Part shown: one piece after another, positions 1-64,000 of the stretch
How positions within the stretch are numbered: the first letter of the stretch is position 1
Layout: each line of letters begins with the position of its first letter
Source: Chloroflexota bacterium
GTDB lineage: Bacteria; Chloroflexota; UBA11872; VXOZ01
NCBI GenBank assembly: GCA_028874195.1
Contig: JAPPLM010000047.1
Coordinates: 94,979 to 158,978 of the forward strand
Length of the DNA stretch: 64,000 nucleotides
Direction of reading: 5' to 3'
Position numbers and translations under genes: made by a program
Notes under the pieces: model-generated
What the model was told of the DNA's origin: nothing
Databases searched by the model: none
Seen by the model: the letters and a program-made list of their open reading frames with translations, nothing else

Positions 1-1521
1 AAGGACCCGAGTTGCCCTTTAGCTAAGCAAGCCCTAGATCAAGCGTCAAACCTACTTCCCGGTTACAAGCCACGTGAACACCCAGAATTTCTGAGCTACT
101 CGACAGTGTCGGTTGGCCCCCAAAGCCCTTGGACCGTTAAGGAGCTATTGTCGAAACCGGCATCTGAATGGCGCGATGAGCTGACTTCATTTGATCCCGG
201 TGAGTCTTTCTTGATAAGCCGCGGTGGGCTGTTGAGTACCGTTACTGAAGCAGCAAAGCAAAGCTTTGTTTGGGGTTTCGAGTTGGCGGAGTCCTTGATG
301 CAGGTTAACAACTGGGAAACAGATCTTTGGCCCTCTTTGTTGCATGCCTGGACGGCTATGGATATAAACGAGGAACAGTACGATTGCGTGCTCTCTTGCC
401 TGGATAAAGCAAGCGTGGCCGCCAATTGTGACTATGAAATCGCCAATGTGCTCTTTTCATTGGTGCAAAACACTGGCAAGCCCTACGCGCTGAGATTCCT
501 CGCGCGCGCAAACAATATCGCCTCCACTTTATGGAAAGGCCTTGACCGCGATGAAATGGAGAATCAGCAGAAAAGTTGGCTTCAGAAGGCTCACGATCAT
601 CCGGCCGGTAGACTGACTGATTTCTGGCTATATGGACTCTCCGTGTGGCGAAATGCGCAGGAACCTACACCCAAAGCCATGAATGGCGAGTATCGTGCGG
701 CACTGTCGGCAATTGTCCAAGACCCTACTGTGCCTGGCAAGTTGGGACTTGCCGTCCTCGCCAGCAAATTCCCATTTCTGTTGTCAGTCGATAGAGCGTG
801 GACAATTGAAAACTTGCACCCATCTTTTGATAGCGATAGCGACAACTGGGAAGTAGCACGAGAGGCTCTAGCTGAACTTGCCCTCAATCCTTCCATCGCA
901 GAACTCATGGAGTTAGCTTACCTTGAGGCGGTTCCTTGGTCTAGTTCCAGGAGTGAGTACCTGCGCGGCCAATTCATTCTGCGCTATACCTGTATGATTG
1001 CGTACTTTGTTGAAGACCCCCTCTACACTTGGATTCCAAGGCTCTTCAACTACGGAGGTGAGGACATTGGAGAGGTGTTTTCGTCAAGTCTAAATGAGAA
1101 TTTCCTTTGGGATATGGACGAAGCGACTCAACGTGAGTGGTGGCAACGATGGCTTAAGGACTATTGGGTAAATCGTCTGCAAGGCGTGCCTTTTGCCTTA
1201 ACTCCAACAGAGATCTCAAAGATGCTTCGCTGGCCGGCCAAGCTAACGGCCGTATTCCCCGAGGCCGTCCAACTAGCGGTCCAGATGGGTACGCCTTCTT
1301 CGGACTATGGCAATTTGCTTTACAGTCTCGAAGAGAGCAATATTCAGGAACGGCACCCCAATGAGCTAGCCTGCTTTCTTCTTCATTTGGACAAAATCGG
1401 TGTGCAAAAGCATTGGTATCTAGCCAAGAACATGATTCAGGGGCTTTTTAATTCCAGCATCCCTGAGGATTCAAAGCACAAGCTAAGGGAATTAAAAGCC
1501 AATCAGGGTATTGAGGAGTGA
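1..1521 (+). CDS. C-terminal part of a large protein, possibly SIR2/DUF4020 family (cut by window edge)
   Basis: The frame is open from base 1, so the true start lies outside the window; about 506 residues are visible, ending at TGA 1519-1521. The part seen has no signal peptide or membrane segment. It is rich in Trp and Leu and looks like helical repeats. Near its end are a run reading WWQRWLKDYWVNRLQGVP and then FPEAVQLAVQM. From memory this resembles the C-terminal DUF4020 domain that sits behind SIR2-like NADase domains in bacterial defence proteins; that is recognition, not a computed match. The N-terminal catalytic domain would lie to the left. Codon use looks less GC-biased than the neighbouring TCA genes, which fits an accessory gene. 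The DNA between it and sucC (1522-1808) holds only one short palindromic repeat. Confidence 0.5.
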   Translation, partial: KDPSCPLAKQALDQASNLLPGYKPREHPEFLSYSTVSVGPQSPWTVKELLSKPASEWRDELTSFDPGESFLISRGGLLSTVTEAAKQSFVWGFELAESLMQVNNWETDLWPSLLHAWTAMDINEEQYDCVLSCLDKASVAANCDYEIANVLFSLVQNTGKPYALRFLARANNIASTLWKGLDRDEMENQQKSWLQKAHDHPAGRLTDFWLYGLSVWRNAQEPTPKAMNGEYRAALSAIVQDPTVPGKLGLAVLASKFPFLLSVDRAWTIENLHPSFDSDSDNWEVAREALAELALNPSIAELMELAYLEAVPWSSSRSEYLRGQFILRYTCMIAYFVEDPLYTWIPRLFNYGGEDIGEVFSSSLNENFLWDMDEATQREWWQRWLKDYWVNRLQGVPFALTPTEISKMLRWPAKLTAVFPEAVQLAVQMGTPSSDYGNLLYSLEESNIQERHPNELACFLLHLDKIGVQKHWYLAKNMIQGLFNSSIPEDSKHKLRELKANQGIEE

Positions 1522-1653
1522 GGGTACCTCAGACGGAACTCTGACCACGCATCTTTGCACCTTTAAGCCTCAATCTCTTTTCAATTCCCATATTTGGGCC
1601 TCCTATCACGCTTTTACGACCACTACTCAGGCACTTTGTGCCCTAAATTTCTG

Positions 1654-1677
1654 ACCCCGGCTTTCGCTGGGGTGACG
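1654..1677. repeat. dispersed palindromic repeat, family A (diverged copy)
   Basis: An inverted repeat CCCCGGCTTTCGCTGGGG followed by TGACG, between the first gene and sucC. It is a diverged member of the TTCCCGCTTTCGCGGGAA family seen at 23102, 29155, 44548, 45936, 47326 and 50039. All copies lie between genes. Confidence 0.65.
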
Positions 1678-1808
1678 TCTTAGTGGCACTTGCTACTTCA
1701 GAAGAAGTCGCAGCTGCTGACTCGCTCTCATTCGACATGCGGTCGGGATTTCCGGTATTCTGTTGCTGGCAATTCTTGTAACTGTTAATGGTCTGGTCAC
1801 CCCTCTTC

Positions 1809-2942
1809 ATGAAGATTCACGAATTTCAAGCAAAGGAGATATTGGCGGCGTATGGGTTGCCCATTCCGCCCGGTCAGGTAGCGACCACGCCGGATGAGGC
1901 GCGGGCAGCGGCGGCGAGCATTGGCGGCACCGTGGTCGTGAAGGCGCAGGTGCTTGTCGGCGGGCGCGGCAAGGCCGGCGGCGTGAAGCTCGCCGCCACG
2001 CCGGATGAGGCTGCGGAGAAAGCGGCAGATATTCTCGGCATGAACATCAAGGGCATCACCGTACAGCGGGTATTGTTAGCGCAGGCGGTAGACATCGCCA
2101 CGGAGATCTATCTCGGCGTGATCCTCGACCGCACCTCTAAGGCCATCACCATTATGGCCAGCGCGGAAGGCGGCGTGGAGATCGAGGAAGTTGCTCGCGA
2201 GACGCCGGAGAAGATCCATCGCGTTCACGTACATCCATTGGCGGGGTACGCGGACTATCAGGGACGGCAATTGGCATTTGACATCGGCATACCGCCAGAC
2301 CTGAGCCGAGAATTCGCGCGCATCGTCCGCGCGCTCGTGCTGGCGCTCAATGACAACGACGCCGAATTGGTCGAGATCAACCCGCTCGTCATCACAGAAG
2401 ATGGCGCCATTCAGTGCATCGATGCCAAAATCAACCTTGATGACAACGCACTTTTTCGCCACAAAGACCTCGCGGAACTGCGCGACCATGATGAGGAAGA
2501 GCCCGCCGAGCAAGCGGCGCGGGAAGCAGGTCTCTCGTTCGTCAAGCTCGACGGTACCATCGGCTGCGTGGTCAACGGCGCCGGCTTGGCTATGGCAACC
2601 ATGGATACCATCAAATTGAGCGGCGGCAGTCCGGCCAACTTTCTGGACATCGGCGGCGGCGCCCGCGCGGAGAGTGTCGAGAACGCGCTGCGCATTATCC
2701 TGGATGACGCAAACGTCCGGGCAGTACTCTTCAACATCTTTGGCGGAATCACCCGCTGCGATGAAGTGGCACGCGGTATCGTGAGCGCGTTACCATCGCT
2801 CTCCCGTCAGGTGCCGATGGTAGTGCGTTTAGTCGGCACGAATCAGGATGAGGGACGGGAGATTCTGCGGGAGGCGGGACTGGTGGCCGCGGATACCATG
2901 CAAGCCGCATCGCAAGAGGTAGTAAAGGTGGCAGGCGCATGA
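1809..2942 (+). CDS. sucC: succinate--CoA ligase [ADP-forming] subunit beta
   Basis: Beta subunit of the TCA enzyme that interconverts succinyl-CoA and succinate with ATP (or GTP) formation. The start at 1809 gives 377 residues opening [12 protein letters not shown], the usual SucC N-terminus; an in-frame ATG at 1788 would add seven non-conserved residues. No strong ribosome site precedes either. An N-terminal ATP-grasp fold includes the GGRGKAGGV nucleotide-binding loop. The C-terminal CoA-ligase half carries [20 protein letters not shown] and [10 protein letters not shown]. It shares an ATGA start/stop overlap with sucD, so the two subunits are probably translationally coupled. Confidence 0.96.
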
Positions 2943-3811
2943 GCATCCTGGTTGACGAGAACACGCGCCTGCTGGTGCAAGGCATAACCGGCCGGGAAGG
3001 CACCTTTCACACGGAACAGATGGTGCAGTACGGCACGCAGGTCGTCGCGGGTGTAACGCCCGGCCGGGGTGGACAGAAAGCTTGCGGCGTCCCCGTCTTC
3101 AATACCGTGGCCCAAGCGGTCCGCGAGACCGGCGCCAACGTCTCCATCATCTTCGTGCCCGGTCCGTTCGCGCCCGACGCCATCATCGAAGCGGTAGACG
3201 CCGGTATTCCCTTCGTAGTGTGCATAAGCGAGCACATTCCTGTACAAGACATGTTGCGGGCGTACCATTATGTAAATATCAAGGGCGCGCGCTTGCAGGG
3301 GCCGAACTGCCCCGGCCTCATATCGCCGGGCAAGGCCAAAGTGGGCATCATGGCCGGCGATATTCACATCCCCGGTCCCGTCGGCGTGGTCAGCCGCTCC
3401 GGCACGCTCACGTACGAGGTTGTCTCGCATCTCACGGGACAGGGTGTCGGACAGTCCACCGTCGTCGGCATTGGCGGCGATCCGGTCATTGGCACCGGCT
3501 TTATCGACGTGCTGCGCATGTTCGAGCAGGACCCTGAGACGGAGGCTGTCGTCATGATCGGTGAAATCGGTGGCACTGACGAAGAGGAAGCGGCGGCATT
3601 CATTCAGAAACACATGACCAAGCCCGTGGTCGGGTTCATCGCCGGACGCACAGCGCCGCCCGAGAAGCGCATGGGGCATGCCGGCGCCATCGTCTCCGGC
3701 GGCATCGGCACGGCGGAGTCCAAGATTGCGGCGCTTCAAGCTGCGGGCGTAGATGTGGCAGACTTTCCCCGCGAAGCGGCCCTGCTGGCGGCCGAGCGGA
3801 TTCTTTTATAA
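2939..3811 (+). CDS. sucD: succinate--CoA ligase [ADP-forming] subunit alpha
   Basis: Alpha subunit of succinyl-CoA synthetase, 290 residues, the normal family length. The N-terminal CoA-binding Rossmann domain has [12 protein letters not shown] and the CGVPVFNTV segment. The second domain carries [11 protein letters not shown], whose His is the phosphorylated catalytic residue. It starts inside the sucC stop codon (ATGA). The ceramidase-like gene follows after 37 bases, so co-transcription is plausible. Confidence 0.97.
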
Positions 3812-3848
3812 GGCTGGGGCAGATTTTATAGCGTAAAGGGAGGGACCC

Positions 3849-5162
3849 ATGGCACTCTCAATTGGCGCGGCGCAGCGCACTATTTCACCGCCTTTAGGCA
3901 CGCATATGGCCGGCTACTACCACGTACGTCCGGCCAGTGCCATCCATGACGACCTTTTCGCGCGGGCAATGGTCATCGACGACGGCGAGACGACAATTGC
4001 GCTCGTAACGTGCGATCTTGTGTCTATCCGTGAAGAGAGCGTGGTCAATGCGCGGGAGCAGGTGGAAGAAGCTACCCACATCCCCGGCGGCAACGTATTG
4101 ATCTGCTGTACGCATACGCATACCGGCCCCATCACGCGGGGCGACCGCAGCGCTGCCACCTTCGGCAGCATGAGCGAAACGTACATGGCGACGCTGGAAG
4201 AGCAGATCGCCGCGGCAGTCATAGACGCCTGGAAAACGCGCTCTCCCGGCACGTTGCGCATTGGCAAATCGCAGGAGACCCGCATCGCCTTTAACCGCCG
4301 CTTTCACATGCGCGACGGCAGCGTGAAAACTAACCCGGGCAAGAACAACCCGGAGGTCATTGGGCCGGTTGGCCCCATCGACCCCGACGTCTACGTGCTG
4401 CTCGCGGAATCCGATCAGGGAGATCCGCTAGGCGTGCTCGTGAACTACTCCCTGCATGCAGACACTACCGGCGGCGACCAGATTTCTGCCGACTATTCCG
4501 GCTGGATGGAAAAGCACCTCAAGAACATGTCACCGGAGTTGGATGAGGCGGTGGTCCTCTATGCCAATGGCTATTGCGGCGATATCAATCACGTCAACGT
4601 GAACGACCCCAATCAGCTCAAGGGTTTCGAGGAGTCCGAGCGCATCGGCCGCGCGCTTGCGGAAAGCACTACGCAGGCACTCTCACACTTGGAGCCGCTC
4701 AGGGGTGAGACCGTACACGCCTCCCAACGCATCGAGGCTCTTCCCGCCGTAATTCCAACTGCAGAAGACATTGCCTGGGCGCAGGAGGCGGTAGCAGCCA
4801 CGCCGGCAGGGGGTGGTCCCGGACGGGATGACCTAGTAAAGGCGCACCGCGACCTTGCGCTGCAGGAATTGAACAAGCGGCACTTCGATACGGAAGTGCA
4901 GGTGCTGTCCGTCGGCAACGTAGCAATGACGGCGCTGCCGGGCGAGATATTCGTCGAGCTGGGGCTCTCCATCAAGGAGCACTCGCCCTTCGAGCACAAT
5001 CTGCTCGCGGAATTGGCAAACGGCAATCTGGGCTACATCTGCACGGCAGCCGCGTATCCGCAGGGCGCTTATGAACCCACCTCCAGCCGCGTAGTGCCAG
5101 GCTCTGGGGAGCAACTCGTGCGCGCCGCACTCGCGTTGCAGCGCGAAATTGCCATAGCCTAA
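3849..5162 (+). CDS. neutral/alkaline ceramidase-like hydrolase (N-terminal domain family)
   Basis: 437 residues resembling the catalytic domain of neutral/alkaline non-lysosomal ceramidases (Pfam Ceramidase_alk). Seen: the opening IGAAQRTISPPLGTHMAGY, the metal-binding CTHTHTGP (two His), a later NYSLHADTTGGD, and a NGYCGDINHVN segment. Full ceramidases are about 650-700 residues with a signal peptide and a C-terminal Ig-like domain; both are missing here, so a cytoplasmic hydrolase of another amide or ester is as likely as a true ceramidase. A good GGGAGGG ribosome site precedes the ATG. It sits 37 bases behind sucD and may be read from the same transcript. Confidence 0.8.
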   Translation: MALSIGAAQRTISPPLGTHMAGYYHVRPASAIHDDLFARAMVIDDGETTIALVTCDLVSIREESVVNAREQVEEATHIPGGNVLICCTHTHTGPITRGDRSAATFGSMSETYMATLEEQIAAAVIDAWKTRSPGTLRIGKSQETRIAFNRRFHMRDGSVKTNPGKNNPEVIGPVGPIDPDVYVLLAESDQGDPLGVLVNYSLHADTTGGDQISADYSGWMEKHLKNMSPELDEAVVLYANGYCGDINHVNVNDPNQLKGFEESERIGRALAESTTQALSHLEPLRGETVHASQRIEALPAVIPTAEDIAWAQEAVAATPAGGGPGRDDLVKAHRDLALQELNKRHFDTEVQVLSVGNVAMTALPGEIFVELGLSIKEHSPFEHNLLAELANGNLGYICTAAAYPQGAYEPTSSRVVPGSGEQLVRAALALQREIAIA

Positions 5163-5254
5163 CCGTAGTGGCTACCGCTGAAGCTGATATTGTAGGTTCC
5201 GGCATGCCGGCTCACATGCGTTTCGCGAACAGCGCTGCGCTCGCGCCTGCTGTA

Positions 5255-5279
5255 TTGATACGCCCCGCTGGTATATAAT
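5255..5279 (+). promoter_or_regulatory. possible promoter upstream of korA
   Basis: A TGGTATATAAT stretch (TG at 5269-5270, then TATATA/TATAAT) looks like an extended -10 element about 125 bases before korA. A TTGATA at 5255 is only 11-13 bases away, too close to be a normal -35. The gap 5163-5402 shows no other signal. Confidence 0.25.
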
Positions 5280-5402
5280 TGAACAAGAATGTAGAATACT
5301 AATTTAGCGCTGTTGCACAGCGTCTGTAGTGATGTGCCTTTGTCTGCCGCAAAGGCTGGCGAACGAGCATGGGATAGTTGCAGGAAGTAAAATTCTAGAC
5401 CA

Positions 5403-7163
5403 ATGACGAGAAACGACCTAGTCATCCGCGTCGCTGGCGAGGCTGGCGAAGGCATTGTCTCAACCGGACAATTGCTTACCCAGGCCGCGTTGCGAGGCGG
5501 ATTTCATGTACTTACCTACTCCCAGCCACCTTCGGAGATCAAGGGTGGGCACGCTTTCTATCAGATCAGGCTCAGCGCGGATCGCTCTTACAGTAAAGGT
5601 GATTCGGTTGACATCCTGCTCGCCTTCAACCAGGAAGCCTACGACCGCAACGCGGCGGAGACTAAGGACGACGGCCTACTCGTATACGACCCATCGGAAG
5701 TAACCCCGTCCGCTGACAGCCACTTCGTGCAGGTGGAGTTCCCGCTTAACGACATCGCGAAGAACCAACTCAAGTTTCCCATCGCGAAGAACGTCGTTGC
5801 CGTCGGCGCGCTGGCGGAGCTTTTCGATCTGCCGACGAAGCACCTCGATTCCCTCATCGAGGAGCGGTGGCTGCGCAAGGGCGAAGCGGTTGTGCAAAAG
5901 AATCTGGACGCGCTCCGCGCCGGTATCGACTATGTTATCGAACACGTCCCCCAGCGCGACCGCTTTGCGCTCTATCCGGAAAAATCCCATGCCGGCGAGA
6001 TCGTGGTGAGCGGCAGCGAGGCTATCGGCCTGGGCGCCATTGCCGCCGGCTGCAGCTTCATGGCGGGATATCCGATCACGCCTGCCAGCGACATCAAGGA
6101 ATTTCTGGAGATACATCTGCCGAAAACGGGCGGCCACGCGCTGCAGGCGGAGGACGAGCTTGCTGCCATCGGCATGGTGCTGGGGGCTTCATATGCCGGT
6201 TCCAAAGCCATGACGGCGACCTCCGGTCCCGGGTTTAGCCTGATGATTGAAATGCTTGGGCTGGCAGCCATGGCCGAGCTTCCCTGCGTTATCGTGGACG
6301 CGCAACGGGCAGGACCGTCAACCGGCATGCCGACCCGGCACGAGCAGGGCGACCTCTACCAAGCCGCTTTCGCCGGTCACGGTGAGTGTCCGCGCATCGT
6401 GCTCGCGCCCACGTCGGTGCGAGACTGCTTCTACCAGACAGTAAACGCCTTCAACCTCGCGGAGAAGTACCAGACGCCCGTCGTCCTACTCGGCGACACG
6501 CTCCTCAACGTGCGCTCCGAGAGTGTTCCCCGGCCTATTCTCAATGAAGTTAAGGTTGTTGACCGTCTCCTGTTCTCAGAGAACGGCAATGGCGTTGGAA
6601 ACGAAGTCGGCAGGATGAACGGCGAATACAATCGCTACGTCCTTACCGAGAACGGCGTCTCGCCCATGTCCATTCCCGGTCAGGAAGGCGGCCAGTACAT
6701 TGCCACCGGGCTTGAGCACAACGAAGAAGGCCTGCACCGGTATGACGAGGCGACGCATACCATCATGACCCAGAAGCGCTTCCGCAAACTCGAACGCGCT
6801 GCTCATGAGGCGCCAGAGGGAGACCGTTTCGGCGATCCTGAGGCTGAGATCGGCATTCTTACGTGGGGCTCTACCGTAGGTTCCGTCATCGAGGTGATTC
6901 GCCAGGCCGAACAGGAAGGCTTGAAGCTCGATATGTTGGCGCCCAGAATGCTGATGCCGCTGCCGGACCATGAAATACGACCCTTTGTTGAGAGCAAGCG
7001 CGTCATCATCATTCCGGAAGTAAACTATGTCGGTCAATTTGCCAATATGATCACGAGCCAGTACCCGCGCGATTACGTGCGGATAAATATCTTCGGCGGC
7101 ATGCCGTTCCGCGTCGACTGGCTCCTGGAGAAGATCAGAGAGGAAGTGGCGCAGTATGTCTAG
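5403..7163 (+). CDS. korA: 2-oxoacid:ferredoxin oxidoreductase subunit alpha (gamma-alpha fusion), probably 2-oxoglutarate
   Basis: Large subunit of a two-subunit 2-oxoacid:ferredoxin oxidoreductase, 586 residues. Residues about 1-190 form the gamma domain (RVAGEAGEGIVSTGQLL; QPPSEIKGGHAFYQIR). The alpha pyrimidine-binding domain begins near residue 200 with the diagnostic GYPITPASDI, followed by ATSGPGFSLMIEM. The C-terminus carries the domain II/III part. The enzyme decarboxylates a 2-oxoacid to acyl-CoA and reduces ferredoxin; next to sucCD and sdh the likely substrate is 2-oxoglutarate, but pyruvate or branched-chain acids cannot be excluded. It overlaps korB by 8 bases. Confidence 0.93.
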   Translation: MTRNDLVIRVAGEAGEGIVSTGQLLTQAALRGGFHVLTYSQPPSEIKGGHAFYQIRLSADRSYSKGDSVDILLAFNQEAYDRNAAETKDDGLLVYDPSEVTPSADSHFVQVEFPLNDIAKNQLKFPIAKNVVAVGALAELFDLPTKHLDSLIEERWLRKGEAVVQKNLDALRAGIDYVIEHVPQRDRFALYPEKSHAGEIVVSGSEAIGLGAIAAGCSFMAGYPITPASDIKEFLEIHLPKTGGHALQAEDELAAIGMVLGASYAGSKAMTATSGPGFSLMIEMLGLAAMAELPCVIVDAQRAGPSTGMPTRHEQGDLYQAAFAGHGECPRIVLAPTSVRDCFYQTVNAFNLAEKYQTPVVLLGDTLLNVRSESVPRPILNEVKVVDRLLFSENGNGVGNEVGRMNGEYNRYVLTENGVSPMSIPGQEGGQYIATGLEHNEEGLHRYDEATHTIMTQKRFRKLERAAHEAPEGDRFGDPEAEIGILTWGSTVGSVIEVIRQAEQEGLKLDMLAPRMLMPLPDHEIRPFVESKRVIIIPEVNYVGQFANMITSQYPRDYVRINIFGGMPFRVDWLLEKIREEVAQYV

Positions 7164-8022
7164 CGTAGTAACCGTAGAGAAACGTAAGGTCAACGACTAC
7201 AAGGGCGATGAGCGTCCTACGTGGTGCCCCGGCTGCGGCGACTTTGGCGTCCTCAACGCCGTATTCAAGGCGCTCAGCGACCATAACTTCGATCCCAAGA
7301 ATGTGATCATCGTCTCCGGCATCGGATGTTCCAGTCGCCTCCCCTTCTTCACTGACGCTTACGGCTTCCATACGGTGCACGGACGAGCAATGCCTGTTGC
7401 CGCCGGCATTCGCGCCGTGCAGCCCGATATGCCGGTATTGGCCATGGGCGGTGACGGTGATGCTTTTGCCATCGGTGTTGGGCATCTCATCCACGCCATC
7501 CGGCGCAATCTCAACATCTGCTACGTGGTGATGGACAATGCCGTGTACGGCCTGACGAAGGGTCAGACGTCTCCCACGGCGGAGCGCGGCCTAGCCACCA
7601 AAGCCACCCCGCAGGGCGCCAGCGATCCGGCCGTGAATCCACTCCTGCTCGCCTTGGCCACTGGGTGCACGTTTGTGGCCCGCGGCTTCTCCAGCAAGCC
7701 CAAGGAGCTTGCCGACCTCATCGCCCGCGGCATAGCGCATGAGGGGTTTGCCTTCATCGATACCTACAGCCCGTGCCCGACGTTCAACACGGTTAACACC
7801 TTCAAGTACTATCGAGACGCCACCGATGACCTGCCGGCGGATTTCGATCCCACAGACTTCAATGCCGCGTTGCAATACGCCGCCAGCGAGGATCCGCTTT
7901 ACCTGGGACTCTATTACCAAGCAGAGCAGCCTACGTTCGAAGACCATATCAGGAACAACAAGCCGGAAGTGACAAACAGCGCCATGACCGTAGTGGAGGA
8001 CCTCTTCGATCAGATGAGCTAG
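7156..8022 (+). CDS. korB: 2-oxoacid:ferredoxin oxidoreductase subunit beta, probably 2-oxoglutarate
   Basis: Thiamine-diphosphate and [4Fe-4S] subunit, 288 residues, pairing with KorA. Four Cys fit the cluster pattern: C24 and C27 in CPGCGDFG, C58 in SGIGCSS, C207 in YSPCPTF. The TPP/Mg site is GGDGDAFAIGVGHLIHAIRR followed by NAVYGLTKGQ. It starts 8 bases inside korA and is followed by a strong hairpin terminator, so korAB forms one short operon. Confidence 0.95.
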   Translation: MSSVVTVEKRKVNDYKGDERPTWCPGCGDFGVLNAVFKALSDHNFDPKNVIIVSGIGCSSRLPFFTDAYGFHTVHGRAMPVAAGIRAVQPDMPVLAMGGDGDAFAIGVGHLIHAIRRNLNICYVVMDNAVYGLTKGQTSPTAERGLATKATPQGASDPAVNPLLLALATGCTFVARGFSSKPKELADLIARGIAHEGFAFIDTYSPCPTFNTVNTFKYYRDATDDLPADFDPTDFNAALQYAASEDPLYLGLYYQAEQPTFEDHIRNNKPEVTNSAMTVVEDLFDQMS

Positions 8023-8059
8023 TATCCGCTCGTCGATTCTCGGTAAACGCGACCTTCAA

Positions 8060-8093
8060 GCGGACTCCGATTAGTTGGAGTTCGCTGTTTTTT
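8060..8093 (+). terminator. Rho-independent terminator after korAB
   Basis: A nine-base-pair stem (8060-8068 with 8077-8085, one G-T pair), an 8-base loop, and then a run of six T. It separates korAB from the sdh promoter. Confidence 0.85.
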
Positions 8094-8120
8094 GCCCGGC
8101 GGAGCACGTCAAGGTCTCGC

Positions 8121-8150
8121 TTAACATTCAGGCCGCCTGGACGGTATACT
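8121..8150 (+). promoter_or_regulatory. sigma-70-type promoter for sdhABE
   Basis: TTAACA (8121-8126) and TATACT (8145-8150) are separated by 18 bases; each differs from consensus by one base. It lies just behind the korAB terminator and about 140 bases before the sdhA start. Confidence 0.5.
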
Positions 8151-8290
8151 AGTGGCTGAGGGCTGGTAAGTCGCCAAGTCTGAAGTGCCGGTGGCACTGT
8201 GCTTGGCGAGAGAATTATCCAGCCTATTTTGCGGCATTGTCGGCGCACTGGCGCCGATACGCAAGGACAATTGCATGGGAGTCTACAGTC

Positions 8291-9967
8291 TTGCTTGAGC
8301 ATGATGTCTTGGTAGTTGGCGCCGGTCTTGCCGGCATGCAGGCGGCCCTGCACGCCGCGCGGCAAGGCGTAAGCGTTGCCATTCTCACCAAGGTGCATCC
8401 CGTGCGCAGCCACTCCAATGCCGCCCAAGGCGGCATAAATGCCGCTATGGAAGAGGACGATCCCTGGGAAGACCACGCCTACGATACGGTAAAAGGCAGC
8501 GATTATCTGGGCGACCAAGATGCCATTGAGGTCTTGTGTAGCGAAGCTCCTGAGACGATTATCGAGCTCGAGCACATGGGCGTTATCTTCAACCGGGGCT
8601 CCCGCGGCCAGATCGACCTGCGCGCTTTCGGCGGTCAGGCGCGCAAGCGCACCTGCTACGTGGCGGACATCACCGGCCAGGTAATGCTCCACGTCATCTA
8701 CGAGCAACTCATGAAGGCGGGAACGCAGGTCTATGAAGAGTGGTTCGTAACTTCCCTTGTCCGCCAAAATGACGCCGTCTGCGGTGTTATAGCCATGGAC
8801 TTGCGCAGCGGCGAGCTTCACCTCATCAAGGCGAAAGCCGTGATTCTGTGCACCGGCGGCTCCGGGCGCGTCTACGAGCCCAGCAGCAACGCCCTCATCT
8901 GCACCGGTGACGGTTATGCGCAAGCCTATCGCGTCGGCGCGCCGCTGATGGACATGGAGATGGTGCAGTACCACCCCACCACGCTGCCTGGCAACGGCGC
9001 GCTCATGACCGAGGGCGCGCGCGGTGAGGGTGCGTATCTCATCAACGCCAACGGCGAGCGCTTCATGGAGCGCTACGCGCCGAACATGATGGAATTGGCC
9101 TCGCGCGATGTTGTCTCCCGCGCCGAGCAGACCGAGATCAACGAGGGCAGGGACATCAACGGCTGTGTCCTGCTCGACGTGCGCCATCTCGACCGCAATA
9201 CTATCCTGCAGAAGCTCAGCCAAATTCGCGAGCTTGGTCTTGAATACGAAGGGGTAGACATCATCGAAGAACCCTGCCCGGTGCGTCCCGGCATGCACTA
9301 CATGATGGGCGGCATCAAGACCGACATCGAAGGGGCCACCTTCGTCAAGGGCCTGTATTCTGCCGGTGAGGCAGCGTGCGTCTCGGTGCACGGCGGCAAC
9401 CGCCTCGGCGCCAACTCGCTGCTCGATACCCTTGTGTACGGCAAGCGGGCCGGCACATCCGCGGTGCTATACGCCGACGGCATTCCATTCGCAGATGTAC
9501 CGGAATCGCGCTTGCAGGAAGACCGAGAGCACATTAAAGGAATTCTGGCACGCAACGGCGAGAATGGCGAACGAGCGGCAGCGCTCCGGCTGGCCATGGG
9601 ACAGACGATGCACCAGCATGTGGGCGTTTTTCGAGATCAAGCCGGCTTGGAAGAGGCGCAGTCGATCATTGCAGCCCTGAAGGAGCGCTACCGGAACGTC
9701 AGTGTTGACGACAAAGGGAAAGTCTTCAATACCGATTTGCTCTTCGCACTGGAAGTAGGTCTTATGCTCGACGTCGCGGAGGCAATCGTGGCAAGCGCCC
9801 TGTTCCGCGCCGAGAGCAGAGGCGCCCACTACCGCACCGATTTCCCTGACCGCAATGACGATGACTGGCTTAAGCACACCTTGGTCTTTAGCGGTGATAG
9901 TGGACCCCGCCTGGAGACACTGCCGGTAACGATCACCCAATGGCAGCCCGCGAGGAGAACGTACTAG
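8291..9967 (+). CDS. sdhA: succinate dehydrogenase / fumarate reductase flavoprotein subunit
   Basis: FAD-bearing catalytic subunit, 558 residues from the TTG at 8291. That TTG has GGGAG eight bases upstream and gives MLEHDVLVVGAGLAGMQAAL, the normal N-terminus; a TTG at 8237 would add 18 unconserved residues. GAGLAG is the dinucleotide-binding motif. His41 in the HSNAAQGG segment matches the residue that binds FAD covalently. Active-site segments include MVQYHPT, LMTEGARGEGAYL and VHGGNRLGANSLLD. It ends one base before sdhB. It oxidises succinate to fumarate, or the reverse. Confidence 0.96.
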   Translation: MLEHDVLVVGAGLAGMQAALHAARQGVSVAILTKVHPVRSHSNAAQGGINAAMEEDDPWEDHAYDTVKGSDYLGDQDAIEVLCSEAPETIIELEHMGVIFNRGSRGQIDLRAFGGQARKRTCYVADITGQVMLHVIYEQLMKAGTQVYEEWFVTSLVRQNDAVCGVIAMDLRSGELHLIKAKAVILCTGGSGRVYEPSSNALICTGDGYAQAYRVGAPLMDMEMVQYHPTTLPGNGALMTEGARGEGAYLINANGERFMERYAPNMMELASRDVVSRAEQTEINEGRDINGCVLLDVRHLDRNTILQKLSQIRELGLEYEGVDIIEEPCPVRPGMHYMMGGIKTDIEGATFVKGLYSAGEAACVSVHGGNRLGANSLLDTLVYGKRAGTSAVLYADGIPFADVPESRLQEDREHIKGILARNGENGERAAALRLAMGQTMHQHVGVFRDQAGLEEAQSIIAALKERYRNVSVDDKGKVFNTDLLFALEVGLMLDVAEAIVASALFRAESRGAHYRTDFPDRNDDDWLKHTLVFSGDSGPRLETLPVTITQWQPARRTY

Positions 9968-10933
9968 ATGCGATTCACGCTCAACGTGCGGCGGTACGAC
10001 CCGGAGGCGGAGAGCCCTGCTCCATATTGGCGCGAGTATACAGTCGATGTGCCGGAAAACGCCACGGTCCTGGACTGTCTCATATACGTTCGGGAGTACG
10101 TCGACGGTACGCTGGCGGTGCGGTGCTCGTGCCGGTCGGCAATCTGCGGCTCGTGCATGATGCGCGTCAACGGTCAGGCGCGTCTGGCCTGCGCTACCAA
10201 AGCCAAAGACATGCAGGAGGCGGGTGAGGCCATTACCGTAGAACCGGGCGGCAATATGCCGGTGCTCAAAGACCTGATCGTGGACATGGACGTGTTCTGG
10301 AACAAAATCAGGCAGGTCAAGCCCTGGCTAGAGCCGGTGCAGCCGGCGCCGGAGCGCGAATACCTGGTGCCCAACGAGACCATCCTCGATCTCACCGTCG
10401 CTATGAATTGCGTCATGTGCGGAGCGTGCGTTTCGGATTGCACATCACTGGAAGTCGACAAGAACTTCATTGGCCCGGCTGCGCTCGCCAAGGCGTACCG
10501 CTTTGTGGATGACCCGCGCGACGAGGCCCGGCAAGAGCGGCTGGAAGAACTCAGCGATTACGGTGGCGTGTACGACTGCACGCACTGCTTCTTCTGCGTT
10601 GAAGTGTGCCCGAAAGACGTTGCGCCGTTGGAGCGTATCGTGGAAATCCGCGAGCGCGCCCAGAGCGCCGGAGTTGAGAATAACGCTGGCACGCGCCATG
10701 CGAAGGCCTTTGAAGGGATCATCCGCGACAGCGGTATCTTGGATGAGCCCATGCTCTTGCTGAAGTCTATAGGGATGAATCCGGTCGAACAGATGAAGAA
10801 TGTGCCCGGCGGCGTGCGTCTCCTGCGCGCCGGCAAGCTGCCGTTGGCTTCCGGCCCGTTCCATCACAAGATTCCCGGCCATGGCAATGTGAAGCGCCTC
10901 TTTGAGAAAGTAGAGGCTACACAGGAAGCGTAA
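9968..10933 (+). CDS. sdhB: succinate dehydrogenase / fumarate reductase iron-sulfur subunit
   Basis: Electron-transfer subunit, 321 residues; typical SdhB is about 240, and the excess is a C-terminal tail of some 80 residues. A plant-type [2Fe-2S] site is formed by C55, C60, C63 and C75. Two later clusters are signalled by CVMCGACVSDC and CTHCFFCVEVCPKDV. It directly follows sdhA. Its partner appears to be the CCG-domain protein downstream rather than a haem-bearing membrane anchor. Confidence 0.95.
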   Translation: MRFTLNVRRYDPEAESPAPYWREYTVDVPENATVLDCLIYVREYVDGTLAVRCSCRSAICGSCMMRVNGQARLACATKAKDMQEAGEAITVEPGGNMPVLKDLIVDMDVFWNKIRQVKPWLEPVQPAPEREYLVPNETILDLTVAMNCVMCGACVSDCTSLEVDKNFIGPAALAKAYRFVDDPRDEARQERLEELSDYGGVYDCTHCFFCVEVCPKDVAPLERIVEIRERAQSAGVENNAGTRHAKAFEGIIRDSGILDEPMLLLKSIGMNPVEQMKNVPGGVRLLRAGKLPLASGPFHHKIPGHGNVKRLFEKVEATQEA

Positions 10934-10996
10934 TCTGCGCCAACTGGCAAAGTCGTCGCCATGAGCGCCGTACGCACAAGGAGTGAGGTCCACATA

Positions 10997-11887
10997 GTGA
11001 AGTACGCCTTCTTTCCCGGTTGTGTCTCGCGGGGCGCGTGCCCTGAACTCATGCAGTCCCTTACCGCCGTGGCGGAACACATCGGCATGGAACTCGAACT
11101 CATGGAGACCGCGTCCTGCACTGGGGCGGGCGTGATCAGCGAACGTAACCAGAAGCTGGCCGACGCCCTCAATGCCCGCAACTTTGCCCTCGCAGAGCAG
11201 ACCGGACTGCCGCTGATGAACATCTGCAGCACCTGTCAGGGCGTGATGAGCGGGGTCAATGAACGGCTCAAAGCGCGTCCGGAATATCTGGCAGAGATAA
11301 ATGAAATGCTCGCCGAAGAAGGCTTGTCGTATTCCGGCAAGGCCGAGCCACGCAACTTCATGTGGGTACTGGTAGAGGACTTCGGTCTGGAAAACTTACG
11401 CAAGCTGGTAAAGCGACCCTTATCGGAACTGAATGTCGCTCCCTTCTACGGCTGCTATATCTCGCGTCCCACCGATGTGTTGGGTTATCACGACTTCCCG
11501 CAACGCGGTGTCTACCTGGAGATGATCATCGAGGCCTGCGGCGCGACGCCGGTGGACTACTCCGGCAAGAAGAAGTGCTGCGGGTTTCCGATCATCACGA
11601 TGAATCGGGAGAACTCCCTCACCATGGCCGGCAATCACGTTGGTGAAGCCACGGAGAAGGGCGCCGACTTCATGGTTACGCCCTGCCCGCTCTGCCACTT
11701 GAATCTGGACGCGCAGCAACCCGATGCCGCGAGAGTCGTCAAGACGCCACTCAATTTGCCGATACTCCACCTTTCCCAACTCATCGGCATGGCACTGGGC
11801 ATCGACGACAAAGACCTCGGCCTCAATCGCCACGTCGTCTCCACCAATCCGGTGCGCGAGCGGGTCCATGCGCTGCCGCTGGCCTAG
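10997..11887 (+). CDS. sdhE: CCG-domain protein, SdhE/HdrB-type subunit of type-E succinate dehydrogenase
   Basis: Two cysteine-rich CCG domains as in heterodisulfide reductase subunit B. Seen: FFPGCVSRGACPE, CSTCQGV, then FYGCYISRP, KKCCGFP and CPLCHLNLD. Such a subunit replaces the membrane anchors SdhC/D in type-E complexes. No small SdhF-like gene or multi-helix anchor is adjacent. The GTG at 10997 is preferred because GAGGT stands seven bases ahead and the protein then opens VKYAFFPGC; an ATG at 10961 lacks a ribosome site. Placement after sdhAB supports the assignment. Confidence 0.88.
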   Translation: MKYAFFPGCVSRGACPELMQSLTAVAEHIGMELELMETASCTGAGVISERNQKLADALNARNFALAEQTGLPLMNICSTCQGVMSGVNERLKARPEYLAEINEMLAEEGLSYSGKAEPRNFMWVLVEDFGLENLRKLVKRPLSELNVAPFYGCYISRPTDVLGYHDFPQRGVYLEMIIEACGATPVDYSGKKKCCGFPIITMNRENSLTMAGNHVGEATEKGADFMVTPCPLCHLNLDAQQPDAARVVKTPLNLPILHLSQLIGMALGIDDKDLGLNRHVVSTNPVRERVHALPLA

Positions 11888-12092
11888 GAATGCCGACCGC
11901 AGACGTGAAACTTCAATTGGTACGCGCCAGTCTGCTTTGGCCCCTGCTGGGTACATTCTTGCCCGCGCCACCTGAGCAGCGTATTGCGTTGCCACCTGCC
12001 AACGCTTTCATCAAAACAGTGATTGAACCCACTAGTCACCGCGAATTCTTGAGAAGCTTTGTACGCCAAATGAAATCGGAGGATGAAATCTC

Positions 12093-13019
12093 ATGCGTAA
12101 GAAAGTAACGATTGTCGGAGCGGGGCAAGTAGGCGGTTCCTGCGCGCGGCGGCTGGCTGAGCGGGACTATGCTGACATCGTGCTCATAGACATCGTCGAG
12201 GGGCTGCCGCAGGGCAAGGCGCTCGACATTCAGCAGGCCGCGCCAATCGTCAACTACGACTCGAAGATCATCGGTACCAACGACTATGCCGATACCGCCG
12301 GATCAGACCTGGTCGTCATCACGAGTGGCAGCCCGCGCAAACCCGGCATGAGCCGCGATGACTTGCTGGCCGTCAACCAAAAGGTGATCACAGCCGTAAC
12401 TACTGAAATCGTCAAGCACTCGCCTGAATGCATCATCATTGTCGTTACCAATCCGGTGGACGCCATGACGCAACTCGCTTGGAAGGTAAGCGACTTTCCC
12501 ACAAACCGCGTAGTGGGGCAAGGCGGCGTTCTCGACTCTGCGCGCTACCGGACGTTTCTCGCCCAGGAACTCGGCGTCTCCATGCGTGACATTACCGGCT
12601 ACGTGCTCGGCGGCCACGGCGACCAGATGGTCCCGCTGCCGCGCTATACCAGTGTCTCCGGCAAACCTATCACGGATTTCATAACGCCCGATAGATTGGA
12701 AGAAATAATCCAACGCACCCGCGACGGCGGCGCCGAAATCGTGAATCTACTCAAGCTCGGCAGCGCCTATGAAGCGCCGGGGGCTGCGCTTGTGGAGATG
12801 ATCGACGCAATCCTGCTTGACCAGAAGCGCGTCTTGCCGTGTGCTGCCTACTTGGAAGGCGAATACGGCATTAGCGGTGTCTACGTGGGCGTGCTCATTC
12901 AACTCGGCGCGGGCGGCGTGGAGAGCATCGTTGAACTTGATCTCACCGCAGATGAGAGCGCCATGCTCAATCAGTCTGCCGCTGCCGTACGCGAATTGGT
13001 CGACGTGATGGGCATATAG
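12093..13019 (+). CDS. mdh: malate dehydrogenase (LDH-like family)
   Basis: NAD-dependent malate-to-oxaloacetate enzyme, 308 residues, the usual length. VTIVGAGQVGG is the NAD-binding loop. SGSPRKPGMSRDDLL carries the Arg residues that select a dicarboxylate over lactate. VTNPVDAMT and the catalytic His in GGHGDQMVPL are present. GGAGG precedes the ATG at good spacing. It follows sdhE after 205 bases in which I see no gene, and faces the LCP gene tail-to-tail across 40 bases. Confidence 0.95.
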   Translation: MRKKVTIVGAGQVGGSCARRLAERDYADIVLIDIVEGLPQGKALDIQQAAPIVNYDSKIIGTNDYADTAGSDLVVITSGSPRKPGMSRDDLLAVNQKVITAVTTEIVKHSPECIIIVVTNPVDAMTQLAWKVSDFPTNRVVGQGGVLDSARYRTFLAQELGVSMRDITGYVLGGHGDQMVPLPRYTSVSGKPITDFITPDRLEEIIQRTRDGGAEIVNLLKLGSAYEAPGAALVEMIDAILLDQKRVLPCAAYLEGEYGISGVYVGVLIQLGAGGVESIVELDLTADESAMLNQSAAAVRELVDVMGI

Positions 13020-13059
13020 GTTCGCGGCAGGTCGCTTTGCCCATACGCGCGGGGACTTG

Positions 13060-14013
13060 TCAAGAAGCCGCTGCCCCGGAAACCTGTAGTGTGTTTTCAG
13101 AGAGCGAGGCAATTCGCGCGCGTAACGTAGACCGAATTCCAGCCAGATCCGGCTCTAGGACAAACACCCCATCCACGTACTGTGCGGTTACCAGACCGGA
13201 CGCCTCATCGATCGCGAAAGAGTTTATGCTCTCAGCATCCACGCTGCGGGCTGCCCTGGCTAAATGTACGAGCATTTGCAACGAAATGTTGGTACTCACC
13301 GCGTGGCGGAAGTCATTGTAGAGCGCGGGAATACGGAGCAAAGTGCGCGGCGTCAGCGCCTGTTCCTTGAGCGCGTTCATTACCTGTTGCTGTCGGTACA
13401 TGCGTCCAAAGTCGCCGGTAGGACTCGACTTGCGTGTCCGCGCGTACTTCAATGCGGTCTCGCCGTCGAGGTGTTGCACGCCGGCCTTGATCTCGAAAGG
13501 TTCATAATTGACGCCGTCCGCTGCCGGATACTGCAAGTCTCTAATGTCGGTCGGCACGTCTAAGGTGACACCCCCGAGTGTATCGACAATGCGCGCGAAG
13601 CCGGAAAAGTTTACGACCGCGTAGTAGGGGATTGCAACATTGAGCACGTCCTCAAGTTTAGCGCGCGCAAGTTCGGCGCCGCCGTGCGCGTAGGCGGCGT
13701 TGATGCGCTGCGGCTGCGGGAGCCCGTCGAGGCTTACGCGCAAGTCCCGCGGTACAGACGTCAGCAGTACCCACTTGCGCTCCATGTCGATGCTGAGCAC
13801 GACAATGGCATCACTGCGCCCCGACAGTGTGTCCCATGAATCCACGCCCAGGAGAAGGATGCTTACGACATTGGAGGCTTCTACGGCGCTTTGTTCCGGC
13901 GATTCCAAAGCCCCATCAGCATTGGGCACGGCGACCGCCGGTGCACAGCCAACGACTATGCCAGTCAGCCAGCAAAGGCTAATGAGCCTCAAAAGCGCTT
14001 TCGCACGCGTCAT
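13060..14013 (-). CDS. LytR-CpsA-Psr (LCP) family lipoprotein
   Basis: 317 residues from the ATG at 14013, chosen because GGAGGGAG stands just upstream and the protein then opens with a basic, hydrophobic signal ending in a lipobox (IVVGC). LCP features follow: LLLGVD, SDAIVVLSIDM, SVPRDLRV, RINAAYAHGG, and ALKYARTRKSSPTGDFGRMY. LCP proteins attach glycopolymers to cell-wall or surface carriers; classical members are anchored by a membrane helix, so the lipoprotein form is mildly unusual. An upstream ATG at 14151 is not conserved-looking. Confidence 0.9.
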   Translation of the reverse strand: MTRAKALLRLISLCWLTGIVVGCAPAVAVPNADGALESPEQSAVEASNVVSILLLGVDSWDTLSGRSDAIVVLSIDMERKWVLLTSVPRDLRVSLDGLPQPQRINAAYAHGGAELARAKLEDVLNVAIPYYAVVNFSGFARIVDTLGGVTLDVPTDIRDLQYPAADGVNYEPFEIKAGVQHLDGETALKYARTRKSSPTGDFGRMYRQQQVMNALKEQALTPRTLLRIPALYNDFRHAVSTNISLQMLVHLARAARSVDAESINSFAIDEASGLVTAQYVDGVFVLEPDLAGIRSTLRARIASLSENTLQVSGAAAS

Positions 14014-14339
14014 CCACAGACTCCCTCCTGCGCGTTTCGCCGGTTCGTCTTGAGCGCTTTCCTCATCATAGCCAAGCAAAGTGAAGGAAGTCTGAGAAAC
14101 AAGCGCTGCGTACGCAAAAGACTTCCCATAGTTTCGGGATGCAAGCATCATCTATACTCGACTCGAAACCGCGCAACCACCGATGCTGAAAGCAACCAAG
14201 ACGAAGCGCGAGAGGAATCCTAGCATACGCATACCCGTAAGGCCAATTGGATTTGTGAAGTCTCAGCGTCAGCCAAGATGAAACCGCGCCTGCCTCAGAG
14301 TATGATGGAGTTGAGCAAACCGCAACGAGGATCCGGCCG
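14014..14339. other. 326-base intergenic region between divergent genes
   Basis: Should carry promoters for the LCP gene (leftward) and the enolase-superfamily gene (rightward). A TATACT occurs at 14153-14158 but without a convincing -35. I see no gene or repeat here. Confidence 0.4.
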
Positions 14340-15791
14340 GTGACAATCTCCATACATAATATTGACCTCAACGTCCTCAACATGAAGACCCGCATGCCGT
14401 TTCGCTACGGCATTGCCTCGCTCGAATCCGTGCCGCACCTCTTCTTGCGCGTTATGGCAGACGTGAGCGGCAAGACAGCCACAGGCGTCACTGCCGAAGG
14501 ATTACCGCCAAAGTGGTTTACGAAGAATCCCGACACCTCTTTCGCGGAAGACCTGGACGAAATGCTCGCAGTGATACGGCAAGCGGTAACGTTTGCTCGA
14601 GAAGCGCCTGCGGCGGCAAACCCGTTCGAGTTTTGGCACGAACTCCATCTGCGCCAAGAGGCCTGGGCCGCAGACACAAGCTATCCGCCCCTGCTGTGGG
14701 GCTTTGGGGTGAGCATGGTGGAACGGGCGTTGATCGACGCCTTCTGCCGCGCAACCGGCAGCACGTTTGCGCAAGCGGTGAGAGACAACTCGCTCGGGAT
14801 TCGTCTTGGAGCCATGCATGGCGAACTCGCCGGCTGCGAGCCTGCTGCGCTGCTGCCGGAACGCGCCAATCGCTCGATGATCATCCGGCACACGGTTGGC
14901 CTGGCAGACCCGCTTACGGATAGCGATATCCCGCAAGAAGAGCGCCTGAGCGACGGCTTGCCGCAGTCTTTGGAAGCCAGCGTCCGATTCTACGGCCTGA
15001 CCCATCTCAAAATCAAGCTATCGGGCGACACATCTACGGACATAGAGCGGCTGCAACACATCGCCCGCATTATGGAAGCGCACACGCCTGCCGACTATGC
15101 CCACACCCTTGACGGCAACGAGTTCTACACGGAAGTCGGCCCGTTTCAGCACTTTTGGGAGACGATTCAAGCCGAACCTACGCTGCGCTCTTTCTTGAGC
15201 CGTGCGCTGTTCGTAGAGCAACCGTTTCATCGCGACATGGCCCTCGGTAGGTCGGTGCAGTCAGACCTTCAGAGGTGGCACGAGCGGCCGCCGCTGATTA
15301 TCGATGAATCCGATGGTGAGTTAAATAGCCTTGCCGACGCGCTCGCTTGCGGTTATGCCGGCGGCAGTCACAAGAACTGCAAGGGCGTATTTCGTGGGAT
15401 TGTGAACGCCTGTCTCCTCGCCCGTTACCGCCAGCTCGATCCCACGCGCGCGTTCATCTTGAGCAGCGAGGACCTTTGCAGCGTGGGGCCGATAGCGATG
15501 ATTCAAGACCTCACGGTGGCGGCGAACGTGGGCATCGCACACGCGGAGCGGAACGGCCATCACTACTTCGCGGGACTGAGCATGTATCCGCAGAGCGTCC
15601 AAGCGCAAGTGCTGGCACGCCACGGTTCCTTCTATCGACGCCACGAGGAAGGCTATCCGGCGCTTGACGTGCGCCACGGGCGTGTAGACGTATCCAGCAT
15701 TGTCGATGCGCCGTTTGGCTACGGCTTCGAACTCGATACCACGCAGTTTACGCCGCTGGAAAAATGGGACGCGGCGTCTCTGGAAGATTGA
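14340..15791 (+). CDS. enolase-superfamily enzyme (mandelate racemase/muconate lactonizing-like)
   Basis: 483 residues, longer than the typical 360-400. GTG start with GAGG nine bases ahead. The KxK pair is K224/K226 in THLKIKLSGD. Likely metal ligands are D258 (LDGNE), E293 (VEQPF) and D322 (IDESDG), with K345/K348 in SHKNCKG on the other face. The superfamily abstracts a proton alpha to a carboxylate, giving dehydration, racemisation or cycloisomerisation of sugar acids and similar compounds; substrate unknown. The extra length is mostly between the capping domain and the barrel (about residues 155-215). Divergent from the LCP gene; a convergent VOC gene follows. Confidence 0.8.
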   Translation: MTISIHNIDLNVLNMKTRMPFRYGIASLESVPHLFLRVMADVSGKTATGVTAEGLPPKWFTKNPDTSFAEDLDEMLAVIRQAVTFAREAPAAANPFEFWHELHLRQEAWAADTSYPPLLWGFGVSMVERALIDAFCRATGSTFAQAVRDNSLGIRLGAMHGELAGCEPAALLPERANRSMIIRHTVGLADPLTDSDIPQEERLSDGLPQSLEASVRFYGLTHLKIKLSGDTSTDIERLQHIARIMEAHTPADYAHTLDGNEFYTEVGPFQHFWETIQAEPTLRSFLSRALFVEQPFHRDMALGRSVQSDLQRWHERPPLIIDESDGELNSLADALACGYAGGSHKNCKGVFRGIVNACLLARYRQLDPTRAFILSSEDLCSVGPIAMIQDLTVAANVGIAHAERNGHHYFAGLSMYPQSVQAQVLARHGSFYRRHEEGYPALDVRHGRVDVSSIVDAPFGYGFELDTTQFTPLEKWDAASLED

Positions 15792-15822
15792 ACGGCTCTC
15801 CCAGGCAGGTCATTCTGTCCAC

Positions 15823-16245
15823 TCAACCTGGCTCTTGCGCGAAGAGGAGGATATGACCGTTACAATCCTCTATCTCGAATTCCCGTAGTTTCCACGGCTT
15901 GGTAACGGGGCCGTTCTCATACCCCGGACGCATTGTCACGCCTCTGCTGCGGTACTCCGCATGGAGATCATCTATCTGGACACAGTGAATATAGGTGTAT
16001 CCCGCCGTAGTCGGCTCCGTGCCGTGACGGCGCCGGTAGACCGTAAAACGCATCCGCTGCGGGCTCTTGCCGCCTCCACCGCCAATGGAAACTCTGGCGT
16101 GACCGCCGCGTGCCATATCCACAAAGTCAAGCGTGAATCCCAAGACGTCACAGTACCATGATGCCGTGGCTTCGACGTCGGCAACTTCCAGCACGGGCTG
16201 CAGGCCGTAGAACGCATGCTTTTCAGCCCACTTTGGTTCGTCCAT
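15823..16245 (-). CDS. VOC-family (glyoxalase/bleomycin-resistance fold) protein
   Basis: 140 residues with one VOC pattern: LQPVLEVADVEATASWYCDVLGFTLDF at the start and GPVTKPWKLREFEIEDCNGHILLFAQEP at the end. Such proteins bind a divalent metal and act as lyases, dioxygenases, epimerases or drug-binding proteins. Only the final Glu/Asn-Gly part of the metal site is clear, so the reaction is unknown. It lies 58 bases ahead of the metallophosphoesterase in reading direction, on the other side of its stop. Confidence 0.82.
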   Translation of the reverse strand: MDEPKWAEKHAFYGLQPVLEVADVEATASWYCDVLGFTLDFVDMARGGHARVSIGGGGGKSPQRMRFTVYRRRHGTEPTTAGYTYIHCVQIDDLHAEYRSRGVTMRPGYENGPVTKPWKLREFEIEDCNGHILLFAQEPG

Positions 16246-16303
16246 AGTGCTCCCTCAAGACTCTACCCTTGCAAGGGGCTCAATCCATTTCTCAAACTAC
16301 CTT

Positions 16304-17401
16304 CTAATGTGGTTGGAATGGTTTGCCCAATCGTATAATGCGCTCCGCCTTGGCATACCAGCCCTGGGGCGCGTAATCGGAGGTATGGAGATAGCACTGC
16401 ACACGCACTTCGTCAGTGCCTGTAGTAAAGGTCAAGAGACGGCTCATTGGTAGCGTCGTGCGTCCGGCGTGGTGGCGGGCGAGGGCGGCGCAGTTGATGA
16501 AGTTCACGTCCCATTTCCGTTCAATGTGCGCTCTTCCGCCGTGACAGTCGTCCGGATGGGTGTGGGTATGCCCGCCGAGCCACAGGTCAATCACCCCCGG
16601 ATGGGCAGCGAGGTAGCCCTCAAACGCCTGGGCGTCGGGTTCGTTATCCAAGAAATACAAGTACGAAGCGCCCTCCGGTCCGCCGTCGGCAAAGTAGCCG
16701 TGGTAGTGGCCACGCCACGCGCCGCTCTCATTCTTACGGTAACCTTCCCAAGGGCCGGAAGCCACAGTTGTCTCTTTGAGCATGTGGTGGTGCGCGGAGA
16801 TGATGATGCTGTCGGGGTTCGCCTCAAGCATCTCCCTCCACCAGGCAAAGGTCTCGCCCGTCACCGCGCCCGATGGGTAGCCGCCGCCCTTGGGGTTGCG
16901 GCCCACCGGAGGCGGCAGGTCGTTCCGATCGCTCATCATCAGGAAAAGAACATTGCCTACGCGAAAGGCGTACCGCTCCCATGTCCCTGCGACGGGATAT
17001 GGACGCCGGGCCGGGTTCACACCGGAAAACTGCCGATTTTCACCCGTGGGATCAACCCACTTGCGGAACCACCATTGGGTTGGCTCCGTGTGAAACGTCG
17101 CATCATGATTCCCCGCCAAGTTATAGAACTGTTCACGGCGATGGTGCTGCGCCGCGCCGAACTGGCGTACCACTTCCCGACCTTCATCATCGTCCGGCGA
17201 GCCCTGGTTGCCGGAAAGATCTCCCAAATGCAGCATGATATCCCAGTGAAAAGGCGGACCACCTTCAGCACCACCAAATTCAGTCTGCCGAATTGCGTCA
17301 GCCAGACTCTCCCGGCCGAATCGCTTATCTGTGCCCACGTGTGCGCACCCGGTAGCCCAAACTGAGAATGTCTCGTATGCCATATGGCACGTGTCAACCA
17401 T
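16304..17401 (-). CDS. calcineurin-like metallophosphoesterase
   Basis: About 365 residues; starts at 17401 or 17383 are possible, neither with a strong ribosome site. Two-metal phosphoesterase motifs are in order: ATGCAHVG (divergent D-x-H region), MLHLGDLSGN, FYNLAGNHDATF, ISAHHHMLKE and LGGHTHTHPDD. The family hydrolyses phosphomonoesters or diesters. The first D-x-H motif reads CAH rather than DxH, which may alter one metal site. Gene neighbours do not reveal the substrate. Confidence 0.82.
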   Translation of the reverse strand: MVDTCHMAYETFSVWATGCAHVGTDKRFGRESLADAIRQTEFGGAEGGPPFHWDIMLHLGDLSGNQGSPDDDEGREVVRQFGAAQHHRREQFYNLAGNHDATFHTEPTQWWFRKWVDPTGENRQFSGVNPARRPYPVAGTWERYAFRVGNVLFLMMSDRNDLPPPVGRNPKGGGYPSGAVTGETFAWWREMLEANPDSIIISAHHHMLKETTVASGPWEGYRKNESGAWRGHYHGYFADGGPEGASYLYFLDNEPDAQAFEGYLAAHPGVIDLWLGGHTHTHPDDCHGGRAHIERKWDVNFINCAALARHHAGRTTLPMSRLLTFTTGTDEVRVQCYLHTSDYAPQGWYAKAERIIRLGKPFQPH

Positions 17402-17732
17402 CTCAAGCCAGAAGTGTCGGCAATGAGAATTCAACTGGTAGCGTTCTGTCTCACTGGCCGCTGCGGATCGAGCGTGCATAAGCGGGGGACGACTTCTGCT
17501 ACCGGGATCCGACCCCGCTGCCGACAGGCATCCTCATGGTAGACAGAACTCCCTGAGGTCGCAAAGACATCCCATCTGAGAATCGCTATCATAGGGATCA
17601 GCAAGCAAGCTGCGCAGGTGGCGGCTAGGCAGAAAAGTAGCTCTATCACTCTCGCGGGTGAGGCGCAGCATGGATTCACAATCATCAGTCCGGCATTCCG
17701 CGCGCAAACTTGGCAACGAGCAGGGAGGATGG
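17402..17732. other. 331-base intergenic region between divergent genes
   Basis: Lies between the metallophosphoesterase and the CoA-transferase. No repeat, RNA gene or clear promoter seen. Confidence 0.35.
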
Positions 17733-19292
17733 ATGGGGGGCAAGTTTCTCTCAATCGACCAGGCGGTGTGGCTCATCCAGGATGGCGCTGTCATTGGCGT
17801 GGGCGGTTTCGTTGGCATCGGGCACCCGGAGGCGCTCTCCGCAGCCGTAGAACGGCGCTTCTTGCAGACCGGCGAGCCACGGAATCTTACGCTGATGTAT
17901 GGTGCCGGACAGGGTGATCGCCAAACGCGCGGCCTCAATCACTTTGGACATGAGGGGCTTGTCAAGCGCATTATCGGCGGACACTGGGGCCTAGCGCCGA
18001 AGCTCTGCCAGCTTGTGCTTGACGGCAAGATCGAAGGCTACAATTTCCCACAGGGCGTCATCGTTCATCTCTTTCGCGACATCGCCGCGGGCAAGCCGGG
18101 CACGATCACCCACGTCGGTCTCCACACGTTCGTAGACCCGCGTCTGGAAGGCGGGCGCGTTAATCCGGTCTCCACGCCGGAGGAACTCGTGCAGCTTGTC
18201 GAACTGAACGGCAAAGAGCACCTCTTCTATCCGCGCATTCAGCTTGACGTGGGCTTCATCCGGGGCACTACCGCCGACCCGGACGGCAATATCAGCATGG
18301 AACGCGAGGCTGTCTACGGCGAGATGCTCAGCGTCGCGCAGGCTGTGCACAACTGCGGTGGGATGGTAATCGCACAGGTAGAGCGTACGATATCCACGCC
18401 GTTGCCCACGCGTGAAATCAGAATCCCCGGCATTCTGGTAGACGTGGTCGCCGTGGCCGATCCCGCCGAGCACTGGCAAACATTTAGTGAAGAGTTTAAC
18501 CCGGCGTACGTGACGGATAGCAACAGCGAAGCGCCGGAGTTTCCGCCGCATCCGCTCGACGAGCGCAAAGTAATAGCGCGTCGGGCCACGATGGAGTTGC
18601 GGCGCGGTGACATCGTCAATCTCGGCATCGGCCTACCGGAGAGTGTGGCCGCAGTGGCTGCGGAAGAGGGCATCATCGATGACTTGGTGATGACCGTGGA
18701 GAGCGGCGCGATTGGTGGCATACCCGCCGGTGGCCTTTCGTTCGGCGCTTCTCATATGCCTACTGCCTTGATCGACAGCCCGTATATGTTCGACTTCTAT
18801 GACGGTGGCGGCCTGGACATCGCCTGTCTGGGCGCGGCCCAGATCGATGCGGCTGGAAACGTAAACGTCAGCCGCTTTGGCGGGATTGTCCCTGGGGCGG
18901 GCGGGTTCGTGAACATCAGCCACAACGCAAAGCGAATCGTCTTCTGTGGCACGTTTACGGCCGGCGGCCCGGAGATTGAAGTACATGAAGACGGCTTGCG
19001 GATTGTAAGCGAGGGCAAGCACCCCAAGCTTGTGGAAGCCGTGGAGCAGGTCACATTCAACGGTGCTTATGCGCGTTCTCTGGGACGTGAAATCCTCTAT
19101 GTCACCGAACGTGCGGTTTTCGCTCTCACCGACCACGGTCTCAGCCTGACGGAGATTGCACCGGGCGTGGATCTGGAAAGAGACCTGCTGGCGCACATGA
19201 GATTTCGACCGCACATCGCATCAAATCTAAGCCCCATGGATGCGCGCCTGTTCCGCGACCCGGCGATGGGTCTGGCGCAGCGATTCACATAG
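17733..19292 (+). CDS. acetate/3-oxoacid CoA-transferase (fused alpha-beta)
   Basis: 519 residues from the ATG at 17733 (AGGGAGG four bases ahead), fused two-domain class I CoA-transferase like YdiF/propionate CoA-transferase. The N-terminal half has [19 protein letters not shown]. The C-terminal half has [16 protein letters not shown] and [13 protein letters not shown], whose Glu is the nucleophile that forms the CoA thioester. It moves CoA between acyl-CoA and acetate or acetoacetate. With HAD, thiolase and SDR genes behind it on the same strand it points to beta-keto acid or short-chain fatty acid metabolism. Confidence 0.88.
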
Positions 19293-19330
19293 CGTGTTTG
19301 CACATACTATGCCGCTTTCTTGGATAATCT

Positions 19331-20131
19331 ATGGGTCTTGAGGCGAGAAATGTCACTCCAAAGCAGCAGCACATCAAGGCAATCTTGCTCGACCTGGACG
19401 GGACGCTCTATTTCAAAGGGGCGCAGATTCCGTATGCCGCTCGGAGCCTTATCGAACTCAGGGAGATGGGATTTCAGTTACGTTTTCTGACGAATACCGA
19501 TTCCAAGACTACTGAAACCCTGCGTCGAGAGACCGCAGCGATAGGCCTAGCAGTTGGAGAAGCAGAGATCTTCAGCGCTGCCACCGCCGCTTTGCGGTTC
19601 CTACAAGGCCATCCGGGCAAGCGCTGCTTCTGTTTGCTTTCTAAAGAGCTGGCACCAGAATTTGCGCCTTTTCATGCCGGTGAAGGTGCCGTAGACTATG
19701 TACTAGTCGGAGACTTTCGTGAATCCGTCAGCTATGACGTGCTAAACACTGCGTTTCGGCATGTCATGGCAGGCGCGGAAATCATCGCTCTGCAGAAGGG
19801 AAGGCACTTCGTAAGCAGCGAAGGTTACAACCTGGATACCGGCGCATTTGTGCAAAGCCTCGAATATGGCTCCGGCAAGACCGCGAAGGTATTGGGCAAG
19901 CCATCGGCGGATTTCTTTCGCTTGGCAATGCGGGATGTCGGTTGCAGTCCTGATGAGGTAGTTGTGGTCGGCGATGACGTGACGACGGACATCGCCGGAG
20001 CACAGGCGATCGGCGCGCTGAGCGTGCTCGTACGAACGGGAAAGTACTCAGATGAAGTACTGGAGCGATCTCCGATAAAGCCGGACTATGTCGTTGATGC
20101 CATTGCCGATGTGCCCCAATTGTTGGCATAA
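19331..20131 (+). CDS. HAD-superfamily phosphatase (subclass IIA, LHPP/HDHD2-like)
   Basis: 266 residues. Motif I is LLDLDGTLYFKG with the Asp nucleophile, motif II FLTNTDSKT, motif III the Lys of GKPSADFF, motif IV VVGDDVTTDIAGA. The cap position and FLTNTDSKT match the IIA type that includes LHPP/HDHD2-like phosphatases. Substrate unknown; LHPP relatives act on phosphohistidine, phospholysine or pyrophosphate. It sits 38 bases behind the CoA-transferase. Confidence 0.87.
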   Translation: MGLEARNVTPKQQHIKAILLDLDGTLYFKGAQIPYAARSLIELREMGFQLRFLTNTDSKTTETLRRETAAIGLAVGEAEIFSAATAALRFLQGHPGKRCFCLLSKELAPEFAPFHAGEGAVDYVLVGDFRESVSYDVLNTAFRHVMAGAEIIALQKGRHFVSSEGYNLDTGAFVQSLEYGSGKTAKVLGKPSADFFRLAMRDVGCSPDEVVVVGDDVTTDIAGAQAIGALSVLVRTGKYSDEVLERSPIKPDYVVDAIADVPQLLA

Positions 20132-20191
20132 ATGCCGGCATGTCAGGCAAATAACGACAAGAATACTCGCTTTGGAAGGTGAAGACAGAAA

Positions 20192-21385
<1,194 letters not shown>

Positions 21386-21389
21386 TCAG

Positions 21390-22148
21390 ATGAGACTAGA
21401 AGGCAAGCGCGCCCTCATCACCGGCGCATCCCAGGGCATTGGCCGCGCCACCGCTTTGGCCCTCGCCCGCGAAGGCGCTGATGTCGCGATCAATTACTAT
21501 CCCGATTCTGACGGTGTGCACCGCAGCAATGCAGAGGCAGTGGTGGAGGAAGTGAAAAGCTTGGGAAGCCAGGCACTCGTCATTGGCGCGGACGTAGCGC
21601 AGGAGGAGCCAAGCGCGGCGATGGTGGCACAAGCGATAGAGGAGTTCGGCTGCCTTGACATCCTTGTGAACAATGCCGGCATCTTGCGCGACGCGACCTT
21701 GCGCAATTTAAGTCGCGAGCATTGGGACGAGGTGCTGGATGTCAACCTCGGCAGCATGTTCAATTGCTCCAAGCCCGCGGCCATCCATATGCGGGAACGG
21801 GCTACCGGCAGCATCGTCAATGTGGCATCGGTGATCGGCCTCATGGGCAATATCGGCCAGACTAACTATGCCGCGGCCAAAGCCGGCGCCATAGGGTTCA
21901 CTAAATCTCTGGCTAGAGAGCTCGCCCATTACGGCGTGCGCGTCAACGCGGTAGCGCCCGGCTTTATGGATACCGACATGACCCGCACCATCGATCCCGC
22001 ATTCAAGGAGCAGATTCGCCAGCAGATACCTTTAGGACACTTTGGCGTGCCGGACGACATTGCCGCCGCCATAGTCTTTTTGGTCTCCGACGAAGCACGC
22101 TACATCACGGGCGAAGTGTTGAGCGTCAACGGCGGTTGGTACATGTGA
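21390..22148 (+). CDS. SDR-family 3-oxoacyl reductase (FabG/PhaB-like)
   Basis: 252 residues from the ATG at 21390; an ATG at 21288 lies inside the thiolase gene. TGASQGIG nucleotide loop, NNAGI, catalytic Ser in NVASVIG, and Tyr/Lys in YAAAK. The C-terminal LVSDEARYITGEVLSVNGGW is typical of FabG and PhaB. Coupled to the thiolase, it could be an NADPH acetoacetyl-CoA reductase; no PHA synthase is in the window to support storage polymer synthesis. Confidence 0.9.
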   Translation: MRLEGKRALITGASQGIGRATALALAREGADVAINYYPDSDGVHRSNAEAVVEEVKSLGSQALVIGADVAQEEPSAAMVAQAIEEFGCLDILVNNAGILRDATLRNLSREHWDEVLDVNLGSMFNCSKPAAIHMRERATGSIVNVASVIGLMGNIGQTNYAAAKAGAIGFTKSLARELAHYGVRVNAVAPGFMDTDMTRTIDPAFKEQIRQQIPLGHFGVPDDIAAAIVFLVSDEARYITGEVLSVNGGWYM

Positions 22149-22174
22149 GAATTAGTCACTCGTCGCCGCGCTGA

Positions 22175-22335
22175 CGTAGTGCGGGGGGCTTCTCATCCGA
22201 CTTCTCGACAATCAGCGACATAGCGCGGGGGGCTTGTATCCTGCCTGGCCGTATGCCAATGAGGCGTAGGTTGCAAACCTGCGTTACCGTAGATTAGACG
22301 CGAAACGTTGTAGCGCGGGGGCTTGCCCCCCGCTC
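22175..22335. repeat. cluster of family D (GCGGGGGGCTT) and family C short repeats
   Basis: Three copies of a GTAGCGCGGGGGGCTT-like element at about 22175-22198, 22219-22245 and 22310-22335. The last is a near-perfect palindrome (GCGGGGGCTTGCCCCCCGC). A family C copy (GCGTAGGTTGCAAACCTGCG) lies at 22264-22283. The stretch fills the gap between the SDR and isochorismatase genes. Confidence 0.75.
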
Positions 22336-22375
22336 TTGGCAACACTTTCATATTTGGCGCAAAAGGAGTCGCTCC

Positions 22376-23038
22376 ATGCTCATCGATACCGCTCAATTCA
22401 AGCCGAAGAAACTCACCGAAGATGCCGTTCTGCCACCGGAAAAGACCGCGCTGATCATCGTTGACATGATGCGGCGCTTCTGCGATCCGGCTTGGCTGTC
22501 AGGCGGCAACCGGGAGAGTGAGCGCTGGTTCTCGTCAGAACTGCCTACCGTGATTGCCAACCTGCGCGCGATCCTCGACGCATTTCGATCTTGCGGCGGT
22601 CTGGTGGTCCACGTTGTCAACGCGAAGTGGACAGCCGAGGCCCGCGAAGCGGTGCCCTACCAACGCGGCCGCGACTACGACTTCTTCGACTCCCACGCTA
22701 TGTCCGTGATCGATGAGCTTGCGCCTCAGCGGGAAGAAATCATCGTCAGAAAACTGACCAGTTCGGCTTTCACTGGCACGGGCCTTGACTACATGCTGAA
22801 TAACGCCGGCATCGAGAACGTCGTCCTCACCGGACAATACGGCGGCGCGTGCGTCTTCTATAGCCTCATCCAGAGCCGAGAATACGGCTTCACCAACTAC
22901 TGGCCTAGTGACGCCATCCTGCACGCCTCCGCCCTTGACAAGGCCATGATCACGCCGCTGGTGGGCACGCGCTGGGCCACGCTGGCCACGTCAGCACATA
23001 TTGCCCGAGCCGTCACCGGTCAACGCACCTTGGCGTAA
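22376..23038 (+). CDS. isochorismatase-fold cysteine hydrolase
   Basis: 220 residues. The Asp-Lys-Cys triad is visible: IIVDMMRRF, IVRKLTSSAFTGT and TGQYGGACVFYS. The family includes isochorismatases, nicotinamidases, biuret and N-carbamoyl hydrolases; all use Cys to attack an amide or ether. AAAAGGAG precedes the ATG at good spacing. Neighbours give no clue to the substrate; nicotinamidase motifs are not evident. Confidence 0.87.
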   Translation: MLIDTAQFKPKKLTEDAVLPPEKTALIIVDMMRRFCDPAWLSGGNRESERWFSSELPTVIANLRAILDAFRSCGGLVVHVVNAKWTAEAREAVPYQRGRDYDFFDSHAMSVIDELAPQREEIIVRKLTSSAFTGTGLDYMLNNAGIENVVLTGQYGGACVFYSLIQSREYGFTNYWPSDAILHASALDKAMITPLVGTRWATLATSAHIARAVTGQRTLA

Positions 23039-23101
23039 AGGCCCGCTTCATCCTCCTGTCACAGCTACTGACTAAATGGCAGATAGCAAGGCCGACCGGT
23101 C

Positions 23102-23128
23102 CGTCATTCCCGTGAAAACGGGAATCCA
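23102..23128. repeat. dispersed palindromic repeat, family A
   Basis: CATTCCCGTGAAAACGGGAATCC: an inverted repeat with a loop variant of family A, in the 310-base gap between the hydrolase and the solute-binding lipoprotein. Nothing else is visible in that gap. Confidence 0.75.
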
Positions 23129-23348
23129 TCTTCTCTTCTCAAGCTGACCCTACCCTTGTGGCATGTCGGCGTATAGGGAACTGAATTCCGCCCCCGCAAT
23201 CCTATGCCACCAAGCGCGATGGATTTCCATCTTTGTCCCGCCAAATCACCTCAATTCTGACTGCATTTCCCCTGCCTTGACACTCGGCAGACGCGCTGCT
23301 AGTCTGCAACCAACCGGTTGATTGGAGCACCCACAAAGGAGCCTTAAA

Positions 23349-24731
23349 ATGACACGACGTAAGGTATTGCTCGGTATCGGATCCGGCGCCGGCTTGGCGC
23401 TGTTGGCCGCCTGCGGTCAGGCGACGACCACGATGACTGAGGAGCCGGAAGCTAAAGAGGAGATGAAGCCCAAGGCGGAAGAGAAGCCCGCAGAGCCGGA
23501 GACCTATGAGATTCGGGTGTTTACGACTTCCCGTTGGGATCTCAGCCAGGGTATTGGCTTGGAGGTGATGCAAGAACTTGAGGAGGCCAACCCGGGCATT
23601 ACCGTCAACGCCACCGTTGAATCCGGCAACCGCATGGACAAGATGGTTACGTCTGTTGCCGCCGGTTTCGGCCTTGACATCGGCCAGGCGGGCTCGTGGC
23701 AGTCGCAGACCCTTGCCGTCCTCAAGGTACCGGTGGGGCTCGACTCCTACATGGCGACCTCAAACGTCATCAAGAAAGAGGAGATTTGGGAGTCTCTGCG
23801 CGGCGACTTGGAGTGGAAGAGCGTGGTGCAGGGCATGCCGTTCGGGCCGGACATCCGCTTCCTCTATGTCGGCAACAAAGCCTACCTCGACGCGGGCCTC
23901 GACCCGGAGAGTCCACCGGCAACCTGGGATGAACTCGAGGATGGAATCTCCAAGATTTATTCGGTTAGCGGCGACAAGATTGAGAAGCTGGGCTTCGACC
24001 CGTTGCGCGGCACCGGCGGCAACCACCTTTGGATGGTGCCCATGTGGCAGTTGGGTGGGGATACTACTTCGCCGGAAGGAAGAGTAACCCTTGATACACC
24101 TGAGGCCGAAGCAGCCCTGAACTGGCAAAAGAGCAACATTTTCGACGCGCAGGGCGGCTACAACCAGGTGCTGGAATTCTGGGGCGAGGCGGCGCGGTAT
24201 CCTGACTACTTCCAGCCGTTCTTCCAGGGTGTGGTCGGCAATATGCACCTGACCAATTCCGAGCGTGCCGGCCAAATCCTGCCGAACCAACCGGACTTTG
24301 AATTCAGCTATGGGCCCTATCCAATACCTGAAGGTGGCAAGCAGGCCGGCTACGGCGGCTGTCATACCTGGTTTATCACCGTGGACTCGGCCCAACCCGA
24401 CAAAGCGTGGTTGTTCATGGAGCACTTCGGCAGCCGGGACGTGAATATCCGCTGGGCGCTGCATTTTGACCGCCTGCCCATCCGCTCCGACGTGGCCGAT
24501 TCCGAGGAGTACCACCAGGGCGATGAATTCGTGCGCTTCTCCGCCAACATGATGCAGCACCGCAACTTTGTCATCCCGTTGCCGGGCGCGCCACAGGTGC
24601 TCAGCTTCGTCAACGGCTTCATTCCGGACGTCATGGCCGGTAACATTACGATCCCCGAAGCGCTTAAGAATGCCAACGAGCAGGTTCAGACCATTCTGGA
24701 TGAGTTCCTGGCAGAGCACGGCGAAGCGTAA
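23349..24731 (+). CDS. extracellular solute-binding lipoprotein of an ABC transporter (sugar type)
   Basis: 460 residues from the ATG at 23349, with AAAGGAG eight bases ahead. The N-terminus TRRKVLLGIGSGAGLALLAAC has paired Arg and a lipobox, so it may be a Tat-exported lipoprotein. A Glu/Lys/Pro-rich linker (about residues 30-52) precedes the periplasmic-binding fold, type 1 (MalE-like). PATWDELEDGISKI and GNITIPEALKNANEQVQTILDE are typical. No permease or ATPase gene is near, so the partners are elsewhere; an inverted repeat downstream makes it a single-gene unit. Confidence 0.88.
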   Translation: MTRRKVLLGIGSGAGLALLAACGQATTTMTEEPEAKEEMKPKAEEKPAEPETYEIRVFTTSRWDLSQGIGLEVMQELEEANPGITVNATVESGNRMDKMVTSVAAGFGLDIGQAGSWQSQTLAVLKVPVGLDSYMATSNVIKKEEIWESLRGDLEWKSVVQGMPFGPDIRFLYVGNKAYLDAGLDPESPPATWDELEDGISKIYSVSGDKIEKLGFDPLRGTGGNHLWMVPMWQLGGDTTSPEGRVTLDTPEAEAALNWQKSNIFDAQGGYNQVLEFWGEAARYPDYFQPFFQGVVGNMHLTNSERAGQILPNQPDFEFSYGPYPIPEGGKQAGYGGCHTWFITVDSAQPDKAWLFMEHFGSRDVNIRWALHFDRLPIRSDVADSEEYHQGDEFVRFSANMMQHRNFVIPLPGAPQVLSFVNGFIPDVMAGNITIPEALKNANEQVQTILDEFLAEHGEA

Positions 24732-24764
24732 TTGCACATTTAAGCCCAATAGGCAGTTAGAAAG

Positions 24765-24794
24765 GAAGGAGGAGGTCACGCGGCCTCCTCCTTC
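24765..24794 (+). terminator. hairpin terminator after the solute-binding protein gene
   Basis: Perfect 11-base-pair stem (24765-24775 with 24784-24794) and an 8-base loop. Only a weak T content follows, so termination may be partial. Confidence 0.6.
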
Positions 24795-24817
24795 TACATT
24801 ATTCAGAGAGGTGTCCA

Positions 24818-25966
24818 GTGGCAGACGACGATCCCAAACTTACCGGCGCCGACGTAGACCCGCACCGAAGGCAACTCTTTGAGGCGTATGACAACTGGCT
24901 CTTGCGCCAATGCCGAGAACGCTACGATGCGCGCGGCGAACGCTGGCAGCGGGACTACGCGAGCCCGGAAGTGTACTCACGCTCGGTAGCGCCCAATCGC
25001 GAGCGCTTGCTGGCCATGATTGGCGGCTGGCCGTGGGAACGGGGCCCGTTGGAGCCGCGTGTCGAGGAGATCGCAACTACCGACGCCTACATGGCCTCCC
25101 GCGTCTGGTACACGTCCTTCAACGACGTGCGCGTAGACGCGATACTCATAAGGCCGCACGGGATTGGCCCATTTCCAGCCGTTCTCGCCCAGCACGGGGT
25201 CAACCACACGCCGGAGCAAATCTGCGGCTTCACCGATGATCCGGAACACAGTGCCGCGTACCACGAGATCGGCGTGCGTCTCGCCAAGCACGGTTACGTC
25301 GTCATCGCACCGCGCATGATTGGTGGCTATGGCGAGGACCGCTACAACGTGCCCAATATTCCCTCCCTCCGCAAGTTCGAGCAGGGCCGCGCCCAAAATC
25401 AGATCCACCGCAAAGCGCAACTGATCGGTCAGACCATTCAAGCGCTGGAGTACTTCTCCCTTTCTCGCGCCGTTGATTATCTGGAGACGCTACCGGAAGT
25501 GGATAACGACCGTATCGGCCTTTACGGCCTTTCGCGGGGCGGTCGCGCGGCACTCTGGTTGGGCGCGCTGGAGCAGCGGTTGCAAGCAGTGGTCTCCTCC
25601 GCCTGGTTCAACGAGCGTTTCAGCAAGATGCTGGAGCCGGAGAAGATCAATGGCGGCGCCTTCATCGAGACCTCATCCGAATTTCAATTCATTCCAGGTC
25701 TGTTTCATGAGTTTGGTGATGCCGACATCGCCTCGCTCATCTGTCCTCGCGCCTTCTTTGTCGAGGACGGCAAGCACGACCGCGCGGTGTGGTGGCCCAA
25801 TGCCGTACAGGAATTCGAACTCGTGAGAGAGTTCTACGCGCAGCTTGGCATTCCTGAAAAGTGCGGCATTCGCATTCACGAACAGGGTCACGAGACCGAG
25901 CCCGAAGACGAGATCACAGACATCCAAGCGGTGGCATTCCTAGACCGTTGGTTGAAGAGCGAATGA
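24818..25966 (+). CDS. alpha/beta hydrolase (acetyl-xylan esterase / dienelactone hydrolase-like)
   Basis: 382 residues, GTG start with GAGAGG ahead. The nucleophile elbow is GLSRGG; VLAQHGVNHTPE forms the oxyanion-loop region. FFVEDGKHDRAVWW and HEQGHETEPED supply candidate acid and His residues. No signal peptide, so it is probably cytoplasmic. The architecture resembles acetyl-xylan esterase/dienelactone hydrolase relatives; substrate unknown. Close behind the sugar-binding lipoprotein, a role in carbohydrate ester use is possible. Confidence 0.8.
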   Translation: MADDDPKLTGADVDPHRRQLFEAYDNWLLRQCRERYDARGERWQRDYASPEVYSRSVAPNRERLLAMIGGWPWERGPLEPRVEEIATTDAYMASRVWYTSFNDVRVDAILIRPHGIGPFPAVLAQHGVNHTPEQICGFTDDPEHSAAYHEIGVRLAKHGYVVIAPRMIGGYGEDRYNVPNIPSLRKFEQGRAQNQIHRKAQLIGQTIQALEYFSLSRAVDYLETLPEVDNDRIGLYGLSRGGRAALWLGALEQRLQAVVSSAWFNERFSKMLEPEKINGGAFIETSSEFQFIPGLFHEFGDADIASLICPRAFFVEDGKHDRAVWWPNAVQEFELVREFYAQLGIPEKCGIRIHEQGHETEPEDEITDIQAVAFLDRWLKSE

Positions 25967-25984
25967 TGCCAGCGAGAGCAGTGC

Positions 25985-26015
25985 ACCGGTAGCGCAGGTT
26001 TGCAACCTGCGTACC
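25985..26015. repeat. dispersed hairpin repeat, family C
   Basis: CGGTAGCGCAGGTTTGCAAC then CTGCG: a perfect 8-base-pair inverted repeat (CGCAGGTT/AACCTGCG). Same element as at 48495 and 49836. Confidence 0.8.
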
Positions 26016-26145
26016 TGTAAAGCCCTGAAGAAAACGTCGACGAACTCACGTAGGTACGATGCGAGGGGCAAGCATGCCACGACTCCTAAACTTCCTAATT
26101 GATCCCTTTGTAGAGCTGAAACGACACGAGGTTAAAGTCGTTCGC

Positions 26146-26174
26146 ACCGGTAGCGCAGGTTGCAAACCTGCGCC
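26146..26174. repeat. dispersed hairpin repeat, family C (variant centre)
   Basis: GCGCAGGTTGCAAACCTGCGC form of the family C hairpin; the centre is shifted relative to the other copies. It ends just before the HMA-like reading frame. Confidence 0.8.
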
Positions 26175-26184
26175 TTCGCGGGAG

Positions 26185-26439
26185 ATGGACATCCATGTGG
26201 CAGGGCTCGCCTGTACCAGTATATGAGTGCGGCGCACGCAGGAGGGCCTTGCGTCACTCCCGGGCGTTCAGGAAATCAGCTTCAATCCCGCTGACGATAC
26301 CTTCACCGTGCGCTATCGGGGTGACGAGCTTGAATTCACAAACGTCAACGAAGCGATGCGCGGCAAGGTGGTAGCCAAACCGGTGCGCAAGCTGCTTGAT
26401 TGGATCAGTCGCCCATTTCGGCGCGCCGCGAACTCTTGA
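26185..26439 (+). CDS. small HMA-like (heavy-metal-associated domain) frame with one in-frame TGA: selenoprotein or pseudogene
   Basis: From ATG 26185 the frame reads MDIHVAGLACTSI, then TGA at 26224-26226, then VRRTQEGLASLPGVQEISF and on for 70 residues to the stop at 26437. The pattern before and after the TGA fits one HMA fold: G-x-x-C loop, helix with L-x-x-L-P-G-V, then a strand. In HMA proteins a second Cys stands two residues after the first; here the TGA is four after the first Cys. Three readings are open: TGA read as selenocysteine, a one-base nonsense mutation of TGT/TGC, or the part after the TGA translated from GTG 26227. A hairpin meeting loose bacterial SECIS rules follows the TGA. 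TGA is used as a normal stop elsewhere in the window. Confidence 0.4.
26236..26254 (+). promoter_or_regulatory. possible SECIS-like hairpin after the in-frame TGA
   Basis: ACGCAGG/CTTGCGT stem of seven pairs (one G-T) closing a five-base loop AGGGC, beginning 9 bases after TGA 26224-26226. A G stands in loop position 2, some 17 bases past the TGA. In bacteria such an element sits inside the coding region directly after the TGA. A short hairpin like this can arise by chance. Confidence 0.3.
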
Positions 26440-26534
26440 TTGCAGTGTTTGCACGTTCTTCCAAACCCTTTCCTCACCGGCGATGAGAGAAACGGAAGAA
26501 CCGACGTAGGTGAGACCCTACCCCTCCCCTTCGC

Positions 26535-26698
26535 ACTTCGACAGGCCTGTACTGAGCTTGTCGAAGTGCTCAGCGCAAACGGCTCAAACGGCCTCCAGTC
26601 GCTTCCTCCGTTCACACTTCGACAGGCTAGTGCGAACGGGACGGTTGGCCACCAGACACTTCCTCCATTCACACCTCGACAGGCTCAGTGCGAACGGG
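26535..26698. repeat. three copies of dispersed repeat family B
   Basis: Copies at 26535-26582 (long form with two arms, CTTCGACAGGCCTGTACTGA and its inverted partner), 26611-26640 and 26666-26698 (short form, TTCGACAGGCTCAGTGCGAA). The rest of 26440-26900 shows no gene. Together with the family C copies, this makes 25967-26900 a repeat-rich stretch between two operons. Confidence 0.8.
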
Positions 26699-26900
26699 AG
26701 AGTTTGCCCCAGGTTTCTCGTTCGCGACCACGCGCGTATTCTCAACGGCCCTAATGTACGTCGTAGGGTTCTGGACAATTCCCGCTTGTGTCTCTGCGCA
26801 ATTGCGGCTACAGTGAGACTGCCAGTGCCGTGGAATCGCCACTGCTGGAGCCATGTCAACTGGGGTTTCTCGTTTCCTATCGTGAAGAGGACGCAGACAC

Positions 26901-27956
26901 GTGACCGCAGCCTCGTCCGACCCAGCGCTCAACGCCACGCAGAGACTCCCAACCCTGCCCATTCTTACCACCGTTGTGGGGAGCTATCCGGTTCCCGCCT
27001 GGCTGCTGGCTCAGCCGAGCAGGGCAGCGTCACGTGACGCGATGCTGGCGGTTTTCAAGACCCAGGAGCTTGCCGGCATCGACGTGGTGACCGACGGCGA
27101 ATTGTCACGGTTCGACGCTAACCACCCTGAGACGCAAGGCATGATCGAGTATTTCATTTCTCCCTTAGCCGGGGTGGACACGGCGTATGGTCACTCTGAA
27201 GTAGACGCTTTTCGCCAGCAAGCCGGTATGCAGTTTCGCAAGAAACCCGCAGGGGTCGTGAGAGCAGCCATTGGCGAGGGCACGCTCGACCTGCCTTCAG
27301 CCGCAGCAAACGGCGGCCTCACCACAAAACCGTACAAGTTTACACTTACGAGCCCGTACATGCTGGCGAAGTCTCTGCTCGACCTGCATTATCGTGACGT
27401 TCGCCAACTGGCCTTTGCTATTGCCGATGTCTTTCAGGCGCAGGTGGCAGGCCTCGATGCCGCCGTCTTGCAGATAGATGAAGCCAATCTCGTTGGTTCG
27501 CCTCAGGACAGCGAGTGGGCGGCTGACGTTTTGAACCGCGTGTTCGCGGGGTTCACCGGACAGAAAGGCGTGCATCTTTGCTTTGGCAACTACGGCGGCC
27601 AGACTATCCAGCAGGGACTCTTCAAAGATCTGTTCCCCTTCTTCAACCGGCTTGAATGCGACCACCTCATTCTGGAACTGGCGCGTCCCGGCGACGCCGA
27701 ACTGCCGGTATTCAAGGACCTGCAAACCGAAATCGCCTTGGGTATCGGCGTCATAGACATTAAGGACAACGCCGTGGAATCACCCGACCTCATCGCCCGC
27801 CGCATTGAGCGCGCCGTAAGCGTCCTGGGAGCGGAGCGTATCAAGTGGGTGCATCCGGACTGCGGCTTCTGGATGCTTTCCCGCATCGTGGCCGATCAGA
27901 AGATGGCTGCACTGGTTAAGGGCCGCGACCTCTATCTTGGACAGAAGAGCACATAA
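26901..27956 (+). CDS. MetE-like methyltransferase core (cobalamin-independent methionine synthase catalytic domain)
   Basis: 351 residues, GTG start with GAAGAGG ten bases ahead. It matches the C-terminal catalytic barrel of MetE but lacks the N-terminal domain, as in short archaeal-type or MesD-like enzymes. All zinc ligands are in place: H225 and C227 (VHLCFGNYGG), E259 (LILELARPG) and C321 (HPDCGF). Opening TTVVGSYPVPAWL and VTDGELSR are typical. The likely reaction is methyl transfer to homocysteine or a related thiol; the methyl donor cannot be told from sequence. Eleven bases separate it from a Gfo/Idh gene. Confidence 0.87.
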   Translation: MTAASSDPALNATQRLPTLPILTTVVGSYPVPAWLLAQPSRAASRDAMLAVFKTQELAGIDVVTDGELSRFDANHPETQGMIEYFISPLAGVDTAYGHSEVDAFRQQAGMQFRKKPAGVVRAAIGEGTLDLPSAAANGGLTTKPYKFTLTSPYMLAKSLLDLHYRDVRQLAFAIADVFQAQVAGLDAAVLQIDEANLVGSPQDSEWAADVLNRVFAGFTGQKGVHLCFGNYGGQTIQQGLFKDLFPFFNRLECDHLILELARPGDAELPVFKDLQTEIALGIGVIDIKDNAVESPDLIARRIERAVSVLGAERIKWVHPDCGFWMLSRIVADQKMAALVKGRDLYLGQKST

Positions 27957-27967
27957 GGAGCGAGCAA

Positions 27968-29026
27968 ATGGGCGAACAAGCACGTGTGGCCGTAATCACC
28001 GCCCCCTCGGGCACCATGCACGTGGCCGGCTTTTTGGAAATCCTGGCGGCACTGCCCGAGGTTGCACAAGTGGCGCTGGTGACGGACGGCGCGGAAGATA
28101 TAGAGTCCCATGCCCGCGATCAGCTTGGAGGGCGGCTGGTTGGCACATATCCCGATGCGGAAGCACTGTTTGGTTCGTTCGAGGCTGACCTCAGCATAGT
28201 CAGCCTGGAGCCGCGCACCGCGCCGCCGGTCATCGCCGCCTGTTTACGCGCAGGCAGCCACGTGCTCGCCGAAAAGCCCGCCTGCCTGCGGTGGGAGGAG
28301 TTCGCCGAGCTTGCTGCGCTGGCCGACGAGCTAGAGCGCAACCTCGGCCTCGCCTTTGCCGCGCGGGGCTTTCCCTTCTTGCAAGATGCGAGAAGGCTGG
28401 TCGCGAACGGCACACTCGGTAAGCTCTACGGCGTCGACACGTATTTCATCGCCGACCAGACGCGCGTGCAGCAGGCCGAGTGGCAGGCGTCCTGGTTTTC
28501 ACAGAAGGCCTACGCCGGGGGCGGGCACCTGATGTGGCTGGGTATACATTATGTAGACCTTCTGCATCATCTCACCGGACAGCGCATCGTGGAAGTTGCC
28601 GGACTTACTGCCGTTGTCGGCGGCGCGCCCATAGATACGGAGGACGCCGCCGTGGCGGTACTGCGCTTTGCGGACGGCATAGTCGGCACATTGACCTCGG
28701 CGTACTACATAGACCGGAATAAGCAGTCCCACCTGCACTTGTGGGGCTCCCAAGGCTGGCTGCGCGGACGCCCCAACGATTGGGAGAGCCTGGAGTGGTA
28801 CAGCACCCATCCCGCCGAGCATTCCGCACCCTACCGCACCATTCGCTATGATTCGCCGCAGTCCGAGGTCAAGCCTACGTATTACGGCCTGGTGCGTGAC
28901 GCGGTGCATGGTGCAATGGGCATTGGACCGCATCCCGTTGCAACGGCCGAGGCCCTGCATGTGCTCAAGGTCGTCCATGCCATTTACCGTGCGGCGGAGA
29001 CCGGCCAGACGCAGCAAGTCGAGTGA
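27968..29026 (+). CDS. Gfo/Idh/MocA-family oxidoreductase
   Basis: 352 residues, AAGGAG ahead of ATG. N-terminal nucleotide-binding domain with the EKP motif (LAEKPACLRWEEF). The C-terminal domain has GGGHLMWLGIHYVDLLHHLTG, the GxxxDxGxHxxD-like catalytic segment. The first nucleotide-binding loop reads ITAPSGTMH rather than GxGxxG, so cofactor binding is divergent. The family acts on sugars, polyols and related alcohols with NAD(P). It follows the MetE-like gene in one unit. Confidence 0.87.
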   Translation: MGEQARVAVITAPSGTMHVAGFLEILAALPEVAQVALVTDGAEDIESHARDQLGGRLVGTYPDAEALFGSFEADLSIVSLEPRTAPPVIAACLRAGSHVLAEKPACLRWEEFAELAALADELERNLGLAFAARGFPFLQDARRLVANGTLGKLYGVDTYFIADQTRVQQAEWQASWFSQKAYAGGGHLMWLGIHYVDLLHHLTGQRIVEVAGLTAVVGGAPIDTEDAAVAVLRFADGIVGTLTSAYYIDRNKQSHLHLWGSQGWLRGRPNDWESLEWYSTHPAEHSAPYRTIRYDSPQSEVKPTYYGLVRDAVHGAMGIGPHPVATAEALHVLKVVHAIYRAAETGQTQQVE

Positions 29027-29154
29027 CAAACGCCGAAGGTAATTGCAGGTAGCTTCAATCCAGACATGTGCGGGCTTCTTCTCGTTTGATGCGGAAATGG
29101 GGTAGTAGCATAAAGGAGGATTGCGCCAGGAACCGCGTATTTTCTACCATCTCT

Positions 29155-29182
29155 GGATTCCGGCTTTCGCCGGAATGACGGA
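29155..29182. repeat. dispersed palindromic repeat, family A
   Basis: GGATTCCGGCTTTCGCCGGA then ATGACGG: perfect inverted repeat in the gap between two Gfo/Idh genes. Confidence 0.85.
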
Positions 29183-29223
29183 CCAACTCCACTTTTCTCT
29201 ACAGTAAGGAGAAGAAAAGAGCG

Positions 29224-30345
29224 ATGAAACGCTATCGAGCAGCACTCATCGGCTGCGGCGGCATGAGCGCGGCGCACTTGAGGGCCCAGCACGAGGTCAC
29301 GGCAATTGACACTGTGGCCGTGTGCGACATTGTGGAAGAGAAACTGCACGCGGTGGGTGACGCGTTCAACGTTGAGAAGCGCTATACCGACTACCATGCC
29401 ATGCTCGCGGCGGAAAAGCCGGACATCGTTGCCATTGCTACGCAGGGGCCGCAGCATTGCGCCGCCACGGTAGCTGCGGCCGAACACGGCGCGCACGTGC
29501 TCTGCGAAAAGCCCATGGCGCTCGATCTCGCCGAGGCGGACCGCATGGTAGAAGCGTGTGACGAGGCCGGTGTGCAACTTGCCATCAATCACCAGGCCAC
29601 GGTGCGCCCGTCGCTCACGCGCATGCGTGACATGATCGAGAACGGCGACATTGGCGACGTCATTCTGGTGCGGGGCAACAACAAGAGCGGGCGCAAGGCC
29701 GGCAACGAGTTGATGGAGATGGGCACCCACGTGTTCGACCGCATGCAGTTTCTTGGCGGCGCTCCGCAGTGGTGTCTTGCTCATCTTACATGGGAAGGGA
29801 AGGCCGCCACCATCGACGACGCCATGGACTCTCAGACCATGAGTCCCAGAGACCGCGCCTCCGGCCCGGTGCTCGGCGAGCGAGCCTACGCCCTCTTTGG
29901 GATGACCCGCGCGCCGGTGGGCGAGTGCCAGTTCCTCGGCTACGAGAAGACGAACAACCGCCTCTACAGCGTGGACGTGCTCGGCACCAACGGGCAGCTC
30001 TCATTGCGCGGTACCGGCGTGCAGCGGGGCAACAGCGATCTCTTCCACCTGCCCGTGCCCGCCTTCTATCCCGCAGATTTACAAGACGAACCGCAATGGC
30101 AGCGCATCGAGGCGCCGGAAGAACTCGACGCACGCCTCGGCAAGGAGAGCATCACACCCATCCTGCAAGAGTTGATCACGTCCATCGAGACCGGCAGTGA
30201 GCACCCCTGCAGCGGCGAAGCGGGCCGCCTGAACCTGGAGATGGTCATGGCGATCTACGCCTCACATCTGAGTGGACAGCGCATCGCTATACCCCTTGCC
30301 GAGCGTGTGCATCCGTTGTCAGCGGAATCTTCGCAGACAAGGTAG
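29224..30345 (+). CDS. Gfo/Idh/MocA-family oxidoreductase
   Basis: 373 residues, AAGGAGAAG ahead of the ATG. Opens YRAALIGCGGMSAAHL (Rossmann loop), EKP in VLCEKPMALDLAEAD, catalytic region in ELMEMGTHVFDRMQFL. Substrate unknown. A strong bidirectional terminator follows. It is more distant from the other family members in this window than 44684 and 46074 are from each other. Confidence 0.9.
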   Translation: MKRYRAALIGCGGMSAAHLRAQHEVTAIDTVAVCDIVEEKLHAVGDAFNVEKRYTDYHAMLAAEKPDIVAIATQGPQHCAATVAAAEHGAHVLCEKPMALDLAEADRMVEACDEAGVQLAINHQATVRPSLTRMRDMIENGDIGDVILVRGNNKSGRKAGNELMEMGTHVFDRMQFLGGAPQWCLAHLTWEGKAATIDDAMDSQTMSPRDRASGPVLGERAYALFGMTRAPVGECQFLGYEKTNNRLYSVDVLGTNGQLSLRGTGVQRGNSDLFHLPVPAFYPADLQDEPQWQRIEAPEELDARLGKESITPILQELITSIETGSEHPCSGEAGRLNLEMVMAIYASHLSGQRIAIPLAERVHPLSAESSQTR

Positions 30346-30370
30346 CGGCCAACCGCTACACAGAGGAATC

Positions 30371-30412
30371 AAATAGCCCCGGGAAGTCGGTAATTCTTCC
30401 TCGGGGCTATTT
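30371..30412 (+). terminator. strong bidirectional terminator
   Basis: AAATAGCCCC pairs with GGGGCTATTT (30371-30380 with 30403-30412). An inner GAAG/CTTC stem follows, with a bulge. A-rich on the left and T-rich on the right, so it can serve both the Gfo/Idh gene and the leftward LysM gene. Confidence 0.85.
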
Positions 30413-30511
30413 TCGCTACCAATACGAAGATTCTAGGCACCTGTAGACTGTCGCCAACGACTCAACGTCGTACCAAATGTCTCCTTGAACCAATCATCAG
30501 TGTTGTCGCGG

Positions 30512-31330
30512 CTACGGCCATTGGATTGTTATGGGATTGGGATATTCAACAGTCGTACCGTCTGTCTTTGTAGCCCTTGCAGTAAATATGAGCTTGGCAG
30601 CGCTCGCAGCCCGATCCATCTTTTGCAAGGCGAACGTGCTAGCTGCATCTCTGCCCCCGGCAGGTGCGTCGGCTGTCCTAAACTCACGCCCATCATTTCG
30701 CACGAGTATCAACTTTGCAGCGTTCTCAGCTACGATGCTCAAGTATACGGTTCCATCCGCTGTTGTCGCCTGATACGTGTATTTGGCAACCAAATTTGCA
30801 GACTCATGCGCGACAACAAACACGAACGATACATCACCAGTGCCTTCGGGCTGTGGCGTGCCCTGGAAGAACGGTGGCTGGGTCGCGGCCGGGGCAGCGG
30901 TAGGAGTGGCTGCACGTGGTTCGGGTTGCTTTGGTACGCGGAGCGACTGTCCTTCAAATATCTTATTTGGATCAGAGAGGCAGTTCGCTGCCTGGAGCGT
31001 AGCCTGCGTAGAATCACTGCGCAGGGCGATGCTATAGAGCGTATCTCCCGCTTGCACGGTGTACTCCGGCCAATCGGTACGTGGCGTGCATGAGGGCGGC
31101 GCGCTCGTGGCCTGCGGCGCTCGCGTCGGCAGCGGCACCAGCGTCGGTACCGGCGAAGTAGCCGGCGTAACCGAAGTCTCTTGCGTTGGACGGACTATCG
31201 TTGGAATTACTTCGGGAGTCGGTGTCTCTTCATCAGGGCCGTTGCCCACAAAAGGGACGCAGGCAGTCGCAGTGACCGCAAGTCCCAGCAGCAGAAGCAT
31301 AATCCGAAGGCTCGTAAGGCTTGTTCTCAC
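30512..31330 (-). CDS. LysM-domain lipoprotein with Pro/Thr-rich linker
   Basis: About 272 residues. The signal peptide ends in a lipobox (TATAC). A long Pro/Thr linker (about residues 28-80) is followed by one LysM domain (YTVQAGDTLYSIALR ... IFEGQSLRVPKQ), a second linker, and a C-terminal beta-type domain of unknown family. LysM binds peptidoglycan or chitin-like glycans, so the protein is probably tethered at the cell surface. A GTG at 31330 has AGGAGG ten bases ahead; the GTG at 31339 is too close to that site. Confidence 0.85.
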   Translation of the reverse strand: MRTSLTSLRIMLLLLGLAVTATACVPFVGNGPDEETPTPEVIPTIVRPTQETSVTPATSPVPTLVPLPTRAPQATSAPPSCTPRTDWPEYTVQAGDTLYSIALRSDSTQATLQAANCLSDPNKIFEGQSLRVPKQPEPRAATPTAAPAATQPPFFQGTPQPEGTGDVSFVFVVAHESANLVAKYTYQATTADGTVYLSIVAENAAKLILVRNDGREFRTADAPAGGRDAASTFALQKMDRAASAAKLIFTARATKTDGTTVEYPNPITIQWP

Positions 31331-31581
31331 TGGCGACACTCCTCCTCTAGCACACTACCCTCGCCACGGCCCGAGAGGTGCACAGACAATACGTCTCTCC
31401 GGTCTGACTTGATGGAACCAATCTACAAATTTAAGCCGCGCTGAGATCAGGGCAAGCGGGGGTTGATACAGCACAACTAAAGGAACGCTCGGTGGGACTG
31501 AAGGTTCAGAGAGCTATCTACTATAATGCCTGGAATGGCCGCACATTTCAAGCGATCAGCAGTATCCGGCCTGAATCAGCA

Positions 31582-32535
31582 CTAAAGCAGGGATTGCGCC
31601 TTCGCCACAATGTGCTGGGCGGTCAAGCCATACTTCTCAAGGAGCGCGTCTGGATCCCCCGATTCAGCGTACGTATTCTCAACGCCTACGAATGCCATCG
31701 CGCATGGAGCGTGCTCAGCCGCCGCCATTGCCACCACACTGCCTAGCCCGCACTGCACGAGATGTTCCTCAGCAACCACGATCTTGCCGGTCTCGCGCGC
31801 TGCCCTCGTGACCGCCTCTACGTCCAGCGGACGCGCCGTATGCATGTCCAGCACACGAGCCTCTACTCCAGCTTTGGCCAAGGCATGCGCCGCTTCTAAC
31901 GCCGCAGAGACCATGATGCCGTTGGCAATGAGCGTTATGTCATTGCCGCTGCGCAGTTCATTCGCTTTACCCAGCGTAAAATCAGGATCGTCTCCATAAA
32001 CCACCGGCACATCCGGGCGGCCCACACGCATATAGGCCGGGCCAACGGAATCTAGCATAGCCGACACGGCCTTCAGCGTGGAGGGCTCATCGGCGGGTAC
32101 GATCACCGTAAACGTCGGCAAGCCTAATGCCAAGGCCACATCCTCAATGGCCATCTGCGAAGGGCCGTCTTCACCGATACTGATACCGGCGTGGCTGCCC
32201 ACCACCTTTACGTTGAGGTTTGGAAAGGCAACCGACATGCGCAACTGGTCGTAGCCGTTGCACATGATAAAGCAGGCAAAGCTGGCAATTACGGGCAACT
32301 TTCCACACGCCGCCAGACCCGCGCCGATGCCGACCAGGTTCGATTCCGCAATGCCCACGTTGATGAAGCGCTCCGGAAACTCCTGAGCAAACCACTCGGT
32401 GCGGGTAGAGTTATTCACGTCACCGTCCACCACGACGATATCCGCGTTCGTCTTGCCAGCCTCTCGCAGGGCTGCGCCAAAGGCGTCGCGGGTGGCTTTT
32501 CCCATTTTGAATTCAATGTCGGGCTTTACTGCCAT
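31582..32535 (-). CDS. transketolase, C-terminal subunit
   Basis: 317 residues; the pyrimidine-binding and C-terminal domains of transketolase as a separate subunit. Starts at 32535 (MAVKPDIEFKMGKATRDAF), overlapping the stop of the N-terminal subunit by about ten bases. VVDGDVNNSTRTEWF, GIAESNLVGIGAGLA and FACFIMCNGYDQLRMSVA are typical. Together with the next gene it makes one enzyme of the pentose phosphate pathway, or a related sugar-specific transketolase. Confidence 0.92.
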   Translation of the reverse strand: MAVKPDIEFKMGKATRDAFGAALREAGKTNADIVVVDGDVNNSTRTEWFAQEFPERFINVGIAESNLVGIGAGLAACGKLPVIASFACFIMCNGYDQLRMSVAFPNLNVKVVGSHAGISIGEDGPSQMAIEDVALALGLPTFTVIVPADEPSTLKAVSAMLDSVGPAYMRVGRPDVPVVYGDDPDFTLGKANELRSGNDITLIANGIMVSAALEAAHALAKAGVEARVLDMHTARPLDVEAVTRAARETGKIVVAEEHLVQCGLGSVVAMAAAEHAPCAMAFVGVENTYAESGDPDALLEKYGLTAQHIVAKAQSLL

Positions 32536-33368
32536 CCCAGTTCCTCCAGGGCGCGCTGCTCTTCTTCCTTGGTGAGCGCCTTGCCGTGATACGAGTAGTC
32601 TGCCTCGACGAAGGAAACGCCCTTGCCCTTCACCGTGTGGGCGATTATGCACGACGGGCGTCCCTGCGTGGCCTTGGCTCGCTGTAATGCATCGAGCACG
32701 GCTTCCATGTCGTGTCCGTCAATCTCCTGGGTGTCCCACTGGAACGCCTGCCATTTTTCCGCCAGCGGTGAGTAGTCCAGCACGTCGCGCACCCAGCCCG
32801 TCTGTTGGGCCTTGTTGTGGTCGACAATGGCCGTCACGTTATCGAGCTTGTAATGAGCCGCGGTCATGGCCGCTTCCCAAATCTGCCCTTCGTCCTGCTC
32901 CCCGTCACCCAAAATGACGAATACATGATTGTCCGCATTCTCAATGCGGGCGGCGAACGCATGTCCCAAGCCAATAGAGAGGCCTTGCCCCAATGAACCG
33001 GTGCTGGCTTCTACTCCAGGCAAGCGGGACATGTTGGGATGTCCCTCAAGCGGGCTGCCAATTTGCCTGAGCGTTTCAAGCAGGTCCGTCGAGAAATACC
33101 CTGCATGCGCCAAGACCACGTAGAGCAAGGGGCTGGCATGTCCTTTGCTCATAATCAAACGATCCCGCTTTGCCCAGTGTGGTTCCGCGGGATCATACCG
33201 CATTACTCCGCCAAAGTAGAGCGCCGCCATGATCTCCACACCGGAAAGCGAGCTTGACGGATGCCCCGATCCCGCAATCGTCGTGCACGTTATTATGTCA
33301 CGGCGCAAGACTCTTGCCTGTTCCTCGAGTTCTGCAATTGACATCTTCATCGGTTCGCCCACAGTCAT
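32526..33368 (-). CDS. transketolase, N-terminal subunit
   Basis: 280 residues carrying the thiamine-diphosphate-binding domain: GSGHPSSSLSGVEIM, SKGHASPLLY, GSLGQGLSIGLGHA and the metal/TPP motif GDGEQDEGQIWEA ... DHNKAQQTG. Start likely ATG 33368, or a Met six or eight codons later. Split transketolases are common in archaea, Chloroflexota and some Firmicutes. It is transcribed leftward, first gene of the pair. Confidence 0.93.
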   Translation of the reverse strand: MTVGEPMKMSIAELEEQARVLRRDIITCTTIAGSGHPSSSLSGVEIMAALYFGGVMRYDPAEPHWAKRDRLIMSKGHASPLLYVVLAHAGYFSTDLLETLRQIGSPLEGHPNMSRLPGVEASTGSLGQGLSIGLGHAFAARIENADNHVFVILGDGEQDEGQIWEAAMTAAHYKLDNVTAIVDHNKAQQTGWVRDVLDYSPLAEKWQAFQWDTQEIDGHDMEAVLDALQRAKATQGRPSCIIAHTVKGKGVSFVEADYSYHGKALTKEEEQRALEELGWQ

Positions 33369-33738
33369 CAGTATCCTTCTGCTGCCGCCTGTCTATCGTT
33401 TGTCTCTCACCGACAAGAAACTCCGTCCCCAGACTTCAGATTCACGCCTGGGTGTGTGACCTTTGGTCGTCTACTTTGGATCACACTCACACTATTGTAA
33501 CGTTTACAGGCCGGAGGCGCGAATGTGATCGATGCGTCTGCTCAAGCTGGCTCACTTCAGCTTTCGTAATTTCGTCAGGTTTTGGCGCACATTCCGTGAG
33601 AATCGTCATACCACGCTGCTGGCTTGGCAAAAGGGCGGTGAGAGTTCCGATGAGTGCTGGATTGCGAGTGCTATACTTAAAACGCGAGGAATCAAGCGAT
33701 GTGCGTAGCACACGTCTCAACCATAGTTCCATTAGGCA
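33369..33738. promoter_or_regulatory. 370-base divergent intergenic region with an extended -10 for the CPBP gene
   Basis: Between the leftward transketolase pair and the rightward CPBP gene. TGCTATACT at 33669-33677 is a good extended -10 reading rightward, about 60 bases before the CPBP ATG. No clear leftward promoter, gene or repeat seen. Confidence 0.4.
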
Positions 33739-34620
33739 ATGACGGAATTAATTCCAGAAGACAGTCGAGGTAAGTCTCGATCCTTCCCCACCGTTTGGCA
33801 AGCGCTGCTTTTGCTTGGGCTGCTTTTTATTCTCCAATTGGGCGCAACCGTGATCGTCGGCGTCTATCAAGCCGTTCAGTCCATTCCGGTTCAAGAATTG
33901 GCCACAACGCTTGCCATCGTGAACGTGGCCACGTTCGGCGCCGTTGCGATACTGGGCGCAGCCTGGTCTCGCGTTTCCGCGCGCCAACTCTTCTACCTGC
34001 GGGGATTTTCACCTCTTCTCATACTGCCGATGCTTGTGATGATGCTTGGACTCATCATCATCGTATCGGAACTCGACAACGTCCTCCAGCGCTTCCTCCC
34101 CATGCCGGACTGGTTCATGGAAATGCTGTCGGAACTCGGTCTGGGCGAGGGCTTTGCTCTTAGCACCTTCATCGTGCTCGTAGTTGTCGCGCCTCTCACC
34201 GAAGAACCGCTCTTTCGCGGCATCATGCTCCATGGCTTTGCACGCAACTACGGTACGTGGTGGGCCGTCTTGGGCACGTCGTTCCTGTTTGGCGCGATTC
34301 ACCTGAACCCCTGGCAATTTATGGGCGCCTTCTTCCTTGGCATCGTCTTCGCGTGGTGGACGTTGAAAACAAGGTCAATACTGCCGGCGACTCTCGGCCA
34401 CGCACTGAATAACGGCATGGTCCTCTTTACGGCTGACGTATTGAACATAGATATCCAGGGCTTCAATGCCTGGGAAGAAGGGGTGCACGCGCACCAGCCG
34501 TGGTGGTTTACGCTCACCGGAGTCGTGCTGGCGCTGGTTGGCGCGGGAATTCTGCACAAGATGTGGTCGCCCGGGAAAGACCCTCTTGCCAACACGCCCC
34601 GGCAGAGCGAGCTATCCTAA
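33739..34620 (+). CDS. CPBP-family intramembrane metalloprotease
   Basis: 293 residues with several membrane helices (about 18-40, 53-73, 90-115, 145-165 and later). CPBP motifs in order: EEPLFRGIMLHG (EExxxR), FLFGAIHLNPW (FxxxH), and HALNNGMVLF (HxxxN). These proteases cleave CAAX-type or bacteriocin/sporulation-related membrane substrates. N- and C-terminal tails are soluble. Target unknown; the gene stands alone between convergent and divergent neighbours. Confidence 0.9.
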   Translation: MTELIPEDSRGKSRSFPTVWQALLLLGLLFILQLGATVIVGVYQAVQSIPVQELATTLAIVNVATFGAVAILGAAWSRVSARQLFYLRGFSPLLILPMLVMMLGLIIIVSELDNVLQRFLPMPDWFMEMLSELGLGEGFALSTFIVLVVVAPLTEEPLFRGIMLHGFARNYGTWWAVLGTSFLFGAIHLNPWQFMGAFFLGIVFAWWTLKTRSILPATLGHALNNGMVLFTADVLNIDIQGFNAWEEGVHAHQPWWFTLTGVVLALVGAGILHKMWSPGKDPLANTPRQSELS

Positions 34621-34748
34621 CCTGCCTGGCGCGTTCAAACGGCCTGGGTGCGCAACGCTCCCTGGGCACCAAGCCCGTCTACACGTCTCATCGCTGCCGC
34701 CATGCGTATCGCACGAACCGAACTCACACGGCTCAACGGCGAGTCTTG

Positions 34749-35105
34749 TTAGCGCGAACGCAAGAGCCACATGCCGTTGATGAGAAAGATCATCGCGAGC
34801 ACAGCGTAGAAACCTCCCGCTCCGACCGTCCCCGCCCCAATGGCAAGCAGAGGAATGCCGAGACCCATCGTCGGCAGCGCCACGGCGAGAAAAGTCTTGG
34901 CATCCGACTTGGACTTCTTGCGTGACTTCCCCAGCGCGGCCTGCACTCGCTTGTCGATAAGTGAATCGATGCGCTCAGCCAGCGCTTCGACGACTTCATC
35001 ATCATACTGCGCGCCCAACTCCCGCCGCGCGCTCACGGCAAGCCCAAGCTCATCCTTCAGGCCGTCAGCGTCCGCGGAACCCTTGGAGCGTGTCTTCTTT
35101 GCCAT
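34749..35105 (-). CDS. small membrane protein, unknown
   Basis: 118 residues. A Lys-rich, probably helical cytoplasmic N-terminal half (about 1-67) is followed by two hydrophobic segments (about 70-90 and 94-115). I do not recognise the family. It is convergent with the CPBP gene. Confidence 0.6.
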   Translation of the reverse strand: MAKKTRSKGSADADGLKDELGLAVSARRELGAQYDDEVVEALAERIDSLIDKRVQAALGKSRKKSKSDAKTFLAVALPTMGLGIPLLAIGAGTVGAGGFYAVLAMIFLINGMWLLRSR

Positions 35106-35221
35106 CTACGCGTATCCTCACAATACGTAGAGCTTGTGAACAGGGGGCACAACACCACAAGCACATCATAGCGCAAATGGACAGCTACAACCCAAACTGC
35201 TTGACGCTGCACCGTTGAGCT

Positions 35222-36361
35222 TCACAGCAACGCGCCGTCGTCATGCAGCCGCCAGGCGGCGTCCACCAGCGCCCATAGACCGCCGCTTACCGCCGCATTG
35301 CCACCCATGACCACCGGAAAGCCGGCATCCCACGCCGCGCCTGCGAGCGCCCGCGTTGGTTCATCGCGAATCTCGCTGATCAATCCCATGTCGGCAGCAA
35401 AGCGATCGTGCCCGCTAATCTTACGTTCACCGTGCGCAAAGAGCACGCGCGTATCGAGAAAGAGCGCATCCCCCATCTGGGAGAACGCTTCAAAGAAAGC
35501 CTTCGGCCCTGCCTCTTCCAAGTAGAATCCCAGCAATGAGCGCACCGGCCGCGTGCTCGTACTCATGCCCCGTTCTTCGGAAAAGACGCGGATGCGGCAG
35601 GCCATGTCTCTCCTCAGCAGCGGCCAGAGCTGGGCGCTCACACGTCCGGCTAGAATAACCTCTTCGTGCGGCCGCACGAAGGTCGGCATGGCTTCACGAA
35701 GACGACCCACGAGCCGGCTCAGTTGCCGCGCTACCTCGTTGTCTTCCAGGTACGCGCGCGTATGCGGGCCACAGAGCGGATGAAGCGCCAGCATGGCAAG
35801 ATCGGTGGGCGTGTCGATGTCGAACATGGCCGCAATCGTAGGCTCCAGCGGTTTATGGAGAAGACTTGCCTCCTGAACCAATTGCCGCGCGAGGCCGTTA
35901 TCGCGCTTCTGTGGCAGGTCAACAGCAGTGAGGGCGCTGGCAGGGTGGAATCCGATGAAATCTGCCGAAAAGAAGTTGTTCGCTATCAGGCCGTGATCAA
36001 GGCGAATAACCGCGTCGCGCAGGGTTGCCAGTTCGGCTACGGAGAGCAACGGACTACTGCCGCCGCCAATGTAAAGCACTCGTGAAATCCCGTGACGCGC
36101 GACAATGTTCGCCAGCGTCTTGCCAAAGTGGAAGCGACTGGGTCGCGCCGTTGGTTCTATGAGTATCTCAGGCGCTATATCACCGAAGGACTCAGGCTGC
36201 GAAGTCGCAACGATGATCGGCGCAAAACCCCCTGCTGTTCGCGCCTTGGCAACGAGGTCTTTGGCAATAGCAATGTGACTGTCATAGACGAGCCGCTCAA
36301 GGGCAGTGGCACCGTGCTTGCCCGCAAAGAGTATCAGCCCTACGTCTTCAGCCATGCCCAA
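35222..36361 (-). CDS. GT-A-like nucleotidyltransferase with unknown C-terminal domain
   Basis: 379 residues. The first about 210 look like a MobA/CofC/IspD-type nucleotidyltransferase: APIIVATSQPE, ISRVLYIGGGSSPLLS and MFDIDTPTDLAMLA. The usual G-x-G-T-R-M nucleotide loop is replaced by AGKHGATALERLV, so the fold is inferred and activity is uncertain. Residues about 220-379 contain VRPHEEVILAGRVS and FPVVMGGNAAVSGGLWALV and match no domain I recognise. It is not in an obvious operon. Confidence 0.5.
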   Translation of the reverse strand: MGMAEDVGLILFAGKHGATALERLVYDSHIAIAKDLVAKARTAGGFAPIIVATSQPESFGDIAPEILIEPTARPSRFHFGKTLANIVARHGISRVLYIGGGSSPLLSVAELATLRDAVIRLDHGLIANNFFSADFIGFHPASALTAVDLPQKRDNGLARQLVQEASLLHKPLEPTIAAMFDIDTPTDLAMLALHPLCGPHTRAYLEDNEVARQLSRLVGRLREAMPTFVRPHEEVILAGRVSAQLWPLLRRDMACRIRVFSEERGMSTSTRPVRSLLGFYLEEAGPKAFFEAFSQMGDALFLDTRVLFAHGERKISGHDRFAADMGLISEIRDEPTRALAGAAWDAGFPVVMGGNAAVSGGLWALVDAAWRLHDDGALL

Positions 36362-36510
36362 GTTCGCCTTCCGATCACCGGGCCATGCTTCCTGGTTCCA
36401 TTCAATCAGGACCCTTCACAGAAACAGCCGCCAGACGAGCGACAACGCTTCTCATCTAGCGGCTGAAACAGATCCCACTGCCATCGGACCCGTAAGTAAG
36501 CGAATCTCAC

Positions 36511-36822
36511 TTACATGTAACCATACTCCATACGGATCTCTTCGGACATCATCTCCGGCGACCATGCCGGGTCCCAGACAATCTCAACATCCACTTCCTC
36601 CACTCCCTCCAGGTCTTCAACTGCCTGATGGACTTGGGCGATGATATACGGCCCGGCCGGACACCCGGGGAACGTGAGCGTCATTTTGATCTCGACGTTG
36701 TTCTCGCTCTCTGAGGTGTTGATTTCGTAGATGAGGCCCAAGTCAACAATATTGACGCCCAATTCGGGATCGATGACTTCCTTCAAGCCTTCACGGATGA
36801 CGTCCTCGCCAACAATAGCCAT
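36511..36822 (-). CDS. metal-sulfur cluster biosynthetic factor (DUF59/MIP18, PaaD/SufT-like)
   Basis: 103 residues: VIDPELGVNIVDLGLIYEI, LTFPGCPAGPYI with the conserved Cys, and VEIVWDPAWSPEMMSEE. DUF59 proteins help mature Fe-S proteins (SufT) or form part of PaaD-type complexes. With no suf or paa genes beside it, a general Fe-S maturation role is likelier; KorB, SdhB and AcnA in this window are obvious clients. Confidence 0.9.
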   Translation of the reverse strand: MAIVGEDVIREGLKEVIDPELGVNIVDLGLIYEINTSESENNVEIKMTLTFPGCPAGPYIIAQVHQAVEDLEGVEEVDVEIVWDPAWSPEMMSEEIRMEYGYM

Positions 36823-36915
36823 GTATTCGTCTCCTGGCTCCGATTACTATCGTGCCTCTATGCATTATGGTACCAACCGCAAGCTCGCTCTCGCAATACC
36901 GATCGCATATACGAC

Positions 36916-37623
36916 CTAGTCCACCTCGCGCGCGTAGAGTTCCAGGATGCTGCCCGCGAAACCCGATGCCTCCGGTGAGGCGAGAAAAACCAGCGCGTTG
37001 GCAAATTCGTCGAGCGTGACCGCGTTACGAAAGTCTTCAGCGTCAAGGTACCCTTTTGCCTCTGCTGTCGCTATGGCGCCCGCCACGAGGCAGGTGGGCA
37101 CGATGCCGCGCTGCTTGTAATCGCGGGCCACACCTTTCGTAAAGGTGATCACTGCTGCCTTGCTCGCGCCAAAGAGCGCCCGCCCCGGCGCGGGATCCAA
37201 GCCGCTGCCGCCTGCGATGGTGATGATATTTCCGCGCCCCTGGTCCAACATGACGGGAAGAACAGCGCGCACAAGATTGTAGGTCGTATAGAGGTTGGCC
37301 TCGATCTGATGCTGAAAGTCTGCCAGGCTCGTGTCTACTACTTCGCGCTGATCGAAACTACCGGAAAGGAGCGTAGCCGCGTCCAAGCGGCCGAATGCGG
37401 CGCAGGTCTGGTGCAGGGCTGCCTCGGCATCTTGTGGCTGGGAGAGATCGGCCTCTATTGGGAGTACCGTATCGCCATGGGGGACGCGACTCAGTGTTGA
37501 CTCTAGTTGTTTGCGACTGCGGCTCGTGGCCGCCACTCGATAGCCGGCTTTGAGAAATGCCGTGATAACGGCTTCACCCGTGCGCGCCGTACCGCTGCCT
37601 ATGAAGATCGTGCGTGGTTCCAT
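36916..37623 (-). CDS. atypical short-chain dehydrogenase/reductase with Tyr-to-Phe at the active site
   Basis: 235 residues with an SDR fold: FIGSGTARTGEAVI (altered nucleotide loop), Asn in QIEANLYT, IITIAGGSG, and LFGASKAAVI. In the catalytic YxxxK motif the Tyr is Phe (F151) while Lys155 stays. Classical SDR reduction is therefore doubtful; it may be a pseudoenzyme, or use another acid. The next gene in reading direction belongs to the same strand, 25 bases ahead of it. Confidence 0.82.
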   Translation of the reverse strand: MEPRTIFIGSGTARTGEAVITAFLKAGYRVAATSRSRKQLESTLSRVPHGDTVLPIEADLSQPQDAEAALHQTCAAFGRLDAATLLSGSFDQREVVDTSLADFQHQIEANLYTTYNLVRAVLPVMLDQGRGNIITIAGGSGLDPAPGRALFGASKAAVITFTKGVARDYKQRGIVPTCLVAGAIATAEAKGYLDAEDFRNAVTLDEFANALVFLASPEASGFAGSILELYAREVD

Positions 37624-37648
37624 CTGTTGCCCTCAGTCCAAATAGGAA

Positions 37649-38617
37649 TTACTCGTCCGCCTTCTCGTAGCAGGCATCCACAACTACCATCGCGCGATGC
37701 ATATCCTCCAGGGTAGCCAGGGGTTCGCCACCCTCGCGATACGCTTGCAACGTATCCCCGACAAAGTCCTGATAAAGACCCTGCACGGTGTGTCCGCCGC
37801 GTTCCTCGACACCGTCTTTAGTGAAGATGCACGTTGCTCCGTCTCGATAGGTGACGTACGTCTGGCCGTCGGAGACATTCCACACAGTGTCGGAAGAGTC
37901 TGCGGGAAACGTGTATGCCACCTCGATAGTCGCATACGCGTTGTCATCGCCGTATAACCCGATGTTGGCGTATTCTTCCACCGGTATGCCGGGCGTGATG
38001 CGCTGCAGCTGGGTCGAAGCTACCTGCACTTGCCTGCTTCCCGTAAGCCAGTGAAAGAGATCGGTGTAGTGAATGCCCAAGTTGCGCAGCGCGCCGCCGC
38101 CGCACTCCTTTACATCAAGCATCCATGGGCATCCGGAATCGACGTAGCGCTGCACCGGGCCACCGGCGTAGCGGAAGTGCGCATGCCGAATCTGTCCCAG
38201 ACGTCCGCTGTCGCGCATGTCCTTCACAGTCTGCGAAAAAGGCGCCGCGCGGTTTGTCAGCGGGATGGCAACAAAGACGTCATTCTGCTTGGCGAGAGCG
38301 ATCAACCGCTCGAATTGACTGGCGTCCGTACCAAGCGGCTTCTCGATGACAAAAGGTATACGCCGTTCGAGAAGCTGTGTCGCAATTTCGGGTTGCAGGC
38401 GGTAGCGTCCGAAGGAAAAGACGAAGTCAAGCTTCTCTTTCTCCAACAACTCCACGTAATCCACGTAGGGCGTACACCCGGAATACTGTCCGGCGAAACG
38501 CTCGGCATAGCCCGGCTGCTCATCCGAAACCGCCACCGGCGTGATGCCAAGCTCAGTAAACGCCGGCAGATAGAGCGGCACGTGCCAGTGGCTAATTTCG
38601 AGAATCGCGATGCGCAT
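37649..38617 (-). CDS. Gfo/Idh/MocA-family oxidoreductase
   Basis: 322 residues. EKP motif in FVIEKPLGTDASQ and catalytic segment GGGALRNLGIHYTDLFHWLTG. The opening ILEISHWHVPLYL lacks the usual GxGxxG loop. It is transcribed just ahead of the atypical SDR (25 bases), suggesting a two-gene unit of oxidoreductases acting on an unknown sugar or polyol. Confidence 0.87.
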   Translation of the reverse strand: MRIAILEISHWHVPLYLPAFTELGITPVAVSDEQPGYAERFAGQYSGCTPYVDYVELLEKEKLDFVFSFGRYRLQPEIATQLLERRIPFVIEKPLGTDASQFERLIALAKQNDVFVAIPLTNRAAPFSQTVKDMRDSGRLGQIRHAHFRYAGGPVQRYVDSGCPWMLDVKECGGGALRNLGIHYTDLFHWLTGSRQVQVASTQLQRITPGIPVEEYANIGLYGDDNAYATIEVAYTFPADSSDTVWNVSDGQTYVTYRDGATCIFTKDGVEERGGHTVQGLYQDFVGDTLQAYREGGEPLATLEDMHRAMVVVDACYEKADE

Positions 38618-38783
38618 TTATCTACTCACTCCCAGGGAACAATCATTCAAAGTTTTAAGCGGTGGTTGCAACGGCACCGCTCTATTGCACGAGCCAACAC
38701 AATCGATTCACACATAGACGTAGCACTCGAAGAGGCTCCTAGTGGCGCGGTAGCATCGCCATGCTTGCTCACCGCGATGGCTG

Positions 38784-38809
38784 CCCTTCGACAAGCTCAG
38801 GGCGAACGG
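38784..38809. repeat. dispersed repeat, family B
   Basis: CCTTCGACAAGCTCAGGGCG then AACGG: short form of family B in the gap between aconitase and the Gfo/Idh gene. Confidence 0.85.
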
Positions 38810-38864
38810 ACAATAGTTCGCGGATCATATAATCCGCGATTACGCCCTACCTCTCTCTCAGTCC

Positions 38865-41633
38865 TTAGGCACCGCTTTCCGCTAGCAAGTTGCGCAGCAC
38901 ATACTGCAACACCCCACCGTGGCGGTAGTAGTCAACCTCGATGGGTGTGTTGATGCGCGCCGTCGCCGCAAAGGTCTTCTCGCTGCCGCCAGCATCACGC
39001 GCACGGACAGTCACCGTCTTGCGCGGGGACAGGCCATCCGCAATGCCTTCGATCGTAAACGTCTCGTGTCCGCTTAGACCCAGCGACTCCGCAGTCTCGC
39101 CCTCGCTGTACTGCAGCGGCAGCACGCCCATGCCGATGAGGTTGCTGCGATGGATGCGCTCGTAGCTCTCTGCAATTACGGCGCGCACGCCAAGAAGCAC
39201 CGGACCCTTAGCCGCCCAGTCGCGGCTGGAACCCATGCCATAGTCCTTACCCGCAAGAATGATGAGAGGCACGCCGTCGTTCTGATACTGCACAGACGCA
39301 TCGTAGATGGTCGTCTCTTGCCCATCCGGGAAATGCAGCGTCCACCCACCCTCTTTCGATACGAGTTGATTTCGCAGTCTTACGTTCGCGAATGTACCGC
39401 GCATCATCACTTCGTGATTACCGCGCCGCGAGCCGTAGGAGTTGAACTCCCTGGGTTGCACACCCTGTTCGACAAGGTACCTGCCAGCCGGGCTGTCCTT
39501 GGCGATGGAACCCGCGGGTGAAATATGGTCGGTGGTTACCGAGTCGCCAAGCACGGCGAGAACACGTGCGTCCGTTACATCAGTCGGTGACCCAGGCTCC
39601 GCCTCCATACCTTCAAAGAACGGCGGCTGGCGCACATAGGTTGAATCCCTGTCCCACGCAAAGAGCGTACCTTCCGGCACCGCCAGTGTCTCCCATTCCG
39701 CCATGCCTTCAAAGACCTTGCCGTATTGCTCGCGAAACATCTCCGCGTCCACCACTTGCGTCATGGCGTCGGCGATCTCGCGCTGGCTCGGCCAAATGTC
39801 GCGAAGATAGACCGGTCGGCCTGCATCGTCATGACCTATCGGATCATTTGTGAGGTCAGTGTTGACCGTTCCGGCCAGCGCGTAGGCCACCACCAACGGC
39901 GGCGAAGCAAGATATGAGGCACGCACCAACGCGTGAATTCTACCTTCGAAATTGCGGTTGCCGCTGAGCACGGCTGCCACCGCCAACTCATGATCGCTGA
40001 TGGTCTCTTCCAGCGGCTCTGCCAGGGGGCCGCTGTTGCCGATACAGGTGGTACAGCCGTAGCCGACCAAATGAAATCCCAGGGCTTCTAAATGCGGCAC
40101 CAGGTCAAGTTTCTCCAAGTACTCCATCACCACGCGCGAGCCGGGTGCCAGGCTCGTCTTCACCCAGGGTTTGCGCCCTATGCCGGCCGCCACGGCATTC
40201 TTCGCCAGAAGACCAGCGCCAATCATCACAGCAGGATTGGAAGTGTTGGTGCAACTCGTAATAGCCGCGATCACAACCGCGCCTTCGCCAATTCTGGCGG
40301 GAACGCCGTCCACTGAGACCTCTATGTTCGCTGCCGGGTCCGCAACCGCGACCGAACCGGTATCCTGTGACGCAACGGCTGCTGCAGGGCTGCCATTCAC
40401 TTCACCGCTGCCGTTTCCGTGGGGAAACTTATCGGGATAGGCATCGATAAAGCTCTGGCGCACGCCTTGCAGGGCAACGCGGTCCTGCGGACGCTTCGGC
40501 CCGGCCAGGCTTGGCTCGACTGACGATAAGTCTAGTTCAAGGGTATCCGTGAACAGCGGCTCCGGATCGGAGGGGCGATAGAACATCCCCTGTTCTTTGC
40601 AATAGGCTTCAACGAGTCCCACGAGGTTTTCATCGCGTCCGGTGAGGCGCAGGTAGCGCAGCGTTTCTTCGTCCACGGGGAACATGCCCACGGTAGCTCC
40701 ATACTCAGGCGCCATATTCGAGATCGTGGCGCGATCCGGCAAGCTCAGCGACGCCATGCCCGGCCCGCAAAACTCAACAAACTTACCCACGACGCCGTGT
40801 TGCCGCAGCATCTGCGTGACCGTGAGCACGAGGTCGGTGGCGGTCGCACCCTCAGGCAATTGGCCGTTCAAGCGAAAGCCAACGACTTCCGGCAGAAGCA
40901 ATGAAATGGGCTGGCCGAGCATAACCGCTTCGGCTTCGATGCCGCCCACGCCCCAGCCGAGCACGCCGAGACCGTTGATCATGGTGGTGTGGGAGTCTGT
41001 GCCCACAAGAGAATCGGGATAGGCCACAAGCTCACCGTTGCGTTCGTCAGCAAAGACGACCTGTCCGAGATACTCCAGGTTGACTTGGTGCACGATACCT
41101 GTGTCCGGCGGCACGATGCTAAAGTTAGCAAAGGCCTTCTGTCCCCAGCGCAAGAACGCGTAGCGCTCCTGGTTGCGGGCAAACTCGCGCTGGGCGTTGA
41201 TGGCAAAAGCATCGGAGCTGCCGTACACGTCCACCTGCACCGAGTGATCGATGATGAGATCGGCGGGTTGTAGGGGATTAATGCGGTCAGGATCGCCACC
41301 CAAGGCGCTGATCGCTTCCCGCATTGCCGCCAAGTCGACCACGGAGGGCACGCCGGTGAAATCCTGTAGAATCACCCGCGCGGGCGTGAAATTGATCTCT
41401 CGTGCCGCCGTTTGTTGCGGCGCCCAATTCGCTGCCGCTACCACATCTTCCCGCATCACCGAGCGACCGTCCTCGGTGCGCAACAGGCTCTCGAGTAATA
41501 CCTTGATGGAGAAAGGAAGCCGCGCCACATTGCCGATTCCGGCCTTCTCAAGAGCAGCCAGGCGGTAGAGCGTGTATATACTTCCGCTCGCAGTAAACGT
41601 AGACTTGCTTTCAAAGCTATTCGCAGTACTCAT
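38865..41633 (-). CDS. acnA: aconitate hydratase A
   Basis: 922 residues from ATG 41633, which has GAGG six bases upstream; a GTG four codons earlier is less likely. The [4Fe-4S] Cys are in [11 protein letters not shown] and [12 protein letters not shown]. Substrate-binding segments [15 protein letters not shown] and [10 protein letters not shown] are present. The C-terminal swivel domain ends [13 protein letters not shown]. It isomerises citrate to isocitrate. It stands alone, 25 kb from the other TCA genes of the window and on the opposite strand. Confidence 0.96.
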
Positions 41634-41849
41634 CCAATTCCTCAATCCCGTACCAAGCGTTCAAACAAATAGCAGGTTCTTCCAGCGCACTAACTAGAGG
41701 ATACTACATTACATGCTTTCCAACATACGGCGACAACCGTCTGCGCAACTCTAGCCACCGCTGCCGCCAGTTGAAGCGGTCAATCCAACAGAGTATAGTC
41801 TGCACAAAGCCAGTCCTCCGCAATCTCCACCAAATTCAGGGTATCAACC

Positions 41850-42677
41850 ATGCAACTTTCGCTATCGGGACGCATCGTCGAAGCCGAGCACATTAAGACC
41901 AACTCGTCTCTCAACTTTGTCGAGTTTGCCGAGCTTGCCGCCCGTGTGGGATTCCAGGCAGTCTGCGTTCGCTCTACGCACCTGAATAGTAGTACTCCGC
42001 TGGAACGCGCGCGTGAAATGCGGGGCATTTTGGAACAAGATGGGCTCGCGGCTTCAATGGTCATGTTGGACAAGCGCGTAGCAAGCCAGGGAGCCGCTCC
42101 TGATGCTGGCACACCGCTAAGCAATATTACGCCAATGCTCGAACGCGCGACGGCGATCGGTAGTGACATGATTCGTGTCGCAATAAAGAGCTCAGAGGAT
42201 ATCCCTATTGCGCAGCGCGCCGCGGATGAAGCCCGCGAGCACGGCATCCGGCTCGCCCATCAGAATCACACGAAGACGCCGTTCGAGACGGTTGCCGACT
42301 GTGTGGAGATGTTTGCGCGCATTGACCGCCCAAACCTGGGGCTCATCGCCGAACCGGCAAACTTCATGCTCTGCGGGGAAGACTACGGCGCGGAAGCCCT
42401 GAAACCCCTCGCCGACCACATTTTCAACGTTTACGTGCAAAACCTGGACGTTTCGGACTCCGGTTCATCTACCATAGAGACCAATCGCGGCGCCGTGCGC
42501 TACGAGCGTCTCGTCATCGGCGATCCGGGCGGCGTCGACTTGGAGCGCTTTCAAGATGGGCTCAATGCGATTGGCTATGCCGGCTTCGTCACCTCGAACC
42601 AACCGGCAATAGCGGGAACTTCAGCGGAGGAGTTGAGCAAACAAGTGTATGGCGCCCTGGCGCGTTTCGCCCAATAG
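41850..42677 (+). CDS. sugar phosphate isomerase/epimerase-like TIM-barrel protein
   Basis: 275 residues of the AP-endonuclease-2/xylose-isomerase-like family: EFAELAARVGFQAVCVRS, GIRLAHQNHTKTPFETV with candidate His metal ligand, LGLIAEPANFMLCG with Glu, and GYAGFVTSNQPA. Usually a metal-dependent isomerase or epimerase of sugars, inositols or hydroxypyruvate-like compounds. First gene of a + strand block with VOC, Gfo/Idh and MDR genes, which supports a sugar or polyol catabolic role. Substrate unknown. Confidence 0.85.
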   Translation: MQLSLSGRIVEAEHIKTNSSLNFVEFAELAARVGFQAVCVRSTHLNSSTPLERAREMRGILEQDGLAASMVMLDKRVASQGAAPDAGTPLSNITPMLERATAIGSDMIRVAIKSSEDIPIAQRAADEAREHGIRLAHQNHTKTPFETVADCVEMFARIDRPNLGLIAEPANFMLCGEDYGAEALKPLADHIFNVYVQNLDVSDSGSSTIETNRGAVRYERLVIGDPGGVDLERFQDGLNAIGYAGFVTSNQPAIAGTSAEELSKQVYGALARFAQ

Positions 42678-42824
42678 CAAGCACCCACCCGGCGCTCAAA
42701 GCACAATTGCTCTTCAAATTCAAAGCTCGCTCTTAGGCATTGCAACGAGAATCAGACCGCTGGCTGCCGCCCTCGCGATGCCGAGCCGCTTGGATCCCGA
42801 GAATCCCGGTTTCCTACGCTGCTC

Positions 42825-42855
42825 TTGTACACACGACACCGAGTAACGCTATACT
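42825..42855 (+). promoter_or_regulatory. possible promoter ahead of the VOC-Gfo/Idh unit
   Basis: TTGTAC (42825-42830) and TATACT (42850-42855) spaced by 19 bases, about 70 bases before the VOC start. Confidence 0.35.
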
Positions 42856-42924
42856 AACGGCAACAGTCATTTGTAGCAGTTTTGGTATGAACGTCAGCAC
42901 TTCTCGCATTGGGAGGAAACTGTC

Positions 42925-43341
42925 ATGGCATCGACCTTGGTTCACATAGGTGTACGCGCCACCGACATTGACAAGACTATTCACTTTTGGCGTGACGCGC
43001 TGGGTCTTGAAGTTGTCAACGAACTTCACCACGGCTACGATCTGAGCGACGGCTATCACAACTTTCGCATATTTCAACATGATGGCCCGGAGCGCCCCGC
43101 GCACGTGTCCGGCATGCTGGACTACCTGCACATTGGCGTAAAGGTGGCGGACCTGGCGGAAGCTGCCACGCGCCTTGACGACATGGGATACGAGATCTTC
43201 TGGGAAGGGGTGAGTTCAGGCCACGAATACGAATATGATCCCTCCAAGCCGCCTTCCGGATCGTTCAAAGTGGAAGACCCCGACGGCATCGTGGTCGACG
43301 TGACCGCCAGCGACGACCAATGGCCAGGAGTAGAGCTTTGA
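42925..43341 (+). CDS. VOC-family (glyoxalase-like) protein
   Basis: 138 residues, GGGAGGAAA ahead of the ATG. LVHIGVRATDIDKTIHFWRD opens the first VOC half, YLHIGVKVADLAEAATRLDD the second; FKVEDPDGIVVDV carries the end-motif Glu/Asp. His in both halves can bind metal, so lyase, dioxygenase or epimerase chemistry is possible. Its TGA overlaps the TTG start of the next Gfo/Idh gene, so the two are translationally coupled and likely work in one pathway. Confidence 0.88.
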   Translation: MASTLVHIGVRATDIDKTIHFWRDALGLEVVNELHHGYDLSDGYHNFRIFQHDGPERPAHVSGMLDYLHIGVKVADLAEAATRLDDMGYEIFWEGVSSGHEYEYDPSKPPSGSFKVEDPDGIVVDVTASDDQWPGVEL

Positions 43342-44435
43342 GCAAGCAATACCGGGTCGCCATCATAGGCACCGGCCGCATGGGCGGCCTCATCGAGGAC
43401 GAGCAGGACATCCGGGGTTACATGACGCCTTACGGCCACTACTCCAGCTATGTCTCCATGCCGGAGACCACCGTAGTAGCTGTTGCCAATCGCGGCAAGG
43501 AGCGTCTTGATCGGTTTTGCAAGCGGTTCGACTTTTCCAACGGCTATCTCGACTACCGCGAGATGATCGAAAAAGAGAAGCCGGACATCGTGAGCGTCAC
43601 CACGCCGTCGTTTGCCCGCGCCGAACCCATCATCTTCTGCGCGGAAAACGGGGTGCGGGGCATCTTCGCGGAGAAGGGACTCTGCGCGTCGCTGGCAGAA
43701 GCAGACCGCGTCTATGAGGCGGTGACCCACAATAACGTCGCCTTCAATTGGGGCACCCAGCGGCGGCATCATGATGCCTACAAGCGCCTGCGCGCCGCCA
43801 TACTCGACGGTGCCATCGGCCAGCCGTTGCACGCGATTGTGTACTATTGGACAGACATCATCAAGCACCACCCGCACACCATCGACGTCGCCAACATGAT
43901 GCTGGGCGATCCCAAGCCGACGTGGGTCGAAGGACGGTTGGTAGATCCCAGCGATCCTCGCGTGAAAGGCAACGAGAAGGCAACCGCGCCCTATGATGCT
44001 GAGAAGCACGCCTTCGTGCCGAAGCCGGGCCAGGAGATTGCTGATCCCCAGGTGGACTTCTTCCGCATCGGCTACGAGACCGGGCAGGAGAGCTTCTTCA
44101 TTCCGACGCCGAGGTCATTTGACGTGGAAGTTCGCGGCACGGAGGGGCGGGCCATCTCCTGGGACAACGGTATCAACACCCGCATTCAGCGACCGGTGCG
44201 GCGCGGTGTCGAATTGGAGGAGACGACTATCCATGCCTCTGGCGATGGGCCATCTGTAACAAACATCCGCAATCTGATTCGCGAGATCGAGACCGGCGAA
44301 CGTACCGACGGCAATATCGATCGCGTCATGCAGACCGTGGAGCCGCAGTTTGGGATTGCGTATTCCTCGTTGCAGGGCGGTACGCGGGTGTCGCTGCCGG
44401 TTGCGGATAGAAGCCTGTATATTCCCGGGGGTTAG
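43338..44435 (+). CDS. Gfo/Idh/MocA-family oxidoreductase
   Basis: 365 residues from TTG 43338, which has AGGAG eight bases ahead and overlaps the VOC stop; an ATG at 43320 adds six unconserved residues. RVAIIGTGRMGGLIED is the nucleotide loop; GIFAEKGLCASLAEAD replaces EKP with EKG. Central His-rich region IIKHHPHTIDVANMM fits the catalytic/substrate site. The EKG change and a long insert about residue 190-230 set it apart from the other family members here. Substrate unknown. Confidence 0.87.
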   Translation: MSKQYRVAIIGTGRMGGLIEDEQDIRGYMTPYGHYSSYVSMPETTVVAVANRGKERLDRFCKRFDFSNGYLDYREMIEKEKPDIVSVTTPSFARAEPIIFCAENGVRGIFAEKGLCASLAEADRVYEAVTHNNVAFNWGTQRRHHDAYKRLRAAILDGAIGQPLHAIVYYWTDIIKHHPHTIDVANMMLGDPKPTWVEGRLVDPSDPRVKGNEKATAPYDAEKHAFVPKPGQEIADPQVDFFRIGYETGQESFFIPTPRSFDVEVRGTEGRAISWDNGINTRIQRPVRRGVELEETTIHASGDGPSVTNIRNLIREIETGERTDGNIDRVMQTVEPQFGIAYSSLQGGTRVSLPVADRSLYIPGG

Positions 44436-44447
44436 AGCTTGATTTTC

Positions 44448-44574
44448 CGTTCACCCTTCGACAAGCCTGTGCTGAGCCTGCCGAAGTGCTCAGGGCGAAC
44501 GGACTCAGACTCTTAAGAAGCCTCAATTCAAAGGACGAAGAGAGGATGGATTCCCGCTTTCGCGGGAAAGACGG
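44448..44574. repeat. family B (long form) followed by family A
   Basis: Family B long form at 44448-44502 (CACCCTTCGACAAGCCTGTG with its inverted partner and AGGGCGAACGG). Family A copy at 44548-44574 (GGATTCCCGCTTTCGCGGGA then AAGACGG). Both lie in the gap before the first of the duplicated Gfo/Idh genes. Confidence 0.85.
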
Positions 44575-44683
44575 ATGCTGCTAGCTTGGATGACTCAGAG
44601 GCAGTTGACCAGAAGCAAACGCCCTCAAGGGAGTTTGTATATCCGCTAATACGGATCAAATGCAAACACAGGGAGTAGCAAGC

Positions 44684-45760
44684 ATGGCAAAGACGTACCG
44701 CGCGGCGCTCGTCGGCTGCAGTCGGATGGGAGCGTTCATTGACAATGAGACGAGGCGGGATCGCTCGATCCCGTTGCCCTATTCCCATGCCGCAGGCTAC
44801 GAGGCGTGCCCGCGTACCGATCTCGTGGCGGGCGCCGATTTGCGCCCCGATGTTTTGGAGCAGTTCGGCGCACGCTACAACGTGGGCTCCGATCACTGGT
44901 ATACCAACCACCGCGACTTAATTGCCAACGAGCAGCCAGACATTCTCAGCATCGCCACACAGCCGGAGCCACGCTGCGAAATCATCCTGCATGCCATTGA
45001 GGCCGGCGTTCGTGCGCTTTATGTCGAGAAGCCGCTCTGCGCCTCTGTTGCCGAGGCAGAAGCCATCCGCGACGCCGTGCGCGCCAACAACGTGGCCTTA
45101 AATATGGGCACCAACCGCCGCTGGCATGACGGTTTCCTGGCGATGCGCGACAAGATACATTCCGGTGACTTTGGCGACTTGCGCACGCTCATCAACTTCC
45201 AGACGGGGAATTTCTTCAACACCTCCAGTCACTACTTCGATCTTCTGATATATCTCAACCACGACAACCCGCCGCAATGGGTGCAGGGGCATGTTTTTCA
45301 GTTTGATGAACTCGTGATCGGCAACGAAGTGCTGGAAGATCCGGCGGGCACGGGGACCATCATGTTCGCAAACGGCGTGCTCGGCTATGCGCTGGAGAGT
45401 ACAAGAAGAGCTGAGGTTGAGGCGGTATGCGGTAAAGGCATCATTTCGGCCTTGAATAACGGTACGGAGTTTCGTACGCGCATCCAAGAGCCAGGAACAT
45501 TGGTGGACGGGCCAAATCTGGACAATCCGCCGACAAGCTCAACCCTGAATCTGGTCAACGACATCGTCCACGCCCTCGATACCGGTGAGCCCACTCGCGG
45601 CGGGGCGGAGGTGGCGTATTGGAACACCCAGATAATCTTTGGCTTGATCGAGTCTCATCGGCGCGGCGGCGCGCGTGTCGAACTGCCGCTGACCGACCAT
45701 GACCTTCGTTTCATCCGCCGCGACCACGTGGCGCGCCAGCCGAAGTATGCACCGGGCTAG
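44684..45760 (+). CDS. Gfo/Idh/MocA-family oxidoreductase, tandem paralogue 1
   Basis: 358 residues from ATG 44684, where GGGAG stands upstream; an ATG at 44660 is not shared with the paralogue. TYRAALVGCSRMGAFIDNE loop, EKP in YVEKPLCASVAEAEA, TNRRWHDGF and SSHYFDLLIYL. It has the same length as the copy at 46074 and is near-identical over long stretches. Adjacent to the VOC/Gfo pair and the MDR pair. Substrate unknown. Confidence 0.9.
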   Translation: MAKTYRAALVGCSRMGAFIDNETRRDRSIPLPYSHAAGYEACPRTDLVAGADLRPDVLEQFGARYNVGSDHWYTNHRDLIANEQPDILSIATQPEPRCEIILHAIEAGVRALYVEKPLCASVAEAEAIRDAVRANNVALNMGTNRRWHDGFLAMRDKIHSGDFGDLRTLINFQTGNFFNTSSHYFDLLIYLNHDNPPQWVQGHVFQFDELVIGNEVLEDPAGTGTIMFANGVLGYALESTRRAEVEAVCGKGIISALNNGTEFRTRIQEPGTLVDGPNLDNPPTSSTLNLVNDIVHALDTGEPTRGGAEVAYWNTQIIFGLIESHRRGGARVELPLTDHDLRFIRRDHVARQPKYAPG

Positions 45761-45778
45761 AGCTGGACTGATTCAAGA

Positions 45779-45961
45779 GTCATTTCGAGCGAAAGCGAGA
45801 AATCTAGGGCCGACCATGGAAATGTGTGCCAAACTGTGCGCCCTGTTCGGCGATTGGGATGAAGACTCAAGGTGTCCCTTAGAGCACACTGCCCGCAGAG
45901 TCGAGCGCCACAATCGGCAGGTGTGGATCAAAGATGGGTTCCCGCTTTCGCGAGAACGACG
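45779..45961. repeat. families E and A in the spacer between duplicated Gfo/Idh genes
   Basis: Family E, TCATTTCGAGCGAAAGCGAG then AAATCTAGGG, at 45779-45809; family A variant TTCCCGCTTTCGCGAGAA at 45939-45956. The 313-base spacer (45761-46073) shows nothing else. Confidence 0.7.
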
Positions 45962-46073
45962 AACTCTGAGTTTTCTGTATCCCTTGACAGTGGTGTCCAA
46001 TGGCCTAGATTGCGGTGCAATTACATTCACAATCGCCGGCACTGCACCATTGTATGTATGAGAGGTTTTTACT

Positions 46074-47150
46074 ATGGCTAAGACATATCGCGCCGCGCTT
46101 ATCGGCTGCAGCCGCATGGGGGCTTTCATCGATAATGAACACCAAGACTATCGCCCGATTCCGCTACCGTATTCCCATGCCGCCGGCTACGAGGCGTGTC
46201 CGCGAACCGATCTAGTGGCGGGCGCCGAACTCCGTCCGGAAGTGCTGGAAAAGTTTGGCGAACGCTACAACGTGGGTACCGACCACAGGTACACCGACTA
46301 TCGCGACCTCATAGCCAACGAACAGCCGGACATTCTCAGCATCACCACGCAGCCGGAGCAGCGCTGCGAGATCATACTGCATGCCATCGAGGCCGGTGTC
46401 CGTGCGCTCTATGTAGAGAAGCCTCTCTGTGCCTCGGTCGCGGAGGCGGAAGCCATTCGCGAGGCCGTGCGCGCCAACAACGTCGCCTTTAGTATGGGCA
46501 CCAACCGCCGCTGGCACAATGGATTCACGGCTATGCACGCCAAGATTCACTCCGGAGATTTCGGCGAGTTGCGCACACTCATTAATTACTGTACCGGCTC
46601 ATTCTTCAATGGGTTCAGTCACTCCATTGACCTCTTCATGTTCCTCAATAACGACGTGACGCCGCAATGGGTACAGGCCTATGTCTTTCAGTTCGATGAA
46701 CTCGTTGTAGGCAGCGAAGTACTGGAAGACCCGGCGGGCACAGGCACCATAATGTATGCAAACGGGGTCTTCGGCTATGGGCTGGTTAGTCCCAGACGCG
46801 CCGAGGTCGAGGCGGTGTGCGACACCGGTATGATTGAGGCGTTGGACAACGGCGTGGAATTTCGTACCCGCAGCAAGGAGATGGACGAGTCGGAGGATGG
46901 GCCAAATCTTGCATTCGAATCGAGGAGTTCGACCCTGATTCTCATTGAAGATCTCGTCCACGCGCTCGACACGGGCGAGCCCACCCGCGGCGGCGCGGAA
47001 GTAGCTTTTTGGAATACCCAAGTTATCTTCGGCATGATCGAGTCCCACCGGCAGGGAGGCGCGCGTGTGGAGCTGCCCCTCACGAATCACGATTTGCGCT
47101 TCATCCGCCACGATCGCGCCGCTAGCCAACCGACGTACACGCCTCGTTAG
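46074..47150 (+). CDS. Gfo/Idh/MocA-family oxidoreductase, tandem paralogue 2
   Basis: 358 residues, same start and length as the gene at 44684. Opens MAKTYRAALIGCSRMGAFID. EKP in YVEKPLCASVAEAEA. Main differences lie around residues 24-30, 190-210 (NYCTGSFFNGFSHSIDLFMF against NFQTGNFFNTSSHYFDLLIY) and 275-295, i.e. near the presumed substrate side. This fits duplication followed by substrate divergence. AGAGG stands some distance before the ATG. Confidence 0.9.
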   Translation: MAKTYRAALIGCSRMGAFIDNEHQDYRPIPLPYSHAAGYEACPRTDLVAGAELRPEVLEKFGERYNVGTDHRYTDYRDLIANEQPDILSITTQPEQRCEIILHAIEAGVRALYVEKPLCASVAEAEAIREAVRANNVAFSMGTNRRWHNGFTAMHAKIHSGDFGELRTLINYCTGSFFNGFSHSIDLFMFLNNDVTPQWVQAYVFQFDELVVGSEVLEDPAGTGTIMYANGVFGYGLVSPRRAEVEAVCDTGMIEALDNGVEFRTRSKEMDESEDGPNLAFESRSSTLILIEDLVHALDTGEPTRGGAEVAFWNTQVIFGMIESHRQGGARVELPLTNHDLRFIRHDRAASQPTYTPR

Positions 47151-47168
47151 GGCATTGCTCAAGACCTG

Positions 47169-47351
47169 TCATTTCGATCGAGAGCGAGGAATCTAGGGGG
47201 GCTAAACGGGAATCACGCTACTCTATTTTCAATGCTACATAATGCAAAAGCGCTCGATTGGCTATTCTATACAATTTACCACCGGATTTACATACTCTAG
47301 ACCTAGCCAGCAACTAATGAAGATAGATTCCCGCTTTCGCGGGAATGACGG
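47169..47351. repeat. families E and A after the second Gfo/Idh copy
   Basis: Family E copy at 47169-47199 (TCATTTCGATCGAGAGCGAG then GAATCTAGGG) and family A at 47326-47351. Same order and similar distance as behind the first copy, so the repeats seem to belong to the duplicated unit. Confidence 0.75.
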
Positions 47352-47444
47352 AAAGACAACGCTTTTGGTCATTCTATCCTTGTCGATCCCTGACTGTAGC
47401 TAAATGTATTGATTGGTAGCTGAAGCCGAAAGGGCTGGTGTGAA

Positions 47445-48422
47445 ATGGCTGACATGATGTGGCGGGTTGGCAAGCATGAGGGTTTGGGTAACATCGTGAT
47501 GGAGCAGGTGCCCATTCCCGATCTCGGCCCTAATGAAGTGCTCGTGCGCGTCCATAGGAGCCTTATCAGCCGCGGCTCGGAGTTGTGGAGACGCTATGTC
47601 ATGCCCGGTCCGGTGGACCCCCGTAGTATGGGTTATTCGACAGCGGGTGTCGTAGAGAAAGTGGGCAGTGAGGTGACCAGGTTTGCGCCGGGGGACCGCG
47701 TTTCCTGCACGGCGCCTCACGCGGAGTATGCGATTGGCGACGCGAGTGCCGCCGCAAAGCGGCGGGTGGTACATCTTCCGGACGACGTGCCTTTTGTTGA
47801 CGGGACGTTTCAACCCCTTATCACCAGCTCCATTGGCTGGACTGCCACCGCCGGTATTCAGCCGCAACACACCGTGACAATCCTGGGCCTAGGCCTGGTC
47901 GGCAACCTCGTCATGCAGGCCGCGACCCGCTTTTTGCCCGCGCTGCTCTGCGGCATCGACATGCTGCCGATTCGCCGCAGACTGGCGGAAGAGCGGAACA
48001 TGGGAACCATCATCGACGGCGCCGCGCGCGATCCGGTGGAGTCAGTTCTGGAACTCACGGACGGCAAGGGCGCGGACATCGTCATCGATTGCGTGGGCGG
48101 ACGCGCGGGCGTCAAGTCGTTTGCACAGGCCCAGGACATGATGGGCGCCGGCGGTCTGCTGCAGATCATCGGCCTCTACCACGACGGCCCGTTGCCTTTG
48201 GATGCCACCAAGATGCAGCGAAAGCGCCTGATTGGCGGCTACTTGATGGAAACTGATGTGGACGCCAATGCACGCGCAGCGATGGAAGCGCTCTCCAGCG
48301 GCCTCGTGCAGGCAGCGCCGCTCGTTACCCATCACTTTTCGGGCAATCAGGCGAAAGAAGCATTTGACCTGCTCTACGAGCACCCGGAAGACGCAATGGG
48401 CGTAATAATGGAGTGGGCGTAG
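47445..48422 (+). CDS. MDR-family (medium-chain) oxidoreductase without zinc ligands, tandem paralogue 1
   Basis: 325 residues. GroES-like N-terminal half with RSLISRGSELWRRY, SMGYSTAGVVEKVG, FAPGDRVSC and PHAEYAI, then the Rossmann loop TILGLGLVGNLVM and VDGAARDPVESVLE. The positions that hold Cys and the GHE motif in zinc alcohol dehydrogenases read SRGSE and GYS here, so catalytic zinc is probably absent. The same GYSxAGVV pattern occurs in MDR proteins tied to sugar or surface polysaccharide metabolism. Nearly identical to the next gene. Confidence 0.87.
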   Translation: MADMMWRVGKHEGLGNIVMEQVPIPDLGPNEVLVRVHRSLISRGSELWRRYVMPGPVDPRSMGYSTAGVVEKVGSEVTRFAPGDRVSCTAPHAEYAIGDASAAAKRRVVHLPDDVPFVDGTFQPLITSSIGWTATAGIQPQHTVTILGLGLVGNLVMQAATRFLPALLCGIDMLPIRRRLAEERNMGTIIDGAARDPVESVLELTDGKGADIVIDCVGGRAGVKSFAQAQDMMGAGGLLQIIGLYHDGPLPLDATKMQRKRLIGGYLMETDVDANARAAMEALSSGLVQAAPLVTHHFSGNQAKEAFDLLYEHPEDAMGVIMEWA

Positions 48423-48829
48423 CTGACAGCGGCCCTCTTGCCACGCCTCTGGTGGCGCAGACTAGCAACCTGCGAACCGAGATCTGCCATTGCTCCGGTA
48501 GCGCAGGTTTGCAACCTGCGAATTAAGCCCTGCCACCGCCCCCGGTTGCGCAGACATGCAACCTGCGGAGAAGCACCCTCACCCCCGTATCAAGTACGGG
48601 GCAGGCTCTAACTCATACCCTTGAGGTGCCTTTGCGCAACCCAATCCCCATAATGGGGGAAGGCCGGGAATTGGATGAAAAGGATTGCCAAAATGCTAGC
48701 TAGTAGTGTAAGCGCTCCCCTGGATTTGCGGGAATGACCGCCATGACCATTTACAATCCTAGTTCCAATTCCGCAGAGCGAGAATTAGCAGTCGAATTGT
48801 GCTTCACGTAACTAAAGGATGTGATAGCG
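48423..48829. repeat. 407-base repeat-rich 3' flank of MDR copy 1
   Basis: Family C copies at 48451-48478, 48495-48524 and 48543-48568. Then come an AGGTGCCTTTGCGCAACCCA segment (48624-48643), GGGGGAAGGCCGGGAAT (48655-48671) and a CTAGCTAGTAGTGTAAGC segment (48695-48712). A family A half-copy lies at 48722-48740. No gene. The same blocks follow the second MDR copy. Confidence 0.8.
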
Positions 48830-49807
48830 ATGTCTGACATGATGTGGCGGGTTGCCAAACATGAAGGTCTGGGCAATATCGTGATGGAGCAGGTGCCCAT
48901 ACCCGAACTCGGTCCCAATGAGGCGCTCGTGCGCGTCCATGCGAGCCTCATCAGCCGCGGCTCGGAACTTTGGAAGCGCTACATCGACCCCGGGCCGATT
49001 GATCCTGGCAGGATGGGGTATTCTACCGCGGGGGTAATAGAGAAAGTGGGCAGCGAAGTAACCTGGTTTGCGCCCGGGGACCGCGTCTCCTGCGCCGCAC
49101 CTCACGCCGAATATGCAATTTGGGACGCTGGGGCTGCCGTCAGCCGGCGCTTGGCGAAGCTGCCGGACGACGTGCCGTTAGTTGACGGTACCTTTCAACC
49201 CCTCGTCTCGAGTTCCCTTGGCTGGACTGCCGCCGCCGGCATTCAGCCTCAGCACACGGTGGTGATTCTGGGGCTTGGCTTGGTAGGCAATCTTGTCATG
49301 CAGGCCGCGACCCGCTTCATGCCCGCGCAACTGTGCGGCGTGGACATGTTGCCCATTCGTTGCGGCCTCATGGAACAACTGAAAATAGGTACGGTGATTG
49401 ACGGCGCCGCCCGCGATCCGGTCGAGTCCGTGCTGGAACTCACGGACGGGAAGGGAGCGGACATCGTCATCGATTGCGTGGGTGGGCGTGCCGGTGTGAA
49501 GTCTTTTGAGCAGGCGCAAGACATGCTAGTTGCCGGCGGCTTGCTACAGATAATCGGCCTGTACCACGACGTCCCGCTGCTGCTGGATGCCGGCAAGATT
49601 CAGGGCAGGCGCCTGCTTGGCGGCCATTTGCCGGATACCGACCTGAACGCCGCGGCCCGTGCCACGATGGAGGCTCTTTCCAGCGGTCTAATTCGGGTCG
49701 CACCGCTTATTACCCATCAATTCCCGGGCAATCAGGCGAAAGAAGCATTTGACCTGCTCTACGAGCACCCGGAAGACGCCATGGGCGTAATTCTGGAGTG
49801 GACGTAG
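48830..49807 (+). CDS. MDR-family oxidoreductase without zinc ligands, tandem paralogue 2
   Basis: 325 residues from ATG 48830 (AAAGGA ten bases ahead); a GTG at 48821 is too close to that site. Same motifs and length as the copy at 47445: ASLISRGSELWKRY, MGYSTAGVIEKVG, ILGLGLVGNLVM. Differences are scattered, with clusters near residues 52-58, 98-112 and 255-275. Zinc-ligand positions are lost in the same way. Likely NAD(P)-dependent; substrate unknown. Confidence 0.87.
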   Translation: MSDMMWRVAKHEGLGNIVMEQVPIPELGPNEALVRVHASLISRGSELWKRYIDPGPIDPGRMGYSTAGVIEKVGSEVTWFAPGDRVSCAAPHAEYAIWDAGAAVSRRLAKLPDDVPLVDGTFQPLVSSSLGWTAAAGIQPQHTVVILGLGLVGNLVMQAATRFMPAQLCGVDMLPIRCGLMEQLKIGTVIDGAARDPVESVLELTDGKGADIVIDCVGGRAGVKSFEQAQDMLVAGGLLQIIGLYHDVPLLLDAGKIQGRRLLGGHLPDTDLNAAARATMEALSSGLIRVAPLITHQFPGNQAKEAFDLLYEHPEDAMGVILEWT

Positions 49808-50161
49808 CCGGCACGAGACCAGTTGCGCATCGGCTCCGGTAGCGCAGGTTTGCAACCTACGAATCAAGCCTTGCGGCCGCCTTCGGTGGCGCAGATTTGC
49901 AACTCGCGGAGAATCACCCTCACCCTAACCCTTTCCCTTGAGGTGCCTTTGCGCAACCCATTCCCCATGATGGGGGAAGGCCGGGAATCGGATAAACAGG
50001 AGTGACAATCTGCTAGCTAGTAGTGTAAGCACTCCCCTGGATTCCTCGGTTTCCCAACCGCGCTTTCGCCGGAATGACGAAGGTATGCAGGGGTCTCCTC
50101 GAAGGAGAGGGGATTCCAGGCCTCTGCCATGACGTACTCGCAAGTATCGGGAGCGGATCGC
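49808..50161. repeat. 354-base repeat-rich 3' flank of MDR copy 2
   Basis: Family C copies at 49836-49865 and 49885-49909. Then the segments AGGTGCCTTTGCGCAACCCA (49940-49959), GGGGGAAGGCCGGGAAT (49972-49988) and CTAGCTAGTAGTGTAAGC (50012-50029), in the same order as after copy 1. A long family A variant is at 50039-50083. No gene. Confidence 0.8.
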
Positions 50162-51352
50162 TCATTCACTTGCGAGCGCCCGCGCGCCCGGCATTGCATT
50201 CTCGATGCGCTCCGCCGCTGCCATGAGGTTTTCCAGCGAATTGGCAAAGGAGAAGCGTACGTAGCCCTCGCCGGCGGCGCCAAACCCCGTGCCGGAGAGG
50301 GAAGCCACCCCGGCTTCCTCCAGCCAATACTGTTCCAGACGCGCCGAGCCAACCCCCAGTTCCTTCACGTTGCAGAACGCGTAAAATGCCCCTTCCGGCA
50401 CCAAACATGAGAGACCGTCAATCGCGTTTAGCGCGCAGATAAAGGCATCGCGGCGGCGGCGAAACTCCGCCACCATTGCATCTACCGAATCCTGCGGGCC
50501 CGTAAGCGCCTCGATGCCGGCCATCTGCGTAAAGCTCGCCGTGCAGGAGGTGGCGTTGTTGAGGATCAGCCCGATCTTCTCGGCGAGTGGCTCCGGCATC
50601 ACGCCATAGCCCAGGCGCCAGCCCGTCATCGCATAGGTCTTCGAGTGACCGTCCAGCAGGATTGTCTGTTCCTGCATGCCGGGATGCTCCAGAATGGAAG
50701 CGTGGCTGCCTTCGTATACAATGCGGCTGTAAATCTCATCGCTCAGTACCCAGATGGGCTTGCCCCGCACCATGTCAGCGATTTCGCCCAATTCCTCCGC
50801 GGTGAACACACCACCGGTGGGATTGTGGGGAGCGTTCAAGATTATGAGCCGGGTCTTGTCAGTAATGCTGTCACGCAACTCGTCCAAGTCCCAGCGGAAT
50901 TGGCGCTCCTCGTAGAGGGTCAACGGCACCCTGGTGGCGCCGGCGAAGCGCAGCATCGAATCATACGTTGGGAAACCGGGGTCGGGATAGATTGCCTCAT
51001 CGCCAGGATTTACCGTCGCCAAGATACTGGCAAAGACAATGGGTTTCGCACCAGGTGTAACCACTACACTTTCGGGCGAGGTCTCGACACCCCACCCGTG
51101 CTGCACGTATGCAGCAATCACCTCCCGGAATGGCATCAGGCCGGGCGTGGGACCGTAACCCGTATGTCCGTCCCGCAGCGCCTGCACGCCGGCCTCGACG
51201 ATGTTCTCCGGAGTCGGAAAATCCGGCTCGCCGATCTCCAAATGGACGATGTCTTTCCCAGCCCGTTCCAATTGCCGGGCGCGTGCCAAGACGGCAAAGG
51301 CCGATTCGCCTTTCAAGAGGTCGGTTCGCGCGGCAATGTTGGGAACAGCCAT
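50162..51352 (-). CDS. PLP-dependent class I aminotransferase (AspC-like)
   Basis: 396 residues. HLEIGEPDFPTPENI, GYGPTPGLMPFREVIA, APHNPTGGVFT and the PLP Lys in GHSKTYAMTGWRLGY. C-terminal YVRFSFANSLENLMAA carries the carboxylate-binding Arg. Fold-type I aminotransferase acting on aspartate, alanine or aromatic amino acids; specificity cannot be read from sequence alone. Divergent from the MBL hydrolase. Confidence 0.92.
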   Translation of the reverse strand: MAVPNIAARTDLLKGESAFAVLARARQLERAGKDIVHLEIGEPDFPTPENIVEAGVQALRDGHTGYGPTPGLMPFREVIAAYVQHGWGVETSPESVVVTPGAKPIVFASILATVNPGDEAIYPDPGFPTYDSMLRFAGATRVPLTLYEERQFRWDLDELRDSITDKTRLIILNAPHNPTGGVFTAEELGEIADMVRGKPIWVLSDEIYSRIVYEGSHASILEHPGMQEQTILLDGHSKTYAMTGWRLGYGVMPEPLAEKIGLILNNATSCTASFTQMAGIEALTGPQDSVDAMVAEFRRRRDAFICALNAIDGLSCLVPEGAFYAFCNVKELGVGSARLEQYWLEEAGVASLSGTGFGAAGEGYVRFSFANSLENLMAAAERIENAMPGARALASE

Positions 51353-51472
51353 CTACCCACTCCTTTCCCCGATGATAAGCCTAGATCAATTGTACTGTTT
51401 CCCCTAGTCCCCGCCAACACTATGCTACACTCGTCATACAATTGGCACTCTTCTGTGGGCTGGAGGGAAGCC

Positions 51473-52441
51473 ATGGCACTCTCGCCAATGCCTCATGATC
51501 CGCGGTTATACCGCATTACGGCCATCTGGAATTGGGACAGCATCGTTGAACTCTTCTTCATCGATGGCCCCACGCGGGCGCTGATTGACACCGGCGCATC
51601 ATACACGCCGCGGCAGTACGTCGAACCAGCGCTGCGGTGGCTCGGCCTTGAGCTCGCTGATATCGACGTCATCCTCAACACCCATGGGCACCAGGACCAC
51701 ATGGGCGGCAACCACGCGCTGCTGAATCAGGTTGATGCACAGGTTTACATGCACCGCGAAGATGCCTACTTGGTTGAAGACCTCGAGGCGCACATGGACT
51801 TCATCTGGCATGCGGACAGGCATGTTCTCGGCCAAGACCTGTCTGCCCGTCGCGCGCAATTCCTGCATACTGTCACCGGCCCATCGGCAGTACACCGCAA
51901 ACTAGATGACAACGAAATCGTGGACCTCGGCGATGACATTCAACTTCGTGTCGTGCACCTGCCCGGTCACTCGCCCGGGAGCATTGCCTATCATTGGGAA
52001 GACAAGGGAATCGCCTTCGTGGGTGACGCCGTGCAGGGGTACGGCAGCAAGCCTGGCACATTTCCCCTTTACTACACGGCGCGTGGCTACGAGCAATCCA
52101 TGCAGCGGCTGGCCTCACTCCAAATCGAGACTCTGGTGCTCGCCCACCGGTACCTCTGGACCCAGGATGCGCGGGATGCACTCCGAAGCGGCAAGGCTGC
52201 GGAGCAGACCGTGCAGGATAGCATCGCTGTAACACAGATGATTCACCAAGCGGTACAAGAGGCACTTAGGGCGCATGCCGGCGCCGGTTTTCTGCCGGTT
52301 GCGCTCGCCGCCACGCAGGCCCTGGCGGCCGAGATGCCCTTCACCATCGAGCCGCGCACGGGACTGCCCACTGGTTTACCTGCCACCCTCTATAGCCATT
52401 ACACGGAACTAACGGGCGGGAGCAAAAGCCCTGTAACATAG
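51473..52441 (+). CDS. metallo-beta-lactamase-fold hydrolase
   Basis: 322 residues from ATG 51473, where GGAGGGA stands just upstream; the frame stays open to 50645 but that part only lies opposite the aminotransferase. Metal motifs in order: NTHGHQDHMGG (HxHxDH variant), LPGHSPGS, VGDAVQGYG and LAHRYLW. Two-metal site hydrolases of this kind act on thioesters, lactones or phosphoesters. The C-terminal 60 residues are helical and unassigned. Confidence 0.88.
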   Translation: MALSPMPHDPRLYRITAIWNWDSIVELFFIDGPTRALIDTGASYTPRQYVEPALRWLGLELADIDVILNTHGHQDHMGGNHALLNQVDAQVYMHREDAYLVEDLEAHMDFIWHADRHVLGQDLSARRAQFLHTVTGPSAVHRKLDDNEIVDLGDDIQLRVVHLPGHSPGSIAYHWEDKGIAFVGDAVQGYGSKPGTFPLYYTARGYEQSMQRLASLQIETLVLAHRYLWTQDARDALRSGKAAEQTVQDSIAVTQMIHQAVQEALRAHAGAGFLPVALAATQALAAEMPFTIEPRTGLPTGLPATLYSHYTELTGGSKSPVT

Positions 52442-52612
52442 CTCCGGTGGCACGTGACCGGCTTCTTCCCAAAGTCGAAATGTGGTTCGACAGACTTCCG
52501 CCATGACCTGACCAATTGACGTGCTCTGACAGCAACGGGATTACCCGCGTAGAATTATCGCCGGTTGCCCGACCCCTAGCCGCATGTTAGAATCGCGCTG
52601 GGGATAGACAAT

Positions 52613-52697
52613 GCCGAAGTGGCGGAATTGGAAGACGCGCTACGTTCAGGGCGTAGTGGGCCTTGCGCTCGTGAGGGTTCGAATCCCTCCTTCGGCA
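52613..52697 (+). tRNA. tRNA-Leu (anticodon CAG)
   Basis: 85 bases. Acceptor arms GCCGAAG/CTTCGGC pair fully. The anticodon arm CTACG-TTCAGGG-CGTAG gives CAG. A long variable arm (class II) and the TTCGAAT T-loop are present. The CCA end is not encoded (ACCT follows). Confidence 0.95.
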
Positions 52698-52753
52698 CCT
52701 TATGGAGATGGTAGCTCTGGCAACCATCCAACATTCAGACGTTGGGAGAGAGA

Positions 52754-53587
52754 ATGAGCGCACAGGAATCCGACCGTCTAGGCCCACTATTCACGCAGTA
52801 TGTGCAATCAGTGGGCGTCGCAAACTTGAACGGCGAAGAAGCGCAGCATCTCCGCAGATTTGTCAGTTGGTGCGGCCCGGATACCCGCATCGGAGCTATC
52901 TACCCCCATCAACTTCAGGCCTATCTCGACCAAGTTGCGGCATCCGCCGATCCGAAACTGTGTGCCAGTGCGTTACGCACGTTCTTCTCCCACGCCAGCA
53001 AGGCCGGCTGGGTAGAAAATAACCCAGCTACGGGACTGAGAATTACGAAACGGAGCACGAAGAGCGACCCACGCGCCGCATCCGCCCAAACCGGCAACAC
53101 TTTCATCAGCCGGAAGCGGTACGACGAGTTGAGTATTGAATTAGAGCAACACAAGGGCGAAGGACGCGAGCGTATCAGCCACCTCTTACATGCCGCCATA
53201 AAGGATGGCGATCTGCGCGAGAATGCCGCCTACGACGAGGCCAAATACCAGCAAGGCATGCTGGAAGCGCGCATTCGAGAATTGGAGCAAACTCTCCGCA
53301 CGAGCACGATTACTGAAGAAGAAACACAATCAGCAAACGAAGACAGTGATGCTGTCGCCGACGAGGGCATAAAGATTGGCATGCGTGTCGAGTTAGAGCT
53401 CACCGACGGCAGCGAAACGATTGCCTACCAGCTCGTGGGACCGTCGGAAGTAGATCCGCTCGAAGGTCGGATTTCCTATCTTTCGCCCGTCGGCGCCAGT
53501 CTCCTCGCCAAGCGCGCGGGGGACACGGTTGCTGTGGAAACACCTGCGGGCAGCGAGACGTACCGAGTCTTGAGCTACTCTTTCTAG
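52754..53587 (+). CDS. Gre-family transcript cleavage factor with an N-terminal recombinase-like SAM domain
   Basis: 277 residues from ATG 52754 (GAGAGA ahead). Residues about 10-98 look like the core-binding (SAM-like) domain of tyrosine recombinases: four helices with IGAIYPHQLQAYL, LCASALRTFFSHASKAGWV and NNPATGLRI. Residues about 118-185 form the Gre coiled coil with GDLRENAAYDEA; D153 and E156 match the acidic tip that enters RNA polymerase. Residues about 205-277 are the FKBP-like Gre C-terminal domain. GreA itself is about 158 residues, so this is GreA plus an extra 100-residue DNA-binding-type domain and a loop. It follows tRNA-Leu. Confidence 0.8.
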   Translation: MSAQESDRLGPLFTQYVQSVGVANLNGEEAQHLRRFVSWCGPDTRIGAIYPHQLQAYLDQVAASADPKLCASALRTFFSHASKAGWVENNPATGLRITKRSTKSDPRAASAQTGNTFISRKRYDELSIELEQHKGEGRERISHLLHAAIKDGDLRENAAYDEAKYQQGMLEARIRELEQTLRTSTITEEETQSANEDSDAVADEGIKIGMRVELELTDGSETIAYQLVGPSEVDPLEGRISYLSPVGASLLAKRAGDTVAVETPAGSETYRVLSYSF

Positions 53588-53777
53588 CCGGTCTTTGGTG
53601 TCGCCAGCCGCATACCGCTCTGTAGCCTAGCGCAGTCGTGCTGGGCATCGTCTCAGGCTAACTCCAACGCGGAACCGGGGACAAGTATTGCAGCAACTGC
53701 CGCCTCCCTCGGTAGCGGCGGTTTCTCGCTTGCCTTGCCATTGCCTGTGAGCGCTCCTAGTACAGCCTTCGATTGGC

Positions 53778-53786
53778 TGGTACAAT
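53778..53786 (+). promoter_or_regulatory. possible extended -10 element
   Basis: TGGTACAAT about 45 bases before the zinc-ribbon membrane protein gene; no clear -35. Confidence 0.3.
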
Positions 53787-53826
53787 ACGAGAGTACCCGC
53801 CGGAGTTCGTCCACCATGAGGATGCC

Positions 53827-54255
53827 ATGATCGAGACCTTGGCCACCGTCCTAAATTACGTTCTTGCCTTCCTCATCGCCTACGCGATTGCGCTGTGGAT
53901 TGCGCTCGCCATTTGGGCCTTCTATGACATTCGCACACGAACCAGCGATATCTTGGTGCAGCTCTTTTCGGTCCTGCTCGTGCTTGTCTTCAATATATTT
54001 GGCCTCATCCTCTACCTGTTTCTCCGTCCCAAGGAGACGTTGGCAGAAGCAAACGTGCTGGCGCTGGAAGAAGAGAGCTACCTGGCCGAAAGCGAAACGA
54101 TGTCTCGCTGTTCCAATTGCAACTATCGCCTGGAAAACGATTACGTGCTCTGTCCAATGTGTCAGATGGAAGTTAGAAAGCGCTGTACCGGCTGCCGAAA
54201 CCTCGCCGACTTGCGGTGGAACGCCTGCGCCTACTGCGGTACGCCGGTGCACTAA
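53827..54255 (+). CDS. two-helix membrane protein with C-terminal zinc ribbon
   Basis: 142 residues from ATG 53827 (GAGG five bases ahead). Hydrophobic segments at about 10-35 and 45-68. The tail has two CxxC pairs (CSNCNYR ... CPMCQ) and a second set (CTGCRN ... CAYCG), i.e. a double zinc-ribbon. Likely a membrane protein with a cytoplasmic zinc-binding tail; function unknown. Confidence 0.78.
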   Translation: MIETLATVLNYVLAFLIAYAIALWIALAIWAFYDIRTRTSDILVQLFSVLLVLVFNIFGLILYLFLRPKETLAEANVLALEEESYLAESETMSRCSNCNYRLENDYVLCPMCQMEVRKRCTGCRNLADLRWNACAYCGTPVH

Positions 54256-54299
54256 GAACCTATCCGGTAGCCCCTGTGTGAACGGTCTTGGTAGACAAA

Positions 54300-54331
54300 A
54301 CGTTCGTCCTGAGCTTGTCGAAGGGCGAGCG
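54300..54331. repeat. dispersed repeat, family B (inverted orientation)
   Basis: ACGTTCGTCCTGAGCTTGTC then GAAGGGCGAGC: reverse orientation of family B. Confidence 0.8.
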
Positions 54332-54464
54332 TGCATGTGCCGAAAGCAAGCTGTCGGATAGGCTCCAAGCGCTCGTGGGCCCTGCTGGGTGACGAAAGGC
54401 GGCTTCCGGTCACAAACTCTTTACTTTCCTCCCTTAAACATCGCCTGCTCGCCTAAGGAATACC

Positions 54465-55235
54465 GTGCCTTTCAACCCCGACCAGGACACTGAAAGCCAG
54501 CCGCTGCCTTCACCTCCCGCTGCATCTGATATTTCCAGGATTGCGGTCCGCGAGTGGCCGGTAGCAGAACGTCCGCGGGAACGCCTGCGCGACCTCGGCC
54601 CGGCCCATCTCTCCACAGCGGAGCTGCTTGCCATCATCCTGCGTACCGGCACGCGGGAGATCTCAGTCGTCGCACTCGCTCAAGGCTTACTCGACAAATA
54701 TGGCGGGGCCGGTGGCTTGCCCCAAGCAAGTTTTCGCGAGATTACTCAGTATCCCGGCGTTGGTGAGGCCAAGGCCGCTCAGTTGAAGGCGGCCTTGGAG
54801 CTTGGCCGCAGAGCAAGCGCCAGTGCACGGCCGGAACGGCCAGTAATTCGCTCAGCCACCGACGCAAAGCACTACTTGCTCTCCGACTTCGTGGATGAGG
54901 AGCAGGAGAAATTCCTCGTTGTTCTGCTCGATACAAAGCATCACGTCGTGGGCAAGGAAATCCTGTATCGCGGCACGCTAAACCAGACGGCCATCCGCCC
55001 TGCCGAGGTCTTCCGTCAGGCGGTGCGCGCCAACTGCGCGTCGGTGCTGGTTGCCCATAACCACCCGAGTGGCGACCCTACACCCTCTGCCGATGACGTA
55101 GCCACCACGGCCCGCTTGGAGAAAGTCGGTGAACTCTTGGACATCAAGCTCGTCGATCACATCATCATGACGCGCGATGCGGCACTCTCACTGCGGGAGA
55201 AGGGCCTCGGGTTTTCCAACAGAAACACGAACTGA
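54465..55235 (+). CDS. radC: RadC-family JAB-domain protein
   Basis: 256 residues, GTG start with AAGGA ahead. N-terminal helix-hairpin-helix region (PRERLRDLGPAHLSTAELLA and YPGVGEAKAAQLKAALELG). C-terminal JAB/MPN+ metal site in LVAHNHPSGDPTPSADD, the usual RadC motif. Historically linked to DNA repair; the true activity of RadC remains unclear. Length is close to the family norm. Confidence 0.94.
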   Translation: MPFNPDQDTESQPLPSPPAASDISRIAVREWPVAERPRERLRDLGPAHLSTAELLAIILRTGTREISVVALAQGLLDKYGGAGGLPQASFREITQYPGVGEAKAAQLKAALELGRRASASARPERPVIRSATDAKHYLLSDFVDEEQEKFLVVLLDTKHHVVGKEILYRGTLNQTAIRPAEVFRQAVRANCASVLVAHNHPSGDPTPSADDVATTARLEKVGELLDIKLVDHIIMTRDAALSLREKGLGFSNRNTN

Positions 55236-55418
55236 GGTCGTGTCTTATCCGCAAAGACGCGCGGAGGCGTCCATAGTAACGCAAATGTGAATTCTTAGAG
55301 AGCGTGCAAGCTGCAAGTCCGAAAGAGCGCGGCCTCGTTGCCGAACAAAACATGCAGTTCGTCGTGCAGTGCTATGCTATAGATAGAGCGAACCCGTTGC
55401 CCTTGGGAGGAAACCGCC

Positions 55419-56066
55419 ACGAAATCGTTCGCTAAGGAAGTCCTTCATACTCTCCTACTCACTGCCATAATCTTCTTTGGCACCCGTCTTGCGGTACAAA
55501 ACTACCGCGTTGAAGGGAGCAGCATGTATAGCACCTTGCACCACAGCGAGTTTGTCTTAGTCAACAAGCTGGCCTACGTGCGCTCGGAACCGCAGCATGG
55601 CGATATCATCGTCTTCAACTACCCAGATGATCCCTCGGAGCAATTCGTGAAGCGCATCATCGCCATTCCGGGCGACACAATCGAGATACGCCAAGGCACC
55701 GTCTACGTGAATGGAGAGAAGATTACCGAACCGTACGTCAGCAGAGGCGCGCAACTCGCGGGTTTTGTCAGCCGTGACGAGTTGGCAAGTCGTACCGTGC
55801 CCGCCGATTCCTACTTCGTCATGGGAGACAATCGGCGCGGCAGCCGGGATTCCCGTGAATGGGGATTCCTGCCGCGCAAATTCATCGTGGGCAAGGTATG
55901 GGTAGCCTACTGGCCTCCAGAGGATTTCGGTGTTATACAGCACTTCGATCTCAGCGTGCCGGAGCCCGCCGGACGCAAAGAAGCGGCTGACTTCGACAGG
56001 GTCGCTGACCTCGACAAAGTCGACGTCTACGACAAAGTCGACGTCTACGACAAGGTTCCGGCTTAG
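55419..56066 (+). CDS. lepB: signal peptidase I, apparent ACG start
   Basis: Read from ACG 55419 the protein has 215 residues: a membrane helix (about 8-26), then NYRVEGSSM with catalytic Ser35, base Lys78 in FVKRIIAIPGD, and GDNRRGSRDSREWGFLP. ATG 55524 would begin one residue after the catalytic Ser and would lack the anchor, so it cannot be the real start. Between the upstream stop (TAG 55380) and the helix no ATG, GTG or TTG occurs in frame, but GGGAGG stands eight bases ahead of ACG 55419. Type I signal peptidases cleave exported preproteins. The last 25 residues contain an 18-base repeat. It overlaps the next gene's start by one base. Confidence 0.85.
   Translation, partial: TKSFAKEVLHTLLLTAIIFFGTRLAVQNYRVEGSSMYSTLHHSEFVLVNKLAYVRSEPQHGDIIVFNYPDDPSEQFVKRIIAIPGDTIEIRQGTVYVNGEKITEPYVSRGAQLAGFVSRDELASRTVPADSYFVMGDNRRGSRDSREWGFLPRKFIVGKVWVAYWPPEDFGVIQHFDLSVPEPAGRKEAADFDRVADLDKVDVYDKVDVYDKVPA
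56013..56056 (+). repeat. in-gene 18-base tandem repeat in the signal peptidase tail
   Basis: GACAAAGTCGACGTCTAC occurs twice without change (56013-56030, 56031-56048) and then partially. It encodes DKVDVY twice and gives an acidic, repetitive C-terminus after the catalytic domain. Confidence 0.9.
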
Positions 56067-56500
56067 TGCCTCCCGACCTCTTCGAATACCTGTTCGCGGC
56101 GCCCGGGCCGCCGGGGTCCTTCTACCGCGAGCTTGCCCCTCTGCTTACTATAGGCTTCGGCTCAGGCCTGGGGATATCGTTTGTCTACTACTTGATCAGC
56201 GGCATGCTCTTCGGCAGCAGCCCTCTGCGGCGCTTGGCCGTGCGGGTAGTGCTGCTCACCAGCATGGTCATCAACGGTCTCGGCCTATTTGCCGTTTTCC
56301 TACGTCAGGCAGGCTGGGGCATCCTCTCCTACCGTTTCGTGCTCGTCCTGATCGCCATTGTGCAGGTGTATATTTTAGTCAGGACGTTCTGGTACCTCTT
56401 CCGCGTGTTGCCTCGCAAATTAACAGAATCCGCTGAAGAAAAGAGCAAGAAGTCGTCTGGTGGGCGGCGCAAACGCTCCACGCGGCGTAAGAAGCGCTAG
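56066..56500 (+). CDS. small polytopic membrane protein, unknown
   Basis: 144 residues, GTG start overlapping the lepB stop. Hydrophobic segments at about 24-48, 58-80 and 87-108, then a strongly basic tail (Lys/Arg/Ser-rich, about 117-144). I do not recognise the family. Coupling to lepB suggests co-expression. Confidence 0.7.
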   Translation: MPPDLFEYLFAAPGPPGSFYRELAPLLTIGFGSGLGISFVYYLISGMLFGSSPLRRLAVRVVLLTSMVINGLGLFAVFLRQAGWGILSYRFVLVLIAIVQVYILVRTFWYLFRVLPRKLTESAEEKSKKSSGGRRKRSTRRKKR

Positions 56501-56551
56501 CGATCATAACAGGAAAGTCAGCGGAGTTTTGCAGGGGTACTGCCTAATGAA

Positions 56552-57055
56552 TTACGGCTCGAAGGGCACCGCAGCCATGGTCCCCTTGAGCCGATCGAAG
56601 GTCCGCTCCAGCTCTTCAGAGATTACGCGGGTTCCGGAAAAGACCGTCATATAGTTCGTATCCCCCTCCCAGCGCGGCACGATGTGCGCGTGGACGTGAT
56701 CGAGGATGCCGGCGCCCGCGGCGGCGCCTAAGTTCATGCCGACATTCACGGCATCAGGCTGGAACGTCCTGCGCAGAAGGCGCACCCCGTAGCGGACAAC
56801 GTGCATCACGTTTGCGCTCTCATCTGCGGTCAAGTCAGTGAGGTCGCCAACGTGCCGATACGGCACCACGAGAAGATGTCCGTTATTATAGGGATAGCGA
56901 TTGAGGATAATGAAGCATATTTCGCTCCGATACAGCACGAGATTGGCTCTATCGTCGGCTCCCTGGCTTGCTTCACAGAACACGCACGTATCGGTAGACC
57001 GCTTCTCTCTTGCCAAGTATTCCATACGCCACGGTGACCAGAGTATATCTCTCAT
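56552..57055 (-). CDS. HIT-family hydrolase (Ap4A/AMP phosphorylase-like)
   Basis: 167 residues. HIT triad HVHAHIVPRW. A CVFC pair near residue 25 and LLVVPYRHVGDL are typical of bacterial Ap4A phosphorylase/HIT proteins. The family hydrolyses or phosphorolyses nucleotide phosphoramidates or dinucleoside polyphosphates. Head-to-head with rsmG. Confidence 0.9.
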   Translation of the reverse strand: MRDILWSPWRMEYLAREKRSTDTCVFCEASQGADDRANLVLYRSEICFIILNRYPYNNGHLLVVPYRHVGDLTDLTADESANVMHVVRYGVRLLRRTFQPDAVNVGMNLGAAAGAGILDHVHAHIVPRWEGDTNYMTVFSGTRVISEELERTFDRLKGTMAAVPFEP

Positions 57056-57084
57056 CTTCTCTACCGGATGACTTTGCTCATCTC

Positions 57085-57822
57085 TTGCCTGTGCTGCGCA
57101 CCCGCTGCGCAGCCCTAAGTATTACACTCGATTTCAAGCAAGTTCAGCGGCTGCACGCGTATCTGGAGCTGCTCTTGCAGCAGCGGGGGCGCATCAATCT
57201 TACCGGAATCCGAGATCCCGCGCAGGCGGAGCGACTGCTGTTGCTGGAGTCGATTGCCACCGTATTGGCGGCGCCGAGGCTGCGTGCCGCTCCCGGCGAC
57301 AACACGGGACTCCGACTGCTGGACGTCGGTACCGGCGGCGGCATTCCCGGCATTCCCCTTGCTATCGCCTTTCCTCACGTCGCGGTGACGCTGCTCGAAG
57401 CGACCCGAAAGAAGGTGGACTTCCTGCAACACGTCGTTGCATCGTTTGCTCTGGAAAACGTCACAGCGCTATGGGGACGCGCTGAAGACCTGGCCCATGT
57501 GGCTGAGCACCGCGCGCACTATGATGTGGTCACAGTGCGCGGTGTCGGCAGTCTTGCCACCGTAGCGGAGCTTGCGCTTCCCTTCTGCAAACGCGGCGTT
57601 ATGCTCGTGGCTTACAAATCGCTGCCGCTGGACACCGAACTACAGGAGGCAAGCCACGCAATCCACGCGCTTGGCGGCCGCAATCCGCGGGTAACGCCCT
57701 TCAATCTCCCCGAATTACCCGCGCAGCACTGCCTGGTGACGGTAGAGAAGTCCACAGTCACGCCAGAGCAGTATCCGCGCCGTGCCGGTCTACCCGCGCG
57801 GCGTCCCCTTGCAAAGCGATAG
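57085..57822 (+). CDS. rsmG: 16S rRNA (guanine(527)-N(7))-methyltransferase RsmG
   Basis: 245 residues from TTG 57085, chosen because known RsmG proteins begin about 12 residues before the ITLDFKQVQRLHAYLELL helix; GTG 57034 is possible but overlaps the divergent HIT start. NLTGIRDP, the SAM loop DVGTGGGIPGIPLAI and VTVRGVGSLATVAELALPF identify the family. The enzyme methylates G527 of 16S rRNA. Confidence 0.9.
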   Translation: MPVLRTRCAALSITLDFKQVQRLHAYLELLLQQRGRINLTGIRDPAQAERLLLLESIATVLAAPRLRAAPGDNTGLRLLDVGTGGGIPGIPLAIAFPHVAVTLLEATRKKVDFLQHVVASFALENVTALWGRAEDLAHVAEHRAHYDVVTVRGVGSLATVAELALPFCKRGVMLVAYKSLPLDTELQEASHAIHALGGRNPRVTPFNLPELPAQHCLVTVEKSTVTPEQYPRRAGLPARRPLAKR

Positions 57823-57899
57823 TTTATCCTCACAGTCACCGCAAATCGATACCTGAGCGAACAGTGGTTCCTATTGAGCACGACGAGCCAACGTCGCAC

Positions 57900-58649
57900 T
57901 CAGAGGACACTTGCCGCCTCGCTATCAATGAGCACTGTAACGTCCCGATGAAGCCGGAGAAACGAGGCCGGAACGTGCGGCGTGATGGCGCCGGCTACCG
58001 CTTGGCTCACCGCCTGGGCCTTGCTCTCGCCGCTTGCCAGCAGCAGTATGCGCTTGGCCTGCAAGATCGTGCCCATTCCCATCGTTATAGCGCGATCGGG
58101 GAAGTCTTCAAGAGAAGGAAACGGGTTAGCGACGGCGTTTTCCCAATACTCATACGCAAGGCGACGGGTTTCAACGCCGAGGCAGGCAACGTGGACCTCG
58201 GCCCGCAACTCAGCACCCGGCTCATTGAAGCCTATGTGCCCGTTCTGACCGATCCCTAACACCGCGAGGTCTAGATAACCCGCTCCCGCGATTGCTTCTT
58301 CATATGCGCGGCATTCAGTTTCAGGATCCGGCGAGGCGCCGTTCGGTATGTGGGTTCGCTGCGGGGCAAGATTCACGTGAGCAAGCAGGTGTTCCCGCAT
58401 GTACGTGTGGTAACTGGCGGGATGCTCTGGAGCCAGTCCCAAATACTCATCGAGATTGAAGGTACGCACGCGGGAGAACCCTGCCTGCCCGCCCTCATAT
58501 GCCGCCACAAGGTGCCGGTACATCCCAACGGGAGTCGCGCCCGTCGGAAGCCCTAGTACAAGCTCTGGTTCTTTTCGGATTGCCTCGCAAACAACCTCCG
58601 CCGCGCGCAGGCTCATCCCTGCGTACGACGGCGCCACTATGACTTCCAT
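57900..58649 (-). CDS. nagB: glucosamine-6-phosphate deaminase
   Basis: 249 residues. LGLPTGATPVGMYRHL, FNLDEYLGLAPEHPASY, GIGQNGHIGFNEPG (active-site region) and SGESKAQAV. It converts glucosamine-6-phosphate to fructose-6-phosphate and ammonia, linking amino sugars to glycolysis. No nagA is adjacent. Confidence 0.94.
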   Translation of the reverse strand: MEVIVAPSYAGMSLRAAEVVCEAIRKEPELVLGLPTGATPVGMYRHLVAAYEGGQAGFSRVRTFNLDEYLGLAPEHPASYHTYMREHLLAHVNLAPQRTHIPNGASPDPETECRAYEEAIAGAGYLDLAVLGIGQNGHIGFNEPGAELRAEVHVACLGVETRRLAYEYWENAVANPFPSLEDFPDRAITMGMGTILQAKRILLLASGESKAQAVSQAVAGAITPHVPASFLRLHRDVTVLIDSEAASVL

Positions 58650-58818
58650 GCGTCTCCCTTTCTTAATCCGCGCCCATTATACACAGACACAGCGGGACGC
58701 ATAGAGCACACCAACTGATTCACGCAGCTTGCCCGTAGGACATGCGGGCAGTTCCTACAGTATACTTGCCCTCAAGTCGAAGCCCTCTAAAGAGCGCCCC
58801 ATGACGAAAGGGGAAACC

Positions 58819-60012
58819 ATGGATATTCGCCCGGACGATCTCTTCGCTCATATTGACGCAGATGAAGTCGTAGCCCTCGCGGGCGGCTTGGCCCAAATCC
58901 CTAGTGAGATACCCAACGAAGGCCCAATTGCCAACTATCTCGCGGAGGAGATGCGCAAGACCGGCGCGTTTGATGAGGTGCATCTGCAAGATGTCGTGCC
59001 GGGTCGGCCCAATGTCATTGGGGTCGTACACGGCAGCGGTGACGGTCCCAATCTGCTGCTCAACGGCCACCTCGATACCGGCGCGCCTGCCGGTGAGTGG
59101 TCGCGCGGCCCCTACGACGTGTACGAGGAAGACGGCTTTCTCTATGGGTTCGGGCTAACCGACATGAAGGGCGCAGTGGCCTGTCTAGTCAAGGCGGCTG
59201 AAGCGGTAGCCCGCGCCGACTTACGACCCAAGGGTGATCTTGTCGTCACCGCTGTGGTGCATCATGACGTCTGTGGACTTGGCACCAAGTTCTTCTTGGA
59301 GTCCAACGATCGCCCCTTCGCCATGTGCATTAATGGCGAACCCACCGGATTGCGGCTCCAACTCGCCCATGGCGGCGCGTGGCAATTCGAACTGACGACC
59401 CAAGGTGTTGCCGAGCACATTAGCCGGCGCGAGGGCGGCGTAGATGCGACCGGGAAGATGATTAAGTTGCTTGACGCGCTGGACGAACGCCAGTTCACCT
59501 TTGATCCTAACCAAGCTCTGGAAGGTCTGCCGCGCATGGTCGTCGGCCAAATCAACGGCGGCACCGCAGCCTCGCGCACGGCCAACCGTTGCACAGCAAG
59601 GGGCGACGTGCGTATCGTGCCCGGCATGACCGCCGATACTCTTTCCGCTGACTTCAGGCGGGTGATAGCGGGCATCGCAGCTACCGACCCGGAATTTCGG
59701 GCCGACCTCCGCACGCTCGTCTACCAACGCCCGTTTCAGATTGACGCCAACGCGCCGGTTGTCGCGCTCACGTCGCAAGCGCACCGCGACGTCACGGGAG
59801 AGGAGCCTGAGAGCTCAACCGGACTGCCGGTCTGTAGTTATGTCACAGACTCCTCCGACATCGTGCGGCACGGTATTCCGACGGTCGTCTACGGGCCCAG
59901 CAACTGGCGCATGGTTCCCGATGAACGCATCAGCATTGCCGAGATGGTGACTGCGACGAAGGTCTACGCCCTAGCGGCGGCACGCGTCGTCACAGGCCAG
60001 TTTGGCGAATAA
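58819..60012 (+). CDS. M20-family peptidase homologue with altered active site
   Basis: 397 residues from ATG 58819 (AAAGGGG ahead). M20 fold: GHLDTG (H84, D86) and FGLTDMKG (D115) keep two metal-ligand motifs, E174 in INGEPTG keeps a third. The DEE motif that supplies the general base and bridging Glu reads HHD here (H148, H149, D150), and the late His reads Met in WRMVPDE. So it may be a divergent hydrolase, use other metals, or be inactive. Lid domain from about residue 185 to 300. Substrate unknown. Confidence 0.8.
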   Translation: MDIRPDDLFAHIDADEVVALAGGLAQIPSEIPNEGPIANYLAEEMRKTGAFDEVHLQDVVPGRPNVIGVVHGSGDGPNLLLNGHLDTGAPAGEWSRGPYDVYEEDGFLYGFGLTDMKGAVACLVKAAEAVARADLRPKGDLVVTAVVHHDVCGLGTKFFLESNDRPFAMCINGEPTGLRLQLAHGGAWQFELTTQGVAEHISRREGGVDATGKMIKLLDALDERQFTFDPNQALEGLPRMVVGQINGGTAASRTANRCTARGDVRIVPGMTADTLSADFRRVIAGIAATDPEFRADLRTLVYQRPFQIDANAPVVALTSQAHRDVTGEEPESSTGLPVCSYVTDSSDIVRHGIPTVVYGPSNWRMVPDERISIAEMVTATKVYALAAARVVTGQFGE

Positions 60013-60080
60013 ATCCGCACCTCGGCGTCGCGTGAAGCATATACGCAGAACGAATACTAAGGGTGGATGGCCCGCATCCG

Positions 60081-61010
60081 TTAGGATTCACTACCGTTCG
60101 TGCGCGGCTGATTTGGAGCCGCATCAACGATACCGCTCAGACCGCCGGCCAAGGCTGCCAACTCCATTGGGAATATCCACTTGGTGGACGGACTCTCGGC
60201 CATATTCTGAAGCGTCTGCAGGTATTGAATGAGCATCGTGTTCGAATCCACCGTCTGCGCGATTTGAAACACGTGGTTGATCGCGGTGGCATAGCCTTCG
60301 GCGCGCAGTGACTGCGCTTCTCTTTCCGCTTGGGCACGGAGAATTGTGGCCTGGCGGTCGCCTTCTGCTTTCAGGATCTCGGACTGCTTGTCACCTTCGG
60401 CTACCAGAATCGCCGACTGCTTCTGGCCGCCGGCCTCGGTGACCATGGCGCGCCGGTTGCGCTCGGCGGACATCTGCCGGTTCATCGCATCTTGCACTTC
60501 GCGCGGCGGCAGAATCTCGCGGATCTCCACCGTTGTGACTTTCACGCCCCAGCGGGCGGTCACCTCGTCCAGCTTCGTGCGCAGGATATTGTTGATCTGC
60601 TCACGCTTGGCGAGCACGTCGTCCAAGGAAATGTCGCCAATGACCGCGCGCAGGGTAGTGGTCGCAATACCCTGCGAGGCGCCGGCGAAGTTTGCCACTT
60701 GCACCACGCTGTCGTGGGGATTGGTGACCTTCCAATAGATGAGGAAGTCGATGAGAATGGGCGCATTGTCCGAGGTGATGCAGCTCTGTTGCGGGATTTC
60801 GAGGAATTGCTCGCGCAGGTCTACGCGGACCGGCCGGTCGATGATGGGCCAGAGCCAAACGATTCCCGGTCCTCGTGGATCTGCCATCACGCGACCCAGC
60901 CGGAAGACCACTAGCCGTTCGTATTCCGCCACAATCTTGATGGCGGAGTACGCCAACCAGAGCAAGAAAACTACCAGGACTACTATAAGTGCAATGAGTT
61001 GACCGTTCAT
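60081..61010 (-). CDS. SPFH/band-7 protein (slipin, stomatin-like)
   Basis: 309 residues. One N-terminal membrane helix (about 5-25), then the SPFH domain with EYERLVVFRLGRV, LREQFLEIPQQSCITSDNAPI and LREILPPREVQDAM-like helices. A coiled coil follows (about 175-245) and a hydrophobic tail. Slipins scaffold membrane microdomains and pair with NfeD, which is the next gene in this unit. Confidence 0.93.
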   Translation of the reverse strand: MNGQLIALIVVLVVFLLWLAYSAIKIVAEYERLVVFRLGRVMADPRGPGIVWLWPIIDRPVRVDLREQFLEIPQQSCITSDNAPILIDFLIYWKVTNPHDSVVQVANFAGASQGIATTTLRAVIGDISLDDVLAKREQINNILRTKLDEVTARWGVKVTTVEIREILPPREVQDAMNRQMSAERNRRAMVTEAGGQKQSAILVAEGDKQSEILKAEGDRQATILRAQAEREAQSLRAEGYATAINHVFQIAQTVDSNTMLIQYLQTLQNMAESPSTKWIFPMELAALAGGLSGIVDAAPNQPRTNGSES

Positions 61011-61105
61011 GGCGCGCTACCCTCTCCTTCGTGCTAACTATTCGGCATCTTCAGTTGCAGCCGTGTGCGCAGACTCCTCTCGCCCCCTTCCCAAACTACC
61101 CGCTG

Positions 61106-62437
61106 TTATGTCGCTAGCGCCGGAATCTCCGGCGCCGGACCCACCACCAAGGCGAGCCCGTCAACGTCATAGACCCAAATCTGGTCTCCTTCCGCGACCG
61201 TCTCTCCCACTGTGCGAGCGGACCACTCTTCCCCGGCAACGCGCACAACGCCTTCCGGATCCAATGCCGTAACTGCCACACCTTCCTGTCCGACGATACG
61301 CTTCTGCCCACGGAACTGCTGAGGCTCCTTCTGTGATTGCGCGGCAATTCGCAAGAGAAAGACAAGGAATGCGACAGTGAGCGCCACCATGAAGCCAAGC
61401 ACCCAGGGCGAAACAAAGAACGGGCCGCCAAAGGGAGCGGTGAGCGGCTGGTAGAGCAGCAGCGTCCCCAGGATGAGCGCCACCACACCGCCGAATCCAA
61501 GGATACCAAGGCCGGGATTCTGGGCCTCGAACGCAATCAACGCCGCGGCAATGACCAGCAGCGCCACGCCGCCCCAATTGATCGGCAGCGTCCCGAAGGC
61601 CACCAACGCCAAGACGATGGCAATGGCCCCCACGACCGCTGGCAGCACAGCGCCCGGGTTATAGAGCTCCGCAATTACGGCATACAGACCAATCAAGAAG
61701 AGCAGATAGGCGGTATTGGGATTGAGGATGAACTTGAGCGCTTGCTCAGCGACATTGTGTTCCATTTCACGCAGCGGCGCGCCGGCAACGACAAGCGTGC
61801 GTGTCCACGTGGGGGTCTGCACCTGGCGGCCGTCGAGTTTTGCGATAAGGTCGGGTATGTCCCGCGCAATCAAGTCGACGACATTGGATTTCACCGCTTC
61901 CTCTGCGGTCATCGTTTGGCTGGAGCGTACGGCCTGTTCCGCCCACTCGGCGTTCCGTCCCCGCAGCTCAGCCAAACTACGGATGTAGGCCACTGCTTCA
62001 TTGGTCACCTTGTCGTCCATGTCGCCCAAGATCTGCCCGCCGCCCACGGAAACCGGATGCGCGGCGCCGATGTCGGTGCCCGGGGCCATTACGGCGACGT
62101 GCGCCGCCATCGCCAGGAATGCCCCTGCGCTGGCCGCGCGCCCTCCCTGCGGGTAGACAAAGACGACTACAGGCACGGGTGACGCCAACATTCCCTGGAC
62201 CATCGCGCGCATCGAGGAGTCGAGACCGCCGGGAGTATCAAGGAGGACAATAAGCGCTTCCGCTTGGTCTGCAACGGCGCGGTCGAGGGCGCGCGCGAAG
62301 AGCCGCTCGGAGGCAGGATCGATGGCGCCGGTGATCCTCACGGTATCGACCGTGCCCATGCGCTCTTGCGCAAGCGCTCCGTCAATTAAAAGGAAGGCGG
62401 TAACCAGGACGAGTATGCCGAGCAGCACTCTTCGCAT
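61106..62437 (-). CDS. NfeD-family membrane-bound serine protease
   Basis: 443 residues from ATG 62437 (GGAGG seven bases ahead); the frame upstream of it is only noise. Signal peptide (about 1-23), then a ClpP-like serine protease domain with GGRAASAGAF (catalytic Ser) and LLDTPGGLDSSM. Several membrane helices (about 255-385) and a C-terminal OB domain (VGQEGVAVTALDPEG onward) complete a long-form NfeD. It precedes the slipin gene in one operon and probably cleaves membrane proteins such as slipin tails. Confidence 0.93.
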   Translation of the reverse strand: MRRVLLGILVLVTAFLLIDGALAQERMGTVDTVRITGAIDPASERLFARALDRAVADQAEALIVLLDTPGGLDSSMRAMVQGMLASPVPVVVFVYPQGGRAASAGAFLAMAAHVAVMAPGTDIGAAHPVSVGGGQILGDMDDKVTNEAVAYIRSLAELRGRNAEWAEQAVRSSQTMTAEEAVKSNVVDLIARDIPDLIAKLDGRQVQTPTWTRTLVVAGAPLREMEHNVAEQALKFILNPNTAYLLFLIGLYAVIAELYNPGAVLPAVVGAIAIVLALVAFGTLPINWGGVALLVIAAALIAFEAQNPGLGILGFGGVVALILGTLLLYQPLTAPFGGPFFVSPWVLGFMVALTVAFLVFLLRIAAQSQKEPQQFRGQKRIVGQEGVAVTALDPEGVVRVAGEEWSARTVGETVAEGDQIWVYDVDGLALVVGPAPEIPALAT

Positions 62438-62686
62438 CGTCTTTCCTCCCATACCTCTTCTTTCATTATACTCCCGTTTGGAAACCTGCAATCGCATACG
62501 CGGCTTCTTCTCCAAGAAGCTGTGTGCGCTCCCCAATCTGCGCTTGCTGGGAGTCAATCTATCTGTCACGATGGGAGTGAATCCGATCTCTTGGCCCAAT
62601 GTCCGCAGGCTAGAGGCCTGCCGGCTGCCAGGACATAGGTTTCTTGCCAGGCGCATCCATAACAGTATTCCTGAGAAAGACCCGGT

Positions 62687-64000
62687 ATGACGAACCTTTT
62701 GACAAAAGAGACAAGCCCATACCTCCTGCAGCATGCCATGAACCCCGTACATTGGTATCCCTGGGGCGAGGATGCGCTCGCGGCCGCACGAGAGTCGGAG
62801 CGGCCGATCTTGCTTTCCATCGGCTACTCGTCGTGCCACTGGTGCCACGTGATGGCGCATGAGTCTTTTGAAGACGCAGACACAGCCGAGTACATGAACG
62901 AGCACTTCATCAATATCAAGGTGGACCGGGAAGAGCGTCCAGATATCGACGACATCTATATGAAAGCGGTACAGGGACTCACTGGACAAGGCGGCTGGCC
63001 GCTCACCGTGTTCCTCACGCCCTCGGGTAAACCCTTCTTTGGCGGCACCTACTTTCCGCCAATGGCCCGCATGAACATGCCGTCTTTTCGGCAAGTAATG
63101 GAGGCGGTAATTGATGCTTGGCGACAGCGCCGCCAGCAAGTAGAGGAACAATCGGAAAAGCTGCGCGAATTCATTGCCGAGCACACCGCTTTTGATCTTT
63201 CACCCACCACGCTCACGCTCACGACACTGCGAGAAGCGGGAGAGTCCATTCAATCGAACTACGATCCAATCCACGGCGGTTTCGGCGCAGCGCCGAAGTT
63301 TCCCCAGGCAATGTCTTTGGACTTCCTGCTGCGCAGATACCACCGCACGCAAGACCTCAGCCTGCTCAACGCCATTACGAAAACCCTGGACAGTATGGCG
63401 TACGGCGGCATCTATGATCAGCTTGGCGGCGGCTTTCACCGTTACTCGGTGGATGCACAGTGGCTGGTGCCCCACTTCGAGAAGATGCTCTACGATAACG
63501 CTTTACTGAGCCGCGCGTACCTTGATGCTTTCATGCGCACGCGCAATCCGCTCTATGAACGGATCGCTTGCGAAACGCTGGACTACGTGCGCCGCGAGAT
63601 GACCGACGAGGCCGGTGGCTTCTACTCCGCCCAGGATGCCGACAGCGAGGGCGAGGAGGGCAAGTACTACGTCTGGACGCCTGCTGAGATCGAAGCGGTG
63701 GTGGGGGCAGATGATGCCCGCCTCTTCAGCAGCTATTACGGCGTGACGCCTGACGGCAATTTTGAGGGTAAGAACATCCTCTTTCTGAGCGAGGGCGTGG
63801 AGGCCGGTCTGAGCGAGGAGGAGATCAAGCAGGTGCGCACCGTCCTCAATCCGCAACTCCTGGAAGCACGCGCCGAGCGCGTCAAACCGGAAACTGACAC
63901 GAAAGTGATTTCCGGTTGGAACGGCCTGATGCTCCAATCGTTCGCTCAAGCCGCCCGCCAGTTGGGCCGTCCCACGGACCTTGAAACGGCCATCGCCAAT
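62687..64000 (+). CDS. DUF255 thioredoxin-domain protein (YyaL/spermatogenesis-associated 20-like), cut by window edge
   Basis: 438 codons visible; the gene runs off the right edge. Opening [20 protein letters not shown], thioredoxin-like active site [27 protein letters not shown] and GGTYFPP are the DUF255 signature. The following part, with [21 protein letters not shown] and [15 protein letters not shown], matches the family's alpha/alpha-barrel domain. Typical full length is about 680 residues. Function is not established; a redox or sugar-modifying role is proposed for the family. Divergent from nfeD. Confidence 0.92.

Follow-up and report, generated by a model that had tools for sequence, protein, structure and literature searches.

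Gene Organization at the Locus

The window, by which we mean the whole stretch of DNA analyzed, covers 64,000 nt of the forward strand of a Chloroflexota bacterium contig (GCA_028874195.1, JAPPLM010000047.1, positions 94,979-158,978). It carries a small gene interrupted by an in-frame TGA, with the following features.

26064-26068, + strand: RBS-like AGGGG, read from the sequence, 5 bases upstream of ATG 26074
26074-26439, + strand: putative selenoprotein gene of 121 amino acids, with the predicted selenocysteine (Sec) as residue 51 and a TGA stop at 26437-26439
26149-26172, + strand: palindromic repeat copy lying in frame within the gene (around residues 26-33), present in all six genus members
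26212-26214, + strand: codon of Cys47, the first presumed metal ligand, invariant in the 28 aligned members
26224-26226, + strand: in-frame TGA, predicted Sec51 and second presumed ligand; TGA in the eight close relatives and Cys in the 20 distant aligned members
26236-26254, + strand: candidate SECIS-like hairpin of 7 bp with loop AGGGC at a distance of 16 nt from the TGA, which fits the published bacterial model

The initial annotation had proposed a shorter frame starting at ATG 26185 and had noted the poor spacing of its ribosome site. We rejected this start: the frame is open and conserved further upstream, as far as ATG 26074, and one of the sister species has CTT (Leu) at the position of ATG 26185, which therefore does not serve as the start codon. 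The objection to the ribosome site concerned ATG 26185 and falls because the start is now placed at 26074, right behind the AGGGG; purine-rich stretches are found at a similar position in the upstream sequence of most sisters. The start, the length of 121 residues, the TGA at codon 51, and the termination at a second TGA are identical in the six genomes of the genus. In the list of open reading frames of the window the gene is split, its downstream part beginning at GTG 26227. The heavy-metal-associated (HMA) pattern that had been seen to run across TGA 26224-26226 was confirmed by Pfam HMA (PF00403), which matches the protein with an E value of 8.6e-07 in an alignment spanning the TGA, at 28.7 bits against a gathering cut-off of 24.8.

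Conservation of the In-Frame TGA and Its Cysteine Counterparts

The genus sample consists of six genomes including that of the window, which are also all the genomes compared from its family and order, and the sisters with named records are metagenome-assembled genomes of Chloroflexi/Chloroflexota. The sister proteins are 69-76% identical to the window protein. Two genomes from another family of the class also have this TGA, in proteins of 38-41% identity, and there the site reads CETI-U where the genus has CTSI-U. Across the phylum 21 Cys homologues were identified, 7 with C-x3-C exactly at the C-x3-U site and 14 with C-x2-C. Eight TGA members and 20 more distant Cys members were aligned, giving 28 rows. 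An alignment of homologues across the TGA had been proposed as a check in the initial annotation, and it yields TGA in 8/8 genomes from two families and Cys elsewhere, so that every row holds either Cys or TGA in this column. The conservation of the TGA is far beyond chance. An assembly error is untenable as the source of the TGA, since eight separately assembled genomes carry it. In the tree, the long branch of one C-x3-C homologue (L101) lies close to the Sec rows. Viral contigs were also searched for relatives, and none were found.

The spacing of the first Cys from the TGA, C-x3-TGA in place of CxxC, had been held against a Sec codon. This argument does not hold because the C-x3-C homologues have the same spacing; as judged from the alignment, the C-x3-U spacing is a trait of the family and not a defect. 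The sequence downstream of the TGA is also maintained: pooled dN/dS is 0.08 just before the TGA and ~0.23 after it, and the codons past the TGA are under purifying selection.

Selenocysteine Machinery and the Search for a SECIS Element

The four components that the initial annotation had named for a search, selA, selB, selC, and selD, are all present in the genome of the window, with a tRNA-Sec of 67 bits carrying the anticodon TCA and with SelA, SelB, and SelD also encoded. The selD gene (L034, G000 C63:53216-54145) has an in-frame TGA of its own, as is familiar for this gene, within SCAG-U-AGKLGP, so SelD is a selenoprotein as well. SelA scored above the cut-off in 39 of the 41 genomes of the class, and the Sec trait is thus wider than the HMA-type gene. 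Because the conservation of the TGA, the equivalence of Sec and Cys at this site, the presence of the Sec machinery, and the selection after the TGA all agree, TGA 26224-26226 very probably encodes Sec. This supports the early suggestion of a Sec residue at or next to the second metal cysteine: sel genes are present, the homologues have Cys or TGA at the site, and the TGA is shared by independent assemblies. Ribosomes would decode the TGA as Sec via SelA, SelB, SelC, and SelD, and an RNA element just downstream, presumably a SECIS, would direct the insertion.

The bacterial SECIS model describes a loop of 3-9 nt with a G in the first two places, a stem of 4-16 bp, a UGA-to-loop distance of 16-37 nt, and a free energy no higher than -7.5 (PMC13188914). 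The hairpin ACGCAGG-AGGGC-CTTGCGT, singled out in the initial annotation, stands as it was described, with 7 pairs, a start 9 bases past the TGA, and a G in loop position 2; as a SECIS it is a candidate, and by itself the structure is no better than chance. Its energy is -8.1 kcal/mol, and the model is matched in four of the six genus species (the window and three sisters); in the two other sisters a stem mismatch is present and the energy falls to -1.4 and -4.2. The two genes from the other family have a stem of 8-9 bp with loop UGGCA at ~22 nt from the UGA, which fits the model and is close to the preferred loop. As many as 8.5% of the 1888 TGAs of the window have a SECIS-like hairpin with at least 7 pairs, and the folding energy was no better than that of shuffled sequences (z 0.82; z 0.04 in a second test). 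No covariation was observed in the hairpin pairs across the compared species, nor in two further hairpins that were counted, one with a longer stem and loop AGGG and the other with a bulged stem and loop CUUGC. As none of these hairpins covaries, no SECIS could be fixed, and the hairpin at 26236-26254 is a candidate only. Codons 52-64 show half the synonymous change found elsewhere in the gene (0.27 versus 0.54; permutation p ~0.011). The bounds of this segment were chosen after the alignment was seen, and synonymous change is even lower in the repeat region, so the reduction only suggests an RNA constraint.

HMA Fold and Proposed Role in Metal Binding

The AlphaFold model of the protein (pLDDT 71.6, moderate) contains a strand at residues 35-43, a helix at 48-60, strands at 65-71 and 76-82, and a helix at 88-99. 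These are the elements of the beta-alpha-beta-beta-alpha-beta fold with the exception of the last strand, where the model has a helix (102-112), and an extra N-terminal strand is predicted at 12-21. Pairing between the last and the first strand is a feature of the HMA fold; we therefore infer that the N-terminal strand fills the place of the missing one. Cys47 is modeled on a loop, and Sec51 opens the first helix. Among solved structures, the closest relatives of the protein in sequence as well as in fold are HMA domains or carriers for copper and mercury (best fold match E 2.8e-03). The CxxC metal motif of HMA is absent, the pair being C-x3-U here and C-x3-C or CxxC in the relatives. Elsewhere, the genome codes for a CopA-like ATPase that has HMA domains. 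The gene neighborhoods revealed neither a recognizable metal-handling gene adjacent to the selenoprotein gene nor a shared metal function, and the genus keeps its own synteny around the gene. In another class, Cys homologues (L089, L091, L092, and L093) recur near an endonuclease IV (nfo) gene and a LysR regulator.

The product would be a small HMA-like (ferredoxin-like) protein with no evident signal peptide, in which Cys47 and Sec51 would stand in for both metal cysteines of CopZ, MerP, and Atx1. Such a thiolate-selenolate pair could bind a soft metal, with Cu(I) as the first guess and Hg, Ag, or Zn as other possibilities, and the protein might carry or buffer the metal, possibly for the CopA-type ATPase of the genome; the metal, the partner, and the physiological role are all proposals. 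If the TGA is indeed read as Sec, a role as soft-metal carrier or buffer is reasonably likely, and we favor it because of the HMA score, the copper and mercury relatives, and the placement of Cys47 on the loop and Sec51 on the helix. A spacer of three residues between the two ligands is atypical of HMA, and metal binding is therefore not certain. Taken as a whole, the explanation that the gene encodes a 121-residue selenoprotein of the HMA type, which carries or buffers a soft metal in the cytosol by means of its Cys-Sec pair, has, in our estimate, a probability of around 0.6.

In the main alternative, the TGA encodes Sec in a protein with a redox function, where Cys47 and Sec51 would form a reversible selenenylsulfide on an HMA-derived scaffold. 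Known selenoproteins are mostly redox proteins, with many families carrying CxxU or UxxC (PMC2398784), the ligands are spaced one residue further apart than in the HMA metal site, and metal genes were not recognized nearby. However, HMA is a metal-binding family whose metal site is occupied here by the invariant Cys together with the Cys/Sec position, and a metal connection has been noted for other predicted HMA or transport proteins that bear Sec (PMC13188914). We consider this function possible but rather unlikely.

Readings of the TGA Other Than Selenocysteine

Two coupled frames would arise if translation stopped at the TGA and restarted at the overlapping ATG (26223) or at GTG 26227. The sequence ATATGAG, which supplies the overlapping ATG, is identical in the six genus members, but the frame opened by this ATG ends after 9 to 33 codons, a length that is not conserved, and GTG 26227 is GCG in four of the six species. 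The other family has ATCTGAG, which holds no ATG, and the Cys homologues are one unbroken protein. A restart is thus very improbable. The initial annotation had offered as its alternative to Sec a pseudogene, in which a single base change created a stop in an HMA gene. The interruption of the frame itself and the split made by the ORF caller agree with such an event, which is nevertheless contradicted by the presence of this TGA in eight genomes from two families, by a genus without any other stop or change in length, and by the purifying selection that acts after the TGA; we regard decay of the gene as even less probable than a restart. The in-frame TGA and its conserved continuation could finally reflect another amino acid, inserted through a changed genetic code or plain readthrough, and this can practically be dismissed, as TGA terminates this same gene in six of six species and other genes of the window as well, the 20 distant members all align a Cys, never a Trp, at this position, and the Sec machinery is present.

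Relationship to Known Selenoprotein and HMA Families

Sec has been described in heavy-metal proteins such as a UxxC cation ATPase and a C/SxxU putative mercuric transport protein (PMC2398784; PMC13188914), and the UxxU motif of NF041115 is already known among them (PMC13188914). The window protein resembles the HMA metallochaperones (PF00403; CopZ, MerP, Atx1, and the N-terminal domains of CopA) in its GLxC loop and in the location of the ligand pair between the first strand and the first helix. It differs from CopZ, MerP, and Atx1 in having C-x3-U where they have CxxC and, in the model, an extra N-terminal strand and a basic C-terminal helix replacing the last strand, and it scores far below every NCBIfam CopZ or MerP cut-off. 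The Cys relatives found across the phylum have the same build, with a short basic N-terminus and an invariant Pro, the GLxC loop, and the basic C-terminal helix.

NF041115, a UxxU metal-binding (seleno)protein, is likewise small and of the HMA type and has Sec in its metal site, and 20 of the 28 family members match it weakly. It carries UxxU and the window protein C-x3-U, the HMA part of the window protein gave no match to it at E <=1, and the best score among ten relatives scanned singly was 40.1 bits, short of the cut-off of 95. The cation ATPase, the mercuric transport protein, and NF045683 also have Sec in predicted heavy-metal transport proteins, but these are membrane or fusion proteins with two-residue spacing, whereas the window protein is short and soluble-looking, with terminal pieces of its own; the family reaches at most 29.8 bits with NF045683 (MerT/CopZ-like fusion), against a cut-off of 375. 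The window protein reaches no curated selenoprotein family. In the main text of the 2026 catalogue of prokaryotic selenoproteins (PMC13188914), neither a CxxxU motif nor the term HMA turned up, and the main texts of the papers searched do not mention an HMA-type C-x3-U family; an earlier mention elsewhere is possible.

Judging from these scores, far under the cut-offs of known models, the protein is filed as a new family within the known Sec-bearing metal-site proteins. It is an even call whether the fuller description applies, namely a new selenoprotein family of cytosolic HMA-like carriers whose C-x3-U pair would bind metal on a rearranged fold, the N-terminal strand replacing the last one, and which would be part of an unnamed Chloroflexota family with C-x2-C, C-x3-C, and C-x3-U members. 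Only a few HMA-type proteins with Sec have been recorded, and the C-x2-C, C-x3-C, and C-x3-U relatives form a natural series for asking why selenium enters a metal site. Annotation of the TGA as a stop would end the gene at residue 50 or begin it at GTG 26227, and the C-x3-U family would thus be missed.

Two loci of the same class (L130, G035 C93:24728-24898, and L131, G036 C34:279768-279935) encode another HMA protein, distinct from that of the window, that has a hydrophobic stretch at its N-terminus and the motif GMT-TGA-xx-C and is a candidate for a second, MerP-like UxxC selenoprotein.

Repeats in and Near the Gene

The repeat copy within the gene belongs to a dispersed palindromic repeat with the core CGCAGGTTTGCAACCTGCG, of which the window holds five copies (at 22265, 25988, 26149, 48497, and 49838), none being expected by chance. 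The CGCAGGTTTGCAACCTGCG repeat is found in the stretches around the gene in all five sisters and is absent from those of the other families. The in-frame copy is missing from the other-family Sec genes and from the Cys homologues; it follows the N-terminal strand and precedes the first HMA strand, adding ~10 residues at a point where the relatives have a short turn. Its presence explains the odd sequence upstream near ATG 26185. The core of this in-frame copy is inverted in the window species relative to the sisters (CK for LQ). In one sister, the intact gene is immediately preceded by a partial second repeat copy and the beginning of the HMA part (L057, G002 C23:61675-61761). Just downstream of the gene in the window, positions 26527-26708 contain short direct repeats around CACTTCGACAGGC, and similar sequence lies downstream in the sister loci.

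Follow-up and report, generated by a model that had tools for sequence, protein, structure and literature searches.

The window, i.e. the whole 64,000-nucleotide stretch analysed here, belongs to a 3.5-Mb assembly of 81 contigs and carries, on the forward strand (as for all genes of the window given below), a gene at 52754..53587 that encodes 277 amino acids plus a stop codon from an ATG start. From the translation of the open reading frame, the Pfam matches and the family alignment, we describe it as a fusion gene (CB-Gre), in which a domain assigned to the core-binding (CB, SAM-like) domains of tyrosine recombinases is followed by a Gre factor. The ATG is directly preceded by GGGAGAGAG. A tRNA-Leu(CAG) gene (52613..52699) lies outside the protein, 54 bases 5′ of the start codon, and two sigma-70-like sites are found 5′ of this tRNA in the stretch 52526-52754. 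On the 3′ side, positions 53827-54255 encode a small membrane protein with a zinc-ribbon-like Cys pattern. With the tRNA so close to the start codon and these sigma-70-like sites ahead of it, tRNA-Leu(CAG) and CB-Gre could be read as one transcript.

Domain composition of the CB-Gre protein

The initial annotation had recognised about 100 extra N-terminal residues with the pattern of a recombinase CB domain, and sequence profile, predicted fold and conservation all support this assignment. The domain covers residues 1-99 (approximately 5-99; 52754..53050). Residues 1-110 alone gave no domain in a Pfam scan, single-sequence matches to recombinase families were weak (XerC, 0.0066; phrog_1 integrase, 2.6e-4), and Pfam run on 25 single N domains returned sub-threshold matches only, with Phage_int_SAM families leading in a few. 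Against PDB sequences, the N-domain profile of 25 relatives gave 3nrw (4e-6) and 5vfz (3.6e-5) as best matches; eight matches have E values no higher than 1, of which six are named integrase, recombinase, Int protein or phage protein Gp33, and the remaining two are 2kob, an uncharacterised fragment, and RaiA (0.29), which is unrelated. Recombinases were also recovered with this same profile.

The predicted fold leads to the same family. AlphaFold2 with the full alignment (mean pLDDT 78.6, pTM 0.48) places four helices within residues 9-83 (9-20, 27-40, 51-61 and 67-83), and the N domain modelled alone reaches a pLDDT of 79.1 and a pTM of 0.70, i.e. the region is predicted as ordered (mean pLDDT ~79), with CB domains among its top structural matches. 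In the full model, the N-terminal part aligns with lambda integrase (1z19_A, Z 13.2, rmsd 2.0, 92 aligned; lambda Int matches span Z 12.2-13.2) and with XerD (Z 12.0), while the N domain alone aligns with XerD (1a0p, VIA-align Z 12.5, rmsd 2.4, 85 aligned). Because helical bundles often yield middling Z scores, we place the weight of the fold match on the first 43 VIA-align rows for the N domain alone, all tyrosine recombinases or integrase fragments with Z from 12.5 down to 5.3 (including 2kob, which has no function in its title); the first non-recombinase fold comes at Z 5.2. Foldseek with the N domain alone agrees with a CB domain (best E 2.8e-3, probability 1.00; none reached 0.001). A basic linker follows at residues 100-115 (53051..53098), with pLDDT <50 at 99-114; in the family, the gap has a median of 10 aa and ranges from 5 to 44. 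The fusion protein has no match to the catalytic domain PF00589, in whose place the Gre factor stands, and it is not a recombinase.

The second half had been read as a complete Gre factor with an acidic tip at D153/E156, and both Pfam Gre domains are indeed present within residues 116-277. The N-terminal coiled coil (GreA_GreB_N, PF03449; residues 118-186; 53105..53311) scores 2.9e-18, or 66.3 bits for a cut-off of 24.5, with helices 120-150 and 158-183 in the AlphaFold2 model; the C-terminal globular domain (GreA_GreB, PF01272; residues 205-274; 53366..53575) scores 4.6e-20, or 71.8 bits for a cut-off of 26.9, and is also found by structural comparison. The tip itself, DLRE, lies at residues 153-156 (53210..53221). 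Like E. coli GreA (1grj), on which the C-terminal part of the full model aligns with a VIA-align Z of 15.5 (rmsd 3.1, 150 aligned), the protein thus combines a D..E-tipped coiled coil with a globular C-terminal domain. Unlike GreA, it carries a CB domain of ~100 residues and a linker at the N-terminus, and it scores below the curated NCBIfam greA cut-off (TIGR01462; 123.2 bits for the whole protein and 125.7 for the Gre part, versus 139). It is a member of the Gre superfamily by domain, tip and fold, and not a TIGR01462 greA. In the long GreA-type NCBIfam families PRK14720 and PRK06330, a longer protein likewise ends in Gre, but their profile lengths are 906 and 718, and the fusion matches only their Gre part.

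The tip D and E are present in 93/93 distinct fused proteins read. In GreA, the corresponding D41 and E44 act at Mg2+, and the globular domain remains outside the channel, as stated in an excerpt of PMC7527559. Since this anatomy is conserved, cleavage would be stimulated as in GreA, and CB-Gre is most likely a bona fide cleavage factor.

Distribution, origin and constraint of the fused form

The CB-Gre architecture recurs in 95 of the 400 Chloroflexota genomes, in 44 families, and this recurrence places the fusion beyond chance. The N-domain profile matched 289/400 genomes in two regimes: the matches down to E 4.0e-10 are Gre fusions, on which the count of 95 rests, and the next two are open reading frames that have the N domain but lack Gre (L272 and L273); weaker matches were read only among the recombinases used for the comparison of basic positions. 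Both profiles were read directly in one open reading frame for 92 of the 95 genomes, G076 being counted from a window-protein match over residues 31-271 only, and G107 and G205 on the N match together with the length of the open reading frame. In the search with the window protein, many of 101 relatives were matched over the full length. In total, the set comprises 93 distinct fused proteins. When contigs of many prokaryote species were searched with short exact patterns taken from one sequence, close relatives only were found; the nearest named relatives of the window's genome are Chloroflexota MAGs (L033-L035). One genome, G239, has two different fusions (G239:C16:6451-6762, L107; G239:C31:307589-307888, L119), and the divergent fusions of family f72 (L269, L270 and L271, from G320, G387 and G233) carry an acidic N-terminal extension, and in two of them extra residues are inserted close to where the CB domain ends. 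The earlier remark that no such fusion was known holds for the open-licence literature searched, in whose available parts on GreA, domain fusion and Chloroflexota/Dehalococcoides no description of CB-Gre was found.

A tree built from 120 Gre domains at a 68% identity cut gathers its 50 fused rows on one side of a branch with support 99/95, a split present in 100% of the 200 bootstrap trees checked, from a bootstrap that had not fully settled. Since all fused Gre domains thus belong to a single clade, the fusion has, for the genomes sampled, one origin within Chloroflexota. PF03449 detects Gre in 389/400 of the genomes, and the fusion is the sole Gre match in 34 of the 95 that carry it, with 30 of these 34 assemblies at least 95% complete; among them are genomes of 1.4-2.1 Mb from family f12, most of which are single contigs.

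The constraint on the N domain bears on a trivial explanation, namely that the N-terminal frame is an annotation artefact or a vestige, neither made nor used, with translation starting internally. An acetyl-lysine at K17 was reported by proteomics on the D. mccartyi GreA cbdbA743, according to an excerpt of PMC7918482, and this number would fit a count from an internal Met of L022, the probable Dehalococcoides homologue. Some records may therefore annotate a short form, and the long form may be mis-annotated in D. mccartyi. The N domain nevertheless is conserved in 93 distinct proteins from 44 families and is strongly constrained at the protein level: dN/dS is ~0.07 for L001/L004 (dN 0.036, dS 0.543) and 0.006-0.04 within the L022/L024/L025 trio (for L022/L025, dN 0.004 and dS 0.655). 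With synonymous changes far exceeding replacement changes, codon comparison indicates that the domain is under purifying selection, translated and kept, and we regard the artefact as hardly credible.

The parent recombinases use their CB domains to bind DNA at the recombination site (excerpt of PMC8138268). Over 75 fused proteins, the net charge of the N domain has a median of +5 (range -1 to 8) and that of the Gre part a median of -6, and residue 75 is K/R in 75/75. Residue 99 is K/R in 89/92 fused proteins and in 11/11 recombinases, residue 70 in 74% of 92 fused proteins versus 21/21 recombinases (the window protein has Cys there), and residue 96 in 91/92 versus 0/11, the recombinase set being small (11-21 rows) and picked with the same N-domain profile. 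With the CB domains known from tyrosine recombinases (lambda Int 1z19, XerD 1a0p; Phage_int_SAM), the fusion shares the fold and basic positions 75 and 99; it differs in lacking the catalytic domain and in its basic residue 96, not seen in the 11 recombinases compared. The conserved F36, W39, G41 and F77 are probably core positions, with no bearing on DNA contact. Charge and basic positions would fit a domain that still contacts DNA and whose linker region has been re-tuned.

The CB domains of recombinases also contact neighbouring protomers, and the domain could accordingly have become a protein-docking module that, by holding on to RNA polymerase or a partner factor, would make Gre bind more strongly or in a better orientation, with no DNA contact. 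The re-tuned surface, i.e. the nearly invariant basic residue 96 and the loss of charge at residue 70 in roughly one in four fused proteins, would agree with such a role, but the net basic charge and the kept K/R75 and K/R99 suit a nucleic acid better, and we hold docking to be rather doubtful in comparison with DNA contact.

The gene neighbourhood was compared across 61 loci, disregarding the many neighbour clusters that are antisense open reading frames in GC-rich DNA, and it is not uniform. The zinc-ribbon-like membrane protein is found 3′ of the fusion at 7/61 loci, all from the window's class; a gene that we take from its sequence to be rsmG-like lies at most 100 bases 5′, on the opposite strand, at 12/61; and a presumably reductase-like gene, also named from its sequence, lies 5′ at 6/61. 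No neighbour is kept across all families, which speaks against the CB domain recognising a specific chromosomal site and parking Gre there. A CB domain normally recognises its site jointly with the catalytic domain, absent from the fusion, and in genomes with no other Gre it would be hard to see why a housekeeping factor should be devoted to a single site. Although the parent domain does come from site-specific recombinases (excerpt of PMC8138268), we judge this parking very improbable.

Two further possibilities were rejected. A prophage or mobile-element origin of the gene was dismissed, as no fused match was found in the viral contigs (33 pattern matches, 0 confirmed), phages (18 records matched) and plasmids (66 records matched) searched, with no phage or plasmid record covering >80% of the query; the listed neighbour clusters showed no recurrent mobile genes. 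We also rejected the idea that the fusion replaces Mfd, whose TRCF domain was found in 12/12 fusion genomes tested. In G163 (L085), contig C19 carries a TRCF match of Mfd in the same orientation as the fusion and ~4 kb away from it, and mfd may be a near neighbour there.

Stand-alone Gre paralogues

Whether a separate Gre gene existed had been raised by the initial annotation, and the window's genome does contain one (L002, G000:C60:5575-5997). Its tip, GGDLSDMGEY, has D..D instead of D..E, as in four congeners (L159-L162). Among 71 stand-alone copies from 58 fusion genomes, 6 have D..E, 31 have D..D and 34 have other pairs, so that 33 copies have lost the first Asp and 55 the Glu; these counts leave out L037, whose tip is absent, and the second Gre of G233, G320 and G387. 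Note that four of the six D..E copies (L236, L249, L251 and L258) have an unusual tip, GGNDPSEN or GGNDPAEN, still counted as D..E. Stand-alone copies from fusion-less genomes have D..E in 28/44, in a hand-picked sample with one copy from another phylum. Striking as this raw contrast is, a functional coupling between the presence of the fusion and an altered stand-alone tip was rejected: over independent pairs the association is not significant, with one supported pair only. Given this relatedness test, and since six sampled fusion-less genomes of the window's class (L179-L184) also are without D..E, fusion and altered tip may share a history without one causing the other.

The changed-activity Gre paralogues Gfh1 (Thermus) and Rv3788 (M. 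tuberculosis) offer a model for these tip-altered copies: both inhibit RNA polymerase, Gfh1 by inhibiting catalysis (excerpt of PMC4598747). The fusion, unlike them, keeps the canonical D..E tip, and its sequence thereby argues against a Gfh1-type inhibitor role.

Probable DNA tethering of a putative cleavage factor

The reading that we consider probable is that CB-Gre is a DNA-tethered transcript-cleavage factor, whose CB domain would grip duplex DNA near RNA polymerase. The Gre half would enter the secondary channel of RNA polymerase, where the D..E tip would stimulate cleavage of backtracked RNA as GreA does. The N-terminus of a Gre factor sits at the globular-domain end of the coiled coil, outside the channel; since the globular domain and this N-terminus lie there, the CB domain should hang outside the channel too, on its linker of 5-44 residues (median 10). 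Freed from a catalytic domain, it would grip duplex DNA with little sequence specificity, most likely the DNA next to the polymerase, and the flexible linker would keep the cleavage factor at hand. The initial annotation had proposed a tether to DNA or to a specific site: the former is plausible in view of the basic, conserved, recombinase-like positions, and the latter found no support.

The position of the domain, near the mouth of the channel, together with its basic surface, could also suit binding of the 3′ end of backtracked RNA as it leaves the secondary channel, by which the N domain would help Gre to choose arrested complexes. The known ligand of the fold is duplex DNA, however, and we find this RNA-binding role quite improbable beside the DNA tether.

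A DNA-tethered CB-Gre may further be one half of a two-part Gre system, which we put forward tentatively and at low confidence: the tethered, cleavage-competent form would follow or wait on the template, the tip-altered stand-alone copy would act as a Gfh1-like antagonist or regulator, and shrunken genomes would have kept only the tethered form. If true, DNA, and not diffusion alone, would here bring a secondary-channel factor to its place of action.

For the databases, the consequence is that entries starting at an internal Met may miss a conserved domain. As to the biology of the phylum, the usual view is that Gre factors compete freely for the secondary channel of RNA polymerase; because the fusion has a single origin, is widely kept and is often the sole Gre, our results suggest that much of Chloroflexota, probably with Dehalococcoides among them, couples the rescue of backtracked complexes to contact with DNA.
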